Assembly (NCBI RefSeq): GCF_900119085.1
Contig: NZ_FPIQ01000002.1
Location: 1-64,000, forward strand
From: Nitrosovibrio sp. Nv17
Lineage (GTDB): Bacteria; Pseudomonadota; Gammaproteobacteria; Burkholderiales; Nitrosomonadaceae
Direction: 5' to 3'
DNA: 64,000 nt
Part shown: piece by piece, positions 1 through 64,000 of the stretch
Layout: every line of letters starts with the position of its first letter
Position numbering within the stretch: the first letter of the stretch is position 1
Notes under the pieces: generated by a model
Seen by the model: the letters and a program-made list of their open reading frames with translations, nothing else
Database searches by the model: none
Told to the model about the DNA's origin: nothing
Translations under genes and position numbers: made by a program

Positions 1-785
1 GCCTTCTGCTGCGATACCCACTGCGCGTACTTCCCGGGCTCCACCGCCTCCACCACGATCGGCATGAACCCATGCTCCTTCCCGCACAGCTCCGCGCATT
101 GCCCCCGGTACGTCCCGGGCTTGTCGATCGTGAACCATGCATCCCGGATGTAACCCGGAATCGCATCCTGCTTCACCCCCAGCGTCGGAACCCACCACGC
201 GTGGATCACGTCATTGGCCGTCAGCAAAATCCGCACCTTCTTCCCCACCGGCACCACCATCGGGTTGTCAACCTCCAGCAGATAGTGCTCCCCCTTCGAC
301 TCCCGGTTCTCCTGCTGTGCCCGCGGCGTCGACAGCTCGCTCAGGAAACTGATCCCCTCGCCTTCCCCCGTCAGGTAGTCGTACCCCCACTTCCACTGGT
401 ACCCCGTCACCTTCACCGTGATGTCCGGGTTCGACGTGTCCTTCATCGCAATCACCGTCTGCGTCGCCGGGTACGCCATCCCGATCAGTATGAAGAACGG
501 TATCGTCGTCCAGATGATCTCCACCGTCGTGCTGTGGTGAAAGTTCGCCGCCTTGTACCCCGCATCCTTACGGTGCTTCAGCACCGAGTAGAACATCGTC
601 CCGAACACCCCGATGAAGATCGCCAGGCATATCCACAGCGCCAGCGTGTGCTGGTCGTATATCTGCTGCGCTATCACCGTCTGCGGCGCCGGAAGATTCA
701 ACTGGTAGGGATCCGCCGCCGCCATACCAAGCCCGGAATACGTCCCATACGTCAGAGCACACGATAGCGCTGCCAGTCTGTTCAT
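1..785 (-). CDS. coxB: Cytochrome c oxidase subunit II (3' end outside window)
   Basis: Subunit II of an aa3-type terminal oxidase. It takes electrons from cytochrome c through the binuclear CuA centre and passes them to subunit I in the inner membrane. The visible 261 residues start at the ATG at 785. They show a signal-like N-terminus, two membrane segments (about 46-68 and 90-112), and the periplasmic cupredoxin domain. All CuA ligands are present: H195, C230, E232, C234, H238 and M241. The C-terminus runs off the window, so the length and a possible fused cytochrome c domain are unknown. Codon use is very odd: every Thr codon seen is ACG and nearly all Gly codons are GGG, unlike the other genes here, which prefer C-ending codons. 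This keeps a long antisense frame open, which I treat as a by-product. Confidence 0.95.
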   Translation of the reverse strand, partial: MNRLAALSCALTYGTYSGLGMAAADPYQLNLPAPQTVIAQQIYDQHTLALWICLAIFIGVFGTMFYSVLKHRKDAGYKAANFHHSTTVEIIWTTIPFFILIGMAYPATQTVIAMKDTSNPDITVKVTGYQWKWGYDYLTGEGEGISFLSELSTPRAQQENRESKGEHYLLEVDNPMVVPVGKKVRILLTANDVIHAWWVPTLGVKQDAIPGYIRDAWFTIDKPGTYRGQCAELCGKEHGFMPIVVEAVEPGKYAQWVSQQK

Positions 786-1135
786 TGCTCCCGCTCTCGT
801 CCATCGCCGCCCCCGTGCCGCGGCGGATATGAAGACAATCGGATTCTCTTATCCTGTTTCCAAGCCCGCCGGCCGATCCGGTATCCGCAAGGCATGGGAT
901 TCGCAGAAATTCGTTGCATCGTATGACGTGCCGGCCGTGGAAACATTGACGGTCGTCAACTTTGATGTGATTTCAGCTTCCGCGGGGCGATACGAGGAGG
1001 GCGCAGGATGTGCGCCGGAGGGAAATGCCTTGCCGGCTGCATGGGGCGAGCCCGGATGGAGGACTGCGTCCCGCCCGAGCCACGAGGGAGAGCGTGGCTC
1101 CTTCGGGCTATCTATGAATGGAAAGGCGGCCGAAC
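786..1135. other. Intergenic, no gene seen
   Basis: About 350 bases between the start of coxB and the stop of the DUF457 gene. I see no convincing gene. The short plus-strand frame beginning near 829 has no family resemblance and runs into the antisense of the next gene. The coxB promoter should lie in the first part of this stretch, but I could not pick clear -10/-35 boxes. Confidence 0.5.
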
Positions 1136-2245
1136 CTAGGGGGTTGGAGGATGGGATTTTTCATCCACTGCATCCATTCCGATGAATGCACGCAGGGTGT
1201 CGATCCCAAAGGTTTCCGTCATCCGCTGCGCATGCCAGAGACCGGTGGCATCCTCACGGCAGACCCCGTACCCGAGAGAAGGCGGCAGTGCGGGCAGGAT
1301 GAAGCGCAGATCGAGGAACCAGGCGCACGTGCCGGTAGTGGTGGATTCGACCCGGTCGAGGAAGGGCAGCAGGGCAAAGTCCCGGTAGCGGGAGAATACC
1401 GTCTGCCCCCAGGCCTCACGCGCCCATGCCGCCTGCCCAATGTCGGCGCCGAACTTCCGGTAGTGCGCCCATGCTGCTCCCTGGATCGGCCGGTAGTGCG
1501 CAGCGGGCCCCGTCCCATGCCCCGCTTCGGGAGCGTCCCGATCCCGTTCCCGCCCCAGGTCGACGGACGCGACGTGATATTCCTCCTCATGCACGACGAC
1601 GATCCTCCAGTAGAAGGGCGACAGGGGCTGGGGAAACGCGTATGTCCTCGTTTTCGCCCGAGCCGGAAGGCGGCTCGCGGCATAGGCCTCACCGGCCTCG
1701 ACGGCTCGCGAATGCAGCACGCCCTGAAAACCCACGTAGCATCCAAGTGCCGCCAGCGCGACGATGGCGGGAAATCTCGATGGCGGTCTTGCCGCGGAGG
1801 CGAGCAGCCCGGCCGCGATGATGGCGGAAAAGTACAGATCGATGATGAATGTGAAGGGCAGGGAAAACCGATGATGGGAAAAAGGGGCCAGCACCATCGT
1901 GCCGTACGCGGTGAAGATGTCCCCCGCGATATGGATGGCGATTCCCAGCGCTGCGGTGCCGTAGAATGCCCGCCATCCGTAGCGGCGCCGCCAGAAGCGG
2001 GAGAGAATCCAGGCCAGGAGCCATGCCCAGAAGGGCAGCAGGAGAATGGAGTGGGTTACGCCGCGATGCAGATCGAGGTAGGGCAGTGCGCCGAATATGC
2101 GCAGCACGATGTCGCTGTCCGGAAATGCCGCCGCCAGGAATCCCGCCTGCATCCGCGTACGCAGTGCCAGCCCGCCGGGTGCTTCCGCCGGGGCCGTCGC
2201 GCGCGCCAGCAGGGCTCCGCTCAGTGCATGGGTCAGGGTGTCCAT
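1136..2245 (-). CDS. DUF457 / YdjM-type membrane-bound metal-dependent hydrolase
   Basis: A 369-residue polytopic inner-membrane protein of the YdjM/YbcI family, annotated as putative metal-dependent hydrolases. The N-terminus MDTLTHALSG, the motif FPDSD near residue 43 and LHRGVTHS near 60 are the His/Asp-rich signature of the family, followed by a second HIAGD motif near 105. Several hydrophobic segments lie between and after these motifs. The C-terminal half is soluble and matches the long-form subfamily. The substrate is unknown; some E. coli relatives are SOS-regulated, but I see no LexA box here. It stands alone on the minus strand, downstream of the TetR-like gene, with a gap of about 60 bases between them. 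Confidence 0.85.
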   Translation of the reverse strand: MDTLTHALSGALLARATAPAEAPGGLALRTRMQAGFLAAAFPDSDIVLRIFGALPYLDLHRGVTHSILLLPFWAWLLAWILSRFWRRRYGWRAFYGTAALGIAIHIAGDIFTAYGTMVLAPFSHHRFSLPFTFIIDLYFSAIIAAGLLASAARPPSRFPAIVALAALGCYVGFQGVLHSRAVEAGEAYAASRLPARAKTRTYAFPQPLSPFYWRIVVVHEEEYHVASVDLGRERDRDAPEAGHGTGPAAHYRPIQGAAWAHYRKFGADIGQAAWAREAWGQTVFSRYRDFALLPFLDRVESTTTGTCAWFLDLRFILPALPPSLGYGVCREDATGLWHAQRMTETFGIDTLRAFIGMDAVDEKSHPPTP

Positions 2246-2308
2246 GACATAGCACTCTCGATTCGATGGAAGGAAGATGCAGGATGAAGAATTTGCCAGG
2301 GCGCGGGA

Positions 2309-2917
2309 TCAGGCGCTTTCCGTGCCCTTCTCCGGACCAGGGTCGCCTCGCCCGTACATCAGGCGGTTCAGGTCTCCGGCTCCGGCAAGGCACCTCTCGA
2401 GGAATCGGCCAGTACTTGCCGAACCGGCCGATTCGTCCCGCATCCAATGGAGGAACGTCGCCAGGTAAATGGCCGTCAGGCCGGTTTCCTCCAGTGCGCG
2501 CCGCAGGTGGACGGCATCCCGCTCTGCGGCCTCCCGCATCCACTGGACGGTACGGCTGACGCGCAGCAGACCGGGGATCTGGACGTGAAGGTGTCCCGGT
2601 TCGAGCTTTCCATGGATCATCTCGCGAGTCGTCCTGCGATAGGGGTGCAGCGCACCCAGCCAGGCCATGATCAGGCGATGCAGGCGTCGGGCCGGCGCCA
2701 GCTGCGAAAATCCCGGCGTCTGCGCAGCCTTGAGCATGGCGCCGTCGGCGCGCTCGAACCAGGCGTCGACGATGTCTTCCTTCTCCCGGAAGCAGGCACG
2801 CACCTCATCCAGCGTGATGTCCAGCGAGGCCGCCACGTCGTGCAATCGCACGGCTTCCCACGATTTCTGCTCGCCGAGGCCGAGCGCGGCATCGACTATC
2901 CGATCAGCCGTCGTCAT
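2309..2917 (-). CDS. TetR-family transcriptional regulator
   Basis: A 202-residue protein with an N-terminal TetR helix-turn-helix (about residues 3-50: TADRIVDAALGLGEQ, then VRLHDVAASLDI and ACFREKEDIVDAWFERAD). A helical C-terminal domain resembles the COQ9/TetR C-terminal type. The open frame extends further upstream, but I chose the ATG at 2917 because a good ribosome site (AGGAGA) lies just ahead and the HTH begins immediately after it. The ligand is unknown. The DUF457 gene downstream on the same strand could be cotranscribed with it. The 410-base region upstream probably carries its promoter. Confidence 0.8.
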   Translation of the reverse strand: MTTADRIVDAALGLGEQKSWEAVRLHDVAASLDITLDEVRACFREKEDIVDAWFERADGAMLKAAQTPGFSQLAPARRLHRLIMAWLGALHPYRRTTREMIHGKLEPGHLHVQIPGLLRVSRTVQWMREAAERDAVHLRRALEETGLTAIYLATFLHWMRDESAGSASTGRFLERCLAGAGDLNRLMYGRGDPGPEKGTESA

Positions 2918-3327
2918 GCTTGCTCTCCTGTATGGCCGCCGGCGTCGCGAGATTGACGCGGCTGTGCCGCACGACCGCTTCCTTGAAAGTCTAAAGAACA
3001 TTTCTGGAGTTATCAATACACCGCAACCGTGATTCTTCGAAGCTCCGCACCGAGGTCCGCGCAGGCCTGATTGCAGCTGCAGCGGGTCCGGGTCCCCGAG
3101 GAGCCGCCGCTCTTGCGGCCCCCTGCGACGGCGCTTGCGGGAATCCGCCGTTGCGGGCAGAATCGAATCCTGGAAAACCGCCCGGATCTGGCCAGACCGC
3201 AGGCTTTGCTCATGCGGTATCCGGGAGTCGAACCTTCTACCATCCAGGCGAACCGTAGCCATGAATTCAGGTACCGGCAGCAGGCGCACGGCGAGATACC
3301 GCCTCTGTACAGAAGCGGAGCGGGATC
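2918..3327. other. Intergenic between divergent genes, nothing recognised
   Basis: About 410 bases separating the TetR-like gene from the PH-domain gene. Long overlapping frames exist on both strands but none looks like a protein. A stretch near 3220-3245 resembles a tRNA T-arm on the minus strand, but its stem does not pair. Divergent promoters are expected here; none is clear enough to mark. Confidence 0.4.
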
Positions 3328-3849
3328 GTGGCTGACGCGATCATCTATCGCTCCAGGATCGATGCCTGGATCGCCATCGCGCTGGGCCTGGGTGCGGCGC
3401 TGCCGCTGGTAGTGGTTTTCCCGGCGGCGCTCGACGCCTCCGGTCCCGCGGCCCTGATCGCGTTTTCCACAGCCGTCCTGCCGGCAGTCCTGCTGGGCTG
3501 GCTCATCCGGGGACTCGGCTACACGCTCACGCGGAAAGAGCTGCGGGTTCGCTGCGGCCCGTTCTTCTGGATCGTGCCGCTGGAGACAATCCATGCGGTC
3601 GTGCCGACACGCAGTCCGCTGTCGAGCCCGGCGCTGTCGCTCGACCGGCTCCGCATCGACTACGGGCATGGAAACGCCCTCATGATTTCGCCACGGGATA
3701 AGGAGGATTTCCTGCGGGAACTCGGGGCGCGCCGTGGGGCGATTGCCCGGTACGAGGCCGCAGCGTACGACCCTGGCCGCCAGGGCCCTCCTGTGCGCAG
3801 GTATGAAACACACAAACGCCGCGATAGCTGGGACGGCACCCGTGCCTGA
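3328..3849 (+). CDS. Two-TM protein with bacterial PH domain
   Basis: A 173-residue protein starting at a GTG preceded by a purine-rich site (GGAGCGGG). Two hydrophobic segments (about 14-32 and 40-60) are followed by a short bacterial PH-like domain (about 65-135). The part reading GLGYTLTRKELRVRCGPFFWIVPLETIHAV has the layout of the YdbT/YyaB-type bPH families, and a second strand reads LRIDYGHGNALMISPRDKEDFLREL. Such proteins are membrane-attached and of unknown function. Its 3' end overlaps the start of the VOC gene, so the two are probably translationally coupled in a three-gene unit with the acetyltransferase. Confidence 0.75.
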   Translation: MADAIIYRSRIDAWIAIALGLGAALPLVVVFPAALDASGPAALIAFSTAVLPAVLLGWLIRGLGYTLTRKELRVRCGPFFWIVPLETIHAVVPTRSPLSSPALSLDRLRIDYGHGNALMISPRDKEDFLRELGARRGAIARYEAAAYDPGRQGPPVRRYETHKRRDSWDGTRA

Positions 3850-4228
3850 TCCAGCACGCGCCGGCGCGCTCATCTATGCCAGGAACCTGGAATGCCTGTC
3901 GGCCTTCTACCAGACCCTCCTGGGCATGAACGTGCTGTACAGGGACGCGGACCACCACCTGCTCGGGTCCCCCGATGCGCAGCTGATCATCCATGCCATC
4001 CCGGCCCGCATTGCCGATACCTTCGAGATCACGGTCCCGCCCATGCTCCGCGAGGAGCAGGCGATCAAGCTGTTCTTCACCGTCTCCGACCTGGATGCCG
4101 CGCAGGCCACGGCACAGGCGCTCGGAGGCGGGGTGTGTGCCTCCGTACAGGAAGAGCCCGGTTTCAGGGCCTGCAACGCATTCGATCCCGAGGGCAACAT
4201 CCTGCGCCTGAGAATGCAGGTACCTTGA
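3803..4228 (+). CDS. VOC / glyoxalase-bleomycin-resistance family protein
   Basis: A 141-residue vicinal-oxygen-chelate protein. The fold signature is visible as ALIYARNLECLSAFYQTLLGMNVLYRD near the N-terminus and FRACNAFDPEGNILRLR near the C-terminus, where a metal-ligand glutamate is usual (FDPEGN). Members bind a divalent metal and act as lyases, dioxygenases or antibiotic-binding proteins; the substrate cannot be told. I chose the ATG at 3803, which overlaps the previous gene by 47 bases; an upstream in-frame start at 3734 would add an unlikely Arg-rich leader. The GNAT gene follows after 14 bases. Confidence 0.75.
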   Translation: MKHTNAAIAGTAPVPDPARAGALIYARNLECLSAFYQTLLGMNVLYRDADHHLLGSPDAQLIIHAIPARIADTFEITVPPMLREEQAIKLFFTVSDLDAAQATAQALGGGVCASVQEEPGFRACNAFDPEGNILRLRMQVP

Positions 4229-4242
4229 GTTCAGCCGGCGGC

Positions 4243-4737
4243 ATGGACATTCGCGAGCTCGGACAGCACGAGCAGAAAGCCTATCGGGCGCTGTGGCTGC
4301 TCGGCATCACCCGGCATCCCGCCTTTTTCCGTATCTCTCCGGAGGACGATGCGACCACAGGCATCCCGACCCGGTTCGAACCGGACAGCTTCACCCTGGG
4401 TGCGTTTTCGGGATCCAGCCTGATGGGCATCGTGAGCCTCGAGCGTGACTCGCATGCCAAGCTTCGCCACAAGGCCCTGGTCTTCCGCATGTTCGTCCAT
4501 CCCGAAGCGGCGGGCAGGGGCATCGGCCGAGCCTTGCTGGAGCGTCTCATTTCGTCGGCAAATGGCATCGACAGTCTGCGCTATCTCTACCTGACCGTGC
4601 TGACCTCGAACACCCGTGCCATCCGCCTGTATTCGTCCCTGGGATTCCATACGTTTGCGCACGAACCGGGCAGCGTCCTGATCGGCGATTGCTATGTCGA
4701 CGAATTCCAGATGGCGTGCCGGCTGACCAGGGCGTGA
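4243..4737 (+). CDS. GNAT-family N-acetyltransferase
   Basis: A 164-residue Gcn5-related acetyltransferase, transferring acetyl from acetyl-CoA to an unknown acceptor. The acetyl-CoA-binding motif A is clear: VFRMFVHPEAAGRGIGRALLERLI (R/Q-x-x-G-x-G/A pattern at AAGRGIG). Motif B follows: LYLTVLTSNTRAIRLYSSLGFHTF. The start is taken at the ATG at 4243. A TTG at 4225, overlapping the stop of the VOC gene, is possible and would add six residues. Last gene of the apparent PH-VOC-GNAT unit. Confidence 0.85.
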   Translation: MDIRELGQHEQKAYRALWLLGITRHPAFFRISPEDDATTGIPTRFEPDSFTLGAFSGSSLMGIVSLERDSHAKLRHKALVFRMFVHPEAAGRGIGRALLERLISSANGIDSLRYLYLTVLTSNTRAIRLYSSLGFHTFAHEPGSVLIGDCYVDEFQMACRLTRA

Positions 4738-4862
4738 CTTTGCCAGTGGTATCATCCGGATCAGACATGTGGAACCATCGGGATTTGTCGGGAATTCTGA
4801 GATGATCCTCATGGCAACGGACATTTTCCGGTTGTCGTGCACCAGATGATCGAAGAGCCAGA

Positions 4863-6425
4863 ATGTTATTACGCAATCATCCGAGCTTTTCTCCGCGACC
4901 TGGACGGACTGCCCTGTTCCAGCTGGTGTCCAGGGCATTGAGGTCATTTGATTTGTGCGGACGGCAGCAGGCCGGTGTCCGCCACCTGGGTTCCCGCAGA
5001 AATTTCCTGCACTCGGTCGCCGCACTCGCTGCGGCCTATGCAGCACCGATACCGACCCATGCAAGAGAGATGGAGCCGCGCATCGTCGTGGTCGGGGCCG
5101 GCATCGCCGGGCTCAATGCGGCTTGCGTACTGCGGCAGGCCGGATTCCGTGCCACGGTATACGAGGCTTCGCAGCGAACCGGGGGACGGATAAGGACATC
5201 CCATGACGATATCGCTCCCGGCCTCGTCACCGAGCTGGGGGGGGAGTTCATCGATTCGACGCACCTTGACATGCTCGCGCTGGCCAGCGCATTCAGGCTG
5301 CCGCTGCTCGATGCCGGAAGCGGAAGCGAGCGGGATCTGAAAACCAGATTCTTCTTTGGCGGGCATGGCTATAGCGAGGGGCAGGTGATCGCCGAATTCA
5401 AGCCGCTTGCCGTCCGGATTGCCGCGGATGCGGCCCGCCTTTCCCCCGAGGTCACCGCAAGGGCGCATAGCCGCATCGATGCACAATTCGATGCGATTTC
5501 CGTCTCGGAATACCTGCATCGGATCGGTGCCACGGGCTGGATCGTGGACTTGATCGATGTTGCCTACACGACGGAATACGGTCTCGACGCGAGCGAACTC
5601 TCCAGCATCAACCTGCTGTCCATGATCGGTACCGCCACGGACGATGGGTTCAAGGTCTTCGGTGAGAGCGACCAGCGCTTCAAGATCCAGGGGGGCACCC
5701 AACGCATGACCGACGAGCTTCTGGTTCGCGTCGGCCAGGATGTCCGGCTCGACCATCGATTGGTTTCGGTGCGATCAAAGGGAAGAGGATTCCAGCTCGT
5801 TTTCACCACGACCGGGGGCACGATTCCCGTCGAGGCGGACTGGGTGATCCTGGCGATACCCTTCACGCTGCTGCGCCAGGTCGAACTCGTGGATGGGGTG
5901 CCGCCCGTTACGCGGGATGCGATTCAACATCTCGGTTATGGCACCAACGCAAAGATCATCCTGGGTGTAGGCCGCCGGGTGTGGCGGGAGCATGGATACA
6001 GCGGCGAATGCTACTCCGACGAGGAATTCCAGACGGGATGGGATGCCAGCCGGCTGCAGGCGGGGTCTATCGGTGCCTACACCTGCTATCTGGGCGGCAG
6101 GGCCGGCATGGAGATCGGCGCCGGCACGGTGGAAGAACGCACCCGTGGCGTGCTGCCTGCCCTCGATCGGGCATTTCCCGGATTGGCGAACGCCCATACC
6201 GGCACCAGCATACGCATTCACTGGCCTTCGGAGCCCTTTTCATTGGGTGCATATTCCTGCTTTCGGCCGGGCCAGTGGACGCAATTCAACGGCGAGATCG
6301 GACGAAGGGCGGGCAACCTGCTGTTCGCAGGGGAGCACTGCAGCACCGGATTCCAGGGATATATGAACGGTGCCGCCGAAACCGGCCGCCTGGCCGCCCA
6401 GACCATCATCGAAGCGCTGCGTTGA
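4863..6425 (+). CDS. FAD-dependent amine oxidase with Tat-like signal
   Basis: A 520-residue flavin monoamine oxidase. The Rossmann FAD motif RIVVVGAGIAGLNAACVLR (residues about 73-91) is followed by the ribityl-binding acidic residue in VYEAS and by GGRIRT. The C-terminal FAD motif LLFAGEHCSTGFQGYMNGAAETG is typical of the family. Before the FAD domain is a Tat-like signal, GSRRNFLHSVAALAAAYA (about 43-60), so the enzyme is probably exported folded to the periplasm. It should oxidise primary amines with release of hydrogen peroxide; the substrate is unknown. The first 40 residues before the twin arginine are unusually long, so the real start may be downstream. No partner gene is evident. Confidence 0.85.
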   Translation: MLLRNHPSFSPRPGRTALFQLVSRALRSFDLCGRQQAGVRHLGSRRNFLHSVAALAAAYAAPIPTHAREMEPRIVVVGAGIAGLNAACVLRQAGFRATVYEASQRTGGRIRTSHDDIAPGLVTELGGEFIDSTHLDMLALASAFRLPLLDAGSGSERDLKTRFFFGGHGYSEGQVIAEFKPLAVRIAADAARLSPEVTARAHSRIDAQFDAISVSEYLHRIGATGWIVDLIDVAYTTEYGLDASELSSINLLSMIGTATDDGFKVFGESDQRFKIQGGTQRMTDELLVRVGQDVRLDHRLVSVRSKGRGFQLVFTTTGGTIPVEADWVILAIPFTLLRQVELVDGVPPVTRDAIQHLGYGTNAKIILGVGRRVWREHGYSGECYSDEEFQTGWDASRLQAGSIGAYTCYLGGRAGMEIGAGTVEERTRGVLPALDRAFPGLANAHTGTSIRIHWPSEPFSLGAYSCFRPGQWTQFNGEIGRRAGNLLFAGEHCSTGFQGYMNGAAETGRLAAQTIIEALR

Positions 6426-6459
6426 ACCGGGGCATGAACAGGGCATCCACCGATGCCGT

Positions 6460-8175
6460 TCAGCCGCTGGATTTCCGTCTTCGCCGGAACAGGTTCAGGC
6501 CCCAGAGAGAAACGCTCAGGATTACGATGCTTACGAAGCCTATGGCGGACCAACCGATGGCGTCTATCGACTGCGTTACGTGCGCTGCAGGATCGTCTAT
6601 GGGCTTCCACGATACCATCGGGGCCGCCTGTGCCGGGGGGATGTCCTTTTCCAATATGGCTCTGGCAGCCTGTGTCGCGGAAATGAACGCCAGCAGAGCC
6701 ACGACCAGCGCTTCCGCGGTTCCGCGGCGCAACTGCCAGATTTCCTTGATTTCCTCATGCAGTTCCAGCAGCCGGGATTGAACGAGCCGGTATTTCTCGA
6801 TGGAGCCGCGCTTCTTCCTGCCCACCTCGAATAAAGTGGTTTCGGTGGGGTAGTTGAAGATCATGGGCAGATGCAGGCTGTGCAGGTACTCATAGGCGGT
6901 GTCGTGCCTGGCTTCCAGATCTCTCATCTTCAGCAGCAGGCGGAGCTGCCAATACTTGTCGAGCTTCTCTCTCAGAGCTTCTATCTGCGCTTCCGCCATC
7001 TGCACCAGTTCTTCGTTGTGGATGAGGACGGCGTGCGGGATGACCAGGTAGGGACTGACGCCCAGGGTTTGCCTACAGGTTTCGAGGGCACGATCACCTT
7101 CCGCGATGGACAGGAGGGTACAGCGGTTGAATTTCAGGAATACGCTGCCGTCCTCGAACGATGGCTCGAACGTGTCCACGATTTCCTCGAAGTCCGTTTC
7201 GTCAAAATCGAAGATGCCGATGGCGATTCCCGACAGTGCCTGCAGGGTCCTGGTGGAACGGTCATTCCGGGTCATCACTTCTCGGGTCGCCTCGTGAGGG
7301 TCTGCCCGATCCCCGCCGGTCTGTCTATTCCCAGGAATCTGTTCGGTTCGTGCCCGGATGGCGTCCCACAGAAGCTTCTTTGTATCGAAACTCTCGGAAT
7401 CGCTGGTATTTCCCAGCAGGAGCTGGATCGTGCCGCTCCTCAGTTCATACGCAAGGCATGAATTTTTTTCCTCGGTACAGGAATCGACCAGTCTTTTCAT
7501 CAGGTCGATTATGTGAAGATCCTTGTGCTGTTCACCGTCGGTGGAGTGATATTCGAATGTGATGTTCTGGGCAAGTTTTTTCTTTTCGGAATCAGGGATA
7601 TGGGTACCCTTTTTCATTTCGCGGTATGGGCCAGTATTTTCGGCGCGTCCATCGTAGAGGCTGATGAGCTTGATGATTTCATACTCGTTGAACGAGCCGT
7701 CCGGATCGTCGCTCGACGTGAAGAAGGTCAAATGCCAGATCCGTATTCCGCTGGATGGAAATTCGGTCGAGTTGAGCATGCAGGCAACGGTTCGCCTCTC
7801 TTTTTTACATGTCATTGTTATGGACCGGCCTTCGGAGCTGTACTCGTATGACGGTGGGAATATTATTTTTACTTTTGGGCTCCCATCACGCCTGGCATCC
7901 GAAGCATTGTTCTCAGCGCCGCCGGACGCGGCCGGGCGGGAAATGGCGAGTCTGTGCCGGCTGACCACGGGGGGCTCTATCTGAAACTGGTAGCTCAACA
8001 GATCGTGCTCCATTGATCTGAAAACGGGATCGGCTTCCTGTCCGCTCTTGTTTCCTTTTTCTTTCATTTCGACGAAATGGAGGCAGACGGACGCGGTGCC
8101 CAGGGACAGGACCGGGTTCTCTTCTTTTCCGGAGGATGCCGTGACCAGGCCTTCCGAGGGTGAGGAGTTTTTCAT
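6460..8175 (-). CDS. Unrecognised protein with two C-terminal TM segments
   Basis: I do not recognise this family. From the ATG at 8175 it is 571 residues; an in-frame TTG at 8235 would make it 591. The N-terminal two thirds is soluble and charged. Next come a long helical, coiled-coil-prone part (NEELVQMAEAQIEALREKLDKYWQLRLLLKMRDLEARHDTA is representative), a second helical part (QSRLLELHEEIKEIWQLRRG), and two membrane segments, AEALVVALLAFISATQA and IGWSAIGFVSIVILSVSLWG, with a basic tail. Two TM helices at the very end after long helices recall CorA-type topology, but no GMN motif is present. Base composition of the 5' half (7.4-8.2 kb) is visibly lower in GC than its neighbours, suggesting acquisition. 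Confidence 0.6.
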   Translation of the reverse strand: MKNSSPSEGLVTASSGKEENPVLSLGTASVCLHFVEMKEKGNKSGQEADPVFRSMEHDLLSYQFQIEPPVVSRHRLAISRPAASGGAENNASDARRDGSPKVKIIFPPSYEYSSEGRSITMTCKKERRTVACMLNSTEFPSSGIRIWHLTFFTSSDDPDGSFNEYEIIKLISLYDGRAENTGPYREMKKGTHIPDSEKKKLAQNITFEYHSTDGEQHKDLHIIDLMKRLVDSCTEEKNSCLAYELRSGTIQLLLGNTSDSESFDTKKLLWDAIRARTEQIPGNRQTGGDRADPHEATREVMTRNDRSTRTLQALSGIAIGIFDFDETDFEEIVDTFEPSFEDGSVFLKFNRCTLLSIAEGDRALETCRQTLGVSPYLVIPHAVLIHNEELVQMAEAQIEALREKLDKYWQLRLLLKMRDLEARHDTAYEYLHSLHLPMIFNYPTETTLFEVGRKKRGSIEKYRLVQSRLLELHEEIKEIWQLRRGTAEALVVALLAFISATQAARAILEKDIPPAQAAPMVSWKPIDDPAAHVTQSIDAIGWSAIGFVSIVILSVSLWGLNLFRRRRKSSG

Positions 8176-8263
8176 TTCGTTCGCATGATCCTGCAATATG
8201 GATATGCCGTTGCGCAGTAATTTTCCGGAAAGCAAGATAGCATGAAAAGACTCCGTCTTGAGG

Positions 8264-10987
8264 CTATTCCAGGGGAGGCGGCGATGATCGAACGATGCCG
8301 CGCCGGATGACGAGCTTCTCGATCTCGGCGACGCCGAATACCAGCAGCCCGGCGCCGAGCACCTTCGTCCATTCCGCGGCGCCCAGGCTGGCCGAGCCGA
8401 AGATCGAGTGCATGACGGGCGCGTGGGTGAAGGCCAGCTGCAGCGGGACGCAGGCGGCGAGGGCGAGCAGGACGTAGCGGTTGCCGGTCAGGCCCTCGAG
8501 ATTCACCACGGAAGCGTAGATGTAGCGGCTGTTGACCAGGTAGAACATCTCCGAGACGACAATGGCGTTGACCGCCATGGTGCGCGCCACCTCGACGGAC
8601 GTGCCCTGCGCCTGCTCCCACAGGAAGAGGCCCAGCGCGCCGGTCATCATCAGCATCGAGACCATGACCACGCGCCAGACGAAGAATCCCGAGAGCAGGG
8701 GCTGGCCCGGCGGCCGCGGGCGCCGCGCCATGATGTCGCCCTCGGGCGGCTCGAACGCGAGCGCCAGGCCGAGCGTGCTGGAGGTCACCATGTTGATCCA
8801 CAGCACCTGCGCCGCGGTGAGCGGCAGGGTGAGCTCGAACAGGATGGCGGCGATCACCACCAGCGCCTCGCCGCCGTTGGTCGGCAGCATGAACAGGATG
8901 AATTTCTTCAGGTTGTCGTAAACCGCCCGGCCCTCGCGCACCGCCGTGGCGATGGTGGCGAAGTTGTCGTCGGCGAGCACCACGTCGGCCGCTTCCTTGG
9001 CCGCCTCCGTCCCCTTCATCCCCATGGCGACACCGACGTCGGCGCGCTTCAGCGCCGGGGCGTCGTTCACCCCGTCGCCGGTCATCGCCACCACCTGTCC
9101 GTCGTCCTGGAGCGCCTGCACCAGGCGCAGCTTGTGCTCGGGGCTGGCGCGTGCGAATACGTCCGCTTCCATGACGGCACGGCGTAGCGCGGCATCGTCC
9201 AGCTTCTCGATCTGCACGCCGGTGATCGCCGGGCGGCCGGTGCCGATGGCGAGCTGGGCGCCGATGGTGCGTGCGGTTTCCACATGGTCGCCGGTGATCA
9301 TCTTGATGCGGATGCCGGCCCGATGGCACTCCGCCACCGCTTGCACCGCTTCCTCTCGCGGCGGGTCGACGATGCCGACCAGGGCGAGCAGCGTATAGCC
9401 CGCCTCCACGTCGCCGAAGGTCAGCTGGCTACCGGCAGGCGGGGTGTGCCGGTGCGCGAGCGCCAGCAGGCGCAGCCCTTCGGCGGCCAGCGTGCCGGCC
9501 GTGCGCTCCCAGTAGTTTCGTTCGAGGGGACGCTCGCCGCCGTCTTCCAGTTGGCGGTCGCAGATCTGCAGGATGCGTTCGGGCGCGCCCTTGACGAAGA
9601 TCTGGGGCGTGCCCGCGTCGTTGCCATGGCAGGTGGCCATGAAGCGGTGCTCCGATTCGAACGGGATGGTATCGAGGCGGGACCATGCGTGGCAGGCGGC
9701 CGCCTGGCCGAGGCCGGCCTTCTCGCCGAGCACGAGCAGGGCGATCTCGGTGGGGTCGCCCTCCGCGCGCCACGCGCCGTCTTCCCGATACAGGCGGGCG
9801 TCGTTGCAGAGCACGCCGGTACGGATCGCGAGGGCGAGGGCGGGGTGCTCCCGGAGCTCGATGGGCCGCCCGCCGGCGCTGAGATCTCCTGCCGGCACGT
9901 AGCCCGCGCCCGCGACCTCGACCATTCGGCCGGCGCAGGCGATGCGCTGCACCGTCATCTCGTTGCGCGTGAGCGTGCCGGTCTTGTCGGAGCAGATCAC
10001 CGTGACCGAACCCAGCGTTTCCACCGCGGGCAGGAGACGGATGATGGCATGGCGCTGCGCCATGCGCTGCACTCCGAGCGCGAGGGTGACGGTCATGATC
10101 GCCGGCAGGCCCTCGGGAATGGCCGAGGCGGCGAGGGCGATGGCCATCATGAGCATCTCCTCGGCGCCATGTCCCCGCCACCGCGTGCCGACCAGGAAGG
10201 TGGCAGCCGACATGGCCAGGATCACGATGGCAAGGATGCGTCCGAAGTGGTCGATCTGGCGCAGCAGCGGCGTGCTGGTGTTATGCACGTCCGCGAGCAG
10301 GGCGGTGATCCGGCCCAGCTCAGTAGCGGCGCCGGTGGCGACGACGATGCCGCGCGCCTGGCCGTGGGTGACCAGGGTGCCGGAGTAGGCCATGCCATGG
10401 CGGTCTCCCAGCGGCGCGCTGGCCACGGCCACGTCGGTATTTTTCTTGACCGGCAGCGATTCGCCGGTCAGCGCGGCCTCGTCAATGCGCAGCTCCCTCA
10501 CCTGGATCAGGCGCAGGTTCGCCGGTATGCGGTCTCCCGATGCCAGCACGACGACGTCGCCGGGCACGAGACCCGCGGCGTCGATCTCGCGCGGCCTGCC
10601 GTCCCGTACGACGGTCGCGCGTGGGGAAAGCATGGCGCGGATGGCATCCAGCGCGGTCTCGGCCTTGCCCTCCTGCAGGAACCCGATCACCGCGTTGATC
10701 ACCACCGCCGCGAGCAACACACTTGTGTCGATCCAATGGTCGAACAGGGCCGTGATCACCGCCGCGCCCATCATGACGTAGAGCAGTATGCTGTGAAACT
10801 GCACCAGCAGTCGCATGAGGGCGCTGCGGCGCCGGGGAGGCGCCAGCCGGTTGGGTCCATGGCGAGCCAGCCGCCGGCGGATCTCGCTCTCCGCCAGCCC
10901 ATGCGGCCCCGTCTTCAGGCGCCGCGCGGTCTCCTCCGGGGAAAGCGTGTGCCAGGGGTGCCGCGCGGTATCGGGGTGTTCGTTCAT
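8264..10987 (-). CDS. Family II P-type cation-transporting ATPase
   Basis: A 907-residue P2-type ATPase (SERCA/PMR1/Na+-pump-like) that would export Ca2+, Mn2+ or Na+ across the inner membrane. Visible in order: a cation-ATPase N-terminal domain (HTLSPEETARRLKTGPHGL), the actuator loop with TGES, the phosphorylation motif CSDKTGTLTRNEMTVQ, the nucleotide-binding KGAPERIL, the hinge [12 protein letters not shown] and MKGTEAAKEAADVVL, then six C-terminal membrane segments. PEGLPAIMT in M4 is the ion-site motif of this family, so it is not a heavy-metal pump. Start taken at the ATG at 10987; the longer frame to 11155 adds an Arg-rich stretch with no family match. It is divergent from the UspA gene, which may share a stress promoter region. 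Confidence 0.9.
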   Translation of the reverse strand: MNEHPDTARHPWHTLSPEETARRLKTGPHGLAESEIRRRLARHGPNRLAPPRRRSALMRLLVQFHSILLYVMMGAAVITALFDHWIDTSVLLAAVVINAVIGFLQEGKAETALDAIRAMLSPRATVVRDGRPREIDAAGLVPGDVVVLASGDRIPANLRLIQVRELRIDEAALTGESLPVKKNTDVAVASAPLGDRHGMAYSGTLVTHGQARGIVVATGAATELGRITALLADVHNTSTPLLRQIDHFGRILAIVILAMSAATFLVGTRWRGHGAEEMLMMAIALAASAIPEGLPAIMTVTLALGVQRMAQRHAIIRLLPAVETLGSVTVICSDKTGTLTRNEMTVQRIACAGRMVEVAGAGYVPAGDLSAGGRPIELREHPALALAIRTGVLCNDARLYREDGAWRAEGDPTEIALLVLGEKAGLGQAAACHAWSRLDTIPFESEHRFMATCHGNDAGTPQIFVKGAPERILQICDRQLEDGGERPLERNYWERTAGTLAAEGLRLLALAHRHTPPAGSQLTFGDVEAGYTLLALVGIVDPPREEAVQAVAECHRAGIRIKMITGDHVETARTIGAQLAIGTGRPAITGVQIEKLDDAALRRAVMEADVFARASPEHKLRLVQALQDDGQVVAMTGDGVNDAPALKRADVGVAMGMKGTEAAKEAADVVLADDNFATIATAVREGRAVYDNLKKFILFMLPTNGGEALVVIAAILFELTLPLTAAQVLWINMVTSSTLGLALAFEPPEGDIMARRPRPPGQPLLSGFFVWRVVMVSMLMMTGALGLFLWEQAQGTSVEVARTMAVNAIVVSEMFYLVNSRYIYASVVNLEGLTGNRYVLLALAACVPLQLAFTHAPVMHSIFGSASLGAAEWTKVLGAGLLVFGVAEIEKLVIRRGIVRSSPPPLE

Positions 10988-11286
10988 CGGACGGACGGTG
11001 TGGCGGTCGGATGACCTGGATTCCGCGAACGGCTCATGGCGGGAAGGCGGCCAGGCATGTCGGAGCGCGTGGCGGCGGGGCGGATTGCGTGTCCCCGCGA
11101 TCCCGTGGGGGATGTTTCCGCGTTGCGGCGATCCGCGGGCTATAATGGTCCACATGAGGCATCATCGTCCAAATTCTCTCATGGAACAGGCGGGGATCGG
11201 GAACAAGCTCGCCCGGGTTGCCCGTCTGGATGCGGCATTGAAGGATTCGCGCACTCAGCGTGGCCCTGCAAACCCGGTGAAATGAC

Positions 11287-12198
11287 ATGAGCATTTTGGA
11301 TGGCGCCGGGCCGATACTGGTCGCAACCGATCTTTCCGAGCGTTCCCTGCGTGCTGCCACGCGCGCGGCCCTGCTGTGCGCCGAGCTGGGGCGCGGCGAG
11401 GTGGAGCTGCTGGCAGTGAAGGAGGCCAAGCTGCCGGATGCGCTCGCCCTGGTGCTGGGCAGCACCCTGGCGGCGGCCGAGTCCATGCTGGTGGGGCGTA
11501 CCCTGGAGGAGCTCCGCCCCATCTCGCGTTCGCTGCAGGAAAACCATGGCATTCGCTGCACATCGAGCGTCCGGTTCGGGCGGCCTGGAGAGGCGATCGC
11601 CGCCCGGGCAGTGGAGTCGTCCGCGGTGCTGACGGTGATCGGCATGCACGGTGGCGGCTTCTTCACCGAACTGTTCGTCGGCAACACGGCGGATGAGCTG
11701 TCGCGCGCAAGCCGGACGCCGCTGCTGGTGGTGCGGAATGCTGCCTCGCACGCGTACCGTGAGGTGCTGGTACCGGTGGATTTTTCGGAGGACTCGCGGC
11801 ATGCCGCCCTGGAGGCGCTCAGGATCGCGCCTTCCGCGCATGTTACCTTCCTGCATGTGTTCGACATCGTGCTGGAGGAACAGATGCGCTGCGTCAATGC
11901 TCCGGCCGAAGCGGTCGCCCGCTACGGGATCCGGGCACGGGAGGCGGCCCGCGCGGAACTGCATCGGTTCGTCGGCGGCCTCGGGCTGGGCGACCGCGCC
12001 TGCGCGCATGTCGTGGTCTTCGGCAATCCCGGGCACGCCGTATGCGACCACGCCCGGACGTTGCAACCGGACCTGATCGCGCTGGGGAAGCACGGGCGCC
12101 GGCCGATCGAGAATCTGCTCCTCGGCAGCGTCACGCGTCACGCTCTCGAGCGGGCGGGCTGCGACGTCCTGATCGTGACGGCGCCGGCCGCCGCGTAG
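11287..12198 (+). CDS. Tandem universal stress protein (UspA x2)
   Basis: A 303-residue protein made of two UspA domains (about 8-150 and 155-300). The second domain carries the ATP-binding signature GKHGRRPIENLLLGSVT (G-2x-G-9x-G-S/T). The first has a related but looser version, GMHGGGFFTELFVGNTADELS. VLVPVDFSEDS marks the start of domain two. Cytoplasmic; tandem Usps usually help survival under starvation, oxidative or energy stress. It is transcribed away from the P-type ATPase and converges with the phytase-like gene, whose stop is four bases beyond its own. Confidence 0.9.
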   Translation: MSILDGAGPILVATDLSERSLRAATRAALLCAELGRGEVELLAVKEAKLPDALALVLGSTLAAAESMLVGRTLEELRPISRSLQENHGIRCTSSVRFGRPGEAIAARAVESSAVLTVIGMHGGGFFTELFVGNTADELSRASRTPLLVVRNAASHAYREVLVPVDFSEDSRHAALEALRIAPSAHVTFLHVFDIVLEEQMRCVNAPAEAVARYGIRAREAARAELHRFVGGLGLGDRACAHVVVFGNPGHAVCDHARTLQPDLIALGKHGRRPIENLLLGSVTRHALERAGCDVLIVTAPAAA

Positions 12199-12201
12199 GC
12201 G

Positions 12202-13404
12202 TCAGCCGTCTTCCGGGAGATCGATCTCCAGCGCGATGAACTGGGTAAGCTGGTTCTTCGAGAAATTGTCGTCCGCTACCAGTATCAGCGTACGCCTGCC
12301 GTGGTGGCGCGGACCAAGGGTGATGCCTTCTATGTTCCCCACGACAAGTTCCGAGCCATCGGCCTGCTTCAGGTCCGCCAAATCAAGGAGCAAGGTCTTT
12401 TCCACCGCCTGTACGTTCTTTTCGGCGATGGAGGCCATGCCCGACACGTTGGTCGCGCGGCGTGCGTCGGCGTGATAGAGCCGTACGGTGAATCCCGAGC
12501 GAAGGCCGCCGGACAGGGCCGCGCCACGCACGAAGGCACGCTCGATGGCGATGAACTGGCGGTCCCCGATGGCGACCAGATCGGTCAATCCGTTGGCGGC
12601 GAAGCCGAGGAAGGGGTGGGGGGCGGAAGGAACGGGCTCCACGTCGTAGACGTATTCGGCGACGGGCTTGCCATCACCGATTCCGAAGGCGAGTATGCGC
12701 GCACGCGAACCGCTGGAGATGCCGGCGCGGTCGGAATCCTGGGCCAGGCCGTTTTCGGTGGCCGTGTACAGGATGCGCCCGTCGATCGAAAGCGCCAGGC
12801 TCTCGAACCCGAGATTGTCGTATACGCCCTGGTTGTTCCGGAACAGCCCGATGCCCGGGCCGTTCGGATGATAGTAGCCAGGCACGTCGAAGTCGCGGAC
12901 ATGGCTGCCGTCCAGGTACATCTCTCGCACTGTGGGATTCTGGGTGTCGTGAATCACGCGATAGCCCTCGCTGCTCCAGTAGAGCACGTTGCGTGCGACA
13001 TCGATGCGCAAGCCTTCCGGATCCACCGAGTACCGCTTGAAGGTACCGCCACCGGGGGGCTGGAGAAAGGTGACCGCGTGCAGCGTCACGCCGGCCATGC
13101 CGGGAGCGGCAGTGCGCCGGAACTGGGAAAGGTCGAGGCTCAGCTCATAGAAACGGGCGGGGTCGATCTTGCTGCGATCGTCGCTGATGGCAAGGTAGCG
13201 GCCGGTGAGGGGATTGTAATCGAGGGAAGACAGGCCGCCGACGGTGGTACCGAGAAAGCGTGTCCTCGCCGGAACGATCTGCTGGCCGATGTAGGTCAGG
13301 TTGAGATCGGCGGCATGGACGACCGCAAAAGGAAGAATGCAGGCTGCCGCCAGCAGGGCCGCAAGCGTCGCCCGGAAGAGGGAGGAAGTGCGCACAGGAC
13401 TCAT
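12202..13404 (-). CDS. Secreted esterase-like protein of phytase family
   Basis: A 400-residue exported beta-propeller protein of the esterase-like activity of phytase family (Pfam PF13449 as known to me). The signal peptide LFRATLAALLAAACILPFAVVHA ends near residue 32. The mature part has repeated strands typical of the family: GGLSSLDYNPLTGRYLAISDDRS, VDPEGLRID, GFESLALSIDGRILYTATENG and NIEGITLGPRHHGRRTLILVADDNFS. The repeated acidic turns (DPEG, NIEG) are where Ca2+ and substrate bind in relatives. Start placed at the ATG at 13404, which puts the signal peptide at the N-terminus; a longer frame exists upstream. Stand-alone and convergent with the Usp gene. Confidence 0.85.
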   Translation of the reverse strand: MSPVRTSSLFRATLAALLAAACILPFAVVHAADLNLTYIGQQIVPARTRFLGTTVGGLSSLDYNPLTGRYLAISDDRSKIDPARFYELSLDLSQFRRTAAPGMAGVTLHAVTFLQPPGGGTFKRYSVDPEGLRIDVARNVLYWSSEGYRVIHDTQNPTVREMYLDGSHVRDFDVPGYYHPNGPGIGLFRNNQGVYDNLGFESLALSIDGRILYTATENGLAQDSDRAGISSGSRARILAFGIGDGKPVAEYVYDVEPVPSAPHPFLGFAANGLTDLVAIGDRQFIAIERAFVRGAALSGGLRSGFTVRLYHADARRATNVSGMASIAEKNVQAVEKTLLLDLADLKQADGSELVVGNIEGITLGPRHHGRRTLILVADDNFSKNQLTQFIALEIDLPEDG

Positions 13405-13615
13405 CGGACAGGATCTTCGTGCAGGGGACGGCAGGCCATGGATCACCGTGTGTGTACCAAGCGCTGTGATACAATCGGCCGTGATCGGAAGTCACTTGGC
13501 GGATTACGGGGGTTCCTCCATGGCGACCGGATGCAGTCTGCACGGCGAAGATGACGGGATTGCGTCCGCCCGCATCATGGAGCGCTCATTCTACCGGATA
13601 ATGCCGTCCCGTTGT

Positions 13616-13635
13616 CGGTACCCCGGGGGGTACCG
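13616..13635. promoter_or_regulatory. Perfect 20-bp palindrome upstream of GAF gene
   Basis: Arms CGGTACCCC and GGGGTACCG around a GG centre, a perfect inverted repeat 34 bases before the GAF-protein start. The position fits an operator or a 5' leader hairpin. No T-run follows, so it is not an obvious terminator. The regulator is unknown. Confidence 0.5.
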
Positions 13636-13669
13636 AAAATCGTAGCGTAGTCATTGCGATGGAGTCGGA

Positions 13670-14455
13670 ATGGATACCCACGGTCAGGCGGACAACCCGC
13701 TCATCAAGCTCCAGGACATCTCCTGCTTCCTGGAGGAAGGCAGTTTCGACGACAATCTTCTGCGTCTGGCGGAAAAGACAGCACGGATCCTCGACGCCGG
13801 CAACTGCTCCATCATGCTGTTGAGCGAGGGAGAATCCCCGAATCCCTCCATGCGGGTGTGCGCCAGCTACGGCCCGTTGCCGCCGGCGGCGTACAAGGAA
13901 TCGGTGAAACGAGGCGAGGGCATCGCCGGCCATGTCGTCGCCACCGGCGAATCCCTGTATATCGAGGACATCCGCCAGTCGGCGTTCGCCGCGCAGGCGC
14001 GGCGCAGCGGGGAAGCCTACAAGGGCCTGCTGTGCTCCCCAATACGGATCAACGCCTGCATTGCGGGCGTGGTCAACGTGACCGGGCGCAACGGCGCAGG
14101 CTCCTTCAGGCCCGGCGATCTCGACCTGCTCGACGTCATCGCGCTGTTCATCGGCAAGTCGATCCAGACGATGCAGCTGCAGAACATTCTGAACTCGCGT
14201 TTCGCCCAGTTGGCGCTGGTGCAGGAAACCCGGAAGAACGTGGGCGGTTCCCTCGGCAGTGCGCTGCACAACCCGGATCAGATCGCAAAGATCGTGGCGA
14301 AGTCGTTCTACAAGGAAATGACCCGGCTGGGCTTCGGATCGAGCCAGGTCATCAATGTCGCTTCCGACATCATCACTCAGCTCAACACCCACCTGCAGCG
14401 GCACAGCAAGCGTATCGAGCGGGAACACAAGGGCGCTGCCGACAAGCCCGCGTGA
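13670..14455 (+). CDS. GAF-domain protein with helical C-terminus
   Basis: A 261-residue cytoplasmic protein. Residues about 20-165 form a GAF domain, with NCSIMLLSEGESPNPSMRVCASYG, the GEGIAGHVVATGESLYIEDI core motif and LLCSPIRINACIAGVVNV. The rest is predicted helical and basic at the end, with no kinase, GGDEF or effector domain that I can see. It could be a free-standing ligand sensor, perhaps partnering with a response regulator encoded elsewhere. Its start lies just after a perfect palindrome. The nickel-type importer begins about 380 bases downstream with its own promoter, so it is not obviously in the same operon. Confidence 0.8.
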   Translation: MDTHGQADNPLIKLQDISCFLEEGSFDDNLLRLAEKTARILDAGNCSIMLLSEGESPNPSMRVCASYGPLPPAAYKESVKRGEGIAGHVVATGESLYIEDIRQSAFAAQARRSGEAYKGLLCSPIRINACIAGVVNVTGRNGAGSFRPGDLDLLDVIALFIGKSIQTMQLQNILNSRFAQLALVQETRKNVGGSLGSALHNPDQIAKIVAKSFYKEMTRLGFGSSQVINVASDIITQLNTHLQRHSKRIEREHKGAADKPA

Positions 14456-14704
14456 TCGGCGCGCACAGCGCATCGACGATTTCCAGGAAAGAAGGGGAAC
14501 GCCAGGCTGGCCAAGCCCGTTCTCGTGCGCCGGCTCGGCCGGCAGCGGAAATCCGCCGAGGGGCTGGAGGGCGCATGTGTCGCCTGCGGCAGGAAATCCA
14601 GGCGGTCGAGGGCGCTGCCCTGCGGGCTCTCCTCCCGATTCGATGCTCCCTCACATCGCAATCCCCATTCCTGTTGAATGCCCTGAAAAACCGGAATTCT
14701 TCGA

Positions 14705-14732
14705 GTATGAAAATTTTGTCGAATATTCATAC
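14705..14732 (+). promoter_or_regulatory. NikR operator (GTATGA-N16-TCATAC)
   Basis: The half-sites GTATGA (14705-14710) and TCATAC (14727-14732) are separated by exactly 16 bases, which is the E. coli NikR operator arrangement. The site lies about 105 bases before the metal-binding protein gene and just upstream of a possible -10 box (TATAGT, 14754-14759), so bound NikR would cover the -35 region. nikR itself lies 3 kb downstream. Ni-NikR should repress the importer when nickel is sufficient. Confidence 0.85.
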
Positions 14733-14753
14733 ACGCTGTTTTCGATTTTATCT

Positions 14754-14759
14754 TATAGT
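14754..14759 (+). promoter_or_regulatory. Possible -10 box of the nickel importer operon
   Basis: TATAGT in an AT-rich stretch 22 bases after the NikR operator and about 78 bases before the first gene. A matching -35 at normal spacing would overlap the right half of the operator. It is the best candidate in the region, but no clear -35 hexamer is visible. Confidence 0.4.
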
Positions 14760-14836
14760 CGAAGGGAGCAGTTGGAAGGGGGCGGTGGAGCCGGAATTCC
14801 AGCTGCATGGATCAAGGAGTTTTTCGGGGAAAGGAA

Positions 14837-15808
14837 ATGGCAGTGGAAGGTACCGCATGGCTGGCACGTTTCGCGCCGTGGTGTTTTTCGGCGCTGGCGC
14901 TGTGCGGTCCCGTTTGGGCAGCGGGAATGGAGAAGCCCAGGGTCGTCACCACCGTCGCGCCCATCACCGACATCGTCCGCCATGTTGCGGCGGGCCATGC
15001 CAGCGTGACCGGCATCGTGCCGCCGGGTACCGACTCCCATACCTTCGAGCCGGTCCCCTCCGATGTCAAGATCCTCGCGGCGGCCGACATCATCATCGTC
15101 AACGGCCTTGATCTCGAGCTGCCCACGGTGGGCCTGGCGGAAAAGGTCAAGCGCGCGGGCGTGCCGCTGGTGCAACTCGGCAACCGTACGCTGAGCAGGG
15201 AGGAGTGGCGCTATGATTTCAGCTTCCCGCGCGCGCATGGCCATCCCAATCCGCATCTGTGGCCCAACATCGCGCTGGCCATGCGCTACGCCGAGATCGT
15301 TCGCGACAGCCTTTCCTCGCTCGATCCGGGAGCGAAGGAAGGCTACGCCGCCAACACCGCAGCGTATCTGGCCCGCTTGCGACAGCTGGACGAGGCCATC
15401 TTCGGCTGCGTGAGGAGCATTCCCGAGAAGCACCGCAAGCTGGTGACCTACCACGACTCCTTCGCCTATTTCGCGCCGCGCTACGGCATGCAGGTGGTCG
15501 CGGCCATCCAGCCGGCAAATTTCTCCGAACCGGGGCCGCAGGAGGTGATCCGCATCATCCGCCAGATCCGCCAGGAAAAAATCCCCGCCATCTTCGGTTC
15601 GGAGGTGTTTCCGAGCCGTACCGCGGAGCAGATCGCGCGCGAGAGCGGGGCACGCTTTATCGACCAGCTTTCCGATGACGAGCTGCCGCCGCCGCCCAAC
15701 GATTCCTTCATCGGCATGATGGCCGCCAACATGGCGATCATGACCGGGTCGCTGGGCGGCGACCCCCGCTGTGTGGCGCACGTCGACACCCGGGGCCTCG
15801 CGCCCTGA
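14837..15808 (+). CDS. Metal ABC transporter substrate-binding protein (cluster A-I), probable nickel binder
   Basis: A 323-residue periplasmic metal-binding protein of the ZnuA/MntC/TroA family. A signal peptide runs to about residue 29 (LALCGPVWAAG). Expected metal ligands are H68 (GTDSHTFEP), H140 (NPHLWPN) and H206 (TYHDSFAYFA), with E256 (GSEVFPS) in the fourth position, so the site is three-His like ZnuA. The His-rich loop common in zinc-specific ZnuA is absent. Sequence alone would say zinc or manganese, but the promoter carries a NikR operator and nikR follows the operon, so nickel is the better guess. Start chosen at the ATG at 14837 before the signal peptide; an ATG at 14807 adds ten unlikely residues. 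The ATPase gene follows after five bases. Confidence 0.85.
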   Translation: MAVEGTAWLARFAPWCFSALALCGPVWAAGMEKPRVVTTVAPITDIVRHVAAGHASVTGIVPPGTDSHTFEPVPSDVKILAAADIIIVNGLDLELPTVGLAEKVKRAGVPLVQLGNRTLSREEWRYDFSFPRAHGHPNPHLWPNIALAMRYAEIVRDSLSSLDPGAKEGYAANTAAYLARLRQLDEAIFGCVRSIPEKHRKLVTYHDSFAYFAPRYGMQVVAAIQPANFSEPGPQEVIRIIRQIRQEKIPAIFGSEVFPSRTAEQIARESGARFIDQLSDDELPPPPNDSFIGMMAANMAIMTGSLGGDPRCVAHVDTRGLAP

Positions 15809-15813
15809 ACGCC

Positions 15814-16602
15814 ATGGATCCGGCGATCCGGCTGAGCGATGTCACTGCGGGCTACGCGCACGACGTGACGTTCTCGCGCCTGTCCCTGGAGATTCCGCGA
15901 GGCCGCTTCGCGGGTATCGTGGGACCCACCGGTTGCGGCAAGACCACCCTGCTCAAGACCATACTGGGGACGCATCGCGTGTTCCACGGCAGTGTGCGCC
16001 TGGAGGGGGCGCCCGTGGAGCGCGTGCGACCGGGGGCGATCGGCTACGTGCCGCAGCTGGGCAGCGTGGACTGGAGCTTTCCCGTGACGGTCGAGGAGGT
16101 GATCATGATGGGCCTCTACACCGGCCGCTCCTTCCGGCCCTGGCCGAGCCGGAAGGAGCGCGCGCGCGTGCGGGAGCTGGCGCGCCGGCTGGGTATCCAC
16201 GACTGCCTGCACCACCACATCCTGCACACCTCCGGCGGCCAGCGCCAGCGCGCCTTCCTGGCGCGTGCCCTGGCCAGCAACCCGCGGCTGCTGGTGCTGG
16301 ACGAGCCCACCACCGGAGTCGACATCATGACCCAGCACGAGATCCTGCATCTGCTGGGCGACATCAACGACGAGGGCATCACCATCCTGCTGACGACGCA
16401 CGATCTCAACGCGGTCGCCTCGCACCTGCCCTGGGTGATCTGCTTCAACCACGGCGTCGTGGCGCAGGGACGCCCGTGCGACATCTTCACCAGCGAGGTG
16501 CTGACCCGGACCTACGGCGGCGACATCGTCATCGTACGGCACGAGGATCACTACCTGATCGCCAGCGGCACGCCACTGCGCTTTTCCAACGGAGTTCACT
16601 GA
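15814..16602 (+). CDS. Metal ABC transporter ATP-binding protein (cluster A-I)
   Basis: A 262-residue ATPase that powers the importer. Walker A is GPTGCGKTT near residue 35, the Q-loop is in GYVPQLGSVDWSFPVTV, the signature is LHTSGGQRQRAFLARAL, Walker B is LLVLDEPTTGVD, and the switch His is in LLTTHDLNAV. The QLGSVDWSFPVTVEEVIMMG segment is typical of Mn/Zn/Fe (SitB/ZnuC/MntB) ATPases. It lies five bases after the binding-protein gene and directly abuts the permease gene, so the three are one transcription unit under the NikR operator. Confidence 0.95.
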   Translation: MDPAIRLSDVTAGYAHDVTFSRLSLEIPRGRFAGIVGPTGCGKTTLLKTILGTHRVFHGSVRLEGAPVERVRPGAIGYVPQLGSVDWSFPVTVEEVIMMGLYTGRSFRPWPSRKERARVRELARRLGIHDCLHHHILHTSGGQRQRAFLARALASNPRLLVLDEPTTGVDIMTQHEILHLLGDINDEGITILLTTHDLNAVASHLPWVICFNHGVVAQGRPCDIFTSEVLTRTYGGDIVIVRHEDHYLIASGTPLRFSNGVH

Positions 16603-17604
16603 ATGGAGGCCCTGCTCGAGCCACTGGAGTACGAATTCTTCAGGCATGGCCTGCTGGCGGCGCTACTGGTGGGCTCGCTGTGCGGAGTGATCGGCGTCTA
16701 CGTGATCCTGCGCGGCATGAGCTATGTGGGCCACGGACTGTCGCATGCCGCGTTCGGGGGGGCGGTGGTGGGCTTCACGCTCAATCTCAACTTCTACGCC
16801 GGGGCCGGCGCAATGGGCCTGCTGGCCGCGCTGCTGATCAATCGGGTGACACGCAGCGGCGAGATCAAGTCCGACGCCGCCATCGGCATCGTCACCACCG
16901 CCATCTTCGCCCTGGGGGTGGTCATCATCAGCCGGGTACGGACATTCACCCAGAGCTTCGAGGCAGCCCTGTTCGGCAATATCCTGGGCATCACCGGCGG
17001 CGACCTGCTGGTCATCGCGCTGGTCACCGCGGGCACCCTGTGTGCGATCTTCCTCATGTACCGCCCCCTGCTTTTCTCCACCTTTGATTCGGAAGCGGCA
17101 CGCGTATCCGGAATCCGCACCGACATCGTCCAGCTGGTATTCTCGCTGCTGCTCACGCTCGCCGTGATCGCCTCGATGAACGTCGTCGGCGTCACCATGA
17201 TCGCCGCCACCCTGATCGCACCGGCAGTGACGGCCCGCATGCTGACCGACAGCTTCAGCCGGATGCTGGTCTACTCGTGGATTCTGGGAGCCGTGACCGG
17301 CGTCGGAGGCATGTACCTGAGCTATTTCTTCAATGCCGCATCGGGTGCGACCATCGTCCTGTTCGGTGCGCTCCTGTTCTGCCTCGCGGCCCTGCTCCGG
17401 CAAATTCGGGAACGATCCCTGCTGCGCGCCAACCTGCATCGTCACGGAAGTCTGACTCACGCCCACGTGCATCCGTCGGGCCATGGCGAGGGGTATCATG
17501 GGTCCGGGGACAGCCCGGATGCGATCGACGCCGGTGCGCATCCCGATCCTGCCCTATTCGAAGCCGTACAGGGGCACGATGGCCGTCGTCACGCCGCGCC
17601 GTAG
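16603..17604 (+). CDS. Metal ABC transporter permease (ABC-3 family)
   Basis: A 333-residue inner-membrane permease of the ABC-3 family (ZnuB/SitC/MntB). About eight hydrophobic segments span residues 15-265, with the family motif GMSYVGHGLSHAAFGGAVVGF near residue 40 and MNVVGVTMIAATLIAPAVTARML near 190. The cytoplasmic tail beyond about 270 is unusually long and His-rich (LHRHGSLTHAHVHPSGHGEGYHG), which could be a nickel- or zinc-binding regulatory tail. It starts one base after the ATPase stop. The partner subunits and the NikR site are described upstream. Confidence 0.9.
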   Translation: MEALLEPLEYEFFRHGLLAALLVGSLCGVIGVYVILRGMSYVGHGLSHAAFGGAVVGFTLNLNFYAGAGAMGLLAALLINRVTRSGEIKSDAAIGIVTTAIFALGVVIISRVRTFTQSFEAALFGNILGITGGDLLVIALVTAGTLCAIFLMYRPLLFSTFDSEAARVSGIRTDIVQLVFSLLLTLAVIASMNVVGVTMIAATLIAPAVTARMLTDSFSRMLVYSWILGAVTGVGGMYLSYFFNAASGATIVLFGALLFCLAALLRQIRERSLLRANLHRHGSLTHAHVHPSGHGEGYHGSGDSPDAIDAGAHPDPALFEAVQGHDGRRHAAP

Positions 17605-17918
17605 AGCCGTGCAAGCCCGTGGACGGCATACCGGAATGCGGCAGGACGCGGTGTGAGGGGGAGAATGATGAAGGCGTTACGGGAAGGACGGTGCGCGTAC
17701 GGGACAGGAGAGCGCCTCCGGGCATCGGGCGGGAATGCGGGCGAGCCTGGGGCTCGACGGGACATGAGCGTTCGCCCTCAATTTCTTTCCATGCGAATGA
17801 CGCCTATGCTAAGCTACCCGCGGGGCAGGGAGTTATGCCATGGTTATTCCAGCCGCTCCGTGACGCCATGGCCGGCATGGAATGACTTTTTAGACTGTTT
17901 CTGACCGATCCTACTCTC
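17605..17918. other. Intergenic before nikR
   Basis: About 310 bases between the permease and nikR. No gene is convincing. nikR may have its own promoter here or be read from the importer operon. I looked for a second GTATGA-N16-TCATAC site and did not find one. Confidence 0.4.
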
Positions 17919-18380
17919 ATGGAACGTTTCACCATTTCTCTCGACAGCCAGCTTTCCAAGCAATTCGATGAGCTGATGCGCGCGCGCGGCTACACCAATC
18001 GTTCGGAGGCCATGCGCGACCTGATACGTGAAAAACTGCAGGGCGAACGCCTGAGGGAATGGAGCAAGGGCCACTGCATTGCCACGCTCAGCTACATCTA
18101 CGGCCATCATGAAAGCGATCTTTCCGGCCGGATCACCTCGGCGCAGCATGACCATCACGACCTCACCCTGTCGAGCATGCACGTGCACATGGATCACGAC
18201 AACTGCCTCGAAGTGGTGATCCTGCGGGGAGCGACCCAAAGCGTGAAAAGCTTCGCCAATGTCGTCATGGCCACACGGGGCGTGCGGCATGGAAACCTGC
18301 ACATGGTACCGGTGGAGATCACCGAATCGCAGCATTTCCCCGAGTCCGTCCCTCACATGCACAGCAATCCTCTCACCTGA
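17919..18380 (+). CDS. nikR: Nickel-responsive regulator NikR
   Basis: A 153-residue ribbon-helix-helix repressor with a C-terminal ACT-like metal domain. All four high-affinity nickel ligands of E. coli NikR have counterparts: H77 (QHDHHDL), H88 and H90 (MHVHMDHDNC) and C96. In the N-terminal strand R3 and T5, which read the operator in E. coli, are kept and T7 is a serine (MERFTISLDS). That agrees with the canonical operator found upstream of the neighbouring importer. Length is slightly above the E. coli protein because of a His-containing tail (FPESVPHMHSN). It follows the importer genes on the same strand after a 314-base gap. Confidence 0.95.
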   Translation: MERFTISLDSQLSKQFDELMRARGYTNRSEAMRDLIREKLQGERLREWSKGHCIATLSYIYGHHESDLSGRITSAQHDHHDLTLSSMHVHMDHDNCLEVVILRGATQSVKSFANVVMATRGVRHGNLHMVPVEITESQHFPESVPHMHSNPLT

Positions 18381-18614
18381 TCGACGCTCCATCCAAGGCC
18401 CGCCCGGCAGGGCCGTACGGGCCGTCTCCTTCCCGTCCTCCGTTCCGCCCGCCCGTCATTCCGGCTCGCGGTGCCGCGGATGTACTTCGGTACAATTCCC
18501 AATCCGACCAGAACCCGTAAGATGGCCTTCATGGGTCCGCTGAGCCGAGTGTTTGGCCAAGAGAGCAGCACGGGGAAAGCGGGATGGAGATATCCAACAA
18601 GAGGGAGGGCGGTC

Positions 18615-19001
18615 ATGGGAACCGGGCCCAAGCGTATTTCTTCGAATGCCGCCAGAGCATCCATCCACACGGCATCGAATCTCAAACCGATCAGCTATTG
18701 GAAGAGCGACGCAATGGGTATCATGGCGTACGTATTCGAGGAGCCGGAGGCCACTCTGCGACGCTCCGGGCTGGTGCCGGAATGGGTCGGTTATCCTCCC
18801 GATTGCGCCGGCGCAGGCATCGCGGTGCCTGCGCATCACGCCTTTCCCAGTTACCTGAAGCTCCTGAGACTGCGCGATGGACGCGTGCGCCTCACCATCG
18901 ACATCCGGGCGGTGCTGCGGGCGGACGATGCCTACCAGGATCTGATGCGCAACCTGCTGGCGGATACCCAGTTGTCCTTGATAAAGGGAGAGCCCAGATA
19001 G
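18615..19001 (+). CDS. Hypothetical protein
   Basis: A 128-residue protein that I do not recognise. The ATG at 18615 has a strong ribosome site (GGAGGGCGG) a few bases ahead, so I prefer it to the ATG-like starts upstream in the same frame. The N-terminal 30 residues are basic and Ser/Ala-rich. The rest (KPISYWKSDAMGIMAYVFEE, LRLRDGRVRLTIDIRAVLRAD) looks like a small globular alpha/beta protein. No signal peptide or membrane segment. It sits between nikR and the His-tailed protein but on the opposite strand to the latter; a link to metal handling is only positional. Confidence 0.5.
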   Translation: MGTGPKRISSNAARASIHTASNLKPISYWKSDAMGIMAYVFEEPEATLRRSGLVPEWVGYPPDCAGAGIAVPAHHAFPSYLKLLRLRDGRVRLTIDIRAVLRADDAYQDLMRNLLADTQLSLIKGEPR

Positions 19002-19086
19002 GGGAGGGGAAGCGTTGGCGACAGGTTCCCCGGCTGTCGCGACGAGCCGGCGTCACCTGTATTGGCGACGCCAGCGTACGGCATGC

Positions 19087-19566
19087 TCAATGATGATGGG
19101 AGTGGTCAGAGTGATCGTGTCCTCCTCCCCGGGGCGCCGTTCCTGCCGCGCTCTTGGGCTTGAGAGGAGTAAAGCTGGCCGACTGGACTTCCTGCCCCGG
19201 CAGTTCGATGAACACGCTGACGACCGTCTCGGGCGTCACGGAGAAATCTCCTGTTCCTTTCAGGGTGTTTTCGCCGCTCTCCGCCAGCCGCACCGCGACC
19301 TTGTGCTTGCTGTGATCGTTCAGGACGTTCACCTTGCCTGAGCCTCCCGCCGTGCTGATGGCGGTTTCCGCATGATCCGTCACGTATACCACGATTTCCT
19401 TGTCCTTCACGACCAGCTCGAGGTGATAGGGTCCCGCCATCCGCATCTGGCCCCCATGGGGCGCCTGGATGGAATCGAAGTATTCGTCGTTGTGCGCAGC
19501 GCTGAAGGGGGATGCTGCGGTAAGTCCGATACCCATCAGGAACATGGCAAATCGTAGTGCATTCAT
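19087..19566 (-). CDS. Periplasmic protein with His-rich C-terminal tail
   Basis: A 159-residue exported protein. The signal peptide is about residues 1-24 (MFLMGIGLTAASPFSAAH). The mature part begins HNDEYFDSIQAPHGGQMRMAGPYHLELVV, a beta-sandwich-like pattern (HGGQMRMAGPYHLELV) that I associate with small periplasmic metal-handling proteins next to efflux genes. The tail GGGHDHSDHSHHH is a metal-binding patch. A 17-bp dyad ATACC-N7-GGTAT lies 76 bases upstream of the start, and the same dyad precedes the copper operon. I infer copper- or nickel-dependent control and a buffering or chaperone role; the exact metal is open. Confidence 0.7.
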   Translation of the reverse strand: MNALRFAMFLMGIGLTAASPFSAAHNDEYFDSIQAPHGGQMRMAGPYHLELVVKDKEIVVYVTDHAETAISTAGGSGKVNVLNDHSKHKVAVRLAESGENTLKGTGDFSVTPETVVSVFIELPGQEVQSASFTPLKPKSAAGTAPRGGGHDHSDHSHHH

Positions 19567-19641
19567 GTGCTGTCTCCTCGGTTATATGAGATTTTATTGC
19601 CGGTCGATGCTTTTAATGATACATGGTATGGGTATCTTATT

Positions 19642-19658
19642 ATACCTATACTGGGTAT
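19642..19658. promoter_or_regulatory. CsoR-type operator candidate (ATACC-N7-GGTAT)
   Basis: A 17-bp dyad: ATACC (19642-19646), seven bases, GGTAT (19654-19658). It lies 76 bases upstream of the His-tailed periplasmic protein gene on the minus strand. The identical arm-and-spacer layout occurs at 26126-26142 before the copper operon that encodes CsoR. Confidence 0.6.
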
Positions 19659-19858
19659 ATAAAGACATATCATGGTTTTGTCGTGGCAGGCAGCATATCA
19701 CATCTCCGGATCGAGAAGGAATGGCCCGCTGCTAGGCACGATCCGACATGGAATTGGACAGGGAGCGGCGTCATTAATTCCATGCTGCGGCGATATGCCG
19801 CATCATCCCTGCTGCCGGTCTTGGCCGTCTGCTCCGGCCGGCAGGGACTGGGCAATTC

Positions 19859-21127
19859 CTAATGGATGCCCTTCCGGCTGCGGTCGACCTGGGCGGCGGT
19901 GACCAGGCTGCCGCGGTTTCCCCATGCATTGCGGATATAGGACAGCACTCGGGCGATCTCCTCGTCGCGCAGATGCTGAGCGAATGGCGGCATGCCGTAG
20001 GGACGCGGCTGGCGTTCGGTGACCGGCCCGTAGCCGCCGAAGAGCACGCTGCGGATGGCGTTGGTCGGCGAGGCCAGGGTGACGCCGCGGTTGCCGGCCA
20101 ATGCGGGATAGGCGTTGAGCATTCCCTGGCCGGCGGCGCCGTGGCACTCCCGGCAGTGCGCCTCATAGATGTCTTCTCCCTGCCGCAATAGCCGGTCCAC
20201 GTCGCCGGTGAGCCCGGGGGCCGGCCCCCGCGAGTAGGGGGCGGTTTCCGGCAGCGACCGGAGATAGACCGCCATCGCGCGCGCGTCTTCCGGCCGCAGG
20301 TGCTGGAGGCTCTGGCTGACGACTGCGGCCATCGGCCCCGTCGCGGCAGCCCGCGGGGCCATCCCCGTGGTGAGCAGGCGGGCGATGTCCTCGATCGCCC
20401 AGTCCGACATTCCTCCTTCCTGCAGCGAGGTCAGGGAAGGCGCATACCAGTTCGATTCCATGAGCCGCCCGCCGCCGAGCACATCGCCCTGGCTGATCCC
20501 CAGTGGATTGCGCGTGGTGTGGCAGGCGTTGCAATGCCCCAGCCCCTGCACCAGATAGGCGCCGCGATTCCATTCTTCGTCCCTGGAGGCATCGGGAACG
20601 TAGGTGCCCGGTTCGAAGTACAGGGCACGCCAGACATGCAGCAGCGGGCGGAAATTGAATGGGAATCGGATCCGGCCGGGAGGATTGCGCTGCGCAACCG
20701 GCGCAAGCGACTGCAGATAGGCGAACAGCGCGTCGGCATCGGGGCGCGTGACCCGAGTATAGTCCGGATACGGGAAAGCGGGATAAAGCGGGCGGCCGTC
20801 GCGACCCTGGCCATGATGCAGCGCCTGCCAGAAGTCCTCCGCACTCCATTCCCCGATGCCGGTGTCCGGGTCGGGCGTGATATTGGGCGTGATGAAGGTG
20901 CCGATCGAGGTTTCCAGAACGTGGCCGCCGGCGTAGGGCTCGCCGCCGTGGGCAGTGTGGCAGCCCATGCAGTTTCCGGCGCGGGCGAGATAGGCACCGT
21001 GCCGTCGCTGCGCAGCGGCGTCCGCCACTGGCGCGGCGGCATCGTCCGGGCCCGAGCCGGGCGGCGGGCGCAGCAGACCGATGCCCAGGAGTGCGGCCAG
21101 CGCCGCAGCCAGCACGATGGCCTTCAT
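19859..21127 (-). CDS. Triheme c-type cytochrome
   Basis: A 422-residue periplasmic cytochrome with three haem-binding sites: CMGCH near residue 55, CNACH near 200 and CRECH near 325. Each is followed by a distal Met region, for example MPPFAQHLRDEEIARVLSYIRNAWG at the C-terminus. A signal/anchor MKAIVLAAALAALLGIGLL begins at the ATG at 21127. The three-domain layout is that of cytochrome subunits of membrane alcohol, aldehyde or gluconate dehydrogenases, but no dehydrogenase lies beside it. It overlaps the upstream diheme gene by four bases (ATGA), so they are coupled. It appears to be the distal gene of the copper operon, which suggests periplasmic electron transfer linked to copper handling. 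Confidence 0.85.
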   Translation of the reverse strand: MKAIVLAAALAALLGIGLLRPPPGSGPDDAAAPVADAAAQRRHGAYLARAGNCMGCHTAHGGEPYAGGHVLETSIGTFITPNITPDPDTGIGEWSAEDFWQALHHGQGRDGRPLYPAFPYPDYTRVTRPDADALFAYLQSLAPVAQRNPPGRIRFPFNFRPLLHVWRALYFEPGTYVPDASRDEEWNRGAYLVQGLGHCNACHTTRNPLGISQGDVLGGGRLMESNWYAPSLTSLQEGGMSDWAIEDIARLLTTGMAPRAAATGPMAAVVSQSLQHLRPEDARAMAVYLRSLPETAPYSRGPAPGLTGDVDRLLRQGEDIYEAHCRECHGAAGQGMLNAYPALAGNRGVTLASPTNAIRSVLFGGYGPVTERQPRPYGMPPFAQHLRDEEIARVLSYIRNAWGNRGSLVTAAQVDRSRKGIH

Positions 21128-21867
21128 TGCGGCCCCGCCGACTGCAGCACGATGCTGCCACAGCGCCTCGCGAGCTCCGCCGGGAGCGCCGCGGCAGCAT
21201 CTGCCGGGCGCGCCGTGGTGCCCGGCCGGGCCGCGAGCCATGCCGCCAGCGCGTCCGTCTCGCGGGGGGCCAGCCGCCCGGCGATCTCGGACATGCAGTC
21301 GTGCGCCTGTCCTCGCATCAGTCCGCCGTTGCGCCAGTTGCCGAACTGGGCCAGCAGGTACACGCGCGGCAGGCCCAGCAGGCCGGGGATGAAGGGCGCG
21401 GTGCCCATCAGATCTGCGCCGTGGCAGGCGGTGCAGGCCGGAATGTCGCGTGCGGGGTCGCCGCGCAGGATGAGCGTACGCGCCAGATCGGCTTCCTCGG
21501 GCGGGATGGCGAGCGGTTCAGGCGGCGGGAAGGCCAGTTCGAGCGCGGAGAAGTGGCGTGCCATTTCCCTCAGGTAGGCGTCGGGCAGGTTCTCCAGCAG
21601 CAGCTTCATGGGCCGGTAGTGACGCCGGCCGTCCCGGAAGTTGCGCAGCTGGTTGAAGAGATAGCCTTCCGGCTTGCCGGCAATGCGAGGGTAGTAGGCG
21701 TCGCGCCCGGCCTTGTCAGCGGTGGTGTGGCAGACGATGCAGGCTTTCACCCGTTCCGCCATCGTGTCGGGCGCGCCGGCCGGCTGGACGTCGGCCGAGG
21801 CAGCCGCGACGGCGACGGGAGCCAGCAGCCAGAGGGCGATCGAGCGCAGCCATTGCGTCATGCTCAC
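21124..21867 (-). CDS. Diheme cytochrome c (c4-like)
   Basis: A 247-residue exported cytochrome with two haem motifs, CIVCH near residue 43 and CTACH near 144. The signal peptide is about 1-23 (LRSIALWLLAPVAVAAASA). The domain pattern YYPRIAGKPEGYLFNQLRNFRDGRR, and GLLGLPRVYLLAQFGNWRNGG in the second half, is that of cytochrome c4-type proteins, which shuttle electrons to terminal oxidases or oxidoreductases. It lies 37 bases downstream of csoR and overlaps the triheme cytochrome by four bases, so all are probably one transcript. Confidence 0.85.
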   Translation of the reverse strand: MSMTQWLRSIALWLLAPVAVAAASADVQPAGAPDTMAERVKACIVCHTTADKAGRDAYYPRIAGKPEGYLFNQLRNFRDGRRHYRPMKLLLENLPDAYLREMARHFSALELAFPPPEPLAIPPEEADLARTLILRGDPARDIPACTACHGADLMGTAPFIPGLLGLPRVYLLAQFGNWRNGGLMRGQAHDCMSEIAGRLAPRETDALAAWLAARPGTTARPADAAAALPAELARRCGSIVLQSAGPQ

Positions 21868-21904
21868 GCCGTGTCTCCGGATGGACAGGGCAGGGGTGGC
21901 CGCG

Positions 21905-22231
21905 CTAGCGCGCGAACTTCCGCACCACTGCCATCAGTTCATCGATGGCCTCGTCGCCGCGGCCGGACTTGATGGCGCCCTGCATGCACCCGTGGGTGTG
22001 GTTCTCGAGCAGCAGCATGGCCACCGCATCCAGTGCAGACTGCAGCGCCGAGACCTGATTCAGGATATCGACGCAGTAGCGGTCCTCCGCGATCATTTTA
22101 TTGACGCCGCGCACCTGACCCTCGATGCGGTTGAGCCGCCTGATCAAGGCCTCCTTGCCCGGCTGCACCACCGTCTGGGGGGCATGGCACGGCTCCTTCG
22201 GCGCAAGGGATCCCCTAGCCGGCGACTTCAA
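21905..22231 (-). CDS. csoR: Copper-sensing repressor CsoR (DUF156 family)
   Basis: A 108-residue all-helical repressor. The copper-binding triad of CsoR is visible: C53 (RYCVDIL), H78 and C82 (ENHTHGC), with the family core IRRLNRIEGQVRGVNKMI. The H-x3-C spacing with a Cys at the last position separates it from RcnR and FrmR relatives. Apo-CsoR would bind operators and Cu(I) would release it; the ATACC-N7-GGTAT dyads at 19642 and 26126 are the natural candidates. The start overlaps the 3' end of copZ by 17 bases. The N-terminus before residue 23 is longer than usual, so the real start may be internal. Confidence 0.9.
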   Translation of the reverse strand: MKSPARGSLAPKEPCHAPQTVVQPGKEALIRRLNRIEGQVRGVNKMIAEDRYCVDILNQVSALQSALDAVAMLLLENHTHGCMQGAIKSGRGDEAIDELMAVVRKFAR

Positions 22232-22424
22232 AGCCCGCTCCCTCGATGGCGCTCCGGAACTGCTCCGAGCCGGTGGCCGCCCCGTCGTAGCGGATGGTCA
22301 CCTGTTTCAGTTCGAGGGAGACTTCCGCGCTGCTCACGCCCGGTATCCTTTCCAGTACGTTCCTGACGCTGTTGACGCAGCCCATGCAGGTCATGCCGTG
22401 GATCTTGAGGGTTTCCGTTTGCAT
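22215..22424 (-). CDS. copZ: Copper chaperone, HMA domain (CopZ-like)
   Basis: A 69-residue single heavy-metal-associated domain. The metal site is GMTCMGC (C13 and C16), followed by the usual VERIPGVSSAEVSLELKQVTIRYD ferredoxin-like fold. It would carry Cu(I) in the cytoplasm to CopA, whose stop codon is 13 bases upstream. The metal could in principle be another soft cation, but the neighbours (copA, csoR) point to copper. Confidence 0.9.
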   Translation of the reverse strand: MQTETLKIHGMTCMGCVNSVRNVLERIPGVSSAEVSLELKQVTIRYDGAATGSEQFRSAIEGAGFEVAG

Positions 22425-22437
22425 GTCATGACTCCTT

Positions 22438-24870
22438 TCAGTGTGGTTGAACGGGTGTTGCCGTGTGGCTGCCGGGCCACCATCGCTTCAGCAGCAGCGA
22501 GTTTCCGACTACCGAAACCGAGCTCATCGCCATCGCTGCGCCGGCGACGACGGGGTTCAGCATTCCCATGGCCGCGAGTGGAATGCCCAGCACGTTGTAG
22601 ATGAAGGCGAAGAAGAGATTCTGGCGGATTTTTCTCAGGGTTGCGCGCGAGAGCGAGATGGCATCCGCTACGCTCATCAGGTCGTCGCGCATGAGAGTGA
22701 CGTCCGCTGCCTCGATCGCCACCGCGGAGCCCGCGCCGACGGCAAAGCCGATGTCTGCGGCGGCCAGCGCCGGCGCGTCGTTGACGCCGTCGCCCACCAT
22801 GCCCGTGAAACGGCCGGCGGCCTTCAACCTTGCGACTTCGGCAGCCTTGTCCCCGGGCAGTACCTCGGCGCGGTATCTGGAAATGCCGGCCAGCTTCGCG
22901 ATGGCGGCGGCGGTGGCGGCATTGTCGCCGGTGAGCATGAGGACGTCGATGCCCATCGACCGCAAACGGGCCACTGCCCGCGCCGAGGTGTCCCGCAGCC
23001 GGTCGGCGATGGCGAGATAGCCCAGTGCACCGGTTCCGGCACCCGCACCGGTATCCGCCACCGCGGCCAGTCCGATGACGGTCTTGCCTTCGGCCTGGAG
23101 CGCGCCGACAGTCTTCCCGTCGATCGCCACGCCGTGTTCGCGCAGCAGCCTGGGCGAGCCGAGAAGGTAGGTGACGCCATCGACCCGGGCGGTGACGCCG
23201 CCGCCGGGGATGGCGCTGAAGTCCTGTGCCGCTCCGGGCCGGATGCCGAGGGCTGCGGCCCGCTGCATCACCGCCCGGGCGAGGGGATGCTCCGAGCCCT
23301 GTTCCAGGCTTGCCGCGATCCGCAGCAGCGTGTGTTCCGCGATGGCCGCGGCGGGGACGATGTCGGTCACCGCGGGCCTGCCTTCGGTCAGGGTGCCGGT
23401 CTTGTCCACCACCAGGGTCTGGATCTTTTCCGCTTGCTCCAGCGCGGTGGCGTTCTTCACCAGCACACCTGCCTGCGCGCCGCGGCCCATCCCGACCATG
23501 ACGGCGGTCGGCGTGGCCAGTCCGAGCGCACAGGGACAGGCGATGACGAGCACCGCCACGGCGTTGACGAGGGCTGGGGCGAGGCTGCCACCCAGCCACC
23601 AGGTGAGCAGCAGCGTCACGGCGCTGATGGCCACCACGACCGGCACGAAGACGCCGGAGATGACGTCCGCCAGCCGCTGGATGGGCGCCTTGGAGCCCTG
23701 CGCCTCCTCCACCAGGCGCACGATTCCCGCCAGCTGAGTGTGCGCCCCCACCCCGGTGGCGCGGCATCTGAGCAGGCCGTGCTGGTTCAGGGTGGCCGCG
23801 TACACGCGGGCACCGGTCTGCTTGGCTACGGGCAGGCTCTCGCCGGTCAGCATCGACTCGTCCACGCTGGAAACGCCTTCGATGACCACGCCGTCCACCG
23901 GCAGGCTCTCGCCCGGGCGCACGATGAAGATTTCATCGACTCCGAGCGCGTGCGTGTCGATCTCGACGATGGATCCCTCGCGCTCCACGCGCGCAGTCGC
24001 GGGCTGCAGCCGGATGAGCGCTTCGATCGCCGCCGAGGTTCTGCTCTTGGCGCGGGCTTCCATCAGCTTGCCCAGGAGCACCAGCGTGATGATGGCGGCG
24101 CTGGCCTCGAAGTAGACGTGCTGCTCCAGTGACAGCAGGGTCACCGCCGCGCTGAAGAAGTAAGCCATGCTGGTGCCCAGGGCGACCAGCACGTCCATGT
24201 TGGCGCCACCTCCGCGCAGGGCGTGCCAGGCGGCGACGTAGAAGCGCCTGCCCACCCAGAACTGCACCGGTGTGGCCAGTGCGAGCTGCAGCCAGCGTGG
24301 CAGCAATTCGGTGTGATCGCCCCAGAACATGGGGCCCATCTGCAGGAGCAGCGGCAGTGTCAGCACGGCGGAGATCCAGAAAACACGGAATTCCGCATGG
24401 TACGCGGCGAGTTTGCGCGCCTTTTCCTCGGCCCGCCCGGCCTCGCCGAGTTCGCGGGCGCCATAGCCCGCATCCGTGATCGCCGCGATCAGGGCATCCA
24501 TGCCGATGGTGCCGGGCGGCAGGCTGACGTGCGCGGTCTCCGTGGCTAGGTTGACGCGGGCGGTGACGCCGGGCAGCCGGTTGAGCGCTTTTTCGATGCG
24601 TCCGCTGCAGGCGGCGCACGTCATGCCATCGATCTGCAGTTGCACCGACCGCGGGGCGACGCGAAACCCGGCCCTTTCCACTGAATGGACCAGTGCTTCC
24701 GGTGGAATCGCGGTCTCGTCGAATTCGATGCGTGCCGTCTCGCTGGCGAAGTTGACCACCGCGCGTACGCCTGGCAGCCCGTTCAGGTTTTTTTCGATGC
24801 GCGTCGCACAGGCCGTGCAGGTCATGCCTTCGATGGGCAGTTCGAGCCGTTTCAGAGCGCGGGCGTTCAT
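22438..24870 (-). CDS. copA: Cu(I)-exporting P1B-type ATPase
   Basis: An 810-residue copper-exporting ATPase of the inner membrane. Two N-terminal HMA domains carry CTAC (C18, C21) and CAAC (C85, C88). Eight membrane segments follow, with the transmembrane metal site CPC in [12 protein letters not shown], the actuator TGES, the phosphorylation site DKTGT, the HP motif of the nucleotide domain (SEHPLA) and [10 protein letters not shown]. The ATG at 24870 is used; a much longer frame upstream is only the shadow of the preceding gene. It overlaps that gene by four bases (ATGA) and is followed by copZ. It should be induced by copper through CsoR. Confidence 0.95.
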
Positions 24871-26006
24871 GATCGATGCAGGGCGGGCAGCCCGGCATGC
24901 GGGAAAGCGTCCCATCCCACGCGATGGACAGCTTCCCCTTCCGGAAGGGCCTGTGCAGGCGCCGCATGGGGCAAGCGGGACAGCAGCGAAGCGGCGTCGT
25001 ATCCCGAGCCGGTCAGCCTGAGTCCCCGGTCGGCCATCATCAGGCCCATGGCGATCACCATGACGGCGGAGGCCCGCACCAGAAGATCGATGGTACTGCG
25101 GGAAACGGTGCTTGCGACCAGGCCGAAGCCCAGCAGCGGCACGAGCGTGCCCAGACCGAACAGGCACAGCATCGTTGCGCCCTCTTGCGCGCTGCCGGTC
25201 CCGGCGGCCATGACGTACATCGCCTGCAGCGGGCCGCAGCCCAGCATGAGGCCGTTCAGCAGCCCGATGGTCAGGGGGCGGCGCGGCTGGCGCAGCCTGT
25301 TCGACACGTTTCCAGTGACAAAGCGGGGCAGGCGCAGCGTGAAGCGGCGCAATCCTGCGAATACGTTCAGCATCTTCAGGCCGTAGACGATGACGAACAG
25401 GCTGGCTGCGAGCGTCACCGTGCCCCGCATCGCGGGAGTGAACGCCAGGAGGGACCCCAGCATGCCCAGGCTGCCGCCGATGAGCGTATAGGATGCCGTC
25501 TTGCCGGCGGCATACATCAGGTGGGCGGTGGCAATGGAGGCGGCAGTGCGGGGTTCGACCGCCGAGGCGTAACCCGCCACGAAACCGCCGCACATGCCGA
25601 TGCAGTGGAAGCCGGTGAGAAAGCCGATGGAGACCAGCATGGCGTATCCCAGATTGGGGCTCATTTCTCCCACCAGATCCGGTACCATGCTTCTCCCCCA
25701 GACGGTGACGCCTCCGATGGCCAGCAGGAACGACAGGAAGATCAACGTGGGGCGTGCGCCATGGGCGGACGGGAGGACGGAAGGGCTGTCGGGTTCGTAG
25801 CCCGCACCCTCGATGGCGCGGCGAATGGCCGCGTCCCGGATGGGCGCATCGTCGAATTCGATGTCGACGGTCTGCCTGGCGTGATCGGCGCTGACCTTCC
25901 TGACGCCGGGCAGCTGGCCCACGGCATGCTCGATGGTTTCCTCGCATCCCGCACAACGCATGCCCCTGACCCTGAGGTGTGCCGATCGAATGTCCGTGTG
26001 TGCCAT
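24867..26006 (-). CDS. HMA domain fused to TauE/SafE (DsbD_2-type) membrane protein
   Basis: A 379-residue fusion. Residues about 5-70 are an HMA domain ([29 protein letters not shown], with the CAGC site). Then six or more membrane segments of the DsbD_2/UreH-like family follow, with [15 protein letters not shown] and [22 protein letters not shown] containing paired Met/Cys residues in the membrane. Proteins of this architecture occur with copper ATPases and cytochrome oxidase maturation and are thought to move copper or reductant across the membrane. The start at 26006 places the HMA domain at the N-terminus; a further ATG lies at 26018. First gene of the copper operon, with the operator dyad about 120 bases upstream. 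Confidence 0.85.
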
Positions 26007-26125
26007 AATGCTCGCCATTCCAGCAGTCGATCCTGCCTGGCGGCAGGAGTTTTCCGCGCCTCGCAGCCGGGCATTCCGAAGAGATGCCGCCAGCATCGCA
26101 TGCTCCGGAGTTGCGGCTTTATACT

Positions 26126-26142
26126 ATACCGCTATGGGGTAT
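26126..26142. promoter_or_regulatory. CsoR-type operator candidate (ATACC-N7-GGTAT)
   Basis: ATACC (26126-26130), seven bases, GGTAT (26138-26142). It is identical in layout to the site at 19642 and lies upstream of the HMA-SafE/copA/copZ/csoR operon. The promoter elements around it are AT-rich in an otherwise GC-rich stretch, which fits an overlapping promoter and operator. Confidence 0.65.
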
Positions 26143-26221
26143 ATGTCAAGATATGAAATAGAGGTGGGGGGTATGCGATTGCTGGCATGCATCGACCGTT
26201 CCCACGTACCGGGGGTTGCAG

Positions 26222-27124
26222 ATGGCGGCGCAGCATAGACGAGCATGGCGTCGCGATGACGTCCCGCCGGGGATATCCGGGCTGAAGGCGGTGGCGATCG
26301 ATGTCGACGGGACGCTGCTGAATCCTGCGCACTGCATTTCACCCGCCGTGGGGAAGGCGATCCGCCATGCCTGGCGGCACGGCATCCGCATCATCCTTGC
26401 ATCGGGTCGCCATCCTGGCTCTCTGTGCGGACTGCTGGCGCAACTCGGGATCGATGGTCATGTCGTGGCATTTTCCGGGGGTGTCGTGGCGCGTGCCGAA
26501 TCAGGTGGGCGGATCGAGATCCTGTTCCAGAAACAGCTCGACCTGGGCTATGCGGAATCACTGGCGCAGCAGGCGCTGGGCGACGGTCTGAGCGTCGCCT
26601 GGTCCACGCTCGATGGCTGGTACACGCCCGGCGCAGGTGAAATGTACCGTCAGGAGGCGGCGATCCTGCAGCAGAAGCCTGTGATCGTGCCCGGCCTGAA
26701 GGGGGTGGGCATCGCGCCGCACAAGCTGCAGATCATGAGCGGGAATGCTGCGGACATGCTACGCCTTCGTGCCCTGCGCGCCGAGATCCTGCCGATGTGT
26801 TCCGCCGTGTTCAGTCATGACTACATGCTCGAAGTGATGCCGCGGGGAACGGACAAGGCGGATGGTCTGGCGTGCATCGGACGCCTGCAGGATCTCGAGA
26901 TCGGGGAAATGATGGCCATCGGGGACGCGGAAAACGACATGGAGATGCTGCGGCGTGCGGGATGGGGTGTGGCGATGGGCCACGCTCCGGAGGCGATCAA
27001 GGCGGCGGCCGACTGGGTTACGCTGACCAACGGCGAAGACGGGGTTGCCTTCGCTCTCGAGCAAGGCTGGTTCAGGCGGTATTTTTCCGGCAAGCTGCCG
27101 CTGCACCGGGAAGATCATCCTTGA
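26222..27124 (+). CDS. Cof-type HAD-superfamily phosphatase
   Basis: A 300-residue cytoplasmic haloacid-dehalogenase hydrolase of the Cof/YkrA type (class IIB cap). Motif I is AIDVDGTLLN (two catalytic Asp), motif II is ILASGRHPG, motif III contains the Lys of GTDKADGLA, and motif IV is AIGDAENDMEML. Such enzymes hydrolyse sugar phosphates, phosphorylated coenzymes or FMN. The ATG at 26222 is used; a TTG lies two codons earlier. It is divergent from the copper operon and shares about 200 bases of upstream region with it. Confidence 0.88.
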   Translation: MAAQHRRAWRRDDVPPGISGLKAVAIDVDGTLLNPAHCISPAVGKAIRHAWRHGIRIILASGRHPGSLCGLLAQLGIDGHVVAFSGGVVARAESGGRIEILFQKQLDLGYAESLAQQALGDGLSVAWSTLDGWYTPGAGEMYRQEAAILQQKPVIVPGLKGVGIAPHKLQIMSGNAADMLRLRALRAEILPMCSAVFSHDYMLEVMPRGTDKADGLACIGRLQDLEIGEMMAIGDAENDMEMLRRAGWGVAMGHAPEAIKAAADWVTLTNGEDGVAFALEQGWFRRYFSGKLPLHREDHP

Positions 27125-27801
27125 AACACAAGGGGATATCCTTCGCCTGTCCTGGCGTTTTTACGATATCCGATCTGTTCGGGTATTCCCGCAATCGACC
27201 GTGGTCCAGCATTTTCTGCCGGAAGGCGGCCGATCTGCGATCCAGCGGGGCGAGTGTGGTGTGGGGGGTCGATTGATGCACGGAGGCCTTCATACCCCGG
27301 ATTCCTCTATCGACCTGCTCGGACGGCCGGGATGGAAATGGGTCCGAAAGGACGATTTCCCGAGATTCCCGGACGAATGATCATGGGCGGCATGCATGTC
27401 GGTACAGTAGATCCATATCATTGCAGGCAGATGAATCTGTCGCCGGATTTTCCTGTTTTTTCGGTGATATTGCGAGGCATCTTGTGATTAATGGCACATC
27501 GGGGTATTTTTTTGCGTCACACAGCAAACTTTTTGGCGTAGCATTCGATCATGGCGATCCACTCGGGTTGCATGATTGATTCTGTTGAGTTTTTCGAGCC
27601 AGTAGGATTGGAGGACAGTTCCATCGATGCCGGTCGTCCGCTCGGCAATCGAAAGCTCTGAGCCAGAGATGACAAATGCCTACAACTCGGGTATCAGGAG
27701 CAGGCCTTGATGGTTGAAGAAATGATCGGACATGCGACCCCTGGTTCTTTCCGCTTCCTGCCGCCGGTGGTGCCGGCCAGTCCGGACGGTTGGCGGAGTG
27801 G
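27125..27801. other. Long intergenic region
   Basis: About 680 bases with no gene that I can support. The part 27390-27600 is AT-rich and includes homopolymer runs, and probably carries the promoter of the Wzz-recombinase gene. A short plus-strand frame ending in the sequence VEEMIGHATPGS near 27709-27750 resembles the G-H motif of a tyrosine recombinase, but is too short to call. Confidence 0.4.
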
Positions 27802-29775
27802 ATGATGGAGCGCCGGGCTGCTCCGCGCATCCTTCCGGGGGAACATCGGTCTTCCGGCATGCCTGCGAGAGGAGAATCCGGATACTACACACGCCGGTTT
27901 CGCGTCTTCGGCACCCTGTTTCTGGTCAGTGCCGCCATCGGCCTGGCATACGACTACAGCCGCCCCGCAATCTACCGCAGCAGTGCGACGCTCCTGACGT
28001 CCGCGATGACCGCCATCGACCGGGAGAGCGGCGACGCGGACATCCAGCATGTCGCCATCCAACGGCAGGTGCTGCTGGGAAGCGACCTGATGGAGGCAAC
28101 GCTGTCCCGGCTGAAGGAGGCGGGCCGGCTTCCATCTCATTTCGCCGCGTCCGATCTGCAGGTGCAGCTGCATGCCGATCCCGTCCCCGAAACGAATATC
28201 GTGGAACTCCGCGCGGAAGGATCGGATCCGGCCTTCCTGCCGGTATTGGTCAATACGTGGATCGATGCGTATCTGGATACGCGTGAACGAGAAGTCCGGC
28301 AGGTAGCAGGCGATACGCGCCGCGTCCTCGAAGACGAACTGCAGGGGCTGGCTGAAAGGATCGATGCCGCGCGGAAGGAGCTGCAGTCCTTCAGGACGGC
28401 GCACGACATTTCTTCCACCGGGCGGGAGGAAAATGAGGCGCTGGCCCACTTCAAGGCGTTGACCGATGCGTTGAGCCGGGCAAATGAGGAGGAAATCAAG
28501 GCCCGGGCGAACGTCGAGGCGATCCAGTCGGCCATCCTGCGCGGCAAGCCGGTGGTGCCGAACGAGGAAAAGGGCAGCGTGCTCGAGCTCGAGGTACGCC
28601 TGCAGGGTTTGCGCCAGAAACTGATGGATCTGGAGGGGAAATACACGCGTGAATACATCGAACTGCATCCCGAGTACAAATTCATTCCCGAGCAGATCCG
28701 AAAGCTGGAGGAAGAGGTCACGGGCAGGCACAGGGAAGGCCGGGATGCTGCGCTGGAGGATGCGGAGGTCGCCTATTCCGCTGCACGGCAGACCACGCGG
28801 GAATTGCGCGCGCAGTTGGATGCCCATAAACACCGGACTGCCTCGTTCACGACGGAGTTTGCCCGCCACGACGCGCTGAGCGCCGACCTGGAGAGCCTGG
28901 AAAAGCTTCATCGCGAAACCCAGGAGCGGCTCACGCTGGTCAGGACGGGGCAGAAGGAAAAATATCCCCAGGTGGCGGTCATCAGCCGGGCGCATGAATC
29001 CACGGCTCCTGTCAGGCCGGACTACGGTGGCGACGCCTTGATCGTGCTGGCAGGATCCCTGCTGCTGGGATTGCTGGGTGTCTGGCTCCTCGAATATCTT
29101 TCCCGGAAAAATGAAGGGCGGTCACCGCTGATTCCGGTATTCGAAGTGCATCACGCCTTTGCAGGTGGAGACCTGCCCGATCGTTCGCGCATGCAACCCG
29201 CCCCGCTGGGCCATGGCGCGGTTCCCGCCCTGGCCGTTGCCGCGGAAGCCAGGGAGCTTTCCAGCCATCACCTGAAAACGCTGCTCAAGGCCGCCAACCC
29301 GAGGGCGAGGCAGATGATCGGCCTGCTGCTCAGCGGGCTGGACATGGACGAGATCGTCGCCCTGAAGCCGGAATGGATCGACCTGGAGACAGGAACCCTT
29401 TCCATCGCTGGACGCACGCCAAGAATCCTGCCGCTGAGCGGTGGGCTCAGATCACTGCTGGAACAGACGGAAGGCCGCGTCGCGTGGAATCCGGGCGATC
29501 CGGATCTGCGGATCGATCTTTCCGCTGCGTTGGTATGCGCTGCGGTGGATTCGGGTCTGCCGGATCCGGAATCCGTCACGGCCTGGACGATTCGCCACAG
29601 CTACATCGTCTATCTGGTGCGCCAGGGGATACGCCTGTCGGATCTCGAGCGCATCGTGGGTCACGTGGAACCCGCCGCCATGTCGAGTTACAGTCGTTAC
29701 TCGCCGCAACAGCCGGGACGCCTCCTCGAGGAAGTCGAGCTTTTCCATCCCGCCATGATCCTGGACATCCAGTAA
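27802..29775 (+). CDS. Wzz/GumC-type polysaccharide co-polymerase fused to a degenerate tyrosine-recombinase-like domain
   Basis: A 657-residue inner-membrane protein. TM1 is about residues 36-52. The periplasmic part (55-405) starts with a Wzz domain (YRSSATLLTS) and has long coiled coils (170-240, 260-380). A proline/glycine motif and TM2 follow (PVRPDYGGDALIVLAGSLLLGLLG, 403-432). This is the chain-length regulator layout of EPS systems. After TM2, where Wzc-type proteins carry a tyrosine kinase, there is instead a cytoplasmic domain (about 488-640) that reads as a phage-integrase fold: LLLSGLDMDEIVALKPEWIDLETGTLSIAG, WTIRHSYIVYLVRQGIRLSDLERIVGH and the Tyr nine residues after that His. 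R598, H621 and Y630 match catalytic positions, but the first Arg is D514 and the usual His is W595, so cleavage activity is doubtful. A start at TTG 27790 is possible. PEP-CTERM genes nearby suggest an exosortase-linked EPS context. Confidence 0.8.
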   Translation: MMERRAAPRILPGEHRSSGMPARGESGYYTRRFRVFGTLFLVSAAIGLAYDYSRPAIYRSSATLLTSAMTAIDRESGDADIQHVAIQRQVLLGSDLMEATLSRLKEAGRLPSHFAASDLQVQLHADPVPETNIVELRAEGSDPAFLPVLVNTWIDAYLDTREREVRQVAGDTRRVLEDELQGLAERIDAARKELQSFRTAHDISSTGREENEALAHFKALTDALSRANEEEIKARANVEAIQSAILRGKPVVPNEEKGSVLELEVRLQGLRQKLMDLEGKYTREYIELHPEYKFIPEQIRKLEEEVTGRHREGRDAALEDAEVAYSAARQTTRELRAQLDAHKHRTASFTTEFARHDALSADLESLEKLHRETQERLTLVRTGQKEKYPQVAVISRAHESTAPVRPDYGGDALIVLAGSLLLGLLGVWLLEYLSRKNEGRSPLIPVFEVHHAFAGGDLPDRSRMQPAPLGHGAVPALAVAAEARELSSHHLKTLLKAANPRARQMIGLLLSGLDMDEIVALKPEWIDLETGTLSIAGRTPRILPLSGGLRSLLEQTEGRVAWNPGDPDLRIDLSAALVCAAVDSGLPDPESVTAWTIRHSYIVYLVRQGIRLSDLERIVGHVEPAAMSSYSRYSPQQPGRLLEEVELFHPAMILDIQ

Positions 29776-29867
29776 CGACTGCTTTCCCGGTCTCGGGGCA
29801 ATTCCCTCAGCCCGCCTCTCGGCGTGGCAGCGATGCAGGAGGGATAAGGGCGCAGCGGCCCGGCGTG

Positions 29868-30137
29868 TTATGCAGGCTTGTCGATGGGGAATACGATAAA
29901 CACGTCCGCATCAGTCCAGACGACGATGAGCGTGTACACGGACAAAATTACATCAAGGATATCCACGGCTTCCGCAGTATTGCCCGCGCCAGGCCTGCCC
30001 AGTCCATGATGAAACGGCGAATCTCCGTATTGTACGGGGATGGGTTTGATAGGGGTGTGCGGGTCTTCGGAGTGAACGATGCGGATACCGAACCGGGCGG
30101 GATTCCGATCCGCCACGGTAAAGGTCCATGGATGCAT
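29868..30137 (-). CDS. Small hypothetical protein
   Basis: An 89-residue frame with an ATG preceded by a GGGGG ribosome-site-like stretch. The first half is polar (FTVADRNPARFGIRIVHSED) and the second half is hydrophobic (AVDILDVILSVYTLIVVW then DADVFIVFPIDKPA). No family recognised. It lies downstream of the PEP-CTERM gene on the same strand, after a 68-base gap. Random open frames are common in this GC-rich DNA, so this is tentative. Confidence 0.3.
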   Translation of the reverse strand: MHPWTFTVADRNPARFGIRIVHSEDPHTPIKPIPVQYGDSPFHHGLGRPGAGNTAEAVDILDVILSVYTLIVVWTDADVFIVFPIDKPA

Positions 30138-30205
30138 TTCCCCCGCTGGCGCCCCGGCAAGGCAGGGACGCCAGCGAGGAAGTGCGGGCACGGCGGCCCG
30201 CCATG

Positions 30206-31033
30206 CTATCGAGCTTGTCTGCGGCGAGCGAAGCCGAAGCCGAGCAGGCCCAGGCCCACCAGCGCGAGCACACCGGGCTCGGGCACCTGGCTGGGCTGGC
30301 ATCCGGGCGCGGTCGGATTGGCCGTGCAGAAGTCGATCGTCTCTTGCAGCTTGGCAGTGGCGAAGGCGGTGACGAAATTCTCAACCACGGTCTGGTTGGT
30401 GGTGTTCAGGCCCAGGAGATTGAATACCTGGCCATGATTTCCCTCTGCCAGCGCCTTGTAGGAATTGATCGTGCTGCTGCCGTCCAGCACGGCGTTGTAC
30501 AGCGCGTTGTTGTCCTTGAGCAGGTCGTCCAGAATGGACGCGGTGACGGCGCTGCCGCCGACCGCTCCTCGGCCGATGGTATCGCCGTTGCTGGGCTCGT
30601 CGGTGAAGATGATGATGTTGAGCACCGCGTCGGGACGGAAGGAGAACAGCGAGCTTTGCCCATCCAGCGCATTCAGCGCGAAGGCCGAGGCGGTGTAGCC
30701 CGGCTCCGCGCTGCCGCTGGAGACGAGCCCGGCTGCGGCGGCAGCGAACCCGGCCGGGTTGGTGAGGTCGGTCACCAACCGCGGTACCGCTGCGCCGTTG
30801 CCGTAGCCGACGAGGCCGTAACGGGCGTCGACGCCGCCGGCCGAAAGGATCGAGGCGAACAGACCGATATTGTTGCGCAGGTTGGCCTGGACGTTGCTCA
30901 TGGATCCCGATTCATCCACGATCATGATGATGTCGGTACGAATCTGGGCGGCCTGGGCGGTGACGCCGAGACCGAGCAGCGAACCCGTGAGCAGGGCTGC
31001 CTGACATAGTTGTTTGAATTGTCTGAATTTCAT
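30206..31033 (-). CDS. Secreted VWA-domain PEP-CTERM protein
   Basis: A 275-residue exported protein. The signal peptide is about 1-29 (LCQAALLTGSLLGLGVTAQA). A von Willebrand A domain begins with the MIDAS motif IIMIVDESGSMS near 37-48 and continues through IIIFTDEPSNGD near 160. The C-terminus is a PEP-CTERM sorting signal: VPEPG, a hydrophobic helix (VLALVGLGLLGFGF) and ARRRQAR. The ATG at 31033 has a good GGAG site at the right spacing; the reading frame upstream is not needed. The exosortase that should process it is not in the window. VWA PEP-CTERM proteins are thought to be surface or biofilm-matrix adhesins. Two Cys near the C-terminus (FCTANPTAPGC) may form a disulphide. Confidence 0.9.
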   Translation of the reverse strand: MKFRQFKQLCQAALLTGSLLGLGVTAQAAQIRTDIIMIVDESGSMSNVQANLRNNIGLFASILSAGGVDARYGLVGYGNGAAVPRLVTDLTNPAGFAAAAAGLVSSGSAEPGYTASAFALNALDGQSSLFSFRPDAVLNIIIFTDEPSNGDTIGRGAVGGSAVTASILDDLLKDNNALYNAVLDGSSTINSYKALAEGNHGQVFNLLGLNTTNQTVVENFVTAFATAKLQETIDFCTANPTAPGCQPSQVPEPGVLALVGLGLLGFGFARRRQAR

Positions 31034-31179
31034 GAACATCTCCAATTATTGTGGTTACAGGATGCATCCCTCTTGCGGCTGCGATGCGATGTGCAGCCAT
31101 GCATCATCAAGCAATATTCATGCCATGTATGGGTTCGTGGGATTACAACGGCTTGGAGGGGGAGACCCCTGGATGGATG

Positions 31180-31196
31180 GGCTTTACTGTAAAGCC
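31180..31196. repeat. Near-perfect 17-base palindrome
   Basis: GGCTTTAC, one base, GTAAAGCC. It is 147 bases upstream of the VWA PEP-CTERM start and immediately next to a second hairpin. There is no T-run on either side, so I favour an operator or structured leader over a terminator. Confidence 0.5.
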
Positions 31197-31201
31197 ATTC
31201 G

Positions 31202-31225
31202 ACGCGCCCGATGGCAGGGGCGCGT
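31202..31225. repeat. Inverted repeat, 8-base arms
   Basis: ACGCGCCC, eight bases, GGGCGCGT. It is very GC-rich and would form a stable hairpin in RNA from either strand. It lies six bases after the neighbouring palindrome, upstream of the VWA PEP-CTERM gene. Confidence 0.5.
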
Positions 31226-31524
31226 GCCGGGTGGCATGTTAGAGGAGAGCGCCCCACGGTTTTCGAAGACCGGGCCTTGCGGTCCTCGTGTTCGACCGGC
31301 CCTAAGTGATGTCGGGGTTGCGGTTCAGTGGGCAAGCCGGGACTTGCCCAGCCGGATTTTTCCCGATTGTCCCGGCAATCCAGAAACCTGCTGGAATCGG
31401 TGTCTTGGTCCTTGCGAGGGGTGCCGCTGCTAGGGAAATGGATTTAGGTCACCGGCCGCTACCGGTCTTCCGAGTGCCTCCACGACCGCCGTACGATGGC
31501 AGAAGGGGGTGCGATGCCACTATC

Positions 31525-32169
31525 CTACGCGGCGGGTTTCTTCGGGTTCCATTTGTGGATGGCGCCCCCGACGAGTCCCGCCAGGGCGACCACCATCACC
31601 AGGAAACCCCAGCCGGTGCCCTTGCCGCTATGCACGAAGTCGCCCGCCCGTCTGACCTCAAGCGGAATGGTCACCAGCGTCTCGGGGCGACCCGCCTCAT
31701 CGTCCCCAATGATCAGGAGGTTATACTTCGCCAGGGGCTCGAGGTCCACCGCGAGAGCGATGTTCCCGGAGCCGTACGCCTGCGCGGGAACCACCAACAC
31801 CTCGCGTTCGTCGCCGCCTTCCACTTTCATGAGCCGCACCGTGAGCGGGACTTCGCGTATTTCCGGAGCGAACAGGTCCATCACGATGTTGAGGGGGCCG
31901 GCCGGCACCGGGGAGCAGAACGGCGGATAGGAAGGATGGTCTCCGTCCGGCACCACATAGGCGTTGAATCCCACCGGAAAGGCGCCTGTTTCCACGACGC
32001 ATGCGCCGCTGGAGAAGGACTCCTTCTGCCGGGTACGGTTCTCCGGGCGAGGGGCGCGCAACGAACTGCTGAAATCCTCCGCCTCTTGCGCGCCGGACGC
32101 CGCAGGAAATGCCGCCAGGGCAGCGATTCCCAAGCAGAGCATTGCGACCAGCAGGGAACGAAATATCAT
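31525..32169 (-). CDS. Hypothetical exported protein with C-terminal TM anchor
   Basis: A 214-residue protein I do not recognise. It has a signal peptide (SLLVAMLCLGIAALAAFPAASGA, ending about residue 27), an extracytoplasmic beta-rich domain of about 150 residues and a C-terminal membrane segment (GWGFLVMVVALAGLVGGAI, about 186-204) with a short basic tail, so it is anchored and faces the periplasm. Two Cys (ACVVETG, FCSPVPAG) may pair. The central part (GPLNIVMDLFAPEIREVPLTVRLMKVE, LVVPAQAYGSGNIALAVDLEPLAKYNL) resembles an Ig-like fold. Its promoter would be in the AT-rich stretch upstream of 32170. Confidence 0.65.
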   Translation of the reverse strand: MIFRSLLVAMLCLGIAALAAFPAASGAQEAEDFSSSLRAPRPENRTRQKESFSSGACVVETGAFPVGFNAYVVPDGDHPSYPPFCSPVPAGPLNIVMDLFAPEIREVPLTVRLMKVEGGDEREVLVVPAQAYGSGNIALAVDLEPLAKYNLLIIGDDEAGRPETLVTIPLEVRRAGDFVHSGKGTGWGFLVMVVALAGLVGGAIHKWNPKKPAA

Positions 32170-32397
32170 TGTTATTCTCTCCTATGTGGTGTAACCCCAT
32201 AATTGCTCAAGGGATAATTTTTAAAATTTAATAAGAACAGCATGTTATATAATACCATATTAATAATATGGTTATTAAAACGATGGACCGGACGCTGGCC
32301 TAAGAAAAAAGCAGATCGCGAGCGTGTACGCGCTGCCCCTACTGATTCTTCGCCGGGACGATGCAGCGATCTGTCGGTTATAAATAAATCGGCGTTA

Positions 32398-32545
32398 TTC
32401 GCTGTTCCAGTGCGTGCTTTTTCTTAGATGGTTTCCTGAAAAATTCAAGAGTGGGATCATCCATGGCTTTTTAAAGGGAATAAAGCCCATTTTTGGATAA
32501 CATTGCTCCATAAATGGATCAATCGGCATGAGGTTTCCGAATGCC
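32398..32545. repeat. Decayed copy A of the LysR promoter/start region
   Basis: This stretch is an imperfect direct repeat of 33667-33816. Shared parts include TTCGCTGTTCCAG, GGATCATCC / GGAATCATCC, TTGGATAACATTG, a 22-base palindrome and an ATG start environment (TTTCCGAATG versus TTTCTGAATG). In copy B this leads into the LysR gene; here the coding part is lost after about 20 bases. It lies just beyond the stop codon of the SphA-like pseudogene. Confidence 0.6.
32502..32523. promoter_or_regulatory. LysR-type palindrome, copy A
   Basis: ATTGCTCCAT, AA, ATGGATCAAT. It is the same near-palindrome as at 33773-33794 but with the two arms exchanged. It is probably a relic operator left by duplication of the LysR promoter region. 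Confidence 0.5.
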
Positions 32546-32603
32546 CGAGTCCATGGGATCTCCAATAGCGATAATGGATTCCCCACCCATCGGGGCTCGA
32601 TCA

Positions 32604-33549
32604 TCAAAAGGGCGTGATCAGCCTCAACCAGGCCGCATGACCTTGAAAGCGATTCTTGGCGTACATTTCATGCTGCCACTGCGCAATGAATATCGTTCCG
32701 CTCGGGCTGCTGTAGATCGCACTGGGCCCGATCGCGAGTACCTCGCCTCTGCGTCCCGAAGACCACGGGCCGAGCGTCGGCGAGATTGTCTGCCCATCGA
32801 GTCTGTCGTCGGTCGTTTGCTTCAGGTAATAGCCCGAAAGTCCAGCGCCCCATAAGCCAAACCGCTTGCCGATGAGAAAGTCGATGTGGAACTCATCCCC
32901 GGACGCGTAATCCATTTTCGGCCCACCCGTGGCGCGACGAAACTCCTTATTCCTGCTCTTGATGTTATACATGAGCTTGCTTGAGATCTCCCATCCCTTT
33001 TCACTGAGCCAGTCACCGCGAAGACTGGTTCGATGCTCCAGTAGCGGGTGCCGATGCTCTTGTGCGGATTCCCGGGTTCATACGGGCCGGTAGGCATGCG
33101 GATATCCAGCGCCGCCACCCAGTGCCAATTTCCCAGATGCCAGGCCAGGCTGCCCGGGCTGACGGTTATATCTCCCAGACCGGTGATTGAGCCTGCGTCT
33201 GCGAGTCTCATCCTTTGATGCACGATCGGCACGACCATGTGTACCCCGTAGTTACCCCCCATTACGCGCATCTCGGAGATGTGAACAAGGCGAAATGCGT
33301 TGAACCAGGCACTGACCGATGCACCCGGCACCTTGTCGCCATTGCCGTCGTGCAGGGAGGCACTGTAGTGCCCGGAATAGCTGAGGAAATGGGTTCCCGG
33401 CGGTGGCGCCGCACCCGCAAGCCAGTTTTCCGCCCCGTTCGGATACTGATCGCCACCTTCCTTGGCAATCGCGTCTCCCATAAGCGGTTCCAGCAGGGCC
33501 AGCGCAAGACTGCACAACTTGAGGTTTATGCTTCTTTTCCTGCTGTCAT
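32604..33549 (-). pseudogene. SphA/MetA-like outer-membrane transporter, frameshifted
   Basis: A protein of the meta-pathway phenol degradation (MetA/SphA-like, COG4313-type) family, which form outer-membrane channels for hydrophobic compounds. The N-terminal two thirds is read in one frame: a signal-like NLKLCSLALALLEPLMGDAIA, then GAENWLAGAAPPPGTHFLSYSGHYSA, GLGDITVSPGSLAWHLGNWHW and IGTRYWSIEPVFAVT. The remainder is in the next frame: WLSEKGWEISSKLMYNIKSRN, then DEFHIDFLIGKRFGLWGAGLSGYYLKQTT and a final WQHEMYAKNRFQGHAAWLRLITPF. Joining at the GTGAC/TGG boundary (about 33012-33014) needs one extra base, so a one-base deletion broke it. No ATG sits before the signal sequence, so the start may also be damaged. 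It is divergent from the LysR gene. Confidence 0.75.
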
Positions 33550-33666
33550 TGACAGGATATTGAAATTTTCCTTCGTGGCCGGGTAAATGACGATGAATTG
33601 GATCGGCTAACCGTATCGTGGGACATGGCGTTCTGACTTCTGCCATCTTTATAGCGACAGCGACTG

Positions 33667-33816
33667 TTCGCTGTTCCAGCCCCTCTCTTTCTTCATGATG
33701 ATTTCCTTGCAATTTCCAGGGTGGAATCATCCACTGCTTTTTATATAGAATAAAGACTGTTTATTGGATAACATTGATCCATCAATGGAGCAATTGGTAT
33801 GGAATTTCTGAATGAC
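33667..33816. repeat. Copy B of the LysR promoter/start region
   Basis: The intact partner of the repeat at 32398-32545, offset by about 1.27 kb. It covers the region between the SphA-like pseudogene and the LysR gene and the first codons of LysR. Confidence 0.6.
33773..33794. promoter_or_regulatory. LysR-type operator candidate, copy B
   Basis: ATTGATCCAT, CA, ATGGAGCAAT: a near-perfect 22-base palindrome ending five bases before the LysR start codon. The location overlaps the LysR ribosome site, which suggests autoregulation. The same element is found at 32502. Confidence 0.6.
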
Positions 33817-34674
33817 ATGGCCCTGTTCGTGGAAGTCGTCAAGGCCAGGAGCTTTCGCGGCGCCGCCGACATCCTTGGAATGCCGAATTCGACCCTGTCG
33901 CGGCGGATCGGTCTGCTCGAAAAGATGATCGGGCTGCGTCTCCTGCATCGCACCACGCGCAAGATCGAGGTGACCGAGGCAGGCCAGATTTATTACGAGC
34001 GCTGCAAGCGCATCGTCGATGAAGCAAGGCTTGCACACGAGCAGCTCGGAGAAATGCTCGCACAGCCCAGCGGCGTGCTGCGAGCCTCGCTGCCTGTGGA
34101 TTTTGCGGTGACCTACATGGCGCCCCTGATCGCGGAATTTGCAAGTCTTTATCCTGGCATCACGTTCGATTTCGATCTGGCGTCACGGCGGGTCGATCTG
34201 GTGAGCGAGCCGTTCGATGTGGCGATCCGCATAGGGGAGCCGGAGAATTCACAATTGATCGCGCGCCCTCTGGCCGTGCTTCCCAGATATCTTTACGCTT
34301 CGCCGGGGTACCTCGCACGTGCGGGGGAGCCCATCGATCCTGCGGATCTCGAGCGCCATGAACGCCTGGGCATCGTGCAGGCCGGCACCTGGGTACTGCA
34401 CGACGGGACGCGCACCGCCAGGATTTCCATTGGCGACCGGTTCACGCTCAATAGTATCGGCATGGTTCGCCGCCTGGCGGTACTTGACATGGGGATCATC
34501 ATGCTGGCGGAAGGCATGGTTGCCGACGACCTCGCCGGCGGGCGGCTGTGTCGCATACTGCCCCGGTGGCGGGGAGATCCGATATCCGTTTACGCCGTCA
34601 CCGAGACCCGGTTGCTGCCTGCAAAGACACAGCGCTTCATTGAATTCCTGCAGGAGCGTCTGGGTCGCTCGTGA
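33799..34674 (+). CDS. LysR-family transcriptional regulator
   Basis: A 291-residue LysR regulator. The winged HTH spans residues about 3-62 (DMALFVEVVKARSFRGAADILGMPNSTLSRRIGLLEKMIGLRLLHRTTRKIEVTEAG is the region). The effector-binding domain begins near 88 with SGVLRASLPVDFAVTYMAPLIAEF. It belongs to the large group related to AaeR/DhmR-like regulators of aromatic or small organic compounds. The divergent neighbour is the broken SphA-like channel gene, the natural target, so this regulator may now lack its local target. The ATG at 33799 follows an operator-like palindrome. Confidence 0.9.
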   Translation: MEFLNDMALFVEVVKARSFRGAADILGMPNSTLSRRIGLLEKMIGLRLLHRTTRKIEVTEAGQIYYERCKRIVDEARLAHEQLGEMLAQPSGVLRASLPVDFAVTYMAPLIAEFASLYPGITFDFDLASRRVDLVSEPFDVAIRIGEPENSQLIARPLAVLPRYLYASPGYLARAGEPIDPADLERHERLGIVQAGTWVLHDGTRTARISIGDRFTLNSIGMVRRLAVLDMGIIMLAEGMVADDLAGGRLCRILPRWRGDPISVYAVTETRLLPAKTQRFIEFLQERLGRS

Positions 34675-34733
34675 CCGGAGCCGAAATTTGGCTGGAGGAC
34701 GTGCAGGCCTGGTGCCATCGCCACGCCGGAATG

Positions 34734-34754
34734 AAAAACCCCGCCGGAGCGGGG
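34734..34754 (-). terminator. Rho-independent terminator of hsp20
   Basis: On the minus strand the stem CCCCGC / GCGGGG with a 4-base loop is followed by TTTTT. It lies 32 bases beyond the Hsp20 stop codon. Confidence 0.75.
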
Positions 34755-34785
34755 AGGGAAGGGACATTCAAGCCGCTGCGAGCCG

Positions 34786-35223
34786 TTATTGCGTCGAGGT
34801 CACGCTGATCTTCTTGGGTTGCACGGCTTCGCGCTTGGGGATGGAAATCTCCAGGACACCGTGGTCGACCTTCGCGGATATCCCGCCGGCATCGGCCGTA
34901 TCGGGCAGGCTGAAGCGCCGGTAGAACGAGCCATAGGTGCGCTCCACGCGCTTGTAGCCCTCCTTCTCCGTTTTTGCCTCGGTCCTTTTCTCGCCCTTGA
35001 TCGTCAGTATGCCTTCTTCCATGGTGACGTCGATCTCTTCGGGCTTGACGCCGGGCAGGTCCGCCAGCAGGATGAATCTATCGGGTTCTTCCTTGATGTC
35101 GACCGCGGGCGCCCATTCCGCAGTGGCGGTCGATCCTTCTCCGCTCACGCTTTCGCGCACGCGATCCAGTTCTCTGTGCAGCTGGTTCAGCAGGCTCCAG
35201 GGTTCATAGCGAGTAATGGCCAT
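34786..35223 (-). CDS. Small heat-shock protein Hsp20
   Basis: A 145-residue small heat-shock chaperone that holds unfolding proteins as oligomers in the cytoplasm. The alpha-crystallin domain covers about 38-140, with PAVDIKEEPDRFILLADLPGVKPEEIDVTMEEGILTIKGEK at its start and the terminal GVLEISIPKRE pattern; PKKISV near the C-terminus is the I-x-V oligomerisation motif. The ATG at 35223 has a perfect GGAGG site five bases ahead, so it is preferred to the longer frame. It is followed by a clear terminator and is probably monocistronic. Confidence 0.92.
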   Translation of the reverse strand: MAITRYEPWSLLNQLHRELDRVRESVSGEGSTATAEWAPAVDIKEEPDRFILLADLPGVKPEEIDVTMEEGILTIKGEKRTEAKTEKEGYKRVERTYGSFYRRFSLPDTADAGGISAKVDHGVLEISIPKREAVQPKKISVTSTQ

Positions 35224-35333
35224 ATTGCCTCCGTCAGGTTGAATGGACGTCATGCCGATCCGTTGCACGGTCCGGCATCTGTCATCCTATATGGGTATGG
35301 TCGCCGGATTTTCAACCGCGTTGTCCGTTCCGC

Positions 35334-36383
35334 CTATGCCAGGGGGAGCTCGTCTCTGCCGGAACCGATGCCGGCTACGCTTTCCACTGCATCGACGTAG
35401 GCGGGACGGGCGCGCAGCGTCGCAAACGAGTCGGGATGGTGCCGTCCACGCATGCGGGCAAGGCGTACGACGCTCAGCGCGGGCATGTCCCACTGCAGTT
35501 CCGCGAGCAGCGTATCCGCAGCCTCAGGGTTGTTGCATACCAGGATCATGTCGCAACCGGCCTGCAGCGCATGCTGCGCGCGCTGCAGGATGCCGCCCGC
35601 CACACCGGCGCCCGCCATGTCCAGGTCGTCGCTGAAGATGCAGCCCTCGAAGCCCAGTTCGCCGCGCAGGATGTCTTTCAGCCAGACCCTGGAGAAGCCT
35701 GCGGGCTGGGCATCCACGTGCGGGTAGAGGACGTGCGCCGGCATGATGCCCGTCAATCCCAGGTGAATCATCCGGGAGAACGGAATCAGGTCGTCCTGCC
35801 GGATATCCGCATAGCTGCGCTCGTCCACCGGCATCTCGACGTGGGAGTCCGCCCGTATGTAGCCATGCCCGGGGAAGTGCTTGCCGACCGCCGCCATGCC
35901 GCCCAGCCTGAGTCCCGCCATCAGGCCCTGGGCCAGTTCGACGATACCCTGGGGGGTGCGGTGAAATGCGCGATCCTCGATGACGCAGCTTTGCCCGTGA
36001 TCGACATCCAGCACCGGAGTGAAGCTGAAGTCCACGCCGGCGGCGCGCAGTTCCGCCGCCAGTACGTAGCCGGTCTGCTTTGCCAGGCGTTTCGCCCTGC
36101 CGTGGTGCGTGTCCCAGGCCATGCCCAGCGCGCGCATGGGCGGCAGTCGCGTGAAGCCGTCGCGGAAGCGCTGCACCCGCCCGCCTTCGTGATCCACGGC
36201 GATCAGGAGCGGAGGCGTGCGCAGATCATGGATGTCCGCCGTCAACTGCATCAACTGCTCCGGCGACGCATAGTTGCGGGCGAACAGGATGGTTCCGCCC
36301 ACCAGCGGGTGCAGCAGCCGTTTCCTGTCGTTTGCGGTCAGCCGCACCCCTTCGATATCCAGCATGACGGGGCCGAGAGACAT
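35334..36383 (-). CDS. nagZ: Beta-N-acetylhexosaminidase
   Basis: A 349-residue cytoplasmic glycoside hydrolase family 3 enzyme that removes GlcNAc from muropeptides during cell-wall recycling. Signature segments: [41 protein letters not shown] (catalytic His/Asp loop) and [14 protein letters not shown] with the nucleophile Asp. N-terminus [16 protein letters not shown] is typical and full length. Last gene of the pdxJ-acpS-nagZ unit, ten bases after acpS. Confidence 0.95.
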
Positions 36384-36393
36384 CAGGTTTTCC

Positions 36394-36777
36394 TCAGGCT
36401 TCCGCTTCCAGGATGACGAAGGCGCACGCCAGGTTCAGTTCGTCGCTGATGGACAGATGGTGGCGGGTGATGCCCTCGCTTTGCACCAGTGAGTCCAGCA
36501 CGGGGTGAAAGGTGAAGCCAGGTTTGCCCAGGGAATCGTGGACGATGCCAATATGATTCAGGCTGACCGGCGCGCGCATGCCCGTGCCCATGGCCTTGGA
36601 GAGGGCCTCCTTGGCGGCGAAGCGCTTGGCCAGGAACATGGCGGGCTGACTGCTGCGGAGGTACTCCGGCCACTCCTCATCCGCCAGCAGCCGTCTGGCG
36701 AAGCGCTCGCCGTATCTTTCCAGCAACCGGGCGATGCGCGCGGGCTCGACCAGATCGGTGCCGATTCCATAGATCAC
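36394..36777 (-). CDS. acpS: Holo-[acyl-carrier-protein] synthase
   Basis: A 127-residue AcpS that transfers the phosphopantetheine arm from CoA to acyl carrier protein for fatty acid synthesis. The family motifs are [12 protein letters not shown] at residues 4-15 (Mg-binding Asp) and [19 protein letters not shown] near 48-66. The start overlaps the pdxJ stop by four bases (ATGA), so translation is coupled. Confidence 0.95.
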
Positions 36778-37517
36778 GGACGCGCTTCCCGCATCAGCGT
36801 CTTCATTTCCGCTACGGCCTGCCGCAGGCCGGTGAACAGCGCGCGCGCGACGATCGCATGGCCGATGTTGAGCTCGGAGATGCCGGGTATCGCCGCGATC
36901 GGCTGAACGTTTTCATAGTGGAGGCCATGCCCGGCGTTGACCTTCAGCCCCTGGTCGATCCCTTGCACAGTCGCGGTGCGGATACGCTCCAGTTCATGCC
37001 GCTGCGTTTCCGGGGTGGCGGCGTCGGCATAGTGGCCGGTGTGGATCTCGACCACTGGCGCTCCGGCTCGTGCCGCCGCCTCGATCTGCGCCAGGTCGGC
37101 GTCGATGAACAGCGAAACCCGGATACCGGCCTCCGCCAGCCTGCTGCAGGCGTCGCTTACCTGCGAGAAGTGGCGCACCACGTCGAGGCCCCCCTCGGTG
37201 GTCAGTTCTTCCCGCCGTTCCGGCACCAGACAGATATCCTGGGGCCGGATGCGCAGCGCGAAGGCGAGCATCTCGGCGGTTACCGCGCTTTCCAGGTTCA
37301 TGCGGGTAGCGAGCATGCCGCGCAGCGTCTCCACGTCGTCTTCCTGGATATGGCGCCGGTCCTCGCGCAGGTGCAGCGTGATGGCATCCGCGCCGGCCGC
37401 CTCGGCGACCATGGCTGCTTCCACGGGGCTGGGATAGAAGGTGCCCCGCGCCTGGCGCAGGGTGGCGACGTGGTCGATGTTGACACCCAGCAGGATGGTG
37501 GAATGGGTTCGGCTCAT
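36774..37517 (-). CDS. pdxJ: Pyridoxine 5'-phosphate synthase
   Basis: A 247-residue TIM-barrel enzyme that condenses aminoacetone phosphate with deoxyxylulose phosphate in vitamin B6 synthesis. It begins [17 protein letters not shown], the diagnostic N-terminal motif. [30 protein letters not shown] and [12 protein letters not shown] are further active-site stretches. Usually this gene follows recO directly; here a YeeE/YedE pair on the other strand is inserted between them. Start at the ATG at 37517. Confidence 0.95.
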
Positions 37518-37557
37518 GGCGAGTATGGATGGAAGCGCGACGGATTGAAATGGAAAC

Positions 37558-37577
37558 TTGGTATACTACTATACCAA
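37558..37577. promoter_or_regulatory. Perfect palindrome upstream of the YeeE pair
   Basis: TTGGTATA, CTAC, TATACCAA: eight-base perfect arms, 33 bases before the YeeE start and 40 bases from the pdxJ start on the other strand. Likely an operator for a sulfur- or redox-sensing repressor, which is not encoded nearby. Confidence 0.6.
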
Positions 37578-37610
37578 CCTGCGTGCGCGCACACATTGGC
37601 AGGAGGAGGA

Positions 37611-38048
37611 ATGTCGATCGACTGGACTCAGTTTACGCCATGGACCTCGCTGGCGGGGGGCGCGGCCATCGGCGCTGCGGTGGCGCTGTTGCTGCTCGTC
37701 AACGGGCGCATCGCGGGCATCTCCGGCATCATCGGAGGATTGTTTGCGCTGCGCAGATACGACATGGGCTGGCGCGTCGCCTTCCTCACGGGTCTGGCTG
37801 CCGCCCCGCTGGCGTGGCAGCTGTTCTCCGAACTGCCGCCGGTGCGCATCGACGGCGGCTACGCCGTCATGGCGGCGGCCGGGCTGGTCGTCGGCCTCGG
37901 CACCCGCTATGCGTCCGGCTGCACCAGCGGACACGGGGTGTGCGGGCTGTCCCGCCTGTCGCCGCGCTCCATCGCCGCCACCCTGGTCTTCATGGGAACG
38001 GGTTTCCTCACCGTCTATCTCGTGCGGCACGTCCTCCACGGGGGTTAG
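37611..38048 (+). CDS. YeeE/YedE-family sulfur transport protein, part 1
   Basis: A 145-residue membrane protein with about four hydrophobic segments. It carries the family core [30 protein letters not shown] with conserved Cys in [10 protein letters not shown], thought to pass sulfide or thiosulfate-type sulfur across the membrane. An excellent ribosome site (AGGAGGAGG) precedes the ATG at 37611. It is the first half of a two-gene unit that corresponds to one longer YeeE in other bacteria. The palindrome upstream suggests regulated expression. Confidence 0.88.
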
Positions 38049-38049
38049 G

Positions 38050-38505
38050 ATGCGGGGGAGCTTCATCGCGGCGGGTGCATCCGGACTGGTCTTCGGCTTG
38101 GGGCTGATTCTCGCCGGCATGGCGGATCCGGGCAAGGTGCTCGCCTTTCTCGACCTCGGCGGTGCATGGGATCCGTCCCTGGCATGGGTGATGGCGGGTG
38201 CGATCGCAGTGGGCTCCGCCGCCTTCGCCGTGGCGCGTGGGCGCGGCCGCAGCTGGCTGGGAGCCGAGTTCGACCTGCCCGTTTCACGGGCGATCGACCG
38301 GCGCCTGGTGCTGGGCAGCCTCGCGTTCGGCGTGGGCTGGGGCATGGCAGGCATCTGCCCCGGCCCGGCCCTGGTACTGGTGGGAAGTGGGAGCGCCAAG
38401 GGGCTGGTGTTCGTGGCGGCGATGTTGGCGGGGATGAAGCTTTTTCAGATGCTGGAGGGGCGCCGATCAAGCAAAGGAACGATTCCCGGCGGGAACGAAG
38501 GATAG
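38050..38505 (+). CDS. YeeE/YedE-family sulfur transport protein, part 2 (DUF6691-like)
   Basis: A 151-residue membrane protein and partner of the previous gene, starting one base after its stop. Three to four hydrophobic segments, with SGLVFGLGLILAGMADPGKVLAFLDL near the start and GVGWGMAGICPGPALVLVGSG near the end, where GICPGP holds the conserved Cys. The two halves together make the usual eight-helix channel. A role in sulfide/thiosulfate handling is from family knowledge; the substrate is not proven. Confidence 0.88.
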   Translation: MRGSFIAAGASGLVFGLGLILAGMADPGKVLAFLDLGGAWDPSLAWVMAGAIAVGSAAFAVARGRGRSWLGAEFDLPVSRAIDRRLVLGSLAFGVGWGMAGICPGPALVLVGSGSAKGLVFVAAMLAGMKLFQMLEGRRSSKGTIPGGNEG

Positions 38506-38549
38506 CAGGAAGCGTCGAGCCGCGTGCGGCTTGGGGCGGGCATCCGTCC

Positions 38550-39335
38550 TCAGCACAGCTGGTGCAGATCCACCAGCAGCTGGCGCGTGTGCAGTGGCCG
38601 GTCTCCGAGGTAATGGTTGAGTATGTAGCGCATGAGCACCCGGCTTTGCTGCCGGGTGGCGGTATCGGTGTAGTTTCCTCGCTCCATGTCCAGCAGGGTC
38701 TTGCCGCTCACCTTAGGACCCGCGAGGGGTAGATCATCCCATGCCACCGGTCCGCGCTCGATTTCGTAGCGATATTCGGCATCGGGCCGGGTGGGCCCGC
38801 CGGATGCGATGTCGCGGTCGAGCGTCAGGGCATAGCCCAGTTCCCGCAGCATGCGCTGCTCGAAGGAACGGAGGATGGGTGCAGGGTCGCTACCGGCTCC
38901 CAGTTCCGCCAGCGCTTCTCCATAGTACATGAACAGCTGCTCGTGCGGATCATGGCGGTGCAGCAGCCGCACCAGGAGCTCGTTGAGATAGAAGCCACAG
39001 ATCAGCCCGCTGCCCTGCAGGGGCGGCTGGCCACCCTGCCATTCGGCCTTGTACAGCGTGTGCAGCTCGGATTTGCCACCCCAGGTCAGCAGCAGCGGCT
39101 GGAAGCCGCGCAGCAGCCCCCTGAGGGCGGAACCGGGGCGCCGGGCACCTTTCGCCAGCAGTGGAATCCTCCCGCAGTCGCGAGTGAAGGCTTCGACCAC
39201 CAGGCTGGTCTCCCGGTAGGGATAGGCGTGCAGTACGTAGGCGGGCTCGGCTTCCTGTGCCTGCACGCGGGTAGCGGCTTCGCGCGCCTCCTGCCCGGTC
39301 CTGGCCGCGTGGCCGGAGAGGCGCGGATCATTCAT
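38550..39335 (-). CDS. recO: DNA repair protein RecO
   Basis: A 261-residue RecO, which loads RecA onto SSB-coated gaps in the RecFOR pathway. The N-terminal OB fold begins after a 30-residue leader: [37 protein letters not shown]. The helical and C-terminal part contains [25 protein letters not shown]. The leader is longer than usual, so the true start could be further in. The start overlaps era by eight bases. Confidence 0.92.
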
Positions 39336-40248
39336 GGCCCAGGCTTCTCAGGATGGCGGTATCGTCGCTCCAGCCACTTTTCACCTTGACCCATGTCTGA
39401 AGGTACACCTTGCCACCGAAGCTGCGTTCCATGTCCTGGCGTGCCTGCATGGCGACCTGCTTGAGCTTTTCGCCGCCCCTGCCGACGATGATGGCCTTCT
39501 GCCCGGGCCGGTCGACGATGATGGAGGCGTGGATGTTGCGCAGTTCTCCTTCCACCGTGAACCGGTCGATGAGCACGCCGGTGGAGTAGGGGATTTCCTC
39601 GCCCAGCAGGCGAAACAGCTTTTCCCGGATCAGCTCGGCTGCGACGAAGCGCTCGCTGCGATCGGTGATTTCATCTTCCTCGAACAGCGGCGGATTTTCT
39701 GGCAGACAGGATCGCACCGCCTCGATCAGGTGCGTCAGCTGCACCCCCTTCTGCGCGCTTACCGGCACGATGGCGGTGAATGCATGCATCGTCGCCATGT
39801 TTTCGAGGAAGGGCAGCAGTCGTGTCTTGTCGGCCAGGCGGTCCACCTTGTTGACGGCGAGGATGACCGGCCGGCGCGGCCCTTCCGATGCGGCAAGGTG
39901 TTCGAGGACACGCCGGTCGCGTGCATCGCAGTGCAGCGCCTCGACCACCAGCAGGATCACGTCCACGTCGCGTATGCTCTGCAGTGCAGTGCGGTTCATC
40001 ATACGGTGCAGGCGATTCACATGCTGCGCCTGCAGCCCTGGCGTGTCGACGAAGACGAACTGGGCGTGCGCATCGGTAAGGATGCCATGGATGCGGTGGC
40101 GGGTCGTCTGCGGTTTTCTCGAGGTGATGCTGACCTTGCTGCCGACCAGACGGTTGAGCAGCGTCGACTTGCCGACATTGGGGCGTCCAACGATGGCGAC
40201 ATAGCCGCTGCGATATGGGACGGAGCCGGGCATCGTCGGGAGCGTCAC
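39328..40248 (-). CDS. era: GTPase Era
   Basis: A 306-residue GTPase that binds 16S rRNA and acts in 30S maturation. G1 is [10 protein letters not shown]3 is DTPG, G4 is NKVD. The C-terminal KH domain includes [22 protein letters not shown]. The frame starts at a GTG (40248); an ATG at 40233 is an alternative with neither having a clear ribosome site. It lies 39 bases after rnc and is overlapped by recO at its end. Confidence 0.95.
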
Positions 40249-40287
40249 GTGGCGGGCCTGGAGTAAGGACGGTGCATCCGCGGCCGG

Positions 40288-40962
40288 CTAGCCGGACAGG
40301 CGCAATTGCTCGTACGCGCGCCGGGCTGCCTCCTGTTCGGCGCTGCGGCGCGATCTCCCTGTCCCCAGGGTCCGGATGGACGGCTTCTGGATGATGCATT
40401 CCACCTCGAACTGCTGCTCGTGGGCGCCGCCCGTGGTGGCAATGACCGCATAGTGCGGCAGGGCCAGCCGACGGCCCTGCAGGATTTCCTGCAGCAGTGT
40501 CTTCGGATCCTTGTCCAGTGTGTGAAAACCCGGCCCATGCAGCAGTGGGGTGAACAGGCGGGCGACGATCTTCTCGGTCTCGGCGAATCCTCCATCCAGG
40601 TAGACGGCGCCCAGCACCGCTTCCAGGGTATCCGCGAGGATGGAGGGACGCTGGTTTCCCCCATTCCTGATTTCTCCCTCGCCCAGCCGGATCAGCCCTC
40701 CCAGTTCGAGATCCTGGGCCAGTCCGGCCAGCGCCTGGCGGTTGACGAGATTGGCCCGCAGGCGCGACAGGTTGCCTTCGGTGAGTTCCGGGAATTGTCT
40801 GAACAGGAGGATCGCGACTGCGCAGTTGAGCACGCTGTCCCCCAGGAACTCGAGGCGCTCGTTGTGCGGCAGGCCGTGGCTGCGATGGGTCAGCGCCTGA
40901 TGCAACAGCCCCGGCTGATTGAAGGTGTAGCCGATTTTCCGGGAGAGCGGGAGATTGGCCAT
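40288..40962 (-). CDS. rnc: Ribonuclease III
   Basis: A 224-residue double-strand-specific endoribonuclease that processes rRNA precursors and structured RNAs. The catalytic signature is NERLEFLGDSVLNCAVAI near residue 35. The second acidic site is in DTLEAVLGAVYLDGG, and the C-terminal dsRBD carries TGRSRRSAEQEAARRAYEQL. The order lepB-rnc-era-recO is the common one. Confidence 0.95.
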   Translation of the reverse strand: MANLPLSRKIGYTFNQPGLLHQALTHRSHGLPHNERLEFLGDSVLNCAVAILLFRQFPELTEGNLSRLRANLVNRQALAGLAQDLELGGLIRLGEGEIRNGGNQRPSILADTLEAVLGAVYLDGGFAETEKIVARLFTPLLHGPGFHTLDKDPKTLLQEILQGRRLALPHYAVIATTGGAHEQQFEVECIIQKPSIRTLGTGRSRRSAEQEAARRAYEQLRLSG

Positions 40963-41002
40963 GGGTCGGGCAGCGGATATCGCCGTCGGTCCGGTTCCGC
41001 TG

Positions 41003-41806
41003 CTACTTGATGGACAGGCCGATACGGCCCAGATCGTTGAAGTTCCACCAGATCATGAACGCCTTGCCGACGATGTTGGATTCCGGCACGAATCCCCAGT
41101 AGCGGCTGTCGCTGCTGCTGTCGCGATTGTCGCCCATCGTGAAGTAATTGCCCTCCGGCACCTTGCAGGTGAATCCGCTATCGCTGTAGCTGCAGTGGTC
41201 GCGGTGCGGGAAGGGCCGCACGCCGGCGAGGTGCATGGCGGGCGCGTCGGGGTTGGTCAGGACGTTGTAGCCGTGAGCGTCCAGCGATTCCCGGAAGCGT
41301 CTGCTGTAGACGTAGTTCAGGCCCGACTCGATGTATGTGTACTCGCCGTCCGGCTCCATCCTGAGCGGTACGTCATTGATGCTCAGTTGCTTGTCATGGT
41401 AGGTGACGATGTCCCCGGGGACGCCGATGATGCGCTTGATGTAGTCCATCGAGGGATTCTCGGGATAGCGGAACACCATCACCTCGCCGCGCCGGGGTTC
41501 GTTCATCGGTATGATCTTGACATTGGCGACCGGAAGCCGGATGCCGTAAGTATATTTGTTGACGAGGATGAAGTCCCCCACCAGCAACGTCGGGATCATG
41601 GAGCCGGAGGGGATCTTGAAGGGCTCCACCAGGAACGAGCGCAGCAGAAAGACGATCAGGATGACCGGGAAGAAGCTCTTGGGATATTCCACCCACCAGG
41701 GCTCCGGGCTCTCCGGCATGCGGCGCCGCTTCAGCACGAGGCGATCGAGCAGCGCGATACCGCCGGTGATGATCAACAGCACCAGCATGATGAGTGGAAA
41801 ATTCAT
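41003..41806 (-). CDS. lepB: Signal peptidase I
   Basis: A 267-residue inner-membrane serine protease that removes signal peptides from exported proteins. Two N-terminal membrane segments (about 3-20 and 44-62) precede the catalytic Ser in PSGSMIPTLLVGDFILVNKY; the catalytic Lys lies in VMVFRYPENPSMDYIKRIIGVPGD. The C-terminal box GDNRDSSSDSRYWGFVP is intact. No DUF4845 gene sits between lepB and rnc, unlike some relatives. Confidence 0.95.
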   Translation of the reverse strand: MNFPLIMLVLLIITGGIALLDRLVLKRRRMPESPEPWWVEYPKSFFPVILIVFLLRSFLVEPFKIPSGSMIPTLLVGDFILVNKYTYGIRLPVANVKIIPMNEPRRGEVMVFRYPENPSMDYIKRIIGVPGDIVTYHDKQLSINDVPLRMEPDGEYTYIESGLNYVYSRRFRESLDAHGYNVLTNPDAPAMHLAGVRPFPHRDHCSYSDSGFTCKVPEGNYFTMGDNRDSSSDSRYWGFVPESNIVGKAFMIWWNFNDLGRIGLSIK

Positions 41807-41852
41807 TCCTGTTCCTTGTCGCGGTGTGAATCATTCAGGCGGCAGGCAGCCG

Positions 41853-43649
<1,797 letters not shown>

Positions 43650-43721
43650 GCCGGATCAGGAGACCGGGTTTCGATCCATGGGGCCAGGGAAACGGATGCG
43701 AGGTGGGTGGAGCAGGGAACT

Positions 43722-43745
43722 AAAAAGGGCACTGCCGTGCCCTTT
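43722..43745 (-). terminator. Rho-independent terminator after the glutaredoxin gene
   Basis: On the minus strand the stem AAAGGGCAC / GTGCCCTTT with a 4-base loop ends in a T-run. It lies between the stop at 43814 and the lepA start at 43649, so it ends the rpoE-mucA-mucB-degQ-glutaredoxin unit. Confidence 0.8.
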
Positions 43746-43813
43746 GCAACCCGTGGCTCAGTTTTTTCTACCTTGCACCGATTACCGGAGGCTTTTTTCA
43801 GAAAGCGCCCATT

Positions 43814-44074
43814 TTAGCGAATTTCGGCAAAATAGGCATCCACTGCTGCTGGATCGAGGCGATAGTGGCAGATTTCCTGCTCCATCGCCGCCAGCACCGG
43901 TACGCGTTCGCCATAGCGGGCGGCCAGGATGGGGTCGGCGTCGATGTCCACCACTCTGGTTTCCAGGAGCAAGGCCCGTTCCGCCTGCCATGCCTCCAGC
44001 GCAGCCAGCATGTCCTCGCACAGATGGCAATGCTCCCGGACGTATAGGGTCAGTATCAACGGCTGCCGCGCCAT
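43814..44074 (-). CDS. Glutaredoxin-like thiol protein
   Basis: An 86-residue thioredoxin-fold protein of the glutaredoxin family 2/DUF836 type. The redox motif is CHLC (REHCHLCEDMLAALEAW). The second half has VPVLAAMEQEICHYRL with the expected cis-proline. It is encoded two bases after degQ and before a terminator, in the envelope-stress operon; small glutaredoxins occupy this place in many betaproteobacteria. Probably a cytoplasmic disulphide reductase. Confidence 0.85.
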   Translation of the reverse strand: MARQPLILTLYVREHCHLCEDMLAALEAWQAERALLLETRVVDIDADPILAARYGERVPVLAAMEQEICHYRLDPAAVDAYFAEIR

Positions 44075-44076
44075 GC

Positions 44077-45486
44077 CTAGCGATTTTCACCGTTGAGCTT
44101 CATGGTGACGAAGGTCGCCGTATCCCCGCGCCGGATCAGGAGTGCGATGTTGCGTCCCTTCTCGACCTTGTTGAGCAACTGGTTGAATTGCTCCACCGTC
44201 TTGACGTCCTGGTTGTTGATGCTGAGGATCACATCCCCCGGGCGTACGCCCGCCCGGCTGGCGACGCCGGGCACCATGTCCTCGACCAGCAGCCCGTTTT
44301 CAGTCTCCAACTGCTGCCTCTGCTCGACGGTGAGCTCGCTCAGGCTTAGCCCGATGCGGTTGGCGCTGGCGGGCTTGCCCTGCCTGCCGTTGCGACCGGC
44401 GATGCGTTCCTCGGGCGGCACCTCATCCACCGTTACCGTCAGATCCTTGAGCGTCCCGTTTCGCCATACCTGCATCTGCACCCTGGAGCCTGGCTTGGTC
44501 GAACCGACCATCCGCGGCAGGTCGCCCGAGGCCTCGACGGGCTTGCCATCGAACTTGAGGATGACATCCTTGGCCCGCAATCCCCCCTTGTCGGCCGGAC
44601 CGTCCTTCTGCACCGAGGCCACCAGCGCGCCCGTGGGCTTGGGAAGCTTGAAGGATTCCGCCAGTTCCTTCGTGACCTCCTGGATCAGCACGCCGATCCT
44701 GCCGCGGCTCACCTTGCCGTTGGTGATCAGCTGACTGGAGATGTCCGTGGCGACGTCGATGGGAATGGCGAACGAGAGCCCCATGAAGCCGCCCGTGCGA
44801 CTGTATATCTGGGAGTTGATTCCGACCACTTCGCCTTTCATGTTGAACAGCGGCCCGCCGGAGTTGCCGGGGTTGATGGCCACGTCGGTCTGGATGAAGG
44901 GAACGAAGTTCTCCTGCGCCAGGGAGCGCCCCTTGGCGCTGACGATACCCGCCGTGACGCTGTTTTCGAAACCGAAGGGAGAGCCGATGGCCACCACCCA
45001 TTCTCCGACCTTGAGTTTGCCCGGATCGCCCTGGGTGACCTTGGGCAGGCCGGTGGCGTCGATCTTGAGAAGCGCAATGTCCGTCTTGCGGTCGGCGCCG
45101 ATCAGCTTGGCGCGAAATTCGCGCTTGTCGGTAAGCTTGACGGTGATTTCCTCGGCGGCGTCGACGAGATGCGTGTTGGTCAGGATGTAGCCATCCGAGG
45201 TGATGATGAATCCCGAGCCGAGCGACTTGGACTCGAAATCCCGCGGCGAGCCATGTGGCGGCATGTAGCGGCGGAAGAATTCGAAGAAGGGGTCGTCCTC
45301 GGGAATGTTCGGCATGCCCGGGAAGGCCTGGTTGCCGGTCATGCTGGGGGCCTGCACGGTGCTGATGTTCACCACCGACGCGCCCTCCCTTTCGACCAGG
45401 CCGGTGAAATCGGGAAGCTCGCGCGTCTGCGCCGCCGCGACGGTGGAAAAGCCGAGCAGTACCATCAGGAGATATTTGATCGCCAT
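44077..45486 (-). CDS. degQ: Periplasmic serine protease DegQ/MucD
   Basis: A 469-residue HtrA-family protease that degrades misfolded periplasmic proteins. Signal peptide about 1-19. Catalytic triad: His in NTHLVDAAEE, Asp in DRKTDIALLKID, Ser in NPGNSGGPLFN. Two PDZ domains follow (ALVASVQKDGPADKGGLRAKDVI and GLLVEDMVPGVASRAGVRPGDVIL). The ATG at 45486 has an AGGAAG ribosome site; the longer frame is rejected. Downstream of mucB, it belongs to the RpoE regulon by position. Confidence 0.95.
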   Translation of the reverse strand: MAIKYLLMVLLGFSTVAAAQTRELPDFTGLVEREGASVVNISTVQAPSMTGNQAFPGMPNIPEDDPFFEFFRRYMPPHGSPRDFESKSLGSGFIITSDGYILTNTHLVDAAEEITVKLTDKREFRAKLIGADRKTDIALLKIDATGLPKVTQGDPGKLKVGEWVVAIGSPFGFENSVTAGIVSAKGRSLAQENFVPFIQTDVAINPGNSGGPLFNMKGEVVGINSQIYSRTGGFMGLSFAIPIDVATDISSQLITNGKVSRGRIGVLIQEVTKELAESFKLPKPTGALVASVQKDGPADKGGLRAKDVILKFDGKPVEASGDLPRMVGSTKPGSRVQMQVWRNGTLKDLTVTVDEVPPEERIAGRNGRQGKPASANRIGLSLSELTVEQRQQLETENGLLVEDMVPGVASRAGVRPGDVILSINNQDVKTVEQFNQLLNKVEKGRNIALLIRRGDTATFVTMKLNGENR

Positions 45487-45562
45487 GTTCTTCCTGTATC
45501 CAAGCATCATGAATGATAAACCGCCGCGGTGCCGGTGCGGGGGCTCCGCCCACCCCACGGGC

Positions 45563-46552
45563 CTATTTTACTCTATGGCTGACGACCGAGTCGCCGATTT
45601 GCATGACGGTGGCTGACGGTACCTCGCCCACCGCCGTGATGATGTTGTCGGCAACGATCCGGCTATAGATGTTGATGGCGCCCCGGCTGCGGTACAGCCC
45701 CGGAGTCGGGGGAGATGCCTGCCCGGCCACGGGTTCGATGAACACCGATACCGCGGCCAGTCCGTCGGAGAGCGCGATGTGGTTCACGGGCATGGGTTTG
45801 CCGGAAAGATTGCGCTTCATCTCGATGACCTTCCTGAATCCCTGGGGCAGATCCCTGACGCGCCACCCCAGTTTCTCGTTGCCCATGGTGGATGACACCA
45901 GGTTGACGGCGCGCCACTCCGCGGTCTTGGCGGCGTAGCGCGACTTCAGCAGCGCCTTGTCGATTTCGATTCCGGTTTCCAGGTGGGTGAACACGAATTG
46001 CTCCACCACCCGTCCCTGATCCAGTACTGCGGCCTTCAGCAGCAGGCCGGTACGGGTATCCACCCACCACTTGTGACCGTAGCGCCTGTTGTCCCGGGGT
46101 TCCAGTTCGATCACCTGGCAGGTGTGGTCGCTGATGCGTTCCTGTCCGCCCAGTCTGACGATGTAGCTGTCGTCGATATTGCCCGTAGACTGCGGCAATA
46201 GTGCCGGAAAGACTTTCTGCAGCCAGCGCTTCTCGGTGACGATGGTCTTGTTCTCCGGCATGTAGCAGCGCATCTCGTCGTTGTTGCGGATGATTTCCTG
46301 CGGCATGCCGTCGAGCACCTCTCTTTTTTCGTGCTCGCCTTCGGCATCCACACGGTGGAGAATGCGGGACGTTTCGATATGATCGCCCGAAGAATAGACG
46401 AAGGTGCCGATATAGCTATGCTGCCGCGGTGCGGCGGTGATCCTTTGCATCCATTCGAGTGCTTCGGGAGAGGAGTGGAGAACAGACTCTGCGGCTGCGG
46501 ACGATATGCTGCCCAGCAGCATGATCAGGGTAGCGAGCGCTACCCGTGTCAT
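45563..46552 (-). CDS. mucB: MucB/RseB anti-sigma regulator
   Basis: A 329-residue periplasmic regulator that binds the anti-sigma factor MucA/RseA and senses mislocalised envelope material. Signal peptide about 1-21. The N-terminal lipoprotein-carrier-like fold (ALEWMQRITAAPRQHSYIGTFVYSSGDHIETSRILHRV) is followed by the small C-terminal domain (LGWRVRDLPQGFRKVIEMKRNL, GLAAVSVFIEPVAG). The start overlaps the mucA stop by four bases. Confidence 0.92.
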   Translation of the reverse strand: MTRVALATLIMLLGSISSAAAESVLHSSPEALEWMQRITAAPRQHSYIGTFVYSSGDHIETSRILHRVDAEGEHEKREVLDGMPQEIIRNNDEMRCYMPENKTIVTEKRWLQKVFPALLPQSTGNIDDSYIVRLGGQERISDHTCQVIELEPRDNRRYGHKWWVDTRTGLLLKAAVLDQGRVVEQFVFTHLETGIEIDKALLKSRYAAKTAEWRAVNLVSSTMGNEKLGWRVRDLPQGFRKVIEMKRNLSGKPMPVNHIALSDGLAAVSVFIEPVAGQASPPTPGLYRSRGAINIYSRIVADNIITAVGEVPSATVMQIGDSVVSHRVK

Positions 46553-47091
46553 CTCGCGGAAATCGCGTAGGAGTCGGTGGACGTGCGCAGATAGGGTGTC
46601 ATGCCATGCATCGCGGTATTGGGGGAAAACTGCCCATGTGCCAGCAGGTAGTCATTGATCTGGGCAGGTGTCGACGCTGCCATGACGGGGACGGCTTCGG
46701 CCGCGGGCGGGGAGCCCGGCCCAGCCTGGGCCAGGCTGGTGGTGGCCGATGCGCCGGCCATCTGGCTTTCCTGCGATTGCTCCACCATCTGCAGACTCAT
46801 CCACCCGACGACGGCGATGGCTGCCACCGAGGCGGCAACGGCATAGAGCCGGGCGGGGTGCCTGGCGGGAGCATGGGGCGCGAGCACCACCGGTTCCATG
46901 TCCATACGAGTGTTCACGCGCCGGGCGATATGTCCGAACCCCGTATCCGGGCGCTCCATGACATCGCTGATCAGGTGATACAAGGCCCAATCGTCGCGCA
47001 GTGCGTCGGTTGCCCTGAGGTCGGCGATGATGCGCGCCGCGTCGTCGCCCTTCAACTCACCATCCATCAATGCCGAAATCTGACTTTTCAT
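46549..47091 (-). CDS. mucA: Anti-sigma factor MucA/RseA
   Basis: A 180-residue single-pass membrane anti-sigma factor. The cytoplasmic N-terminus has the RseA motif ISALMDGELKGDDAARIIADLRATDALRDDWALYHLISDVM, which clamps RpoE. One membrane segment follows at about 79-98 (LYAVAASVAAIAVVGWMSLQM). The periplasmic tail is Ala/Gln-rich, where site-1 protease would cut after stress. It starts one base beyond the rpoE stop. Confidence 0.92.
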   Translation of the reverse strand: MKSQISALMDGELKGDDAARIIADLRATDALRDDWALYHLISDVMERPDTGFGHIARRVNTRMDMEPVVLAPHAPARHPARLYAVAASVAAIAVVGWMSLQMVEQSQESQMAGASATTSLAQAGPGSPPAAEAVPVMAASTPAQINDYLLAHGQFSPNTAMHGMTPYLRTSTDSYAISAR

Positions 47092-47092
47092 G

Positions 47093-47695
47093 CTACCACC
47101 TTTTGTCCTTCCCGGTCCCCAGCAGGGGACGCAATTTTTCAGCTATCGCCTCGCGGGCACGGAATATACGCGACCGCACCGTGCCGATGGGGCAGTTCAT
47201 GATGACCGAGATCTCTTCATAGCTGAGGCCATCGATTTCCCTCAATGTAATCGCCGTACGCAATTCCTCCGGCAGTTCTTCCAGGGTCTGGTTGACGGTT
47301 TGAGCGATCTGCTTGCTGGTAAGTTCGCTTTCCGGGGTATTTATTTCCCGGAGCTGGCTGGCCTCCTCGAAGCCTTCCACATCTTCCGCATCGAATCCGT
47401 TGCCGATGGTCGGCGCCCGCCGCCCCTGGGCGACCAGGAAATTCTTCGCGGTATTGATGCCGATTCGGTACAGCCACGTATAGAACGCACTGTCTCCGCG
47501 AAACGAGGGCAGTGCCCGATAAGCCTTGATGAAGGCTTCCTGGGTCACGTCTTCCACCTCGGTCGCATCACGGATGAACTGCGACAGCAGTCGTGCCAGT
47601 TTGCGCTGATACTTGACCACCAACAGGTCGAACGCCTGCTTGTCACCACGCTGCACGCGTTCCACCAGCTGTTGGTCGATTTCCCGGTCACCCAT
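47093..47695 (-). CDS. rpoE: RNA polymerase sigma factor RpoE (AlgU)
   Basis: A 200-residue ECF sigma factor for envelope stress. Region 2 reads VVKYQRKLARLLSQFIRDATEVEDVTQEAFIKAYRALPSFRGDSAFYTWLYRIGINTAKN; region 4 reads LREIDGLSYEEISVIMNCPIGTVRSRIFRAREAI. The start at 47695 gives the usual MGDREIDQQLVERVQRG. The frame upstream is not conserved. I found no convincing RpoE-type promoter directly ahead, so autoregulation is not shown. Confidence 0.96.
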   Translation of the reverse strand: MGDREIDQQLVERVQRGDKQAFDLLVVKYQRKLARLLSQFIRDATEVEDVTQEAFIKAYRALPSFRGDSAFYTWLYRIGINTAKNFLVAQGRRAPTIGNGFDAEDVEGFEEASQLREINTPESELTSKQIAQTVNQTLEELPEELRTAITLREIDGLSYEEISVIMNCPIGTVRSRIFRAREAIAEKLRPLLGTGKDKRW

Positions 47696-47973
47696 GCAGC
47701 GTGATCCCTGAGTATTGTGGTTGATATTGGATTGCCATGTGCCGATGACATAGCCTTCCAAATCAAGTATACCCGTTCACGGGTTGCCGGGGAAATGACA
47801 CGGAAAACGGTGCGTACGCCGTGCGCCTGACCTGTAGCAAGAGACAACGGACGGCATCGATTAGTTCATTCGAGGGAAGGATGGCAGCATCCGGCCCCGG
47901 CGGGCGGGCAGTGGCTGAAAACACCCTGTTTGCGGCGAGTCTGCTATCATTCCCCGTTCATTCAGACACGGCC

Positions 47974-49599
47974 ATGCACGCCCGCGCGCTTCACGCCCAC
48001 TTCGACACCCTGATCATCGGCAGCGGCCTCGCCGGCCTCACCCTGGCGCTCAATCTGGCACAGGACCGCAAGGTCGGGCTCGTCACCAAGAAAGCCCTGC
48101 TCGACAGCGCCAGCGGCTGGGCCCAGGGCGGGATCGCGGCGGTGCTGTCGCAGGAGGATTCGCACGAGGCCCACATCCGCGACACCCTGGAGGCGGGGGC
48201 GGGGTTGTGCGATGAGGCGATGACACGCCACGTGGTGGAGAACAGCGCCCACGCGATCCGGTGGCTGATCGACCTCGGGGTGCCGTTCACCCGGGACGAG
48301 GCCAGCGAACTGGGATATCACCTGACGCGCGAAGGGGGGCACAGCGTGCGGCGGGTCATCCACGCGGCCGATGCCACAGGGCAGGCGGTGCAGCTCGCGC
48401 TGGCGGAGAACGTGCGCGCGCACACCAACATCACGATACTCGAGCACCACGTGGCGGTCGACCTCATCACCAGCGCCAAGCTGGGACGGAGGGAAGGCCG
48501 CAACCGCTGCCACGGCGCCTACGTGCTGGACAGTGTGGGCGGGCAGGTATACACCCTGGGCGCCGACAGCACCGTGCTGGCCACGGGCGGCGCCGGCAAG
48601 GTCTACCTCTATACCACCAATCCCGATACCTCCACCGGCGACGGCATCGCGATGGGCTGGCGCGCGGGCTGCCGCATCGCCAACATGGAGTTCATCCAGT
48701 TCCATCCCACGTGCCTGTACCATCCGCACGCCAAATCGTTCCTCATCAGTGAGGCGGTGCGGGGTGAGGGCGGCCTGCTGCGGCTTCCCGATGGCTCGCG
48801 CTTCATGCCGGCGCACGACTCGCGCGGGGAGCTGGCGCCGCGCGATATCGTGGCGCGTGCGATCGACTTCGAGATGAAGAAGCGTGGGCTCGACTGTATC
48901 TACCTCGACATCTCTCACAAGCCTGCGGATTTCCTGAGGGCGCACTTTCCAACCATCCACAGTCGCTGCCTGGAATTGGGCATCGACATCACCCGGCAAC
49001 CGATCCCGGTCGTGCCTGCCGCACATTACACTTGCGGCGGCATCGTCACGGACCGCCAGGGCAGGACCGATCTCGACGGTCTTTACGCCATCGGCGAGAC
49101 CGCACACACCGGCCTGCACGGCGCGAACCGGCTGGCGAGCAATTCCCTGCTGGAATGCGTGGTGCTGGGGCGGGCGGCCGCCGGGGACATCGCCCGGCAG
49201 CCGCGGCTGCCGGCGCGGGCCCTGCCTCAATGGGACGAGAGCCGCGTCACCAATGCCGACGAGGAGGTGGTCATCTCGCACAACTGGGACGAACTGCGCC
49301 GCTTCATGTGGAACTACGTCGGCATCGTGCGCACCACCAAGCGTCTGCAGCGCGCGCAGCATCGCATCACCTTGCTGCGTGAGGAGATCGACGAGTACTA
49401 CGCCAACTTCCGCGTCACTGCCGACCTTCTGGAATTGCGCAATCTGGTGGATACCGCCGACCTGATCGTGCGCAGCGCCCGGCTGCGTCATGAGAGCCGG
49501 GGGCTGCACTACAGCCGGGACTACCCGGATCGCCTGCTGCAGGCGCGCGACACGGTACTGAGCCGCGCCCCGCGTCCCGGCAGTTCAGACACTGTATGA
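47974..49599 (+). CDS. nadB: L-aspartate oxidase
   Basis: A 541-residue FAD enzyme that oxidises L-aspartate to iminoaspartate, the first step of NAD synthesis. The FAD motif is [17 protein letters not shown] near residue 13. The active-site region IQFHPTCLY and the His/Arg motif [15 protein letters not shown], then [15 protein letters not shown], are typical. The start at 47974 puts the Rossmann fold at the N-terminus. It is divergent from rpoE, which is a common arrangement. Confidence 0.95.
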
Positions 49600-49689
49600 G
49601 CGCCCCAGTGCCGTTGGCAGTGCGACGGCGGCCGTCGCTCGCTTTCGCGTAGAATAGCACCCCTTCACCACCACAACCCAGTCATCGAG

Positions 49690-51087
49690 ATGATCCGTAC
49701 CCGCTTCGCTCCCAGCCCTACCGGCTACCTGCACGTCGGCGGTGCGCGCACCGCGCTGTTCTCATGGGCATACGCGCGCCGGCACGGCGGCAGATTCATC
49801 CTCCGGATCGAGGACACCGACCTGGAACGCTCCACCGCGCAGTCTACCCAGGGGATCCTCGACGGCATGGACTGGCTCGGGCTGGACCATGACGAGGGGC
49901 CGTTCCACCAGATGCAACGGCTTTCGCGCTACCACGAAGTGGCGGAGCAACTGCTGCGGGAGGGGCACGCGTACCGCTGCTACGCCAGCCGGGAAGAGCT
50001 GGAGGCCTTGCGTGAGCGGCAGCGCGCGGCGGGACTGAAGCCGCGCTATGACGGCCGCTGGCGGGATTCGAAGGCGATACCGCCCGCCGGGGTGGAGCCG
50101 GTGGTGCGCCTGAAGAATCCCCTGGAAGGAGAAGTCACGTTCCGCGACCTGGTGAAGGGCGACGTCACCGTCGCCAACGCCGAGCTGGATGACCTCGTGC
50201 TGCTGCGCGCCGACGGCGTGCCCACCTACAACTTCGGCGTGGTGATCGACGATCTGGACATGAACATCACCCACGTGATCCGGGGGGACGACCACGTCAA
50301 CAACACGCCGCGCCAGATCAACATCCTCAAGGCGCTGGGCGCGTCGCTGCCGCAGTACGCGCACGTGCCCATGATCCTCGGGCCGGATGGGGAGCGTCTC
50401 TCCAAGCGCCACGGCGCGGTGTCGGTGATCCAGTACCGGGATGACGGCTATCTGCCCGAGGCCCTGGTGAACTACCTCGCGCGGCTCGGATGGTCGCACG
50501 GGGACGAGGAGGTGTTCAGCCGCGAGCAGCTGGTCGAGTGGTTCGATCTGGCTGCAATCAATCGTGCGCCGGCGCGCTTCGATCCCGAGAAGCTGCGCTG
50601 GCTCAACCAGCAGTATCTGAAATTTGCCGACGATGCGCGCCTCGCCGGCCTGGCGAGGCCCTTGCTGGAGGCACGAGGCTGCGATGTGGGCGCAGGCGGA
50701 GGGCCGGATCCCGCCCGGGTGGCGGGGTTGCTCAAGGAACGTGTGGCCACTGTGACCGAACTGGCGGATGCCGCGGTGTATTTCTACCGCTTCATGGTGC
50801 CTTCCGACGAATCCCGGGCGCGTTACCTCACGCCGGCGGTGCGGGCGCCCCTGGCCGACCTGCGTGGCCGCCTCGCCACGGCAACGTGGGACGATCACGG
50901 CATCCAGGATGCGATCAAGGCGACTGCCGCAGCGCATGGCCTGAAGATGCCGGGCGTGGCCATGCCGCTGCGGGTGATGGTGACAGGCGAGGCGCAGACG
51001 CCCTCGATCGACCGGGTGCTGGAGCTGCTCGGGCGGAAAGAGACGCTCAGGCGCCTGGACGAGCGCCTGGCGGCCTACCCCGCCTGA
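49690..51087 (+). CDS. gltX: Glutamyl-tRNA synthetase
   Basis: A 465-residue class I aminoacyl-tRNA synthetase. The HIGH-type motif is [15 protein letters not shown] at residues 7-21 and the KMSKS-type motif is [13 protein letters not shown] near 238. The anticodon-binding domain follows at about 330-465. Full length and starts at the ATG ten bases after TCATCGAG. The tRNA-Ala and tRNA-Glu genes follow shortly, so enzyme and substrate tRNA genes are neighbours. Confidence 0.96.
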
Positions 51088-51106
51088 CGCGCGTATCCGC
51101 CTTGCA

Positions 51107-51135
51107 TTGACGGGGCAGGGGGTGCTCAGTATAAT
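51107..51135 (+). promoter_or_regulatory. Sigma-70 promoter of the tRNA-Ala/tRNA-Glu unit
   Basis: TTGACG (51107-51112), 17 bases, TATAAT (51130-51135), a near-consensus promoter 28 bases before tRNA-Ala. The bases after the -10 box (TCGCC) are GC-rich, as expected for a stringently controlled stable-RNA promoter. Confidence 0.85.
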
Positions 51136-51162
51136 TCGCCTTCCTTTTGTCGGGGTATCGCC

Positions 51163-51238
<76 letters not shown>

Positions 51239-51294
51239 GGTATCGGCGCCGCCCGGCATCGGGCTGCGAACCGGCAGTAGCGGAAAGTCCTCTG

Positions 51295-51370
51295 GTCCCC
51301 ATCGTCTAGAGGCCTAGGACATCACCCTTTCACGGTGAGTACGGGGGTTCGAATCCCCCTGGGGACGCCA
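51295..51370 (+). tRNA. tRNA-Glu (anticodon TTC)
   Basis: A 76-base tRNA with encoded CCA. The acceptor stem GTCCCCA pairs with TGGGGAC. The anticodon stem is TCACC/GGTGA around CTTTCAC with anticodon TTC. The T-loop is TTCGAAT. It lies 56 bases after tRNA-Ala. Confidence 0.95.
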
Positions 51371-51502
51371 AAAAATATCCGCTCATCGGTTCCGGATCTG
51401 CCGGAATCGGTTGCGCATTCATTTGCCGAAGCGGCTCAGGGCGACTTCGGGTATGCCCAACAAACATGAATAACGCAGATAACGAAAGGAAAAGCCTGAT
51501 TC

Positions 51503-52204
51503 ATGGATAACACGGCCTCTGGAGAATGTCGCTGGCTGTCTTTTCCCGATCGGGCGGCACTGGAAGAGGCAGCGCTGGGCATCATCCTCGACAGTGCGGC
51601 TGCGTCGATACGTGAGCGCGGATGTTTTCGCATCGTGCTCTCCGGTGGCGAGGTCTTCCACAGCCTGTATGCGCGGATACCCGGGATCTCCACGGACTGG
51701 TCTGCCTGGCATATCTATTTTGCGTACGAGTACTGCATGCCGCCCACCAAGCCGGAGTTGAATTTTCGTCTGGCGCAGGAAGCGTGGTTCGATCGCGTGT
51801 CCATCCCGGCGGAGCAGATATACGCCATTCCGGACGATGTCCGCGCAGACAAGGCGGCCGCCGCGTATGCGCCGCTTCTGGCGGAGGTCGACCTGTTCGA
51901 TCTGACATTGCTGGATCTCGGCGAGGATGGCCATGTGGCCAGCCTGTTTCCGGGCAATTCCTGGGGAGCGGAGCCTCACTCGCCGGATGTCCTGTCGATA
52001 TTCAATTCTCCGAGGCGGCCGCCGCAGCGTGTATCCCTGAGTGCGTCACGGCTCAGCCGCTCGCGACACGTAGCGTTCCTCGTCAGCGGCGAATCGAAGC
52101 GCAGGGCCGTCGCGGCCTGGCGTTCCGGGGAGGATGTTCCCGCGCGTGCGATCATGCCGGAGGCAGGCGTCGACGTGCTGGTGGAGGCCGCGCTGCTGGA
52201 GTAG
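51503..52204 (+). CDS. pgl: 6-phosphogluconolactonase (DevB-type)
   Basis: A 233-residue lactonase that converts 6-phosphogluconolactone to 6-phosphogluconate in the pentose phosphate and Entner-Doudoroff routes. Family motifs: RIVLSGGEVFHSLYARI (phosphate-binding), WHIYFAYEYCMPPTKPELNFRLAQEAWF, and LLDLGEDGHVASLFPG (catalytic His in GxDGHxASLFPG). The second motif has AYEYCMPP where DER-x-VP is more usual, so activity or specificity could differ. Its position after the tRNA pair gives no pathway partner; no zwf or edd is seen. Confidence 0.82.
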   Translation: MDNTASGECRWLSFPDRAALEEAALGIILDSAAASIRERGCFRIVLSGGEVFHSLYARIPGISTDWSAWHIYFAYEYCMPPTKPELNFRLAQEAWFDRVSIPAEQIYAIPDDVRADKAAAAYAPLLAEVDLFDLTLLDLGEDGHVASLFPGNSWGAEPHSPDVLSIFNSPRRPPQRVSLSASRLSRSRHVAFLVSGESKRRAVAAWRSGEDVPARAIMPEAGVDVLVEAALLE

Positions 52205-52932
52205 CCTGGGCGGCGAGCGGAAGTGAAGCGGGAGCGATCCTTTCGGGCACGGCCCTGGGGCGAGGTCGTGCGCTTGCCGCCTGCGTAGGCGGGGCATCCA
52301 TCCAGCTGTTCCCATGCTGCCGACTGATCCTCCATACTTCGCATGATTCCCTCGAGAAGGCGTCTTGCAGCCCCGTTGTCATCCCGTCCCTTTTGTCAAT
52401 CGGAAGTGGCCCTTTCTGCTGTCGGATGGAAAAATCCGGATCATTCTCTCGACCGTGCACTTCCGTGGTAGCTCTTGCGGTGCCGCCCCATCCCTTGTGC
52501 ACCCTTGCGCGCTATGACGTGGCTGCTACGCGCCATATCCTCGCCTGCGGCTGCGGTATTTCGTACCACTGAAACCCCGTCTGGCATGCCCAGGTGCCGC
52601 ACATATCAATCCATAGCACGACCGGGAATCAAAGTGGAGCGGCACCGAAGGGCATAACTCACCACGAAAAGGAGGTTCACCATTTCGAATACCAACCGAT
52701 CCACCACACAACGCCCGTAGCCCACCAAAGTTCCTCATCGACCTGACATGGGGCGAATGAGGAAATGTATACTGGCGCTTGGCAGAGAGCGGTGAGGTCA
52801 AGGCCATCCAGAGGCTTGCGCGGGCGCTGGCAGCGCCACAGGCGCTATATCGATAGCCAAGACCTTGAACGATGCGCAGGCCGCCACCGTGCGCGAGACG
52901 ATCGGGGCTGAACTGACCAGGCAGGGATTCCA
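52205..52932. other. Long intergenic region, nothing recognised
   Basis: About 730 bases between pgl and the broken DUF4160 gene. Several short frames exist on both strands but none has family resemblance or a good ribosome site. It may hold decayed mobile-element sequence, since two IS remnants occur later in the region, but I could not identify any. Confidence 0.4.
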
Positions 52933-53197
52933 ATGCCGACAATATGCGCTTTCTATGGGATCATCATCCAGATGTACTGGAAGGATCATTCCCCGCCACA
53001 TTTTCATGCTGAATGAATATGTGGGGTATAGAATATCCATCGATATTCAAACCTTGCAGATACTGAAAGGGCGATCGCCTCGCCGGTCGCTGATGCTATT
53101 ATTGGAATGGGCGCAGGAACACCGCGCCGAACTCATTGAGAACTGGAGACTATGTCAACTCGGTCAATTGCCAAACCGGATATTGCCGCTACCTTGA
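52933..53197 (+). pseudogene. DUF4160 protein, frameshifted
   Basis: The start reads MPTICAFYGIIIQMYWKDHSPPHFHAE and then meets a TGA. The rest of the domain is in another frame: EYVGYRISIDIQTLQILKGR followed by PRRSLMLLLEWAQEHRAELIENWRLCQ. Together these are a typical small DUF4160 protein of about 85 residues. The break lies at about 53013-53016. The adjacent DUF2442 gene overlaps the end, which is the usual pair. Toxin-antitoxin-like behaviour has been suggested for such pairs but is not established. Confidence 0.75.
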
Positions 53198-53484
53198 TTC
53201 CTCCCATTGGAGTGGGAGAGGATCTATCGGGTGTGGTGGCGGTAAAGGTGCTGGAAGGCTACCGCCTGTGGGTGCGCTTCGACGATGGTGTAGAAGGCGA
53301 AGTCGACATGGGCCAGCTTGTACACTCGCCCGCTGCCGGTGTATTCGCGGCGCTGGTCGACCAGGATATTTTTGCCAAGGCATATGTCGAACATGGGGCG
53401 GTCACCTGGCCGGGCGAACTCGATCTTGCGCCAGATGCCATGCACGACGAAATCAAGCAAAACGGGATCTGGGTGTTGCGGTGA
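53152..53484 (+). CDS. DUF2442-domain protein
   Basis: A 110-residue protein. After a Pro/Ile-rich leader (MSTRSIAKPDIAATLIPPIG) it has the DUF2442 core: VVAVKVLEGYRLWVRFDDGVEGEVDMGQLV, VFAALVDQDIFAKAYVEHGAVTWPGELDLAPDAMHDEI. It overlaps the DUF4160 pseudogene by 46 bases and would normally be its partner. Function unknown; the pair often occurs in mobile or accessory regions. This copy appears intact although its partner is broken. Confidence 0.85.
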   Translation: MSTRSIAKPDIAATLIPPIGVGEDLSGVVAVKVLEGYRLWVRFDDGVEGEVDMGQLVHSPAAGVFAALVDQDIFAKAYVEHGAVTWPGELDLAPDAMHDEIKQNGIWVLR

Positions 53485-53521
53485 TGAAAACTGTAGAAGA
53501 ACCGTTGACTGAGACCTTCAG

Positions 53522-53587
53522 CTTGCCGCTGTCGGCCAACCGCAGCGCGTAAACAATCTGCCTTTCCGTAAATCTCGACTGCTTCAT
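53522..53587 (-). mobile_element. IS3-family OrfA fragment
   Basis: The minus-strand frame starting at 53587 reads MKQSRFTERQIVYALRLADSGK, the N-terminus of an IS3-family transposase OrfA, and then switches to unrelated sequence. Only about 22 codons remain, with no second ORF and no clear terminal repeats. The material from 53588 to about 53740 may be the element's left end. Confidence 0.6.
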
Positions 53588-53879
53588 CGCTTCTCCTTGC
53601 CCCTGCGGGGCCTCGGGAAGCAATCCTGCCTCCAGTTCCAACCTGTATCAATTTCCCGGGGGAACGTCAGTATCCCTTGCTGCTCATGACTCCTCCTTTC
53701 ATGCCTTTTAAGGCTTGGGAGTGTCTACAGATTCCGGAGCGATTCAGAATCCGTCGTGCCGGCGTACACCTACAAGGAGGCAGGGGTTGAAAAGCATGCC
53801 CCACACGGATCAACCTGCCGTGCTATATTGATCGGGATTCCTGGCGGGTGAGTCCAGGAGATGGAGAAACCGAATCCTG
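53588..53879. other. Short intergenic with possible IS end
   Basis: About 290 bases between the IS3 fragment and the histidine kinase gene. The stretch near 53720 (GTGTCTACAG) could belong to an IS end, but no inverted partner is visible. The kinase promoter should be in the last part. Confidence 0.35.
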
Positions 53880-55367
53880 ATGCCTGTTGAGACGAGCACA
53901 CCGGAAAGTGCAGCCCGGCTCCTGACGGAAGAGCCTCAAGGCTTGGGGCTGCGCGGAGGGGTGCACGAGCGCCTGAAGGAGATCACCTGCCTGTACGAGA
54001 TTCGGTGCGGGATGGGGCTGGAGCTGTCGGTGGAGAGCGCCTGCCAGCATATATTCGAATACCTGATTCCGGCGATGCAGTTTCCGGAGATTGCCACCGC
54101 CGTGATCGAGCTCGACGGCAGGCGCTTCACTTCCGAGAGCCACGGGCAGGGGCTCACGCACGAGCTGCAGTCGAAGATCAATGCCGGTGGCAAGCCCTGC
54201 GGCCAGTTGCGGGTATTCTACCCGGAGGACAAGCCGTTCCTGGTTCCGGAAGAGCAGCGGCTCATCGACGCGGTGGCGCGGGATCTGGAAATATGGCTGG
54301 AGCGCAAGCAGATCGACGAGGCGCTGCACGAGCGCCTGAAGGAGATCACCTGTCTGTACGAGATCCGGCGCGGGATGGGGCTGGAGCTGTCGGTGGAGAG
54401 CGCCTGCCAGCATATCTTCGAATACCTGATTCCGGCGATGCAGTTTCCGGAGATTGCCACCGCCGTGATCGAGCTCGACGGCAGGCGCTTCACTTCCGAG
54501 AGCCACGGGCAGGGGCTCACGCACGAGCTGCAGTCGAAGATCAATGCCGGTGGCAAGCCCTGCGGCCAGTTGCGGGTATTCTATCCGGAGGACAAGCCGT
54601 TCCTGGTGCCGGAAGAGCAGCGGCTCATCGACGCGGTGGCGACCGATCTGGAGAAATGGCTCGAGCGCAAGCGTCTCGAGCAGGCATTGGTCTTCATAGC
54701 GGAAGAGCAGCAACGGCTCATCGGGCAGGAGCTGCACGATAATCTCGGGCAGCAGATTGCTGCGATAGGCTACCAGGCGAAGGCCCTGGAAAAGAAGGTG
54801 GCCGCATCGGGCAGCGCTGAGGCTGTCGCGGTTGCCGCTTCCATCGCGACCCAGGCACAGGTGGCCGTGATGCAGTGCAAGCAGATTGCGCAGGGGCTGC
54901 TTCCGTTCGAACTGGAGACCAGCGGCCTGACGGCCGCGCTCCAGGTATTCGCGTCCAAGATCGAGGCTACCTACAGGATCGTCTGCAAATTCGTGTGCAG
55001 GAATGAGGTGACCGTCAGGAACAGCGATTCCGCTCTCAATCTCTACCGGATCGCCCAGGAAGCGGTCAACAATGCGATACGCCATGGTGGCGCGAATCAC
55101 CTGGTCATTTCGCTGCTCGCGGACTTGGGAATGCTGCGCCTGTCCATATGCGACAACGGCAAGGGGTTTGCGGGAATCGAGACGAAAGACGGCATGACGC
55201 CGGGAATGGGAATCAAGATCATGCAGCACCGCGCCCGACAACTGGGAGCCACCCTGGCCTTCCTCAAGCGTCCCGGTGGCGGCGTGGAAGTCCGACTGGA
55301 GATGCGCACGGATGACAGGCCGGTTCCTGCCCATGCGCGGCCGGTGGAGCCGCCGCTGCCGGGTTAG
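53880..55367 (+). CDS. Soluble sensor histidine kinase with duplicated N-terminal domain
   Basis: A 495-residue kinase without membrane segments. Residues about 29-145 and 150-266 are two almost identical copies of a helical/alpha-beta sensory module (ERLKEITCLYEIR, ESACQHIFEYLIPAMQFPEIATAVIELDGRRF, VFYPEDKPFLVPEEQRLIDAVA). The HisKA_3-type dimerisation domain follows with H286 in GQELHDNLGQQI, and the HATPase domain has NLYRIAQEAVNNAIRHGGAN and ICDNGKGF with GMGIKIMQHRA. This is the NarX/LuxR-partner kinase type. No response regulator gene is adjacent. The duplicated module may change ligand response. Start at the ATG after a purine-poor leader. Confidence 0.88.
   Translation: MPVETSTPESAARLLTEEPQGLGLRGGVHERLKEITCLYEIRCGMGLELSVESACQHIFEYLIPAMQFPEIATAVIELDGRRFTSESHGQGLTHELQSKINAGGKPCGQLRVFYPEDKPFLVPEEQRLIDAVARDLEIWLERKQIDEALHERLKEITCLYEIRRGMGLELSVESACQHIFEYLIPAMQFPEIATAVIELDGRRFTSESHGQGLTHELQSKINAGGKPCGQLRVFYPEDKPFLVPEEQRLIDAVATDLEKWLERKRLEQALVFIAEEQQRLIGQELHDNLGQQIAAIGYQAKALEKKVAASGSAEAVAVAASIATQAQVAVMQCKQIAQGLLPFELETSGLTAALQVFASKIEATYRIVCKFVCRNEVTVRNSDSALNLYRIAQEAVNNAIRHGGANHLVISLLADLGMLRLSICDNGKGFAGIETKDGMTPGMGIKIMQHRARQLGATLAFLKRPGGGVEVRLEMRTDDRPVPAHARPVEPPLPG
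53964..54672. repeat. 363-base in-frame tandem duplication
   Basis: Copy one is 53964-54309 and copy two 54327-54672. The period is exactly 363 bases (121 codons). The two copies differ at only a few bases, for example GAGATTCGGTGC versus GAGATCCGGCGC. The near-identity at DNA level shows a recent duplication or ongoing conversion within the kinase gene. Confidence 0.9.
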
Positions 55368-55557
55368 GGCAGCCGGCGAAAGATCGCATGCACTTGCGAA
55401 CTGCATTCCCATCCTTCCACCGCCGCGCCGGCTCGTCGCTCCGGAATATTCCTGACAAGAATCCCGTTTCATCGAGCCGACCGCGGCAGGTGCTTTCGAT
55501 GGACTGCTGCGGCCTGTATGGATCGGAGGCGGCCGCTGCGACCACGTCGGCGCGGGG

Positions 55558-55959
55558 TCAATGCGCTGGCGAAAAGATGGGCTTGTCGCTATCCTTCAGC
55601 AGGAAAACCAGAAACCTCGCAGGTTCGGTGGCGCTGGCGTTGCGCCCGACCGTGTGCACATCGCCCGGATTTTCGTAGAAGGTCTGGCCCGGGGCGAGGG
55701 TGACGGGCTCGCCACCGCGCACGCCCATCACGATGGAACCCTCGATCACGTAGATGAATCCATGGGCATCGTGGCGGTGAACCGGATCTCCTGCCCCCGG
55801 CGGATATTCGACCGTGATGACGGATACCTCCTTCCCGGGATAATTTGCAAGCGCCTGCGTCATCAGGGGAGTCACAACGGCTGGTGGTGGCGTCTGCTGT
55901 GCGGAAGCGGTGCTGGCCGCCGCCAGCAGCAATACGGTGAAGATTCTGAAGTCAGTCAT
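55558..55959 (-). CDS. Exported cupin-domain protein
   Basis: A 133-residue protein with a signal peptide (IFTVLLLAAASTASA, to about residue 20) and a single cupin barrel. The metal motif reads GDPVHRHDAHGFIYVIEGSIVMG (G-x5-H-x-H-x3-4-E pattern) and the second motif PGQTFYENPGDVHTVGRN carries the last His. Such proteins are small metal-binding dioxygenase-like or sensing proteins of unknown substrate. Downstream of the NmrA-type gene on the same strand after about 130 bases. Confidence 0.85.
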   Translation of the reverse strand: MTDFRIFTVLLLAAASTASAQQTPPPAVVTPLMTQALANYPGKEVSVITVEYPPGAGDPVHRHDAHGFIYVIEGSIVMGVRGGEPVTLAPGQTFYENPGDVHTVGRNASATEPARFLVFLLKDSDKPIFSPAH

Positions 55960-56091
55960 GATGGGTCCTCAATGACGGGCGGAGCCCGATGCAGTTGATT
56001 GAGTGTCGTCCAGCTGTCCCATGATCGGCCGACCGGCGCCCTGCGGAGCGCAGATAGGCGCAGGCCGTCAATCGTCCACGGCTTTGCAGGC

Positions 56092-56847
56092 TCAGCGTGG
56101 TGCCGCCGCTTGGCTGAGCCAGTCCTGGAAATGGATAGAGCCCAGCCAGGGATTGTCGGCGGGCGTCAACGATTCATCGTTCAGCTCGACGCCGAAGTAG
56201 CGCGCATGAACATCCGCGATGACCGGGCGATTATCGCCATTTGCGGCCAGGTATCTGCGCGCAAGCTGGTCGAGGGGAAACCGCTCCGGACCGGCAATCT
56301 CGACGATGCCGGTCACCGGTGGCGCGATCGCGAGATCGGCCAGTGCAGCCGCGGTGTCGTCCGATGCGACGGGTTGCATAAGGGCGGGCGACAGGCGCAC
56401 CGTCTCGCCGTCGGTGCTTCGTTTGATGATGCTGTCGATGAATTCGAAAAACTGTGTCGAGCGCAAGATGGTGTAGGGAATTCCCGAGGCCCGGATCAGG
56501 TCTTCCTGGGCCATCTTCGCGCGCAGATAGCCGCTATGCGGAAGGCGGTCGCTGCCCACGACGGAGAGCGCGACGTGGTGCTTCACGCCGGCGTCCGCCT
56601 CCGCAGCAAGGAGATGGCGGCTGGATGTCTCGAAGAATTCCAGGACGGCCCGGTCCTCGAACGAGGGTGAATTTGCAACATCGACGACAACCTCGGCACC
56701 GGCCAGTGCTTCGGCCAGCCCTTCCTGCGTGATGGTGTCGACGCCCGTGTTTGGCGAGGCCGCCACGACCTCATGGCCGTCCTGGCGCAGCCTGTTAACC
56801 AGATTGGATCCGATGAGCCCGGTGCCACCGATAACGACGATTTTCAT
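56092..56847 (-). CDS. NAD(P)-binding SDR/NmrA-like protein
   Basis: A 251-residue atypical short-chain dehydrogenase. The NAD(P) motif is VVIGGTGLIGSNLVNRL at residues 4-20. AEVVVDVANSP and HVALSVVGSDRLPHSGYLRAKMAQEDLIRASGIPYTILRSTQFFEF are the family's later motifs, including the Tyr-x3-Lys-like YLRAK. Relatives act as redox-sensing or quinone-reducing proteins. It is divergent from the CadC-like regulator at 57054, the likely controller. Start at the ATG at 56847. Confidence 0.9.
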   Translation of the reverse strand: MKIVVIGGTGLIGSNLVNRLRQDGHEVVAASPNTGVDTITQEGLAEALAGAEVVVDVANSPSFEDRAVLEFFETSSRHLLAAEADAGVKHHVALSVVGSDRLPHSGYLRAKMAQEDLIRASGIPYTILRSTQFFEFIDSIIKRSTDGETVRLSPALMQPVASDDTAAALADLAIAPPVTGIVEIAGPERFPLDQLARRYLAANGDNRPVIADVHARYFGVELNDESLTPADNPWLGSIHFQDWLSQAAAPR

Positions 56848-57053
56848 GTTTCGTTCCTCCGTTCAGTGTCGACCACAACGATCGATGGAAGGAGAATATC
56901 CAGGATCGGCGCGGGATACTTTGCGTAGAGTTTGAATTACCATTGGGTTTTTATTGAATAGTTGTCCAGACAGCCGTGATGCGATCGTTTCCGGCCCGGA
57001 ATGGCCGTCTTCCGGTCAGTTGCACCACGTAATCCGGCGTCAGGGGGTGCCGC

Positions 57054-58637
57054 ATGTCGTTAGTGTTCGAGGATTGCGTGCTCGACCCCGCACGGCGGGA
57101 ATTCTCCCGGGCGGGCGAGGTGGTTGCGACGACCCCCAAGGTCTTCGACCTTCTGCTGTACCTGGTACGCAACCGCGGGCGTGTCGTCAGCCGGGAGGAT
57201 TTGCTCGCCGCGGTGTGGGAGGGGCGGATCGTCTCGGAATCAACCCTGGCGAGTCACATCAATGCAGCGCGCAAAGTCGTGGGTGACAGCGGCAAGGAAC
57301 AGCGGCTGATCCGAACCGTAGCCCGCAAGGGATTTCGCTTCATGGGCGAGATCAGAGAAACCGGTTCGTCGGGCGGTATCGAACCTGCGGGTATTGAAGC
57401 CGCCACGCCGAACGAAGCCTCCGCGTTCGCGGTGGCCTTCTCCATCAAGCCATCGATTGCGGTCCTGCCATTCGTGAACTTGAGCGGTGACCCGCAGCAG
57501 GATTATTTCGCCGATGGCCTGGTAGAAGACCTGATTGCGGCGCTGTCGCGGCATCGCTGGCTGTTCGTGGTCGCGCGCGCCTCGAGCTTCATCTACAAAT
57601 CCCGGGTGGTGGACGTGAAACGGGTCGGCCGCGAGCTGGGCGTCCGCTACGTGCTGGAAGGCAGCGTGCGCAAAGCCGGGAATCGCGTGCGCATCACCGG
57701 GCAGCTCATCGATGCGACGATCGGGACCCACCTCTGGGCAGACCGCTTCGAAGGTGTCCTGGAAGACATCTTCCAGTTGCAGGACCGGATGACCGAGAGC
57801 GTGATCGGCGCCATCGCACCGCAGCTCGAGCGCGCGGAGATCGAGCGTGCGAGGCGCAAGCCGACCGAAAGCCTCGATGCCTACGACTACTACCTGCGCG
57901 GAATGGCGCAATTGCACCAGGGAACCAGGGATGCCATCGACCTAGCGCTGCCACTCTTCCACAAGGCGATGGATCTCGATCCGGATTTTGCGTCGGCCTG
58001 CGCGATGGCGGCCTGGTGCCATTGCTGGCGCAAGGTCAATGGCTGGATGGTGGATCGCCCGCAGGAGATCGCCGAGGGTATCCGGCTCGCCCGCAGGGCC
58101 GTGGAACTGGGGAGGGATGATGCGGTCGCGCTCACCCGAAGCGGCCACGCGCTTGGCCATCTTGCCGGCGATCTCGATGGCGCCATCGCATTGCTCGACA
58201 GGGCGCTCGTGCTCAATCCGAATCTCGTGTCCGCCTGGTTCCTCGGTGCCTTCCTGCGTGTCTGGCACGGTGAATCCGAGGGGGCCATCAAGCATTTCAC
58301 GCACGCCATGCACCTGAGTCCCCTCGACCCGGAGTTGTATCGGATGCAGGCAGGAATGGCGGTCGCGCACCTCTTCGCAGGACGCTTCGACGCGGCGTCT
58401 TCATGGGCGGAGAAGGCATTCCGGGGTTTTCCGAATTTTCTGATGGTGGCCGCCATCATCGCGGCATGCCATGCGCTTGCCGGGCGCGCGGACGCAGCGC
58501 GGCTCGCGATGGGGCATCTGCGCCGGCTTGATCCCAAGCTGCGTCTTTCCAATCTCACGAACTGGCTGCCGATCCGCCGACCGGAGAACCTTGCCACCTT
58601 CATGGACGGCCTGCGACGGGCAGGGTTGCCGGAATGA
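57054..58637 (+). CDS. CadC-like winged-helix regulator with TolB-like and TPR parts
   Basis: A 527-residue cytoplasmic protein. The N-terminal OmpR/PhoB-type winged helix spans about 1-95 (TPKVFDLLLYLVRNRGRVVSREDLLAAVWEGRIVSESTLASHINAARK). Then comes the domain known from adenylate-cyclase-like and TolB-like proteins (SIAVLPFVNLSGDPQQDYFADGLVEDLIAALSRHRWLFVVAR, LEGSVRKAGNRVRITGQLIDA; about 140-260). The C-terminus consists of TPR-like helices. There is no membrane segment, unlike CadC. Divergent from the NmrA-like gene with a 200-base shared promoter region; it probably controls that gene and the cupin gene. Confidence 0.85.
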   Translation: MSLVFEDCVLDPARREFSRAGEVVATTPKVFDLLLYLVRNRGRVVSREDLLAAVWEGRIVSESTLASHINAARKVVGDSGKEQRLIRTVARKGFRFMGEIRETGSSGGIEPAGIEAATPNEASAFAVAFSIKPSIAVLPFVNLSGDPQQDYFADGLVEDLIAALSRHRWLFVVARASSFIYKSRVVDVKRVGRELGVRYVLEGSVRKAGNRVRITGQLIDATIGTHLWADRFEGVLEDIFQLQDRMTESVIGAIAPQLERAEIERARRKPTESLDAYDYYLRGMAQLHQGTRDAIDLALPLFHKAMDLDPDFASACAMAAWCHCWRKVNGWMVDRPQEIAEGIRLARRAVELGRDDAVALTRSGHALGHLAGDLDGAIALLDRALVLNPNLVSAWFLGAFLRVWHGESEGAIKHFTHAMHLSPLDPELYRMQAGMAVAHLFAGRFDAASSWAEKAFRGFPNFLMVAAIIAACHALAGRADAARLAMGHLRRLDPKLRLSNLTNWLPIRRPENLATFMDGLRRAGLPE

Positions 58638-58761
58638 GGAGTTGATGCGCGAACAGCTCCGTGCAGGATGCTGCCGAGCTGGAGGCGGGAATGGGTCAGC
58701 GGTGTTCCGTGGGGGACAGCCGGAAAAACACGTGAAGACTCAAGGATGACCAAGCCCGAGC

Positions 58762-59160
58762 CTAGACCGCACGTCCTCCGCTGGCGGCTGTTCGTCGTTC
58801 ATGTTCACGCTGGCAATCGATGCAGCGTTTCGCGGTCGGATAGGCAAGCAGGCGCTCATGTCCGATATCGCTGCCGCAGTCAATGCATTCTCCGTACGTT
58901 CCTGCCTTGATCCGTTCGCGAGCCGCGGCAATGTCGCGCACGTCCTGCAGATTCTGCCGAATGAGGGCCTCGTCGATGGCGGACAGGGTATCGAGCAGGG
59001 CTTCGTCCGATGTGTCGGCGGCCCGTTCACCCAGCGCGACCCGTTGCCGTTCCTCGCCCAGACCGGAGAGCAGGGTGCGGATTTCACTGAACTCACGCGT
59101 CCAGCGCTGGTCCATGAGTTCGTCGAGGTGATCGATCTGTTGCTGGGTCAATGCGGGCAT
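58762..59160 (-). CDS. TraR/DksA-family zinc-finger protein
   Basis: A 132-residue small RNA-polymerase-binding protein of the DksA/TraR type. A coiled coil (QQQIDHLDELMDQRWTREFSEIRTLLSG) precedes the four-Cys zinc finger CIDCGSDIGHERLLAYPTAKRCIDC. The ATG at 59160 is chosen, as it begins the coiled coil; the longer upstream frame has no such pattern. It would modulate transcription at rRNA or amino-acid promoters, perhaps with ppGpp, but it is shorter than DksA. Confidence 0.88.
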   Translation of the reverse strand: MPALTQQQIDHLDELMDQRWTREFSEIRTLLSGLGEERQRVALGERAADTSDEALLDTLSAIDEALIRQNLQDVRDIAAARERIKAGTYGECIDCGSDIGHERLLAYPTAKRCIDCQREHERRTAASGGRAV

Positions 59161-59358
59161 GTCTTCAATGGGACAGAAAATGATCACAAGTCTCCGCTGG
59201 ATGCCGCGGCCTTTGTTTTTTAACCCCTCGGCACACGTTTCCATTGCGGGAGACGACATCAGAGATTGCCGTTTCATCGTGAATGATACTTCAGTCATCG
59301 CGAAGCCGCCACTGATCCGCTATTAGACCACGCGACGCTGCTCTGGAAAGCGTTTTAA

Positions 59359-59509
59359 TTTGGCAAACCGTGCGCTTCTCGATCCTTCATGCATGGGAGG
59401 TGTCGGGCGCGGTGTGCATGATCCGACCATCATCAATCTCATCAAGACCGCTGACCGGCTTGGGGTGGCGCCCAGCGAGATTCTTCGAGAAGCGGGTCTG
59501 GGGGCCGAT
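59359..59509 (+). pseudogene. XRE-type HTH fragment (copy of 60661-60906)
   Basis: About 150 bases match the C-terminal two thirds of the XRE gene at 60661, including the segments LANRALLD and TIINLIKTADRLGVAPSEIL. The first helix region and start are missing, and substitutions have damaged the recognition helix (SCMGGVGRG against SYMGGIERG). It is the left part of a larger duplicated segment. Confidence 0.75.
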
Positions 59510-59535
59510 ATTCAGCACCCGCGACCCTCCGGCGT

Positions 59536-59782
59536 TCACCCGCCCAGCGGCCCCCTGAAGACGAAGAACGCGCCGGCGCAGATGAGGGCGAAGCCGATCA
59601 CGTGGTCGAGGGTTATCTTCTCCCCGAGGTAGCGTATCGAGAAAATGGCAAAGACGGTGAGCGTGATCACCTCCTGCATCGTCTTCAGCTCGGCCACGGT
59701 ATAGACGTGCGCGCCGTAGCGGTTCGCGGGCACGGCCAGGCAGTATTCGAAGAACGCGATTCCCCAGCGTGCGGCGACCTGG
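59536..59782 (-). pseudogene. DUF486 fragment (copy of 60944-61306)
   Basis: A minus-strand remnant of the DMT/DUF486 membrane protein. The C-terminal 75 residues survive (MPANRYGAHVYTVAELKTMQEV then IRYLGEKITLDHVIGFALICAGAFFVFRGPLGG), but the N-terminal helices are gone and the sequence upstream of 59777 is unrelated. Part of the same duplicated segment as the XRE fragment. Confidence 0.8.
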
Positions 59783-59824
59783 CCGGTGGCGGCCGGGTCG
59801 CCGCACGCAGAGGCTGAATGATAA

Positions 59825-59844
59825 ACGGGGACCGAAATCCCCGT
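59825..59844 (-). terminator. Likely terminator of the PEP-CTERM gene
   Basis: Stem ACGGGGA / TCCCCGT with a six-base loop; on the minus strand it is followed by a short T-rich tail. It is just beyond the stop codon at 59849. Confidence 0.55.
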
Positions 59845-59848
59845 CGGG

Positions 59849-60448
59849 CTAGCGGAAGGAGATTTTTCTGCGCCGCGCCATGAAACCCATCAGCCCCAGG
59901 CCACCCAGAAGCATGGCATAGGCTTCGGGTTCCGGCACGGCGGTGACGGCTCTTACTGCTGTTGCATAAAGACCAGCGCTCTCACTGGCAGTAATACTAT
60001 AGCCGCCATTAAAATTAAATATCAATTGTTTGCCGGCATCATTCGCCGGTGTATCTGTCCAGTATAAGTCATTTTGAATATTTTTGAAAAGCGCGAAGTT
60101 GGTATTGTTGTGGATGGCATAAATACTCCAAGACCCCACTCCATCCAGTTCGTCGTAGAACAGGTGCGAGAACTCGTCGGTGGTCGGAAGGCGCCAGTCA
60201 TTGTAGCCGCCTACGTTCAGCTGATCCACCCATTTATTTGCGGCGTTCCAGGTCATGACGCCGGTGGTATTGTATCCGGAGGTCCTCGAGTAATTGGCAT
60301 CGGCAAGCCACTCGATTCCCAGATCGGTATCCAGGATGATCCCATTGCCGAGATCCTGCAAAGCGGCCTGGACGGTAGGCGCACAAATCATGCTGGCTGC
60401 CACGAACAGACCGGCACAAAAATTTCTGAAGCTATACTGTTTGTTCAT
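59849..60448 (-). CDS. DUF1566-type PEP-CTERM protein
   Basis: A 199-residue exported protein. Signal peptide about 1-28 (FCAGLFVAASMICAPTVQA). The mature domain resembles the Lcl/DUF1566 family: QDLGNGIILDTDLGIEWLADANY, MTWNAANKWVDQLNVGGYNDWRLPTTDEFSHLF. At the end is a PEP-CTERM signal, VPEPEAYAMLLGGLGLMGFMARRRKISFR. The ATG at 60448 has a GAGGAG site ahead. An exosortase elsewhere should sort it to the surface. It sits between two copies of the XRE-DUF486 segment. Confidence 0.9.
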   Translation of the reverse strand: MNKQYSFRNFCAGLFVAASMICAPTVQAALQDLGNGIILDTDLGIEWLADANYSRTSGYNTTGVMTWNAANKWVDQLNVGGYNDWRLPTTDEFSHLFYDELDGVGSWSIYAIHNNTNFALFKNIQNDLYWTDTPANDAGKQLIFNFNGGYSITASESAGLYATAVRAVTAVPEPEAYAMLLGGLGLMGFMARRRKISFR

Positions 60449-60660
60449 TGTCGTCTCCTCAAAAGATTGCATTCTGTTTGGAATCTGAACGAGAGTGGGC
60501 GTGAATCACTGGAAAACTGACCGCCGTATATTTCTATTTCCCGAAAAATAGTGAAATGGTGCCTTAATTTTTCATTGGAGCTGCATTTATACCCTGAGGT
60601 TATCCGTTCTGGGTATCTTATCCCGTGGTTTTAAATCCGTCAAGCCTGCAGTATTGATGG

Positions 60661-60906
60661 ATGGCGAAACCCTCAGCAAAACATGCCGGCAATCCAGTGC
60701 TAGTGAAACTCGGGATTGCTATACGCGCGATTCGGGCCCGTCAGGATATTTCTCAGGAAGGTTTGGCAAACCGTGCGCTTCTCGATCGTTCATACATGGG
60801 AGGTATCGAGCGCGGTGAACATAATCTGACCATCATCAATCTCATCAAAATCGCTGATCAGCTTGGGGTCGCGCCCAGCGAGATTCTTCGAAAAGCGGGT
60901 CTGTGA
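60661..60906 (+). CDS. XRE-family HTH regulator
   Basis: An 81-residue Cro/CI-type DNA-binding protein. The HTH lies at about 17-70 (IRAIRARQDISQEGLANRALLDRSYMGGIERGEHNLTIINLIKIADQLGV). It is short and has no further domain, like regulators of restriction-modification or small mobile modules. The intact copy of the fragment at 59359. It is convergent with the DUF486 gene, stop to stop 37 bases apart. Confidence 0.88.
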   Translation: MAKPSAKHAGNPVLVKLGIAIRAIRARQDISQEGLANRALLDRSYMGGIERGEHNLTIINLIKIADQLGVAPSEILRKAGL

Positions 60907-60943
60907 GGGGACACGAGAACCAGCGCCCGTGGCTTTCTCGCAT

Positions 60944-61306
60944 TCACCCGCCCAGCGGCGCCCTGAAGACGAAGAAGGCGCCGGCGCAGATGAGGGCGAA
61001 GCCGATCACGTGGTCGAGGGTCACCTTCTCCCCCAGATAGAGGATCGAGAAGGCGGCGAACACGGTGAGCGTGATCACTTCCTGCATCGTCTTCAGCTCG
61101 GCCACGGTATAGACATGCGCGCCGTAGCGGTTCGCAGGCACGGCCAGGCAGTATTCGAAGAACGCGATTCCCCAGCTTGCGGCGATCACCAGCCACAGGG
61201 GCTTGTGCTCGAACTTGAGGTGACCGTACCAGGCGAAGGTCATGAACACGTTCGAGACGCAGAGCAGGAGTATCGGCAGCAGCCAGGCGGGGATGAATTG
61301 CGGCAT
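60944..61306 (-). CDS. DMT-family membrane protein (DUF486)
   Basis: A 120-residue four-helix inner-membrane protein of the DUF486 family (LPILLLCVSNVFMTFAWYGHL, LVIAASWGIAFFEYCLAVPANRYG, EVITLTVFAAFSILYLGE, LDHVIGFALICAGAFFVF). Function unknown; relatives resemble small multidrug transporters. The ATG at 61306 gives the usual length. The truncated copy lies at 59536. Confidence 0.88.
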   Translation of the reverse strand: MPQFIPAWLLPILLLCVSNVFMTFAWYGHLKFEHKPLWLVIAASWGIAFFEYCLAVPANRYGAHVYTVAELKTMQEVITLTVFAAFSILYLGEKVTLDHVIGFALICAGAFFVFRAPLGG

Positions 61307-61465
61307 GGGACACCTTTGCGTGATGGATCCGTGAGGGGATCCATTGTAGGAGCCATGCATCTGTCGTACAAGAGCGGTGGAAGAACTGACGGGGCATCAG
61401 AAGCGGCTGGATTCCACTTTGAATCCCGGCAGAGTCGGGGACGTCACAGATCAGGAGTATTCAAA

Positions 61466-61528
61466 GTCCTGAGAGGTCCTGAGAGGATATAAAAGGAAGC
61501 TAAAAATATTCTCAGCTCCCTTTTATAT
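61466..61528. repeat. Direct repeat followed by long inverted repeat
   Basis: GTCCTGAGAG occurs twice in tandem (61466-61475, 61476-61485). Immediately after, arms ATATAAAAGG-A-AGCT and AGCT-C-CCTTTTATAT form an almost perfect 15-base inverted repeat (61487-61528) around an AT-rich loop. It lies downstream of the RidA-fusion gene and could serve as its terminator or be a small mobile-element relic. Confidence 0.6.
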
Positions 61529-61607
61529 GATCAGGAAAGGCGATTTCGCATTCGCCGTCGGCATTGACAAGTAATTCGATAGTCCCGTATTTACAAACAA
61601 ATGCCCA

Positions 61608-62879
61608 TTATGCTTTTGGAGGCGTTCCTTCTTCGTTTGCAACAACTGCATCGATCTGGATCAAAGCATCATCAGGCAAAGCCGATACGCCAACTATCCT
61701 TCGTGCAGGAACACCACCTGGGAAGAATATTGTGTAAGCCTCGTCTACAGCATCAATATCGGCGATGTTTTTAAGGGCAATATTTATTTTAACTACATCG
61801 GCCATCCGGTGGTCGATACTTTCCAGAATTGCCTTGATATTTTTCAAGCACTGTCCAGCTTGCTCCTTTACACCACCCGCTACTATTTCACCGGATCTTG
61901 GATCGATCCCTAATTGAGCTGAAATATGATTGTAGTGAGAAAAAGCTACGGTTTGTGTAGATAGGGAACTTTTTGGTGCGTTTTCCGTATTGTTTGCTTC
62001 TATGATGAGTCCATGCCTGTCTTCAACAGTTTGTGGGGGTGTGCCGTCTCCGTGCGATACAACTGCCTCAATTTGCACCAAGGCATGCATGGGTAAGGCC
62101 GCAACTGCGACTATTGTCCGCGCAGGAAAATAGCCTGCGGTCCTGGCGATGCCCGAGTCTGGGAAGAATGTCGTATAAACCTCGTTTACGGCGTCAATAT
62201 CCGAGAGATTCTTAAGGAATATGGTGATTCTGACAATATCGTCAAAAGGAACGTCGATGCTTTCCAGAATTGCCTTGATGTTTCTCAAGCACTGTCCAGC
62301 CTGTTCCTTTACACCGCCCGCTACAATAATTCCGGATTTTGGATCGATAGGTAATTGAGCCGAAAGATTATTGTAGTGAGAAAAAGCCACCGCTTGGGTA
62401 GATAGAGAATCTCTTGGTGCATTTTCCGTGTTATTTGTAAGCTTTATGAGGTCGCCTGCCTGCGGTGCGTTTGGAATTGAACCTACACCGTTTGAAACAA
62501 GTGCTTCAACTTGCACCAAAGCATCCAGAGGTAAACCTGCAACTGCGACGGTCGTCCTTGTAGGAACATAGGTCGGGAAGAATGTTTTATAGACTTCGTC
62601 TACAGCGTCAACATCCGAGATATTCTTGACGAATACCGTGATTCTAATGACATCGCTCATGGCATGATCGATGCTTTCTACAATTGCCTTGATATTTCTG
62701 AAGCACTGTCCAGCCTGCTCTTTTACACCACCCGCTACTATTTCACCGGATTCCGGATCGATAGGTAATTGAGCCGAAAGATTATTGTAATGAGAGAAAG
62801 CTACAGTTTGTGAACATGGACCTATACCCTTTGGAGCGCGACCCGTATTTCTCGCTAGTACAGCGTTATAGCCACTCAT
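61608..62879 (-). CDS. Triple RidA (YjgF/YER057c) fusion protein
   Basis: A 423-residue protein made of three successive RidA domains (about 10-130, 150-280, 298-418). RidA normally is a separate 14-kDa subunit that forms homotrimers and hydrolyses reactive enamine/imine intermediates. The catalytic Arg is kept in each (R108 PTRTTV, R254 PARTIV, R393 PARRIV). The Glu is kept in two (E125, E271) and is Asp in the third (D410). The Tyr and Gly of the usual GPYSQ and SGQ motifs are replaced (GPCSQ/SLSTQ and SAQ), so the pockets may not be standard. The gene is visibly AT-richer than its neighbours and sits near an IS256 remnant and tRNA-Val, which suggests transfer. Confidence 0.9.
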   Translation of the reverse strand: MSGYNAVLARNTGRAPKGIGPCSQTVAFSHYNNLSAQLPIDPESGEIVAGGVKEQAGQCFRNIKAIVESIDHAMSDVIRITVFVKNISDVDAVDEVYKTFFPTYVPTRTTVAVAGLPLDALVQVEALVSNGVGSIPNAPQAGDLIKLTNNTENAPRDSLSTQAVAFSHYNNLSAQLPIDPKSGIIVAGGVKEQAGQCLRNIKAILESIDVPFDDIVRITIFLKNLSDIDAVNEVYTTFFPDSGIARTAGYFPARTIVAVAALPMHALVQIEAVVSHGDGTPPQTVEDRHGLIIEANNTENAPKSSLSTQTVAFSHYNHISAQLGIDPRSGEIVAGGVKEQAGQCLKNIKAILESIDHRMADVVKINIALKNIADIDAVDEAYTIFFPGGVPARRIVGVSALPDDALIQIDAVVANEEGTPPKA

Positions 62880-63265
62880 GGCAGTATTCCCCTTTTTTGG
62901 TTATAATTTAGATATATATAACAACAAAAAACTATCGTTTTCATCAAATTGCAAAATATCAGATACTCAAAAACCTGTCAAACAATCCGGAAGTCAATAA
63001 CAAATCTGCATATTTTAGGTAACGGCGCTGTTGGATCAGGTCAGGCGCAACTCCGACAGGGATATGCTCATCGTTTGATGACATTTGCACTTTTGGTGCA
63101 TCCAGGCCTGCTCTATGCAGTGTGTAATTTCCGGTCGAAGAAAAAAGCGACAATCAATCGTTCGAAGCTGGGTCGATTGCTGAAAAAATGCGAGCCGGAT
63201 CGTCACCGGTTTTGTATTCCAGCAAGGACCCATCCATAAATTCTGGGTGAGGCATATCATGAGGG
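62880..63265. other. AT-rich intergenic region
   Basis: About 390 bases upstream of the RidA-fusion gene, AT-rich to about 63010, then mixed. It must hold the promoter of that gene. No reliable protein gene; the open frames here look random. It ends at the IS256-like remnant. Confidence 0.4.
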
Positions 63266-63619
63266 ATGGACCATCACATGGATATGCCGATGAAGAAGGG
63301 ACGTACCGCAGCCTTGCAGGTGGATGCCGGGGGGGCGCTGCCGGAACTGCCGGCAGAGCCGATTGCCGAATTGAGCAAGGGGCCGACGCCAGGCAAGATG
63401 CAGGATTTGATACTGGCGTTCAACAAGGCGGGCCGTGAGTGTCGAACTGAACCTGGGCTATCGGCAGGCGGGGGGAAGCCGCCCGAACAGGGCAAAGAGC
63501 GCAACGGCGCCATTTCCAAGGGTGGGCAGCTTTGCACCCTCCTGATCCCCAGGCACGAGCGGCGCTTTGCGGGCTTTGACGAGTGCATCCTCGCCCCGTA
63601 TGTGCACTTCTTTGGATTG
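63266..63619 (+). mobile_element. IS256-family transposase remnant
   Basis: A decayed transposase. Recognisable pieces in order are LILAFNKA (63407-63430), then a shift of frame giving VELNLGYRQAGG, back to KPPEQGKERNGA, and lastly IPRHERRFAGFDECILAPY. These match the N-terminal part of IS256-family transposases (ERALxAELxxHLGY, then the HERRFxGFDDKILA segment), with a deletion between them. No terminal repeats are identified and the catalytic DDE part is absent. Confidence 0.65.
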
Positions 63620-63640
63620 ACTGATCTCTGGGTTGACTGA

Positions 63641-63715
63641 TGGTGGGCGGTACTGGGATCGAACCAGTGGCTTCCACCGTGTGAAGGTGGCACTCTACCG
63701 CTGAGTTAACCGCCC
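63641..63715 (-). tRNA. tRNA-Val (anticodon CAC)
   Basis: A 75-base tRNA on the minus strand with encoded CCA (63641-63643). Acceptor GGGCGGT pairs with ACCGCCC. The anticodon stem CCACC/GGTGG closes the loop TTCACAC with anticodon CAC. The T-loop is TTCGATC. The 3' end faces the AT-rich RidA/IS256 region, a common site of integration, but I found no duplicate of its 3' end. Confidence 0.93.
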
Positions 63716-63884
63716 CATGGAGGCCGGGCACCGAACATCGGCGCCCGCACTGCGGGAGGCGCAATTAGAGCATGGATCCCGGCCACCGGTCAACGCACGG
63801 CGCTGGTGGGGCAGCGCGGTGCACATCCGGGCTCGTACAGGCCGTGTCTGGCTCCGCGTGCAGGCGGATTTCACCGCGACCTGA

Positions 63885-63890
63885 TACAAT
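63885..63890 (+). promoter_or_regulatory. Possible -10 box of typA
   Basis: TGATACAAT looks like an extended -10 element, 45 bases before the typA start. No convincing -35 was seen. Confidence 0.4.
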
Positions 63891-63934
63891 TCGCCCTCTT
63901 TCTGGCACCCTGGCTCCTCCAACCGGAAACCTCC

Positions 63935-64000
63935 ATGTCGCGACCCATCCGCAACATCGCCATCATTGCGCACGTCGACCACGGCAAGACCACGCTGGTG
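63935..64000 (+). CDS. typA: Translational GTPase TypA/BipA (5' end only)
   Basis: The first 22 codons, [22 protein letters not shown], are the classic start of TypA/BipA with the G1 motif AHVDHGKTT. The gene runs out of the window. TypA acts on ribosomes in cold and stress conditions. Confidence 0.9.

What the first reader, a model, noticed from the sequence alone, without database searches (positions are those of the whole stretch)
27802..29775. Wzz/GumC-type co-polymerase fused to a tyrosine-recombinase-like domain
Chain-length regulators of exopolysaccharide systems usually end after TM2 or carry a cytoplasmic tyrosine kinase. Here the same cytoplasmic position is taken by about 150 residues that read as an integrase catalytic domain. 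R598, H621 and Y630 are present with the normal H-to-Y spacing. The first catalytic Arg is Asp (D514) and the HxxR histidine is Trp (W595), so it is probably a repurposed, non-cleaving DNA- or protein-binding module. A membrane protein that senses polysaccharide and touches DNA or a partner through such a fold would be new to me. The sequence shows the fusion; the function is inference.
Basis: partly seen in the sequence, partly recalled or inferred. Interest (0 to 1): 0.88.

Follow-up and report, generated by a model that had tools for sequence, protein, structure and literature searches.

The report
Polysaccharide co-polymerase with dead recombinase domain
Many ammonia- and methane-oxidising bacteria carry a membrane protein of the kind that steers sugar-polymer export, whose inner end is a DNA-recombinase fold that has lost its cutting residues and turned acidic, so it probably grips proteins rather than DNA; in the nitrifiers it comes and goes together with a protein-sorting enzyme, exosortase A.

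Summary
The fusion is real. One 657-residue ORF joins a Wzz/GumC/Wzc-type polysaccharide co-polymerase (PCP; residues 1-436), a disordered linker and a Xer/integrase catalytic fold (481-657). It is no artefact: 65 full-length members (window included) carry it, 49 of the other 64 from named ammonia or methane oxidisers.

The recombinase domain is dead in all 65: first Arg 0/65, HxxR His 0/65. The replacements vary, so D514 and W595 are not conserved. It is under purifying selection (median omega 0.17) and acidic (pI below 7 in 64/65), whereas the matched domains of six other integrase-family genes in this genome are basic. That argues against DNA binding.

No EPS or exosortase locus adjoins the gene across lineages. 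In the Nitrosomonas/Nitrosospira family, however, it tracks exosortase A (XrtA): of 125 genomes 47 have both, 75 neither, 3 are discordant. The genes lie at least 131 kb apart in 9 of 9 genomes with both on one contig, and 6 of 7 fusion changes share rpoB-tree branches with XrtA changes. In methanotrophs the exosortase link is looser.

Best reading: an accessory PCP of the XrtA/PEP-CTERM system whose cytoplasmic module, where Wzc has its kinase, is a domesticated recombinase fold used for protein contacts. Function is inferred.

The parts
27802..29775 (+). Fusion gene, 657 aa plus stop; start codon 27802 or 27805
   Evidence: Translation; start by comparison with homologues
27892..27963 (+). 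TM1 of the co-polymerase part (residues 31-54)
   Evidence: Helix 26-53 in the full-length model; hydrophobic stretch read from the sequence
27964..29025 (+). Periplasmic PCP domain with long helices (residues 55-408)
   Evidence: TIGR03007 match 131-390; Wzc and PslE profile hits; model helices 145-200, 212-246, 257-280, 294-387
29026..29109 (+). TM2, preceded by conserved prolines (residues 409-436)
   Evidence: Helix 408-437 in the model; P403 nearly invariant and P406 invariant in 65 members
29110..29241 (+). Disordered, fast-evolving linker (residues 437-480)
   Evidence: pLDDT below 50 for 438-479; mean pairwise identity 0.23; median omega 0.28
29242..29772 (+). Catalytically dead tyrosine-recombinase domain (residues 481-657)
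   Evidence: catalytic positions counted; pI 5.35 in the window copy (residues 478-657)
29341..29343 (+). Codon for D514, position of the first catalytic Arg
   Evidence: 0 of 65 members have R here
29584..29586 (+). Codon for W595, position of the HxxR His
   Evidence: 0 of 65 members have H here
29593..29595 (+). Codon for R598, second catalytic Arg
   Evidence: R in 56 of 65
29662..29664 (+). Codon for H621, position of the catalytic His/Trp
   Evidence: H in 10 of 65, Y in 34 of 65
29689..29691 (+). Codon for Y630, position of the catalytic Tyr
   Evidence: Y in 57 of 65

Best explanation
The gene encodes an accessory polysaccharide co-polymerase of the exosortase A (XrtA)/PEP-CTERM exopolysaccharide system. 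Two membrane helices and a long periplasmic helical domain form the PCP part, as in Wzc and Wzz. On the cytoplasmic side a flexible linker of about 40 residues carries a domesticated, catalytically dead Xer-type recombinase domain, in the place where Wzc carries its tyrosine kinase. That domain most likely serves as a protein-contact module, either holding neighbouring PCP subunits together or docking a cytoplasmic partner of the export machine, and not as a DNA-binding or DNA-cutting unit.

Shown here: the domain make-up, loss of catalysis, conservation, acidity, purifying selection, and co-inheritance with XrtA in the Nitrosospira/Nitrosomonas family. Inferred: ring formation, chain-length or export role, protein binding, and the partner.
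For: PCP part: (TIGR03007 matches 65 of 65 members at E 0.001). Recombinase fold. Dead: first Arg 0/65, HxxR His 0/65; at most 4 of 6 canonical positions met in any member. Kept by selection: median omega 0.17 in the domain, 0.11 periplasmic (40 pairs each), 0.28 linker (39 pairs). Acidic: mean pI 5.15, 64/65 below 7, against pI 8.9-9.9 for the matched domains of six other integrase-family genes of the same genome. XrtA coupling: fusion in 48 and XrtA in 49 of 125 family genomes, 47 shared, 75 with neither; on an rpoB tree of 80 of these genomes 7 fusion and 8 XrtA changes, 6 of the 7 on identical branches, one mismatching tip, G101, 75% complete; dependent-evolution model better by 2dlnL 42.8; linkage does not explain it.
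Against: No conserved neighbourhood ties the gene to an EPS or exosortase locus. In the methanotroph family the tie to exosortases is loose: 38 of 44 genomes with a match against 38 of 77 without have an exosortase, and two largely complete genomes (G523, G573) keep an intact fusion with none found at E 1e-20. Six genomes of one methanotroph genus have a homologue that ends about 60 residues after TM2 without the domain, so the domain is dispensable there. Class-wide, 121 of 127 exosortase-bearing genomes lack the fusion. No PEP-CTERM-type sigma-54 site was found upstream of the window copy. In 8 loci, mostly named methanotrophs, a SNF2-type helicase gene precedes the fusion, which could be read as a DNA context. 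The tree test has limits: parsimony, G073 set to XrtA-positive by me, optimiser started from only six points, boundary rates. Whole-domain acidity does not exclude a local basic patch. No partner was identified.
Confidence: 0.55

Rival explanations
1. Membrane-tethered DNA-binding regulator: the PCP part senses polysaccharide or envelope state and the dead recombinase domain binds a DNA site, in the manner of the recombinase-fold phage repressor MrpR (also called YopR).
For: Same fold; MrpR/YopR (8a0a E 5.5e-3, 8bj6 E 8.9e-3) and the phage repressor SroF (9rd5 E 1.2e-2) are among the Foldseek hits. MrpR is described as a DNA-binding protein of recombinase fold that lost recombinase function (PMC10516654, abstract and outline seen). 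R598 and Y630 are mostly kept. A SNF2-type helicase gene precedes the fusion in 8 loci.
Against: Acidic domain in 64 of 65 members against basic integrase-family domains in the same genome; hairpin 2-3 residues shorter than in L137 and 4a8e (my reading); only a disordered linker precedes the domain, so there is no core-binding domain, which in recombinases (recalled) forms half of the DNA clamp; no neighbouring gene shared across lineages.
Confidence: 0.15
2. Phosphotyrosine or substrate platform: the conserved Y630 and Y633 (YSxYSP) are targets of a separate tyrosine kinase of the exopolysaccharide system, so the domain replaces the tyrosine-rich tail of Wzc (tail recalled).
For: Y630 Y in 57/65, Y633 in 53/65, P635 in 64/65. 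The domain follows TM2, where Wzc has its kinase (position of the kinase recalled; Wzc match).
Against: Y630 is the ancestral catalytic Tyr and may stay for packing; no kinase was tied to the gene here.
Confidence: 0.12
3. Relic: a captured integrase domain without function, kept only because it does little harm.
For: Catalytic residues lost in different ways; domain absent in six genomes of one methanotroph genus and in Litorirhabdus L088.
Against: Median omega 0.17 over 40 pairs; invariant G512, E517, R541, Y601, Q608, G620 in 65/65; kept in ammonia oxidisers, methanotrophs and other gammaproteobacteria at 31-62% domain identity to the window copy.
Confidence: 0.1
4. Part of ammonia/methane oxidiser physiology (copper membrane monooxygenase or intracytoplasmic membranes) rather than of the exosortase system.
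For: 54 of 71 named loci are from ammonia or methane oxidisers (my count of the titles, one Burkholderiales MAG labelled AOB included).
Against: In the class sample 3 of 6 fusion genomes lack AMO/PmoA PF02461, and 8 of 11 PF02461 genomes lack the fusion; within the family that holds Nitrosomonas 77 of 125 genomes lack it; the search patterns came from Nitrosospira-like sequences, which biases the list.
Confidence: 0.08

Closest known systems
Wzc / Wzz / GumC polysaccharide co-polymerases (PCP)
   Same: Two TM helices, conserved prolines before TM2, large periplasmic helical domain; profile hits to Wzc and PslE, fold hits to Wzc, WzzE and KpsE
   Different: Cytoplasmic part is a dead recombinase fold instead of nothing or a tyrosine kinase (the usual forms are recalled)
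XrtA-system chain-length protein TIGR03007 and EpsF TIGR03017
   Same: Nearest named PCP families: E 1e-16 and 1.2e-14 for the window copy; TIGR03007 matched by 65 of 65 members, EpsF by 63
   Different: Scores far below the equivalog cut-offs (60 against 279 bits, 54 against 423); extra C-terminal domain; no neighbourhood shared with an exosortase locus
Xer/integrase tyrosine recombinases (XerA 5hxy, XerC-like 4a8e, P2 integrase 5dor)
   Same: Catalytic-domain fold and motif spacing
   Different: First Arg and HxxR His lost in 65 of 65; hairpin shortened; acidic; no core-binding domain; membrane-anchored
Recombinase-fold phage repressor MrpR (YopR); by fold match also SroF
   Same: Recombinase fold kept after loss of recombinase function, as stated for MrpR (PMC10516654, abstract and outline)
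   Different: Those are DNA-binding phage repressors; this one is on a PCP and acidic

Membership tests
Polysaccharide co-polymerase (PCP) | Two TM helices flanking a large periplasmic domain | tested here: met
   Model helices 26-53 and 408-437 with helical domain between; Wzc/WzzE fold hits
Polysaccharide co-polymerase (PCP) | Sequence match to Wzz/GumC/Wzc family models | tested here: met
   TIGR03007 in 65/65 at E 0.001; PF02706 Wzz in 31/65 and PF13807 GNVR in 25/65 at E 0.1; the window copy itself has no Wzz Pfam hit
Polysaccharide co-polymerase (PCP) | Oligomeric ring; effect on polymer length or export | not testable with these tools
   Needs experiment
XrtA-system chain-length protein TIGR03007 (equivalog) | Score above the curated cut-off 278.85 bits | tested here: not met
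   60.3 bits
Active tyrosine recombinase | Catalytic Arg-I | tested here: not met
   0 of 65
Active tyrosine recombinase | HxxR His (or Lys/Tyr) | tested here: not met
   H 0, Y 0, K 1 of 65; window has W
Active tyrosine recombinase | Catalytic-domain fold | tested here: met
   XerA 5hxy TM-score 0.69 over the query, E 1.2e-6
Active tyrosine recombinase | Nucleophilic Tyr and Arg-II | tested here: met
   Window copy has both; Tyr 57/65 and Arg 56/65 in the family
Recombinase-fold DNA-binding repressor (MrpR type) | Sequence-specific DNA binding | not testable with these tools
   Only indirect: acidic domain
XrtA/PEP-CTERM system component | Same phylogenetic profile as XrtA | tested here: inconclusive
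   Met in the Nitrosospira/Nitrosomonas family; looser in the methanotroph family, tested with PF09721 only; class-wide 6/6 fusion genomes have an exosortase but 121 of 127 exosortase genomes lack the fusion
XrtA/PEP-CTERM system component | Sigma-54/PrsR-type promoter upstream | tested here: inconclusive
   Good sigma-54-like site 78-84 nt upstream in 3 of 71 starts examined (L036, L085, L037), none in the window; the activator motif ('motif 1') was not tested

The most novel reading that the evidence does not exclude
The recombinase's habit of handing its C-terminal tail to the next subunit in a cyclic complex (recalled for Cre/XerD) has been turned into the gear of a polysaccharide machine. 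In this reading dead recombinase domains under the membrane form a ring that sets or switches the PCP ring, doing without phosphorylation what the kinase domains of Wzc do, and serve the XrtA polymer to which sorted proteins are delivered.
Probability: 0.15. Interest if true: 0.88.

Novelty: new variant of a known kind. Interest (0 to 1): 0.66.

Why it matters
PCPs were known to me (recalled) with a bare C-terminus or a tyrosine kinase. This is a third form, shared by many nitrifiers and methanotrophs, with a DNA-enzyme fold turned into a membrane-machine module. It is also a dispersed gene that follows exosortase A through repeated gains or losses, which gives the little-understood XrtA/PEP-CTERM system a new candidate component that can be tested by gene removal. 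For recombinase evolution it is a domesticated, acidic branch with catalytic residues lost but fold under selection. None of the titles and abstract beginnings listed by my eight paper searches (three of them found no paper) reports this architecture; the library is open-access only and the listings are partial.

Tried and rejected
Active recombinase: rejected, key residues absent in 65 of 65. Frameshift or assembly artefact: rejected, single open frames of 655-691 aa in 23 genomes and 65 full-length members. Conserved operon: searched in 71 named loci plus the window with a simple ORF caller and flanks of at most about 10 kb, many shorter; none shared by all lineages. In 10 loci, mostly named methanotrophs, genes clustering with a TIGR04283-type glycosyltransferase (7) or a fatty-acid hydroxylase (3) follow, and in 8 of these a gene clustering with a SNF2-type helicase precedes (only the L049 genes were annotated). 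Copper monooxygenase as the partner: weak. Sigma-54 promoter: not in the window copy. PslE was a possible precedent, because its chain is about 660 residues and the match stops at its residue 489. I could not read its C-terminal part. PslE is not among the 50 of 167 listed fold hits of the recombinase domain, and the passages seen of PMC6813494 only call it a Wzz/Wzc homologue, so this stays open.

One search used a query in the wrong reading frame (29220 instead of 29221) and is disregarded; searches replaced it. One search aligned minus-strand loci unturned; one search replaced it. The residue table at the end is off by one; one search replaced it. The dN/dS set contains five saturated distant pairs (L081-L092, L081-L097, L081-L098, L092-L098, L097-L098) that were left in the medians. 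Seven of 71 loci (L080, L084, L087, L088, L090, L093, L100) were left out of the 65-member set because they are cut, broken or lack the domain. In the rpoB tree 80 of 125 genomes were used, only 3 of them from the window's genus, and G073 was counted as XrtA-positive because its exosortase match is split over two frames. In the single-trait fits the reverse rate went to zero, so I claim neither gains nor losses, and the simulation based on them (minimum 11 mismatches in 3000 runs against 1 seen) is a poor null. In one search I picked, after seeing the data, 27 methanotroph genomes with short exosortases; 24 of them have the fusion, which I do not lean on.

Full report
WHAT IS THERE. The ORF at 27802-29775 (+) is a single open frame of 657 residues. 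Residues 31-54 and 409-436 are membrane helices around a long helical periplasmic domain, residues 438-479 are predicted with pLDDT below 50 (disordered), and residues 481-657 form a compact domain, mostly above 90 (full-length model pLDDT 84.6, pTM 0.45). The folded domain alone is predicted with pLDDT 92.8 and pTM 0.89.

N-TERMINAL PART. The window protein matches NCBIfam TIGR03007 (XrtA-system chain-length determinant, E 1e-16) and EpsF (E 1.2e-14), far below their equivalog cut-offs. All 65 collected members match TIGR03007. A profile of the family finds Wzc (7ni2, E 8.2e-11) and PslE (9v6l, E 2e-5) among solved structures. The full-length model finds Wzc (E 6.4e-11, TM-score only 0.29), WzzE and KpsE. 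It is a PCP-type protein.

C-TERMINAL PART. Pfam alone is sub-threshold (22.3 bits against 27.1), but NCBIfam XerA (E 1.4e-8), the family profile (4a8e, E 1.8e-10) and Foldseek (5hxy, E 1.2e-6, TM-score 0.69 over the query; 25 matches at E 0.001 or better) agree. The 50 listed rows of 167 are integrases, Xer, Cre and other recombinases, MrpR/YopR and SroF. PMC10516654 (abstract and outline) states that MrpR (YopR) is a DNA-binding protein of recombinase fold without recombinase function.

CATALYTIC RESIDUES. In 65 members, the first catalytic Arg is T 37, S 17, D 7, N 2, K 1, E 1, never R. The HxxR His is E 30, D 14, A 8, G 5, W 2, T 2, Q 2, K 1, R 1, never H. The second Arg is kept in 56, the His/Trp position is H in 10, and the Tyr is kept in 57. 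No member meets more than 4 of the 6 canonical positions. G512, E517, R541, Y601, Q608 and G620 are invariant. So what is conserved is the loss of catalysis and the fold, not D514 or W595.

SELECTION AND CHARGE. Over 40 pairs with dS 0.05-1.2 the median omega is 0.11 (periplasmic), 0.28 (linker, 39 pairs) and 0.17 (recombinase domain). The domain has mean pI 5.15 (range 4.37-7.95), with 64 of 65 members below 7. The six other PF00589 genes of the same genome, cut to the matched stretch, have pI 8.9-9.9; one of the six is broken by a stop. Together with a hairpin shortened by two residues relative to L137 (my reading) and by three relative to 4a8e, this speaks against a DNA-binding surface of the usual kind.

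DISTRIBUTION. The same fusion is in 22 of 23 genomes of the window's genus group, the window's own included; the exception, G002, is 80% complete. A scan of named genomes gave 71 loci: by title 33 are ammonia oxidisers (Nitrosospira, Nitrosovibrio, Nitrosomonas and one MAG labelled AOB), 21 methanotrophs, and 17 others, among them Thiohalocapsa, Sedimenticola and Litorirhabdus (the patterns derive from Nitrosospira-like sequences, so the list is biased). The window is therefore from a Nitrosospira-like ammonia oxidiser (inference). In a class-wide sample 6 of 369 genomes have the fusion.

NEIGHBOURHOOD. No gene family adjoins the fusion across lineages. Each lineage has its own context. In 10 loci, mostly methanotroph, co-directed genes clustering with a TIGR04283 glycosyltransferase (7) or a fatty-acid hydroxylase (3) follow, and in 8 of these a SNF2-type helicase gene precedes; only the L049 genes were annotated. 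In the window, a VWA protein with a PEP-CTERM tail lies convergent at 30206-31045.

LINK TO EXOSORTASE A. In the family of 125 genomes the fusion is found in 48 and XrtA (TIGR03109, at 1e-60) in 49. 47 genomes have both, 1 has the fusion only (G073, whose exosortase match is split over two frames), 2 have XrtA only (G101 and G002, 75% and 80% complete), and 75 have neither. Of the 41 genomes with an exosortase but no XrtA match, only G073 has the fusion, and no fusion genome is without an exosortase. On an rpoB tree of 80 of these genomes the fusion needs 7 changes and XrtA 8. Six of the seven fusion changes fall on the same branches as XrtA changes; the seventh is a clade of 8 against an XrtA clade of 10 that includes G101 and G098, and only the tip G101 mismatches, with G073 set to XrtA-positive. 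A dependent model of evolution is better by 2dlnL 42.8 with 4 further parameters. The genes are at least 131 kb apart in 9 of 9 genomes that have both on one contig, so linkage does not explain it (the other 38 could not be tested).

RESULTS AGAINST A STRICT LINK. In the methanotroph family 44 of 121 genomes have a match, broken, partial and domain-less ones included. An exosortase (PF09721, at 1e-20) is present in 38 of these 44 and in 38 of the 77 others. Of the six exceptions, G607 (internal stop), G619 (truncated) and G552 (only residues 473-654 matched) have broken or partial genes and G600 is 79% complete, but G523 and G573 are intact. Six genomes of one genus carry a PCP homologue that stops about 60 residues after TM2, with no trace of the domain found in the fetched stretch, while G601 of the same genus keeps the domain. 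Of 127 class-sample genomes with an exosortase, 121 lack the fusion. In the same sample copper monooxygenase PF02461 is present in 3 of the 6 fusion genomes.

MECHANISM. I take it to be an accessory PCP of the XrtA polymer system with a recombinase fold used for protein contacts in the cytoplasm. The PCP ring, the polymer role and the partner are inferred from the family. The protein-contact role is inferred from acidity, loss of catalysis and selection. In Haft et al. 2006 (PMC1569441; abstract, passages and the tables section seen; the author name is recalled) the PEP-CTERM system genes of N. multiformis (printed there as Nitrospira) and N. europaea are themselves scattered, as their locus tags show, so a further dispersed component is not odd. 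The upstream sigma-54 motif they describe was found convincingly in only 3 of 71 starts examined here and not in the window.

VERDICT. Real, conserved, a new domain architecture of a known protein kind.

Noticed in passing
window 30206-31045 (-): VWA-domain protein with a PEP-CTERM sorting tail, convergent with the fusion gene.
   Followed up: partly
L224-L229 (methanotroph genus g300): Homologues of the co-polymerase that end about 60 residues after TM2, in genomes that carry long exosortase frames; natural versions without the recombinase domain.
   Followed up: partly
L088:9998-11467: Litorirhabdus homologue of 490 aa without the recombinase domain; its only Pfam match is Wzz.
   Followed up: no
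L036, L037, L085 upstream of the fusion gene: Good sigma-54-like sites 78-84 nt before the start in three Nitrosospira, absent in most other loci.
   Followed up: no
L049:6592-14082 and similar loci: SNF2-type helicase gene before, and glycosyltransferase TIGR04283, fatty-acid hydroxylase and TIGR04282 genes behind the fusion in part of the methanotrophs.
   Followed up: partly
G000:C40:3-284 and G000:C8:1-255: The two AmoA-type PF02461 matches of the window genome lie at contig ends, as expected if repeated copies broke the assembly.
   Followed up: no
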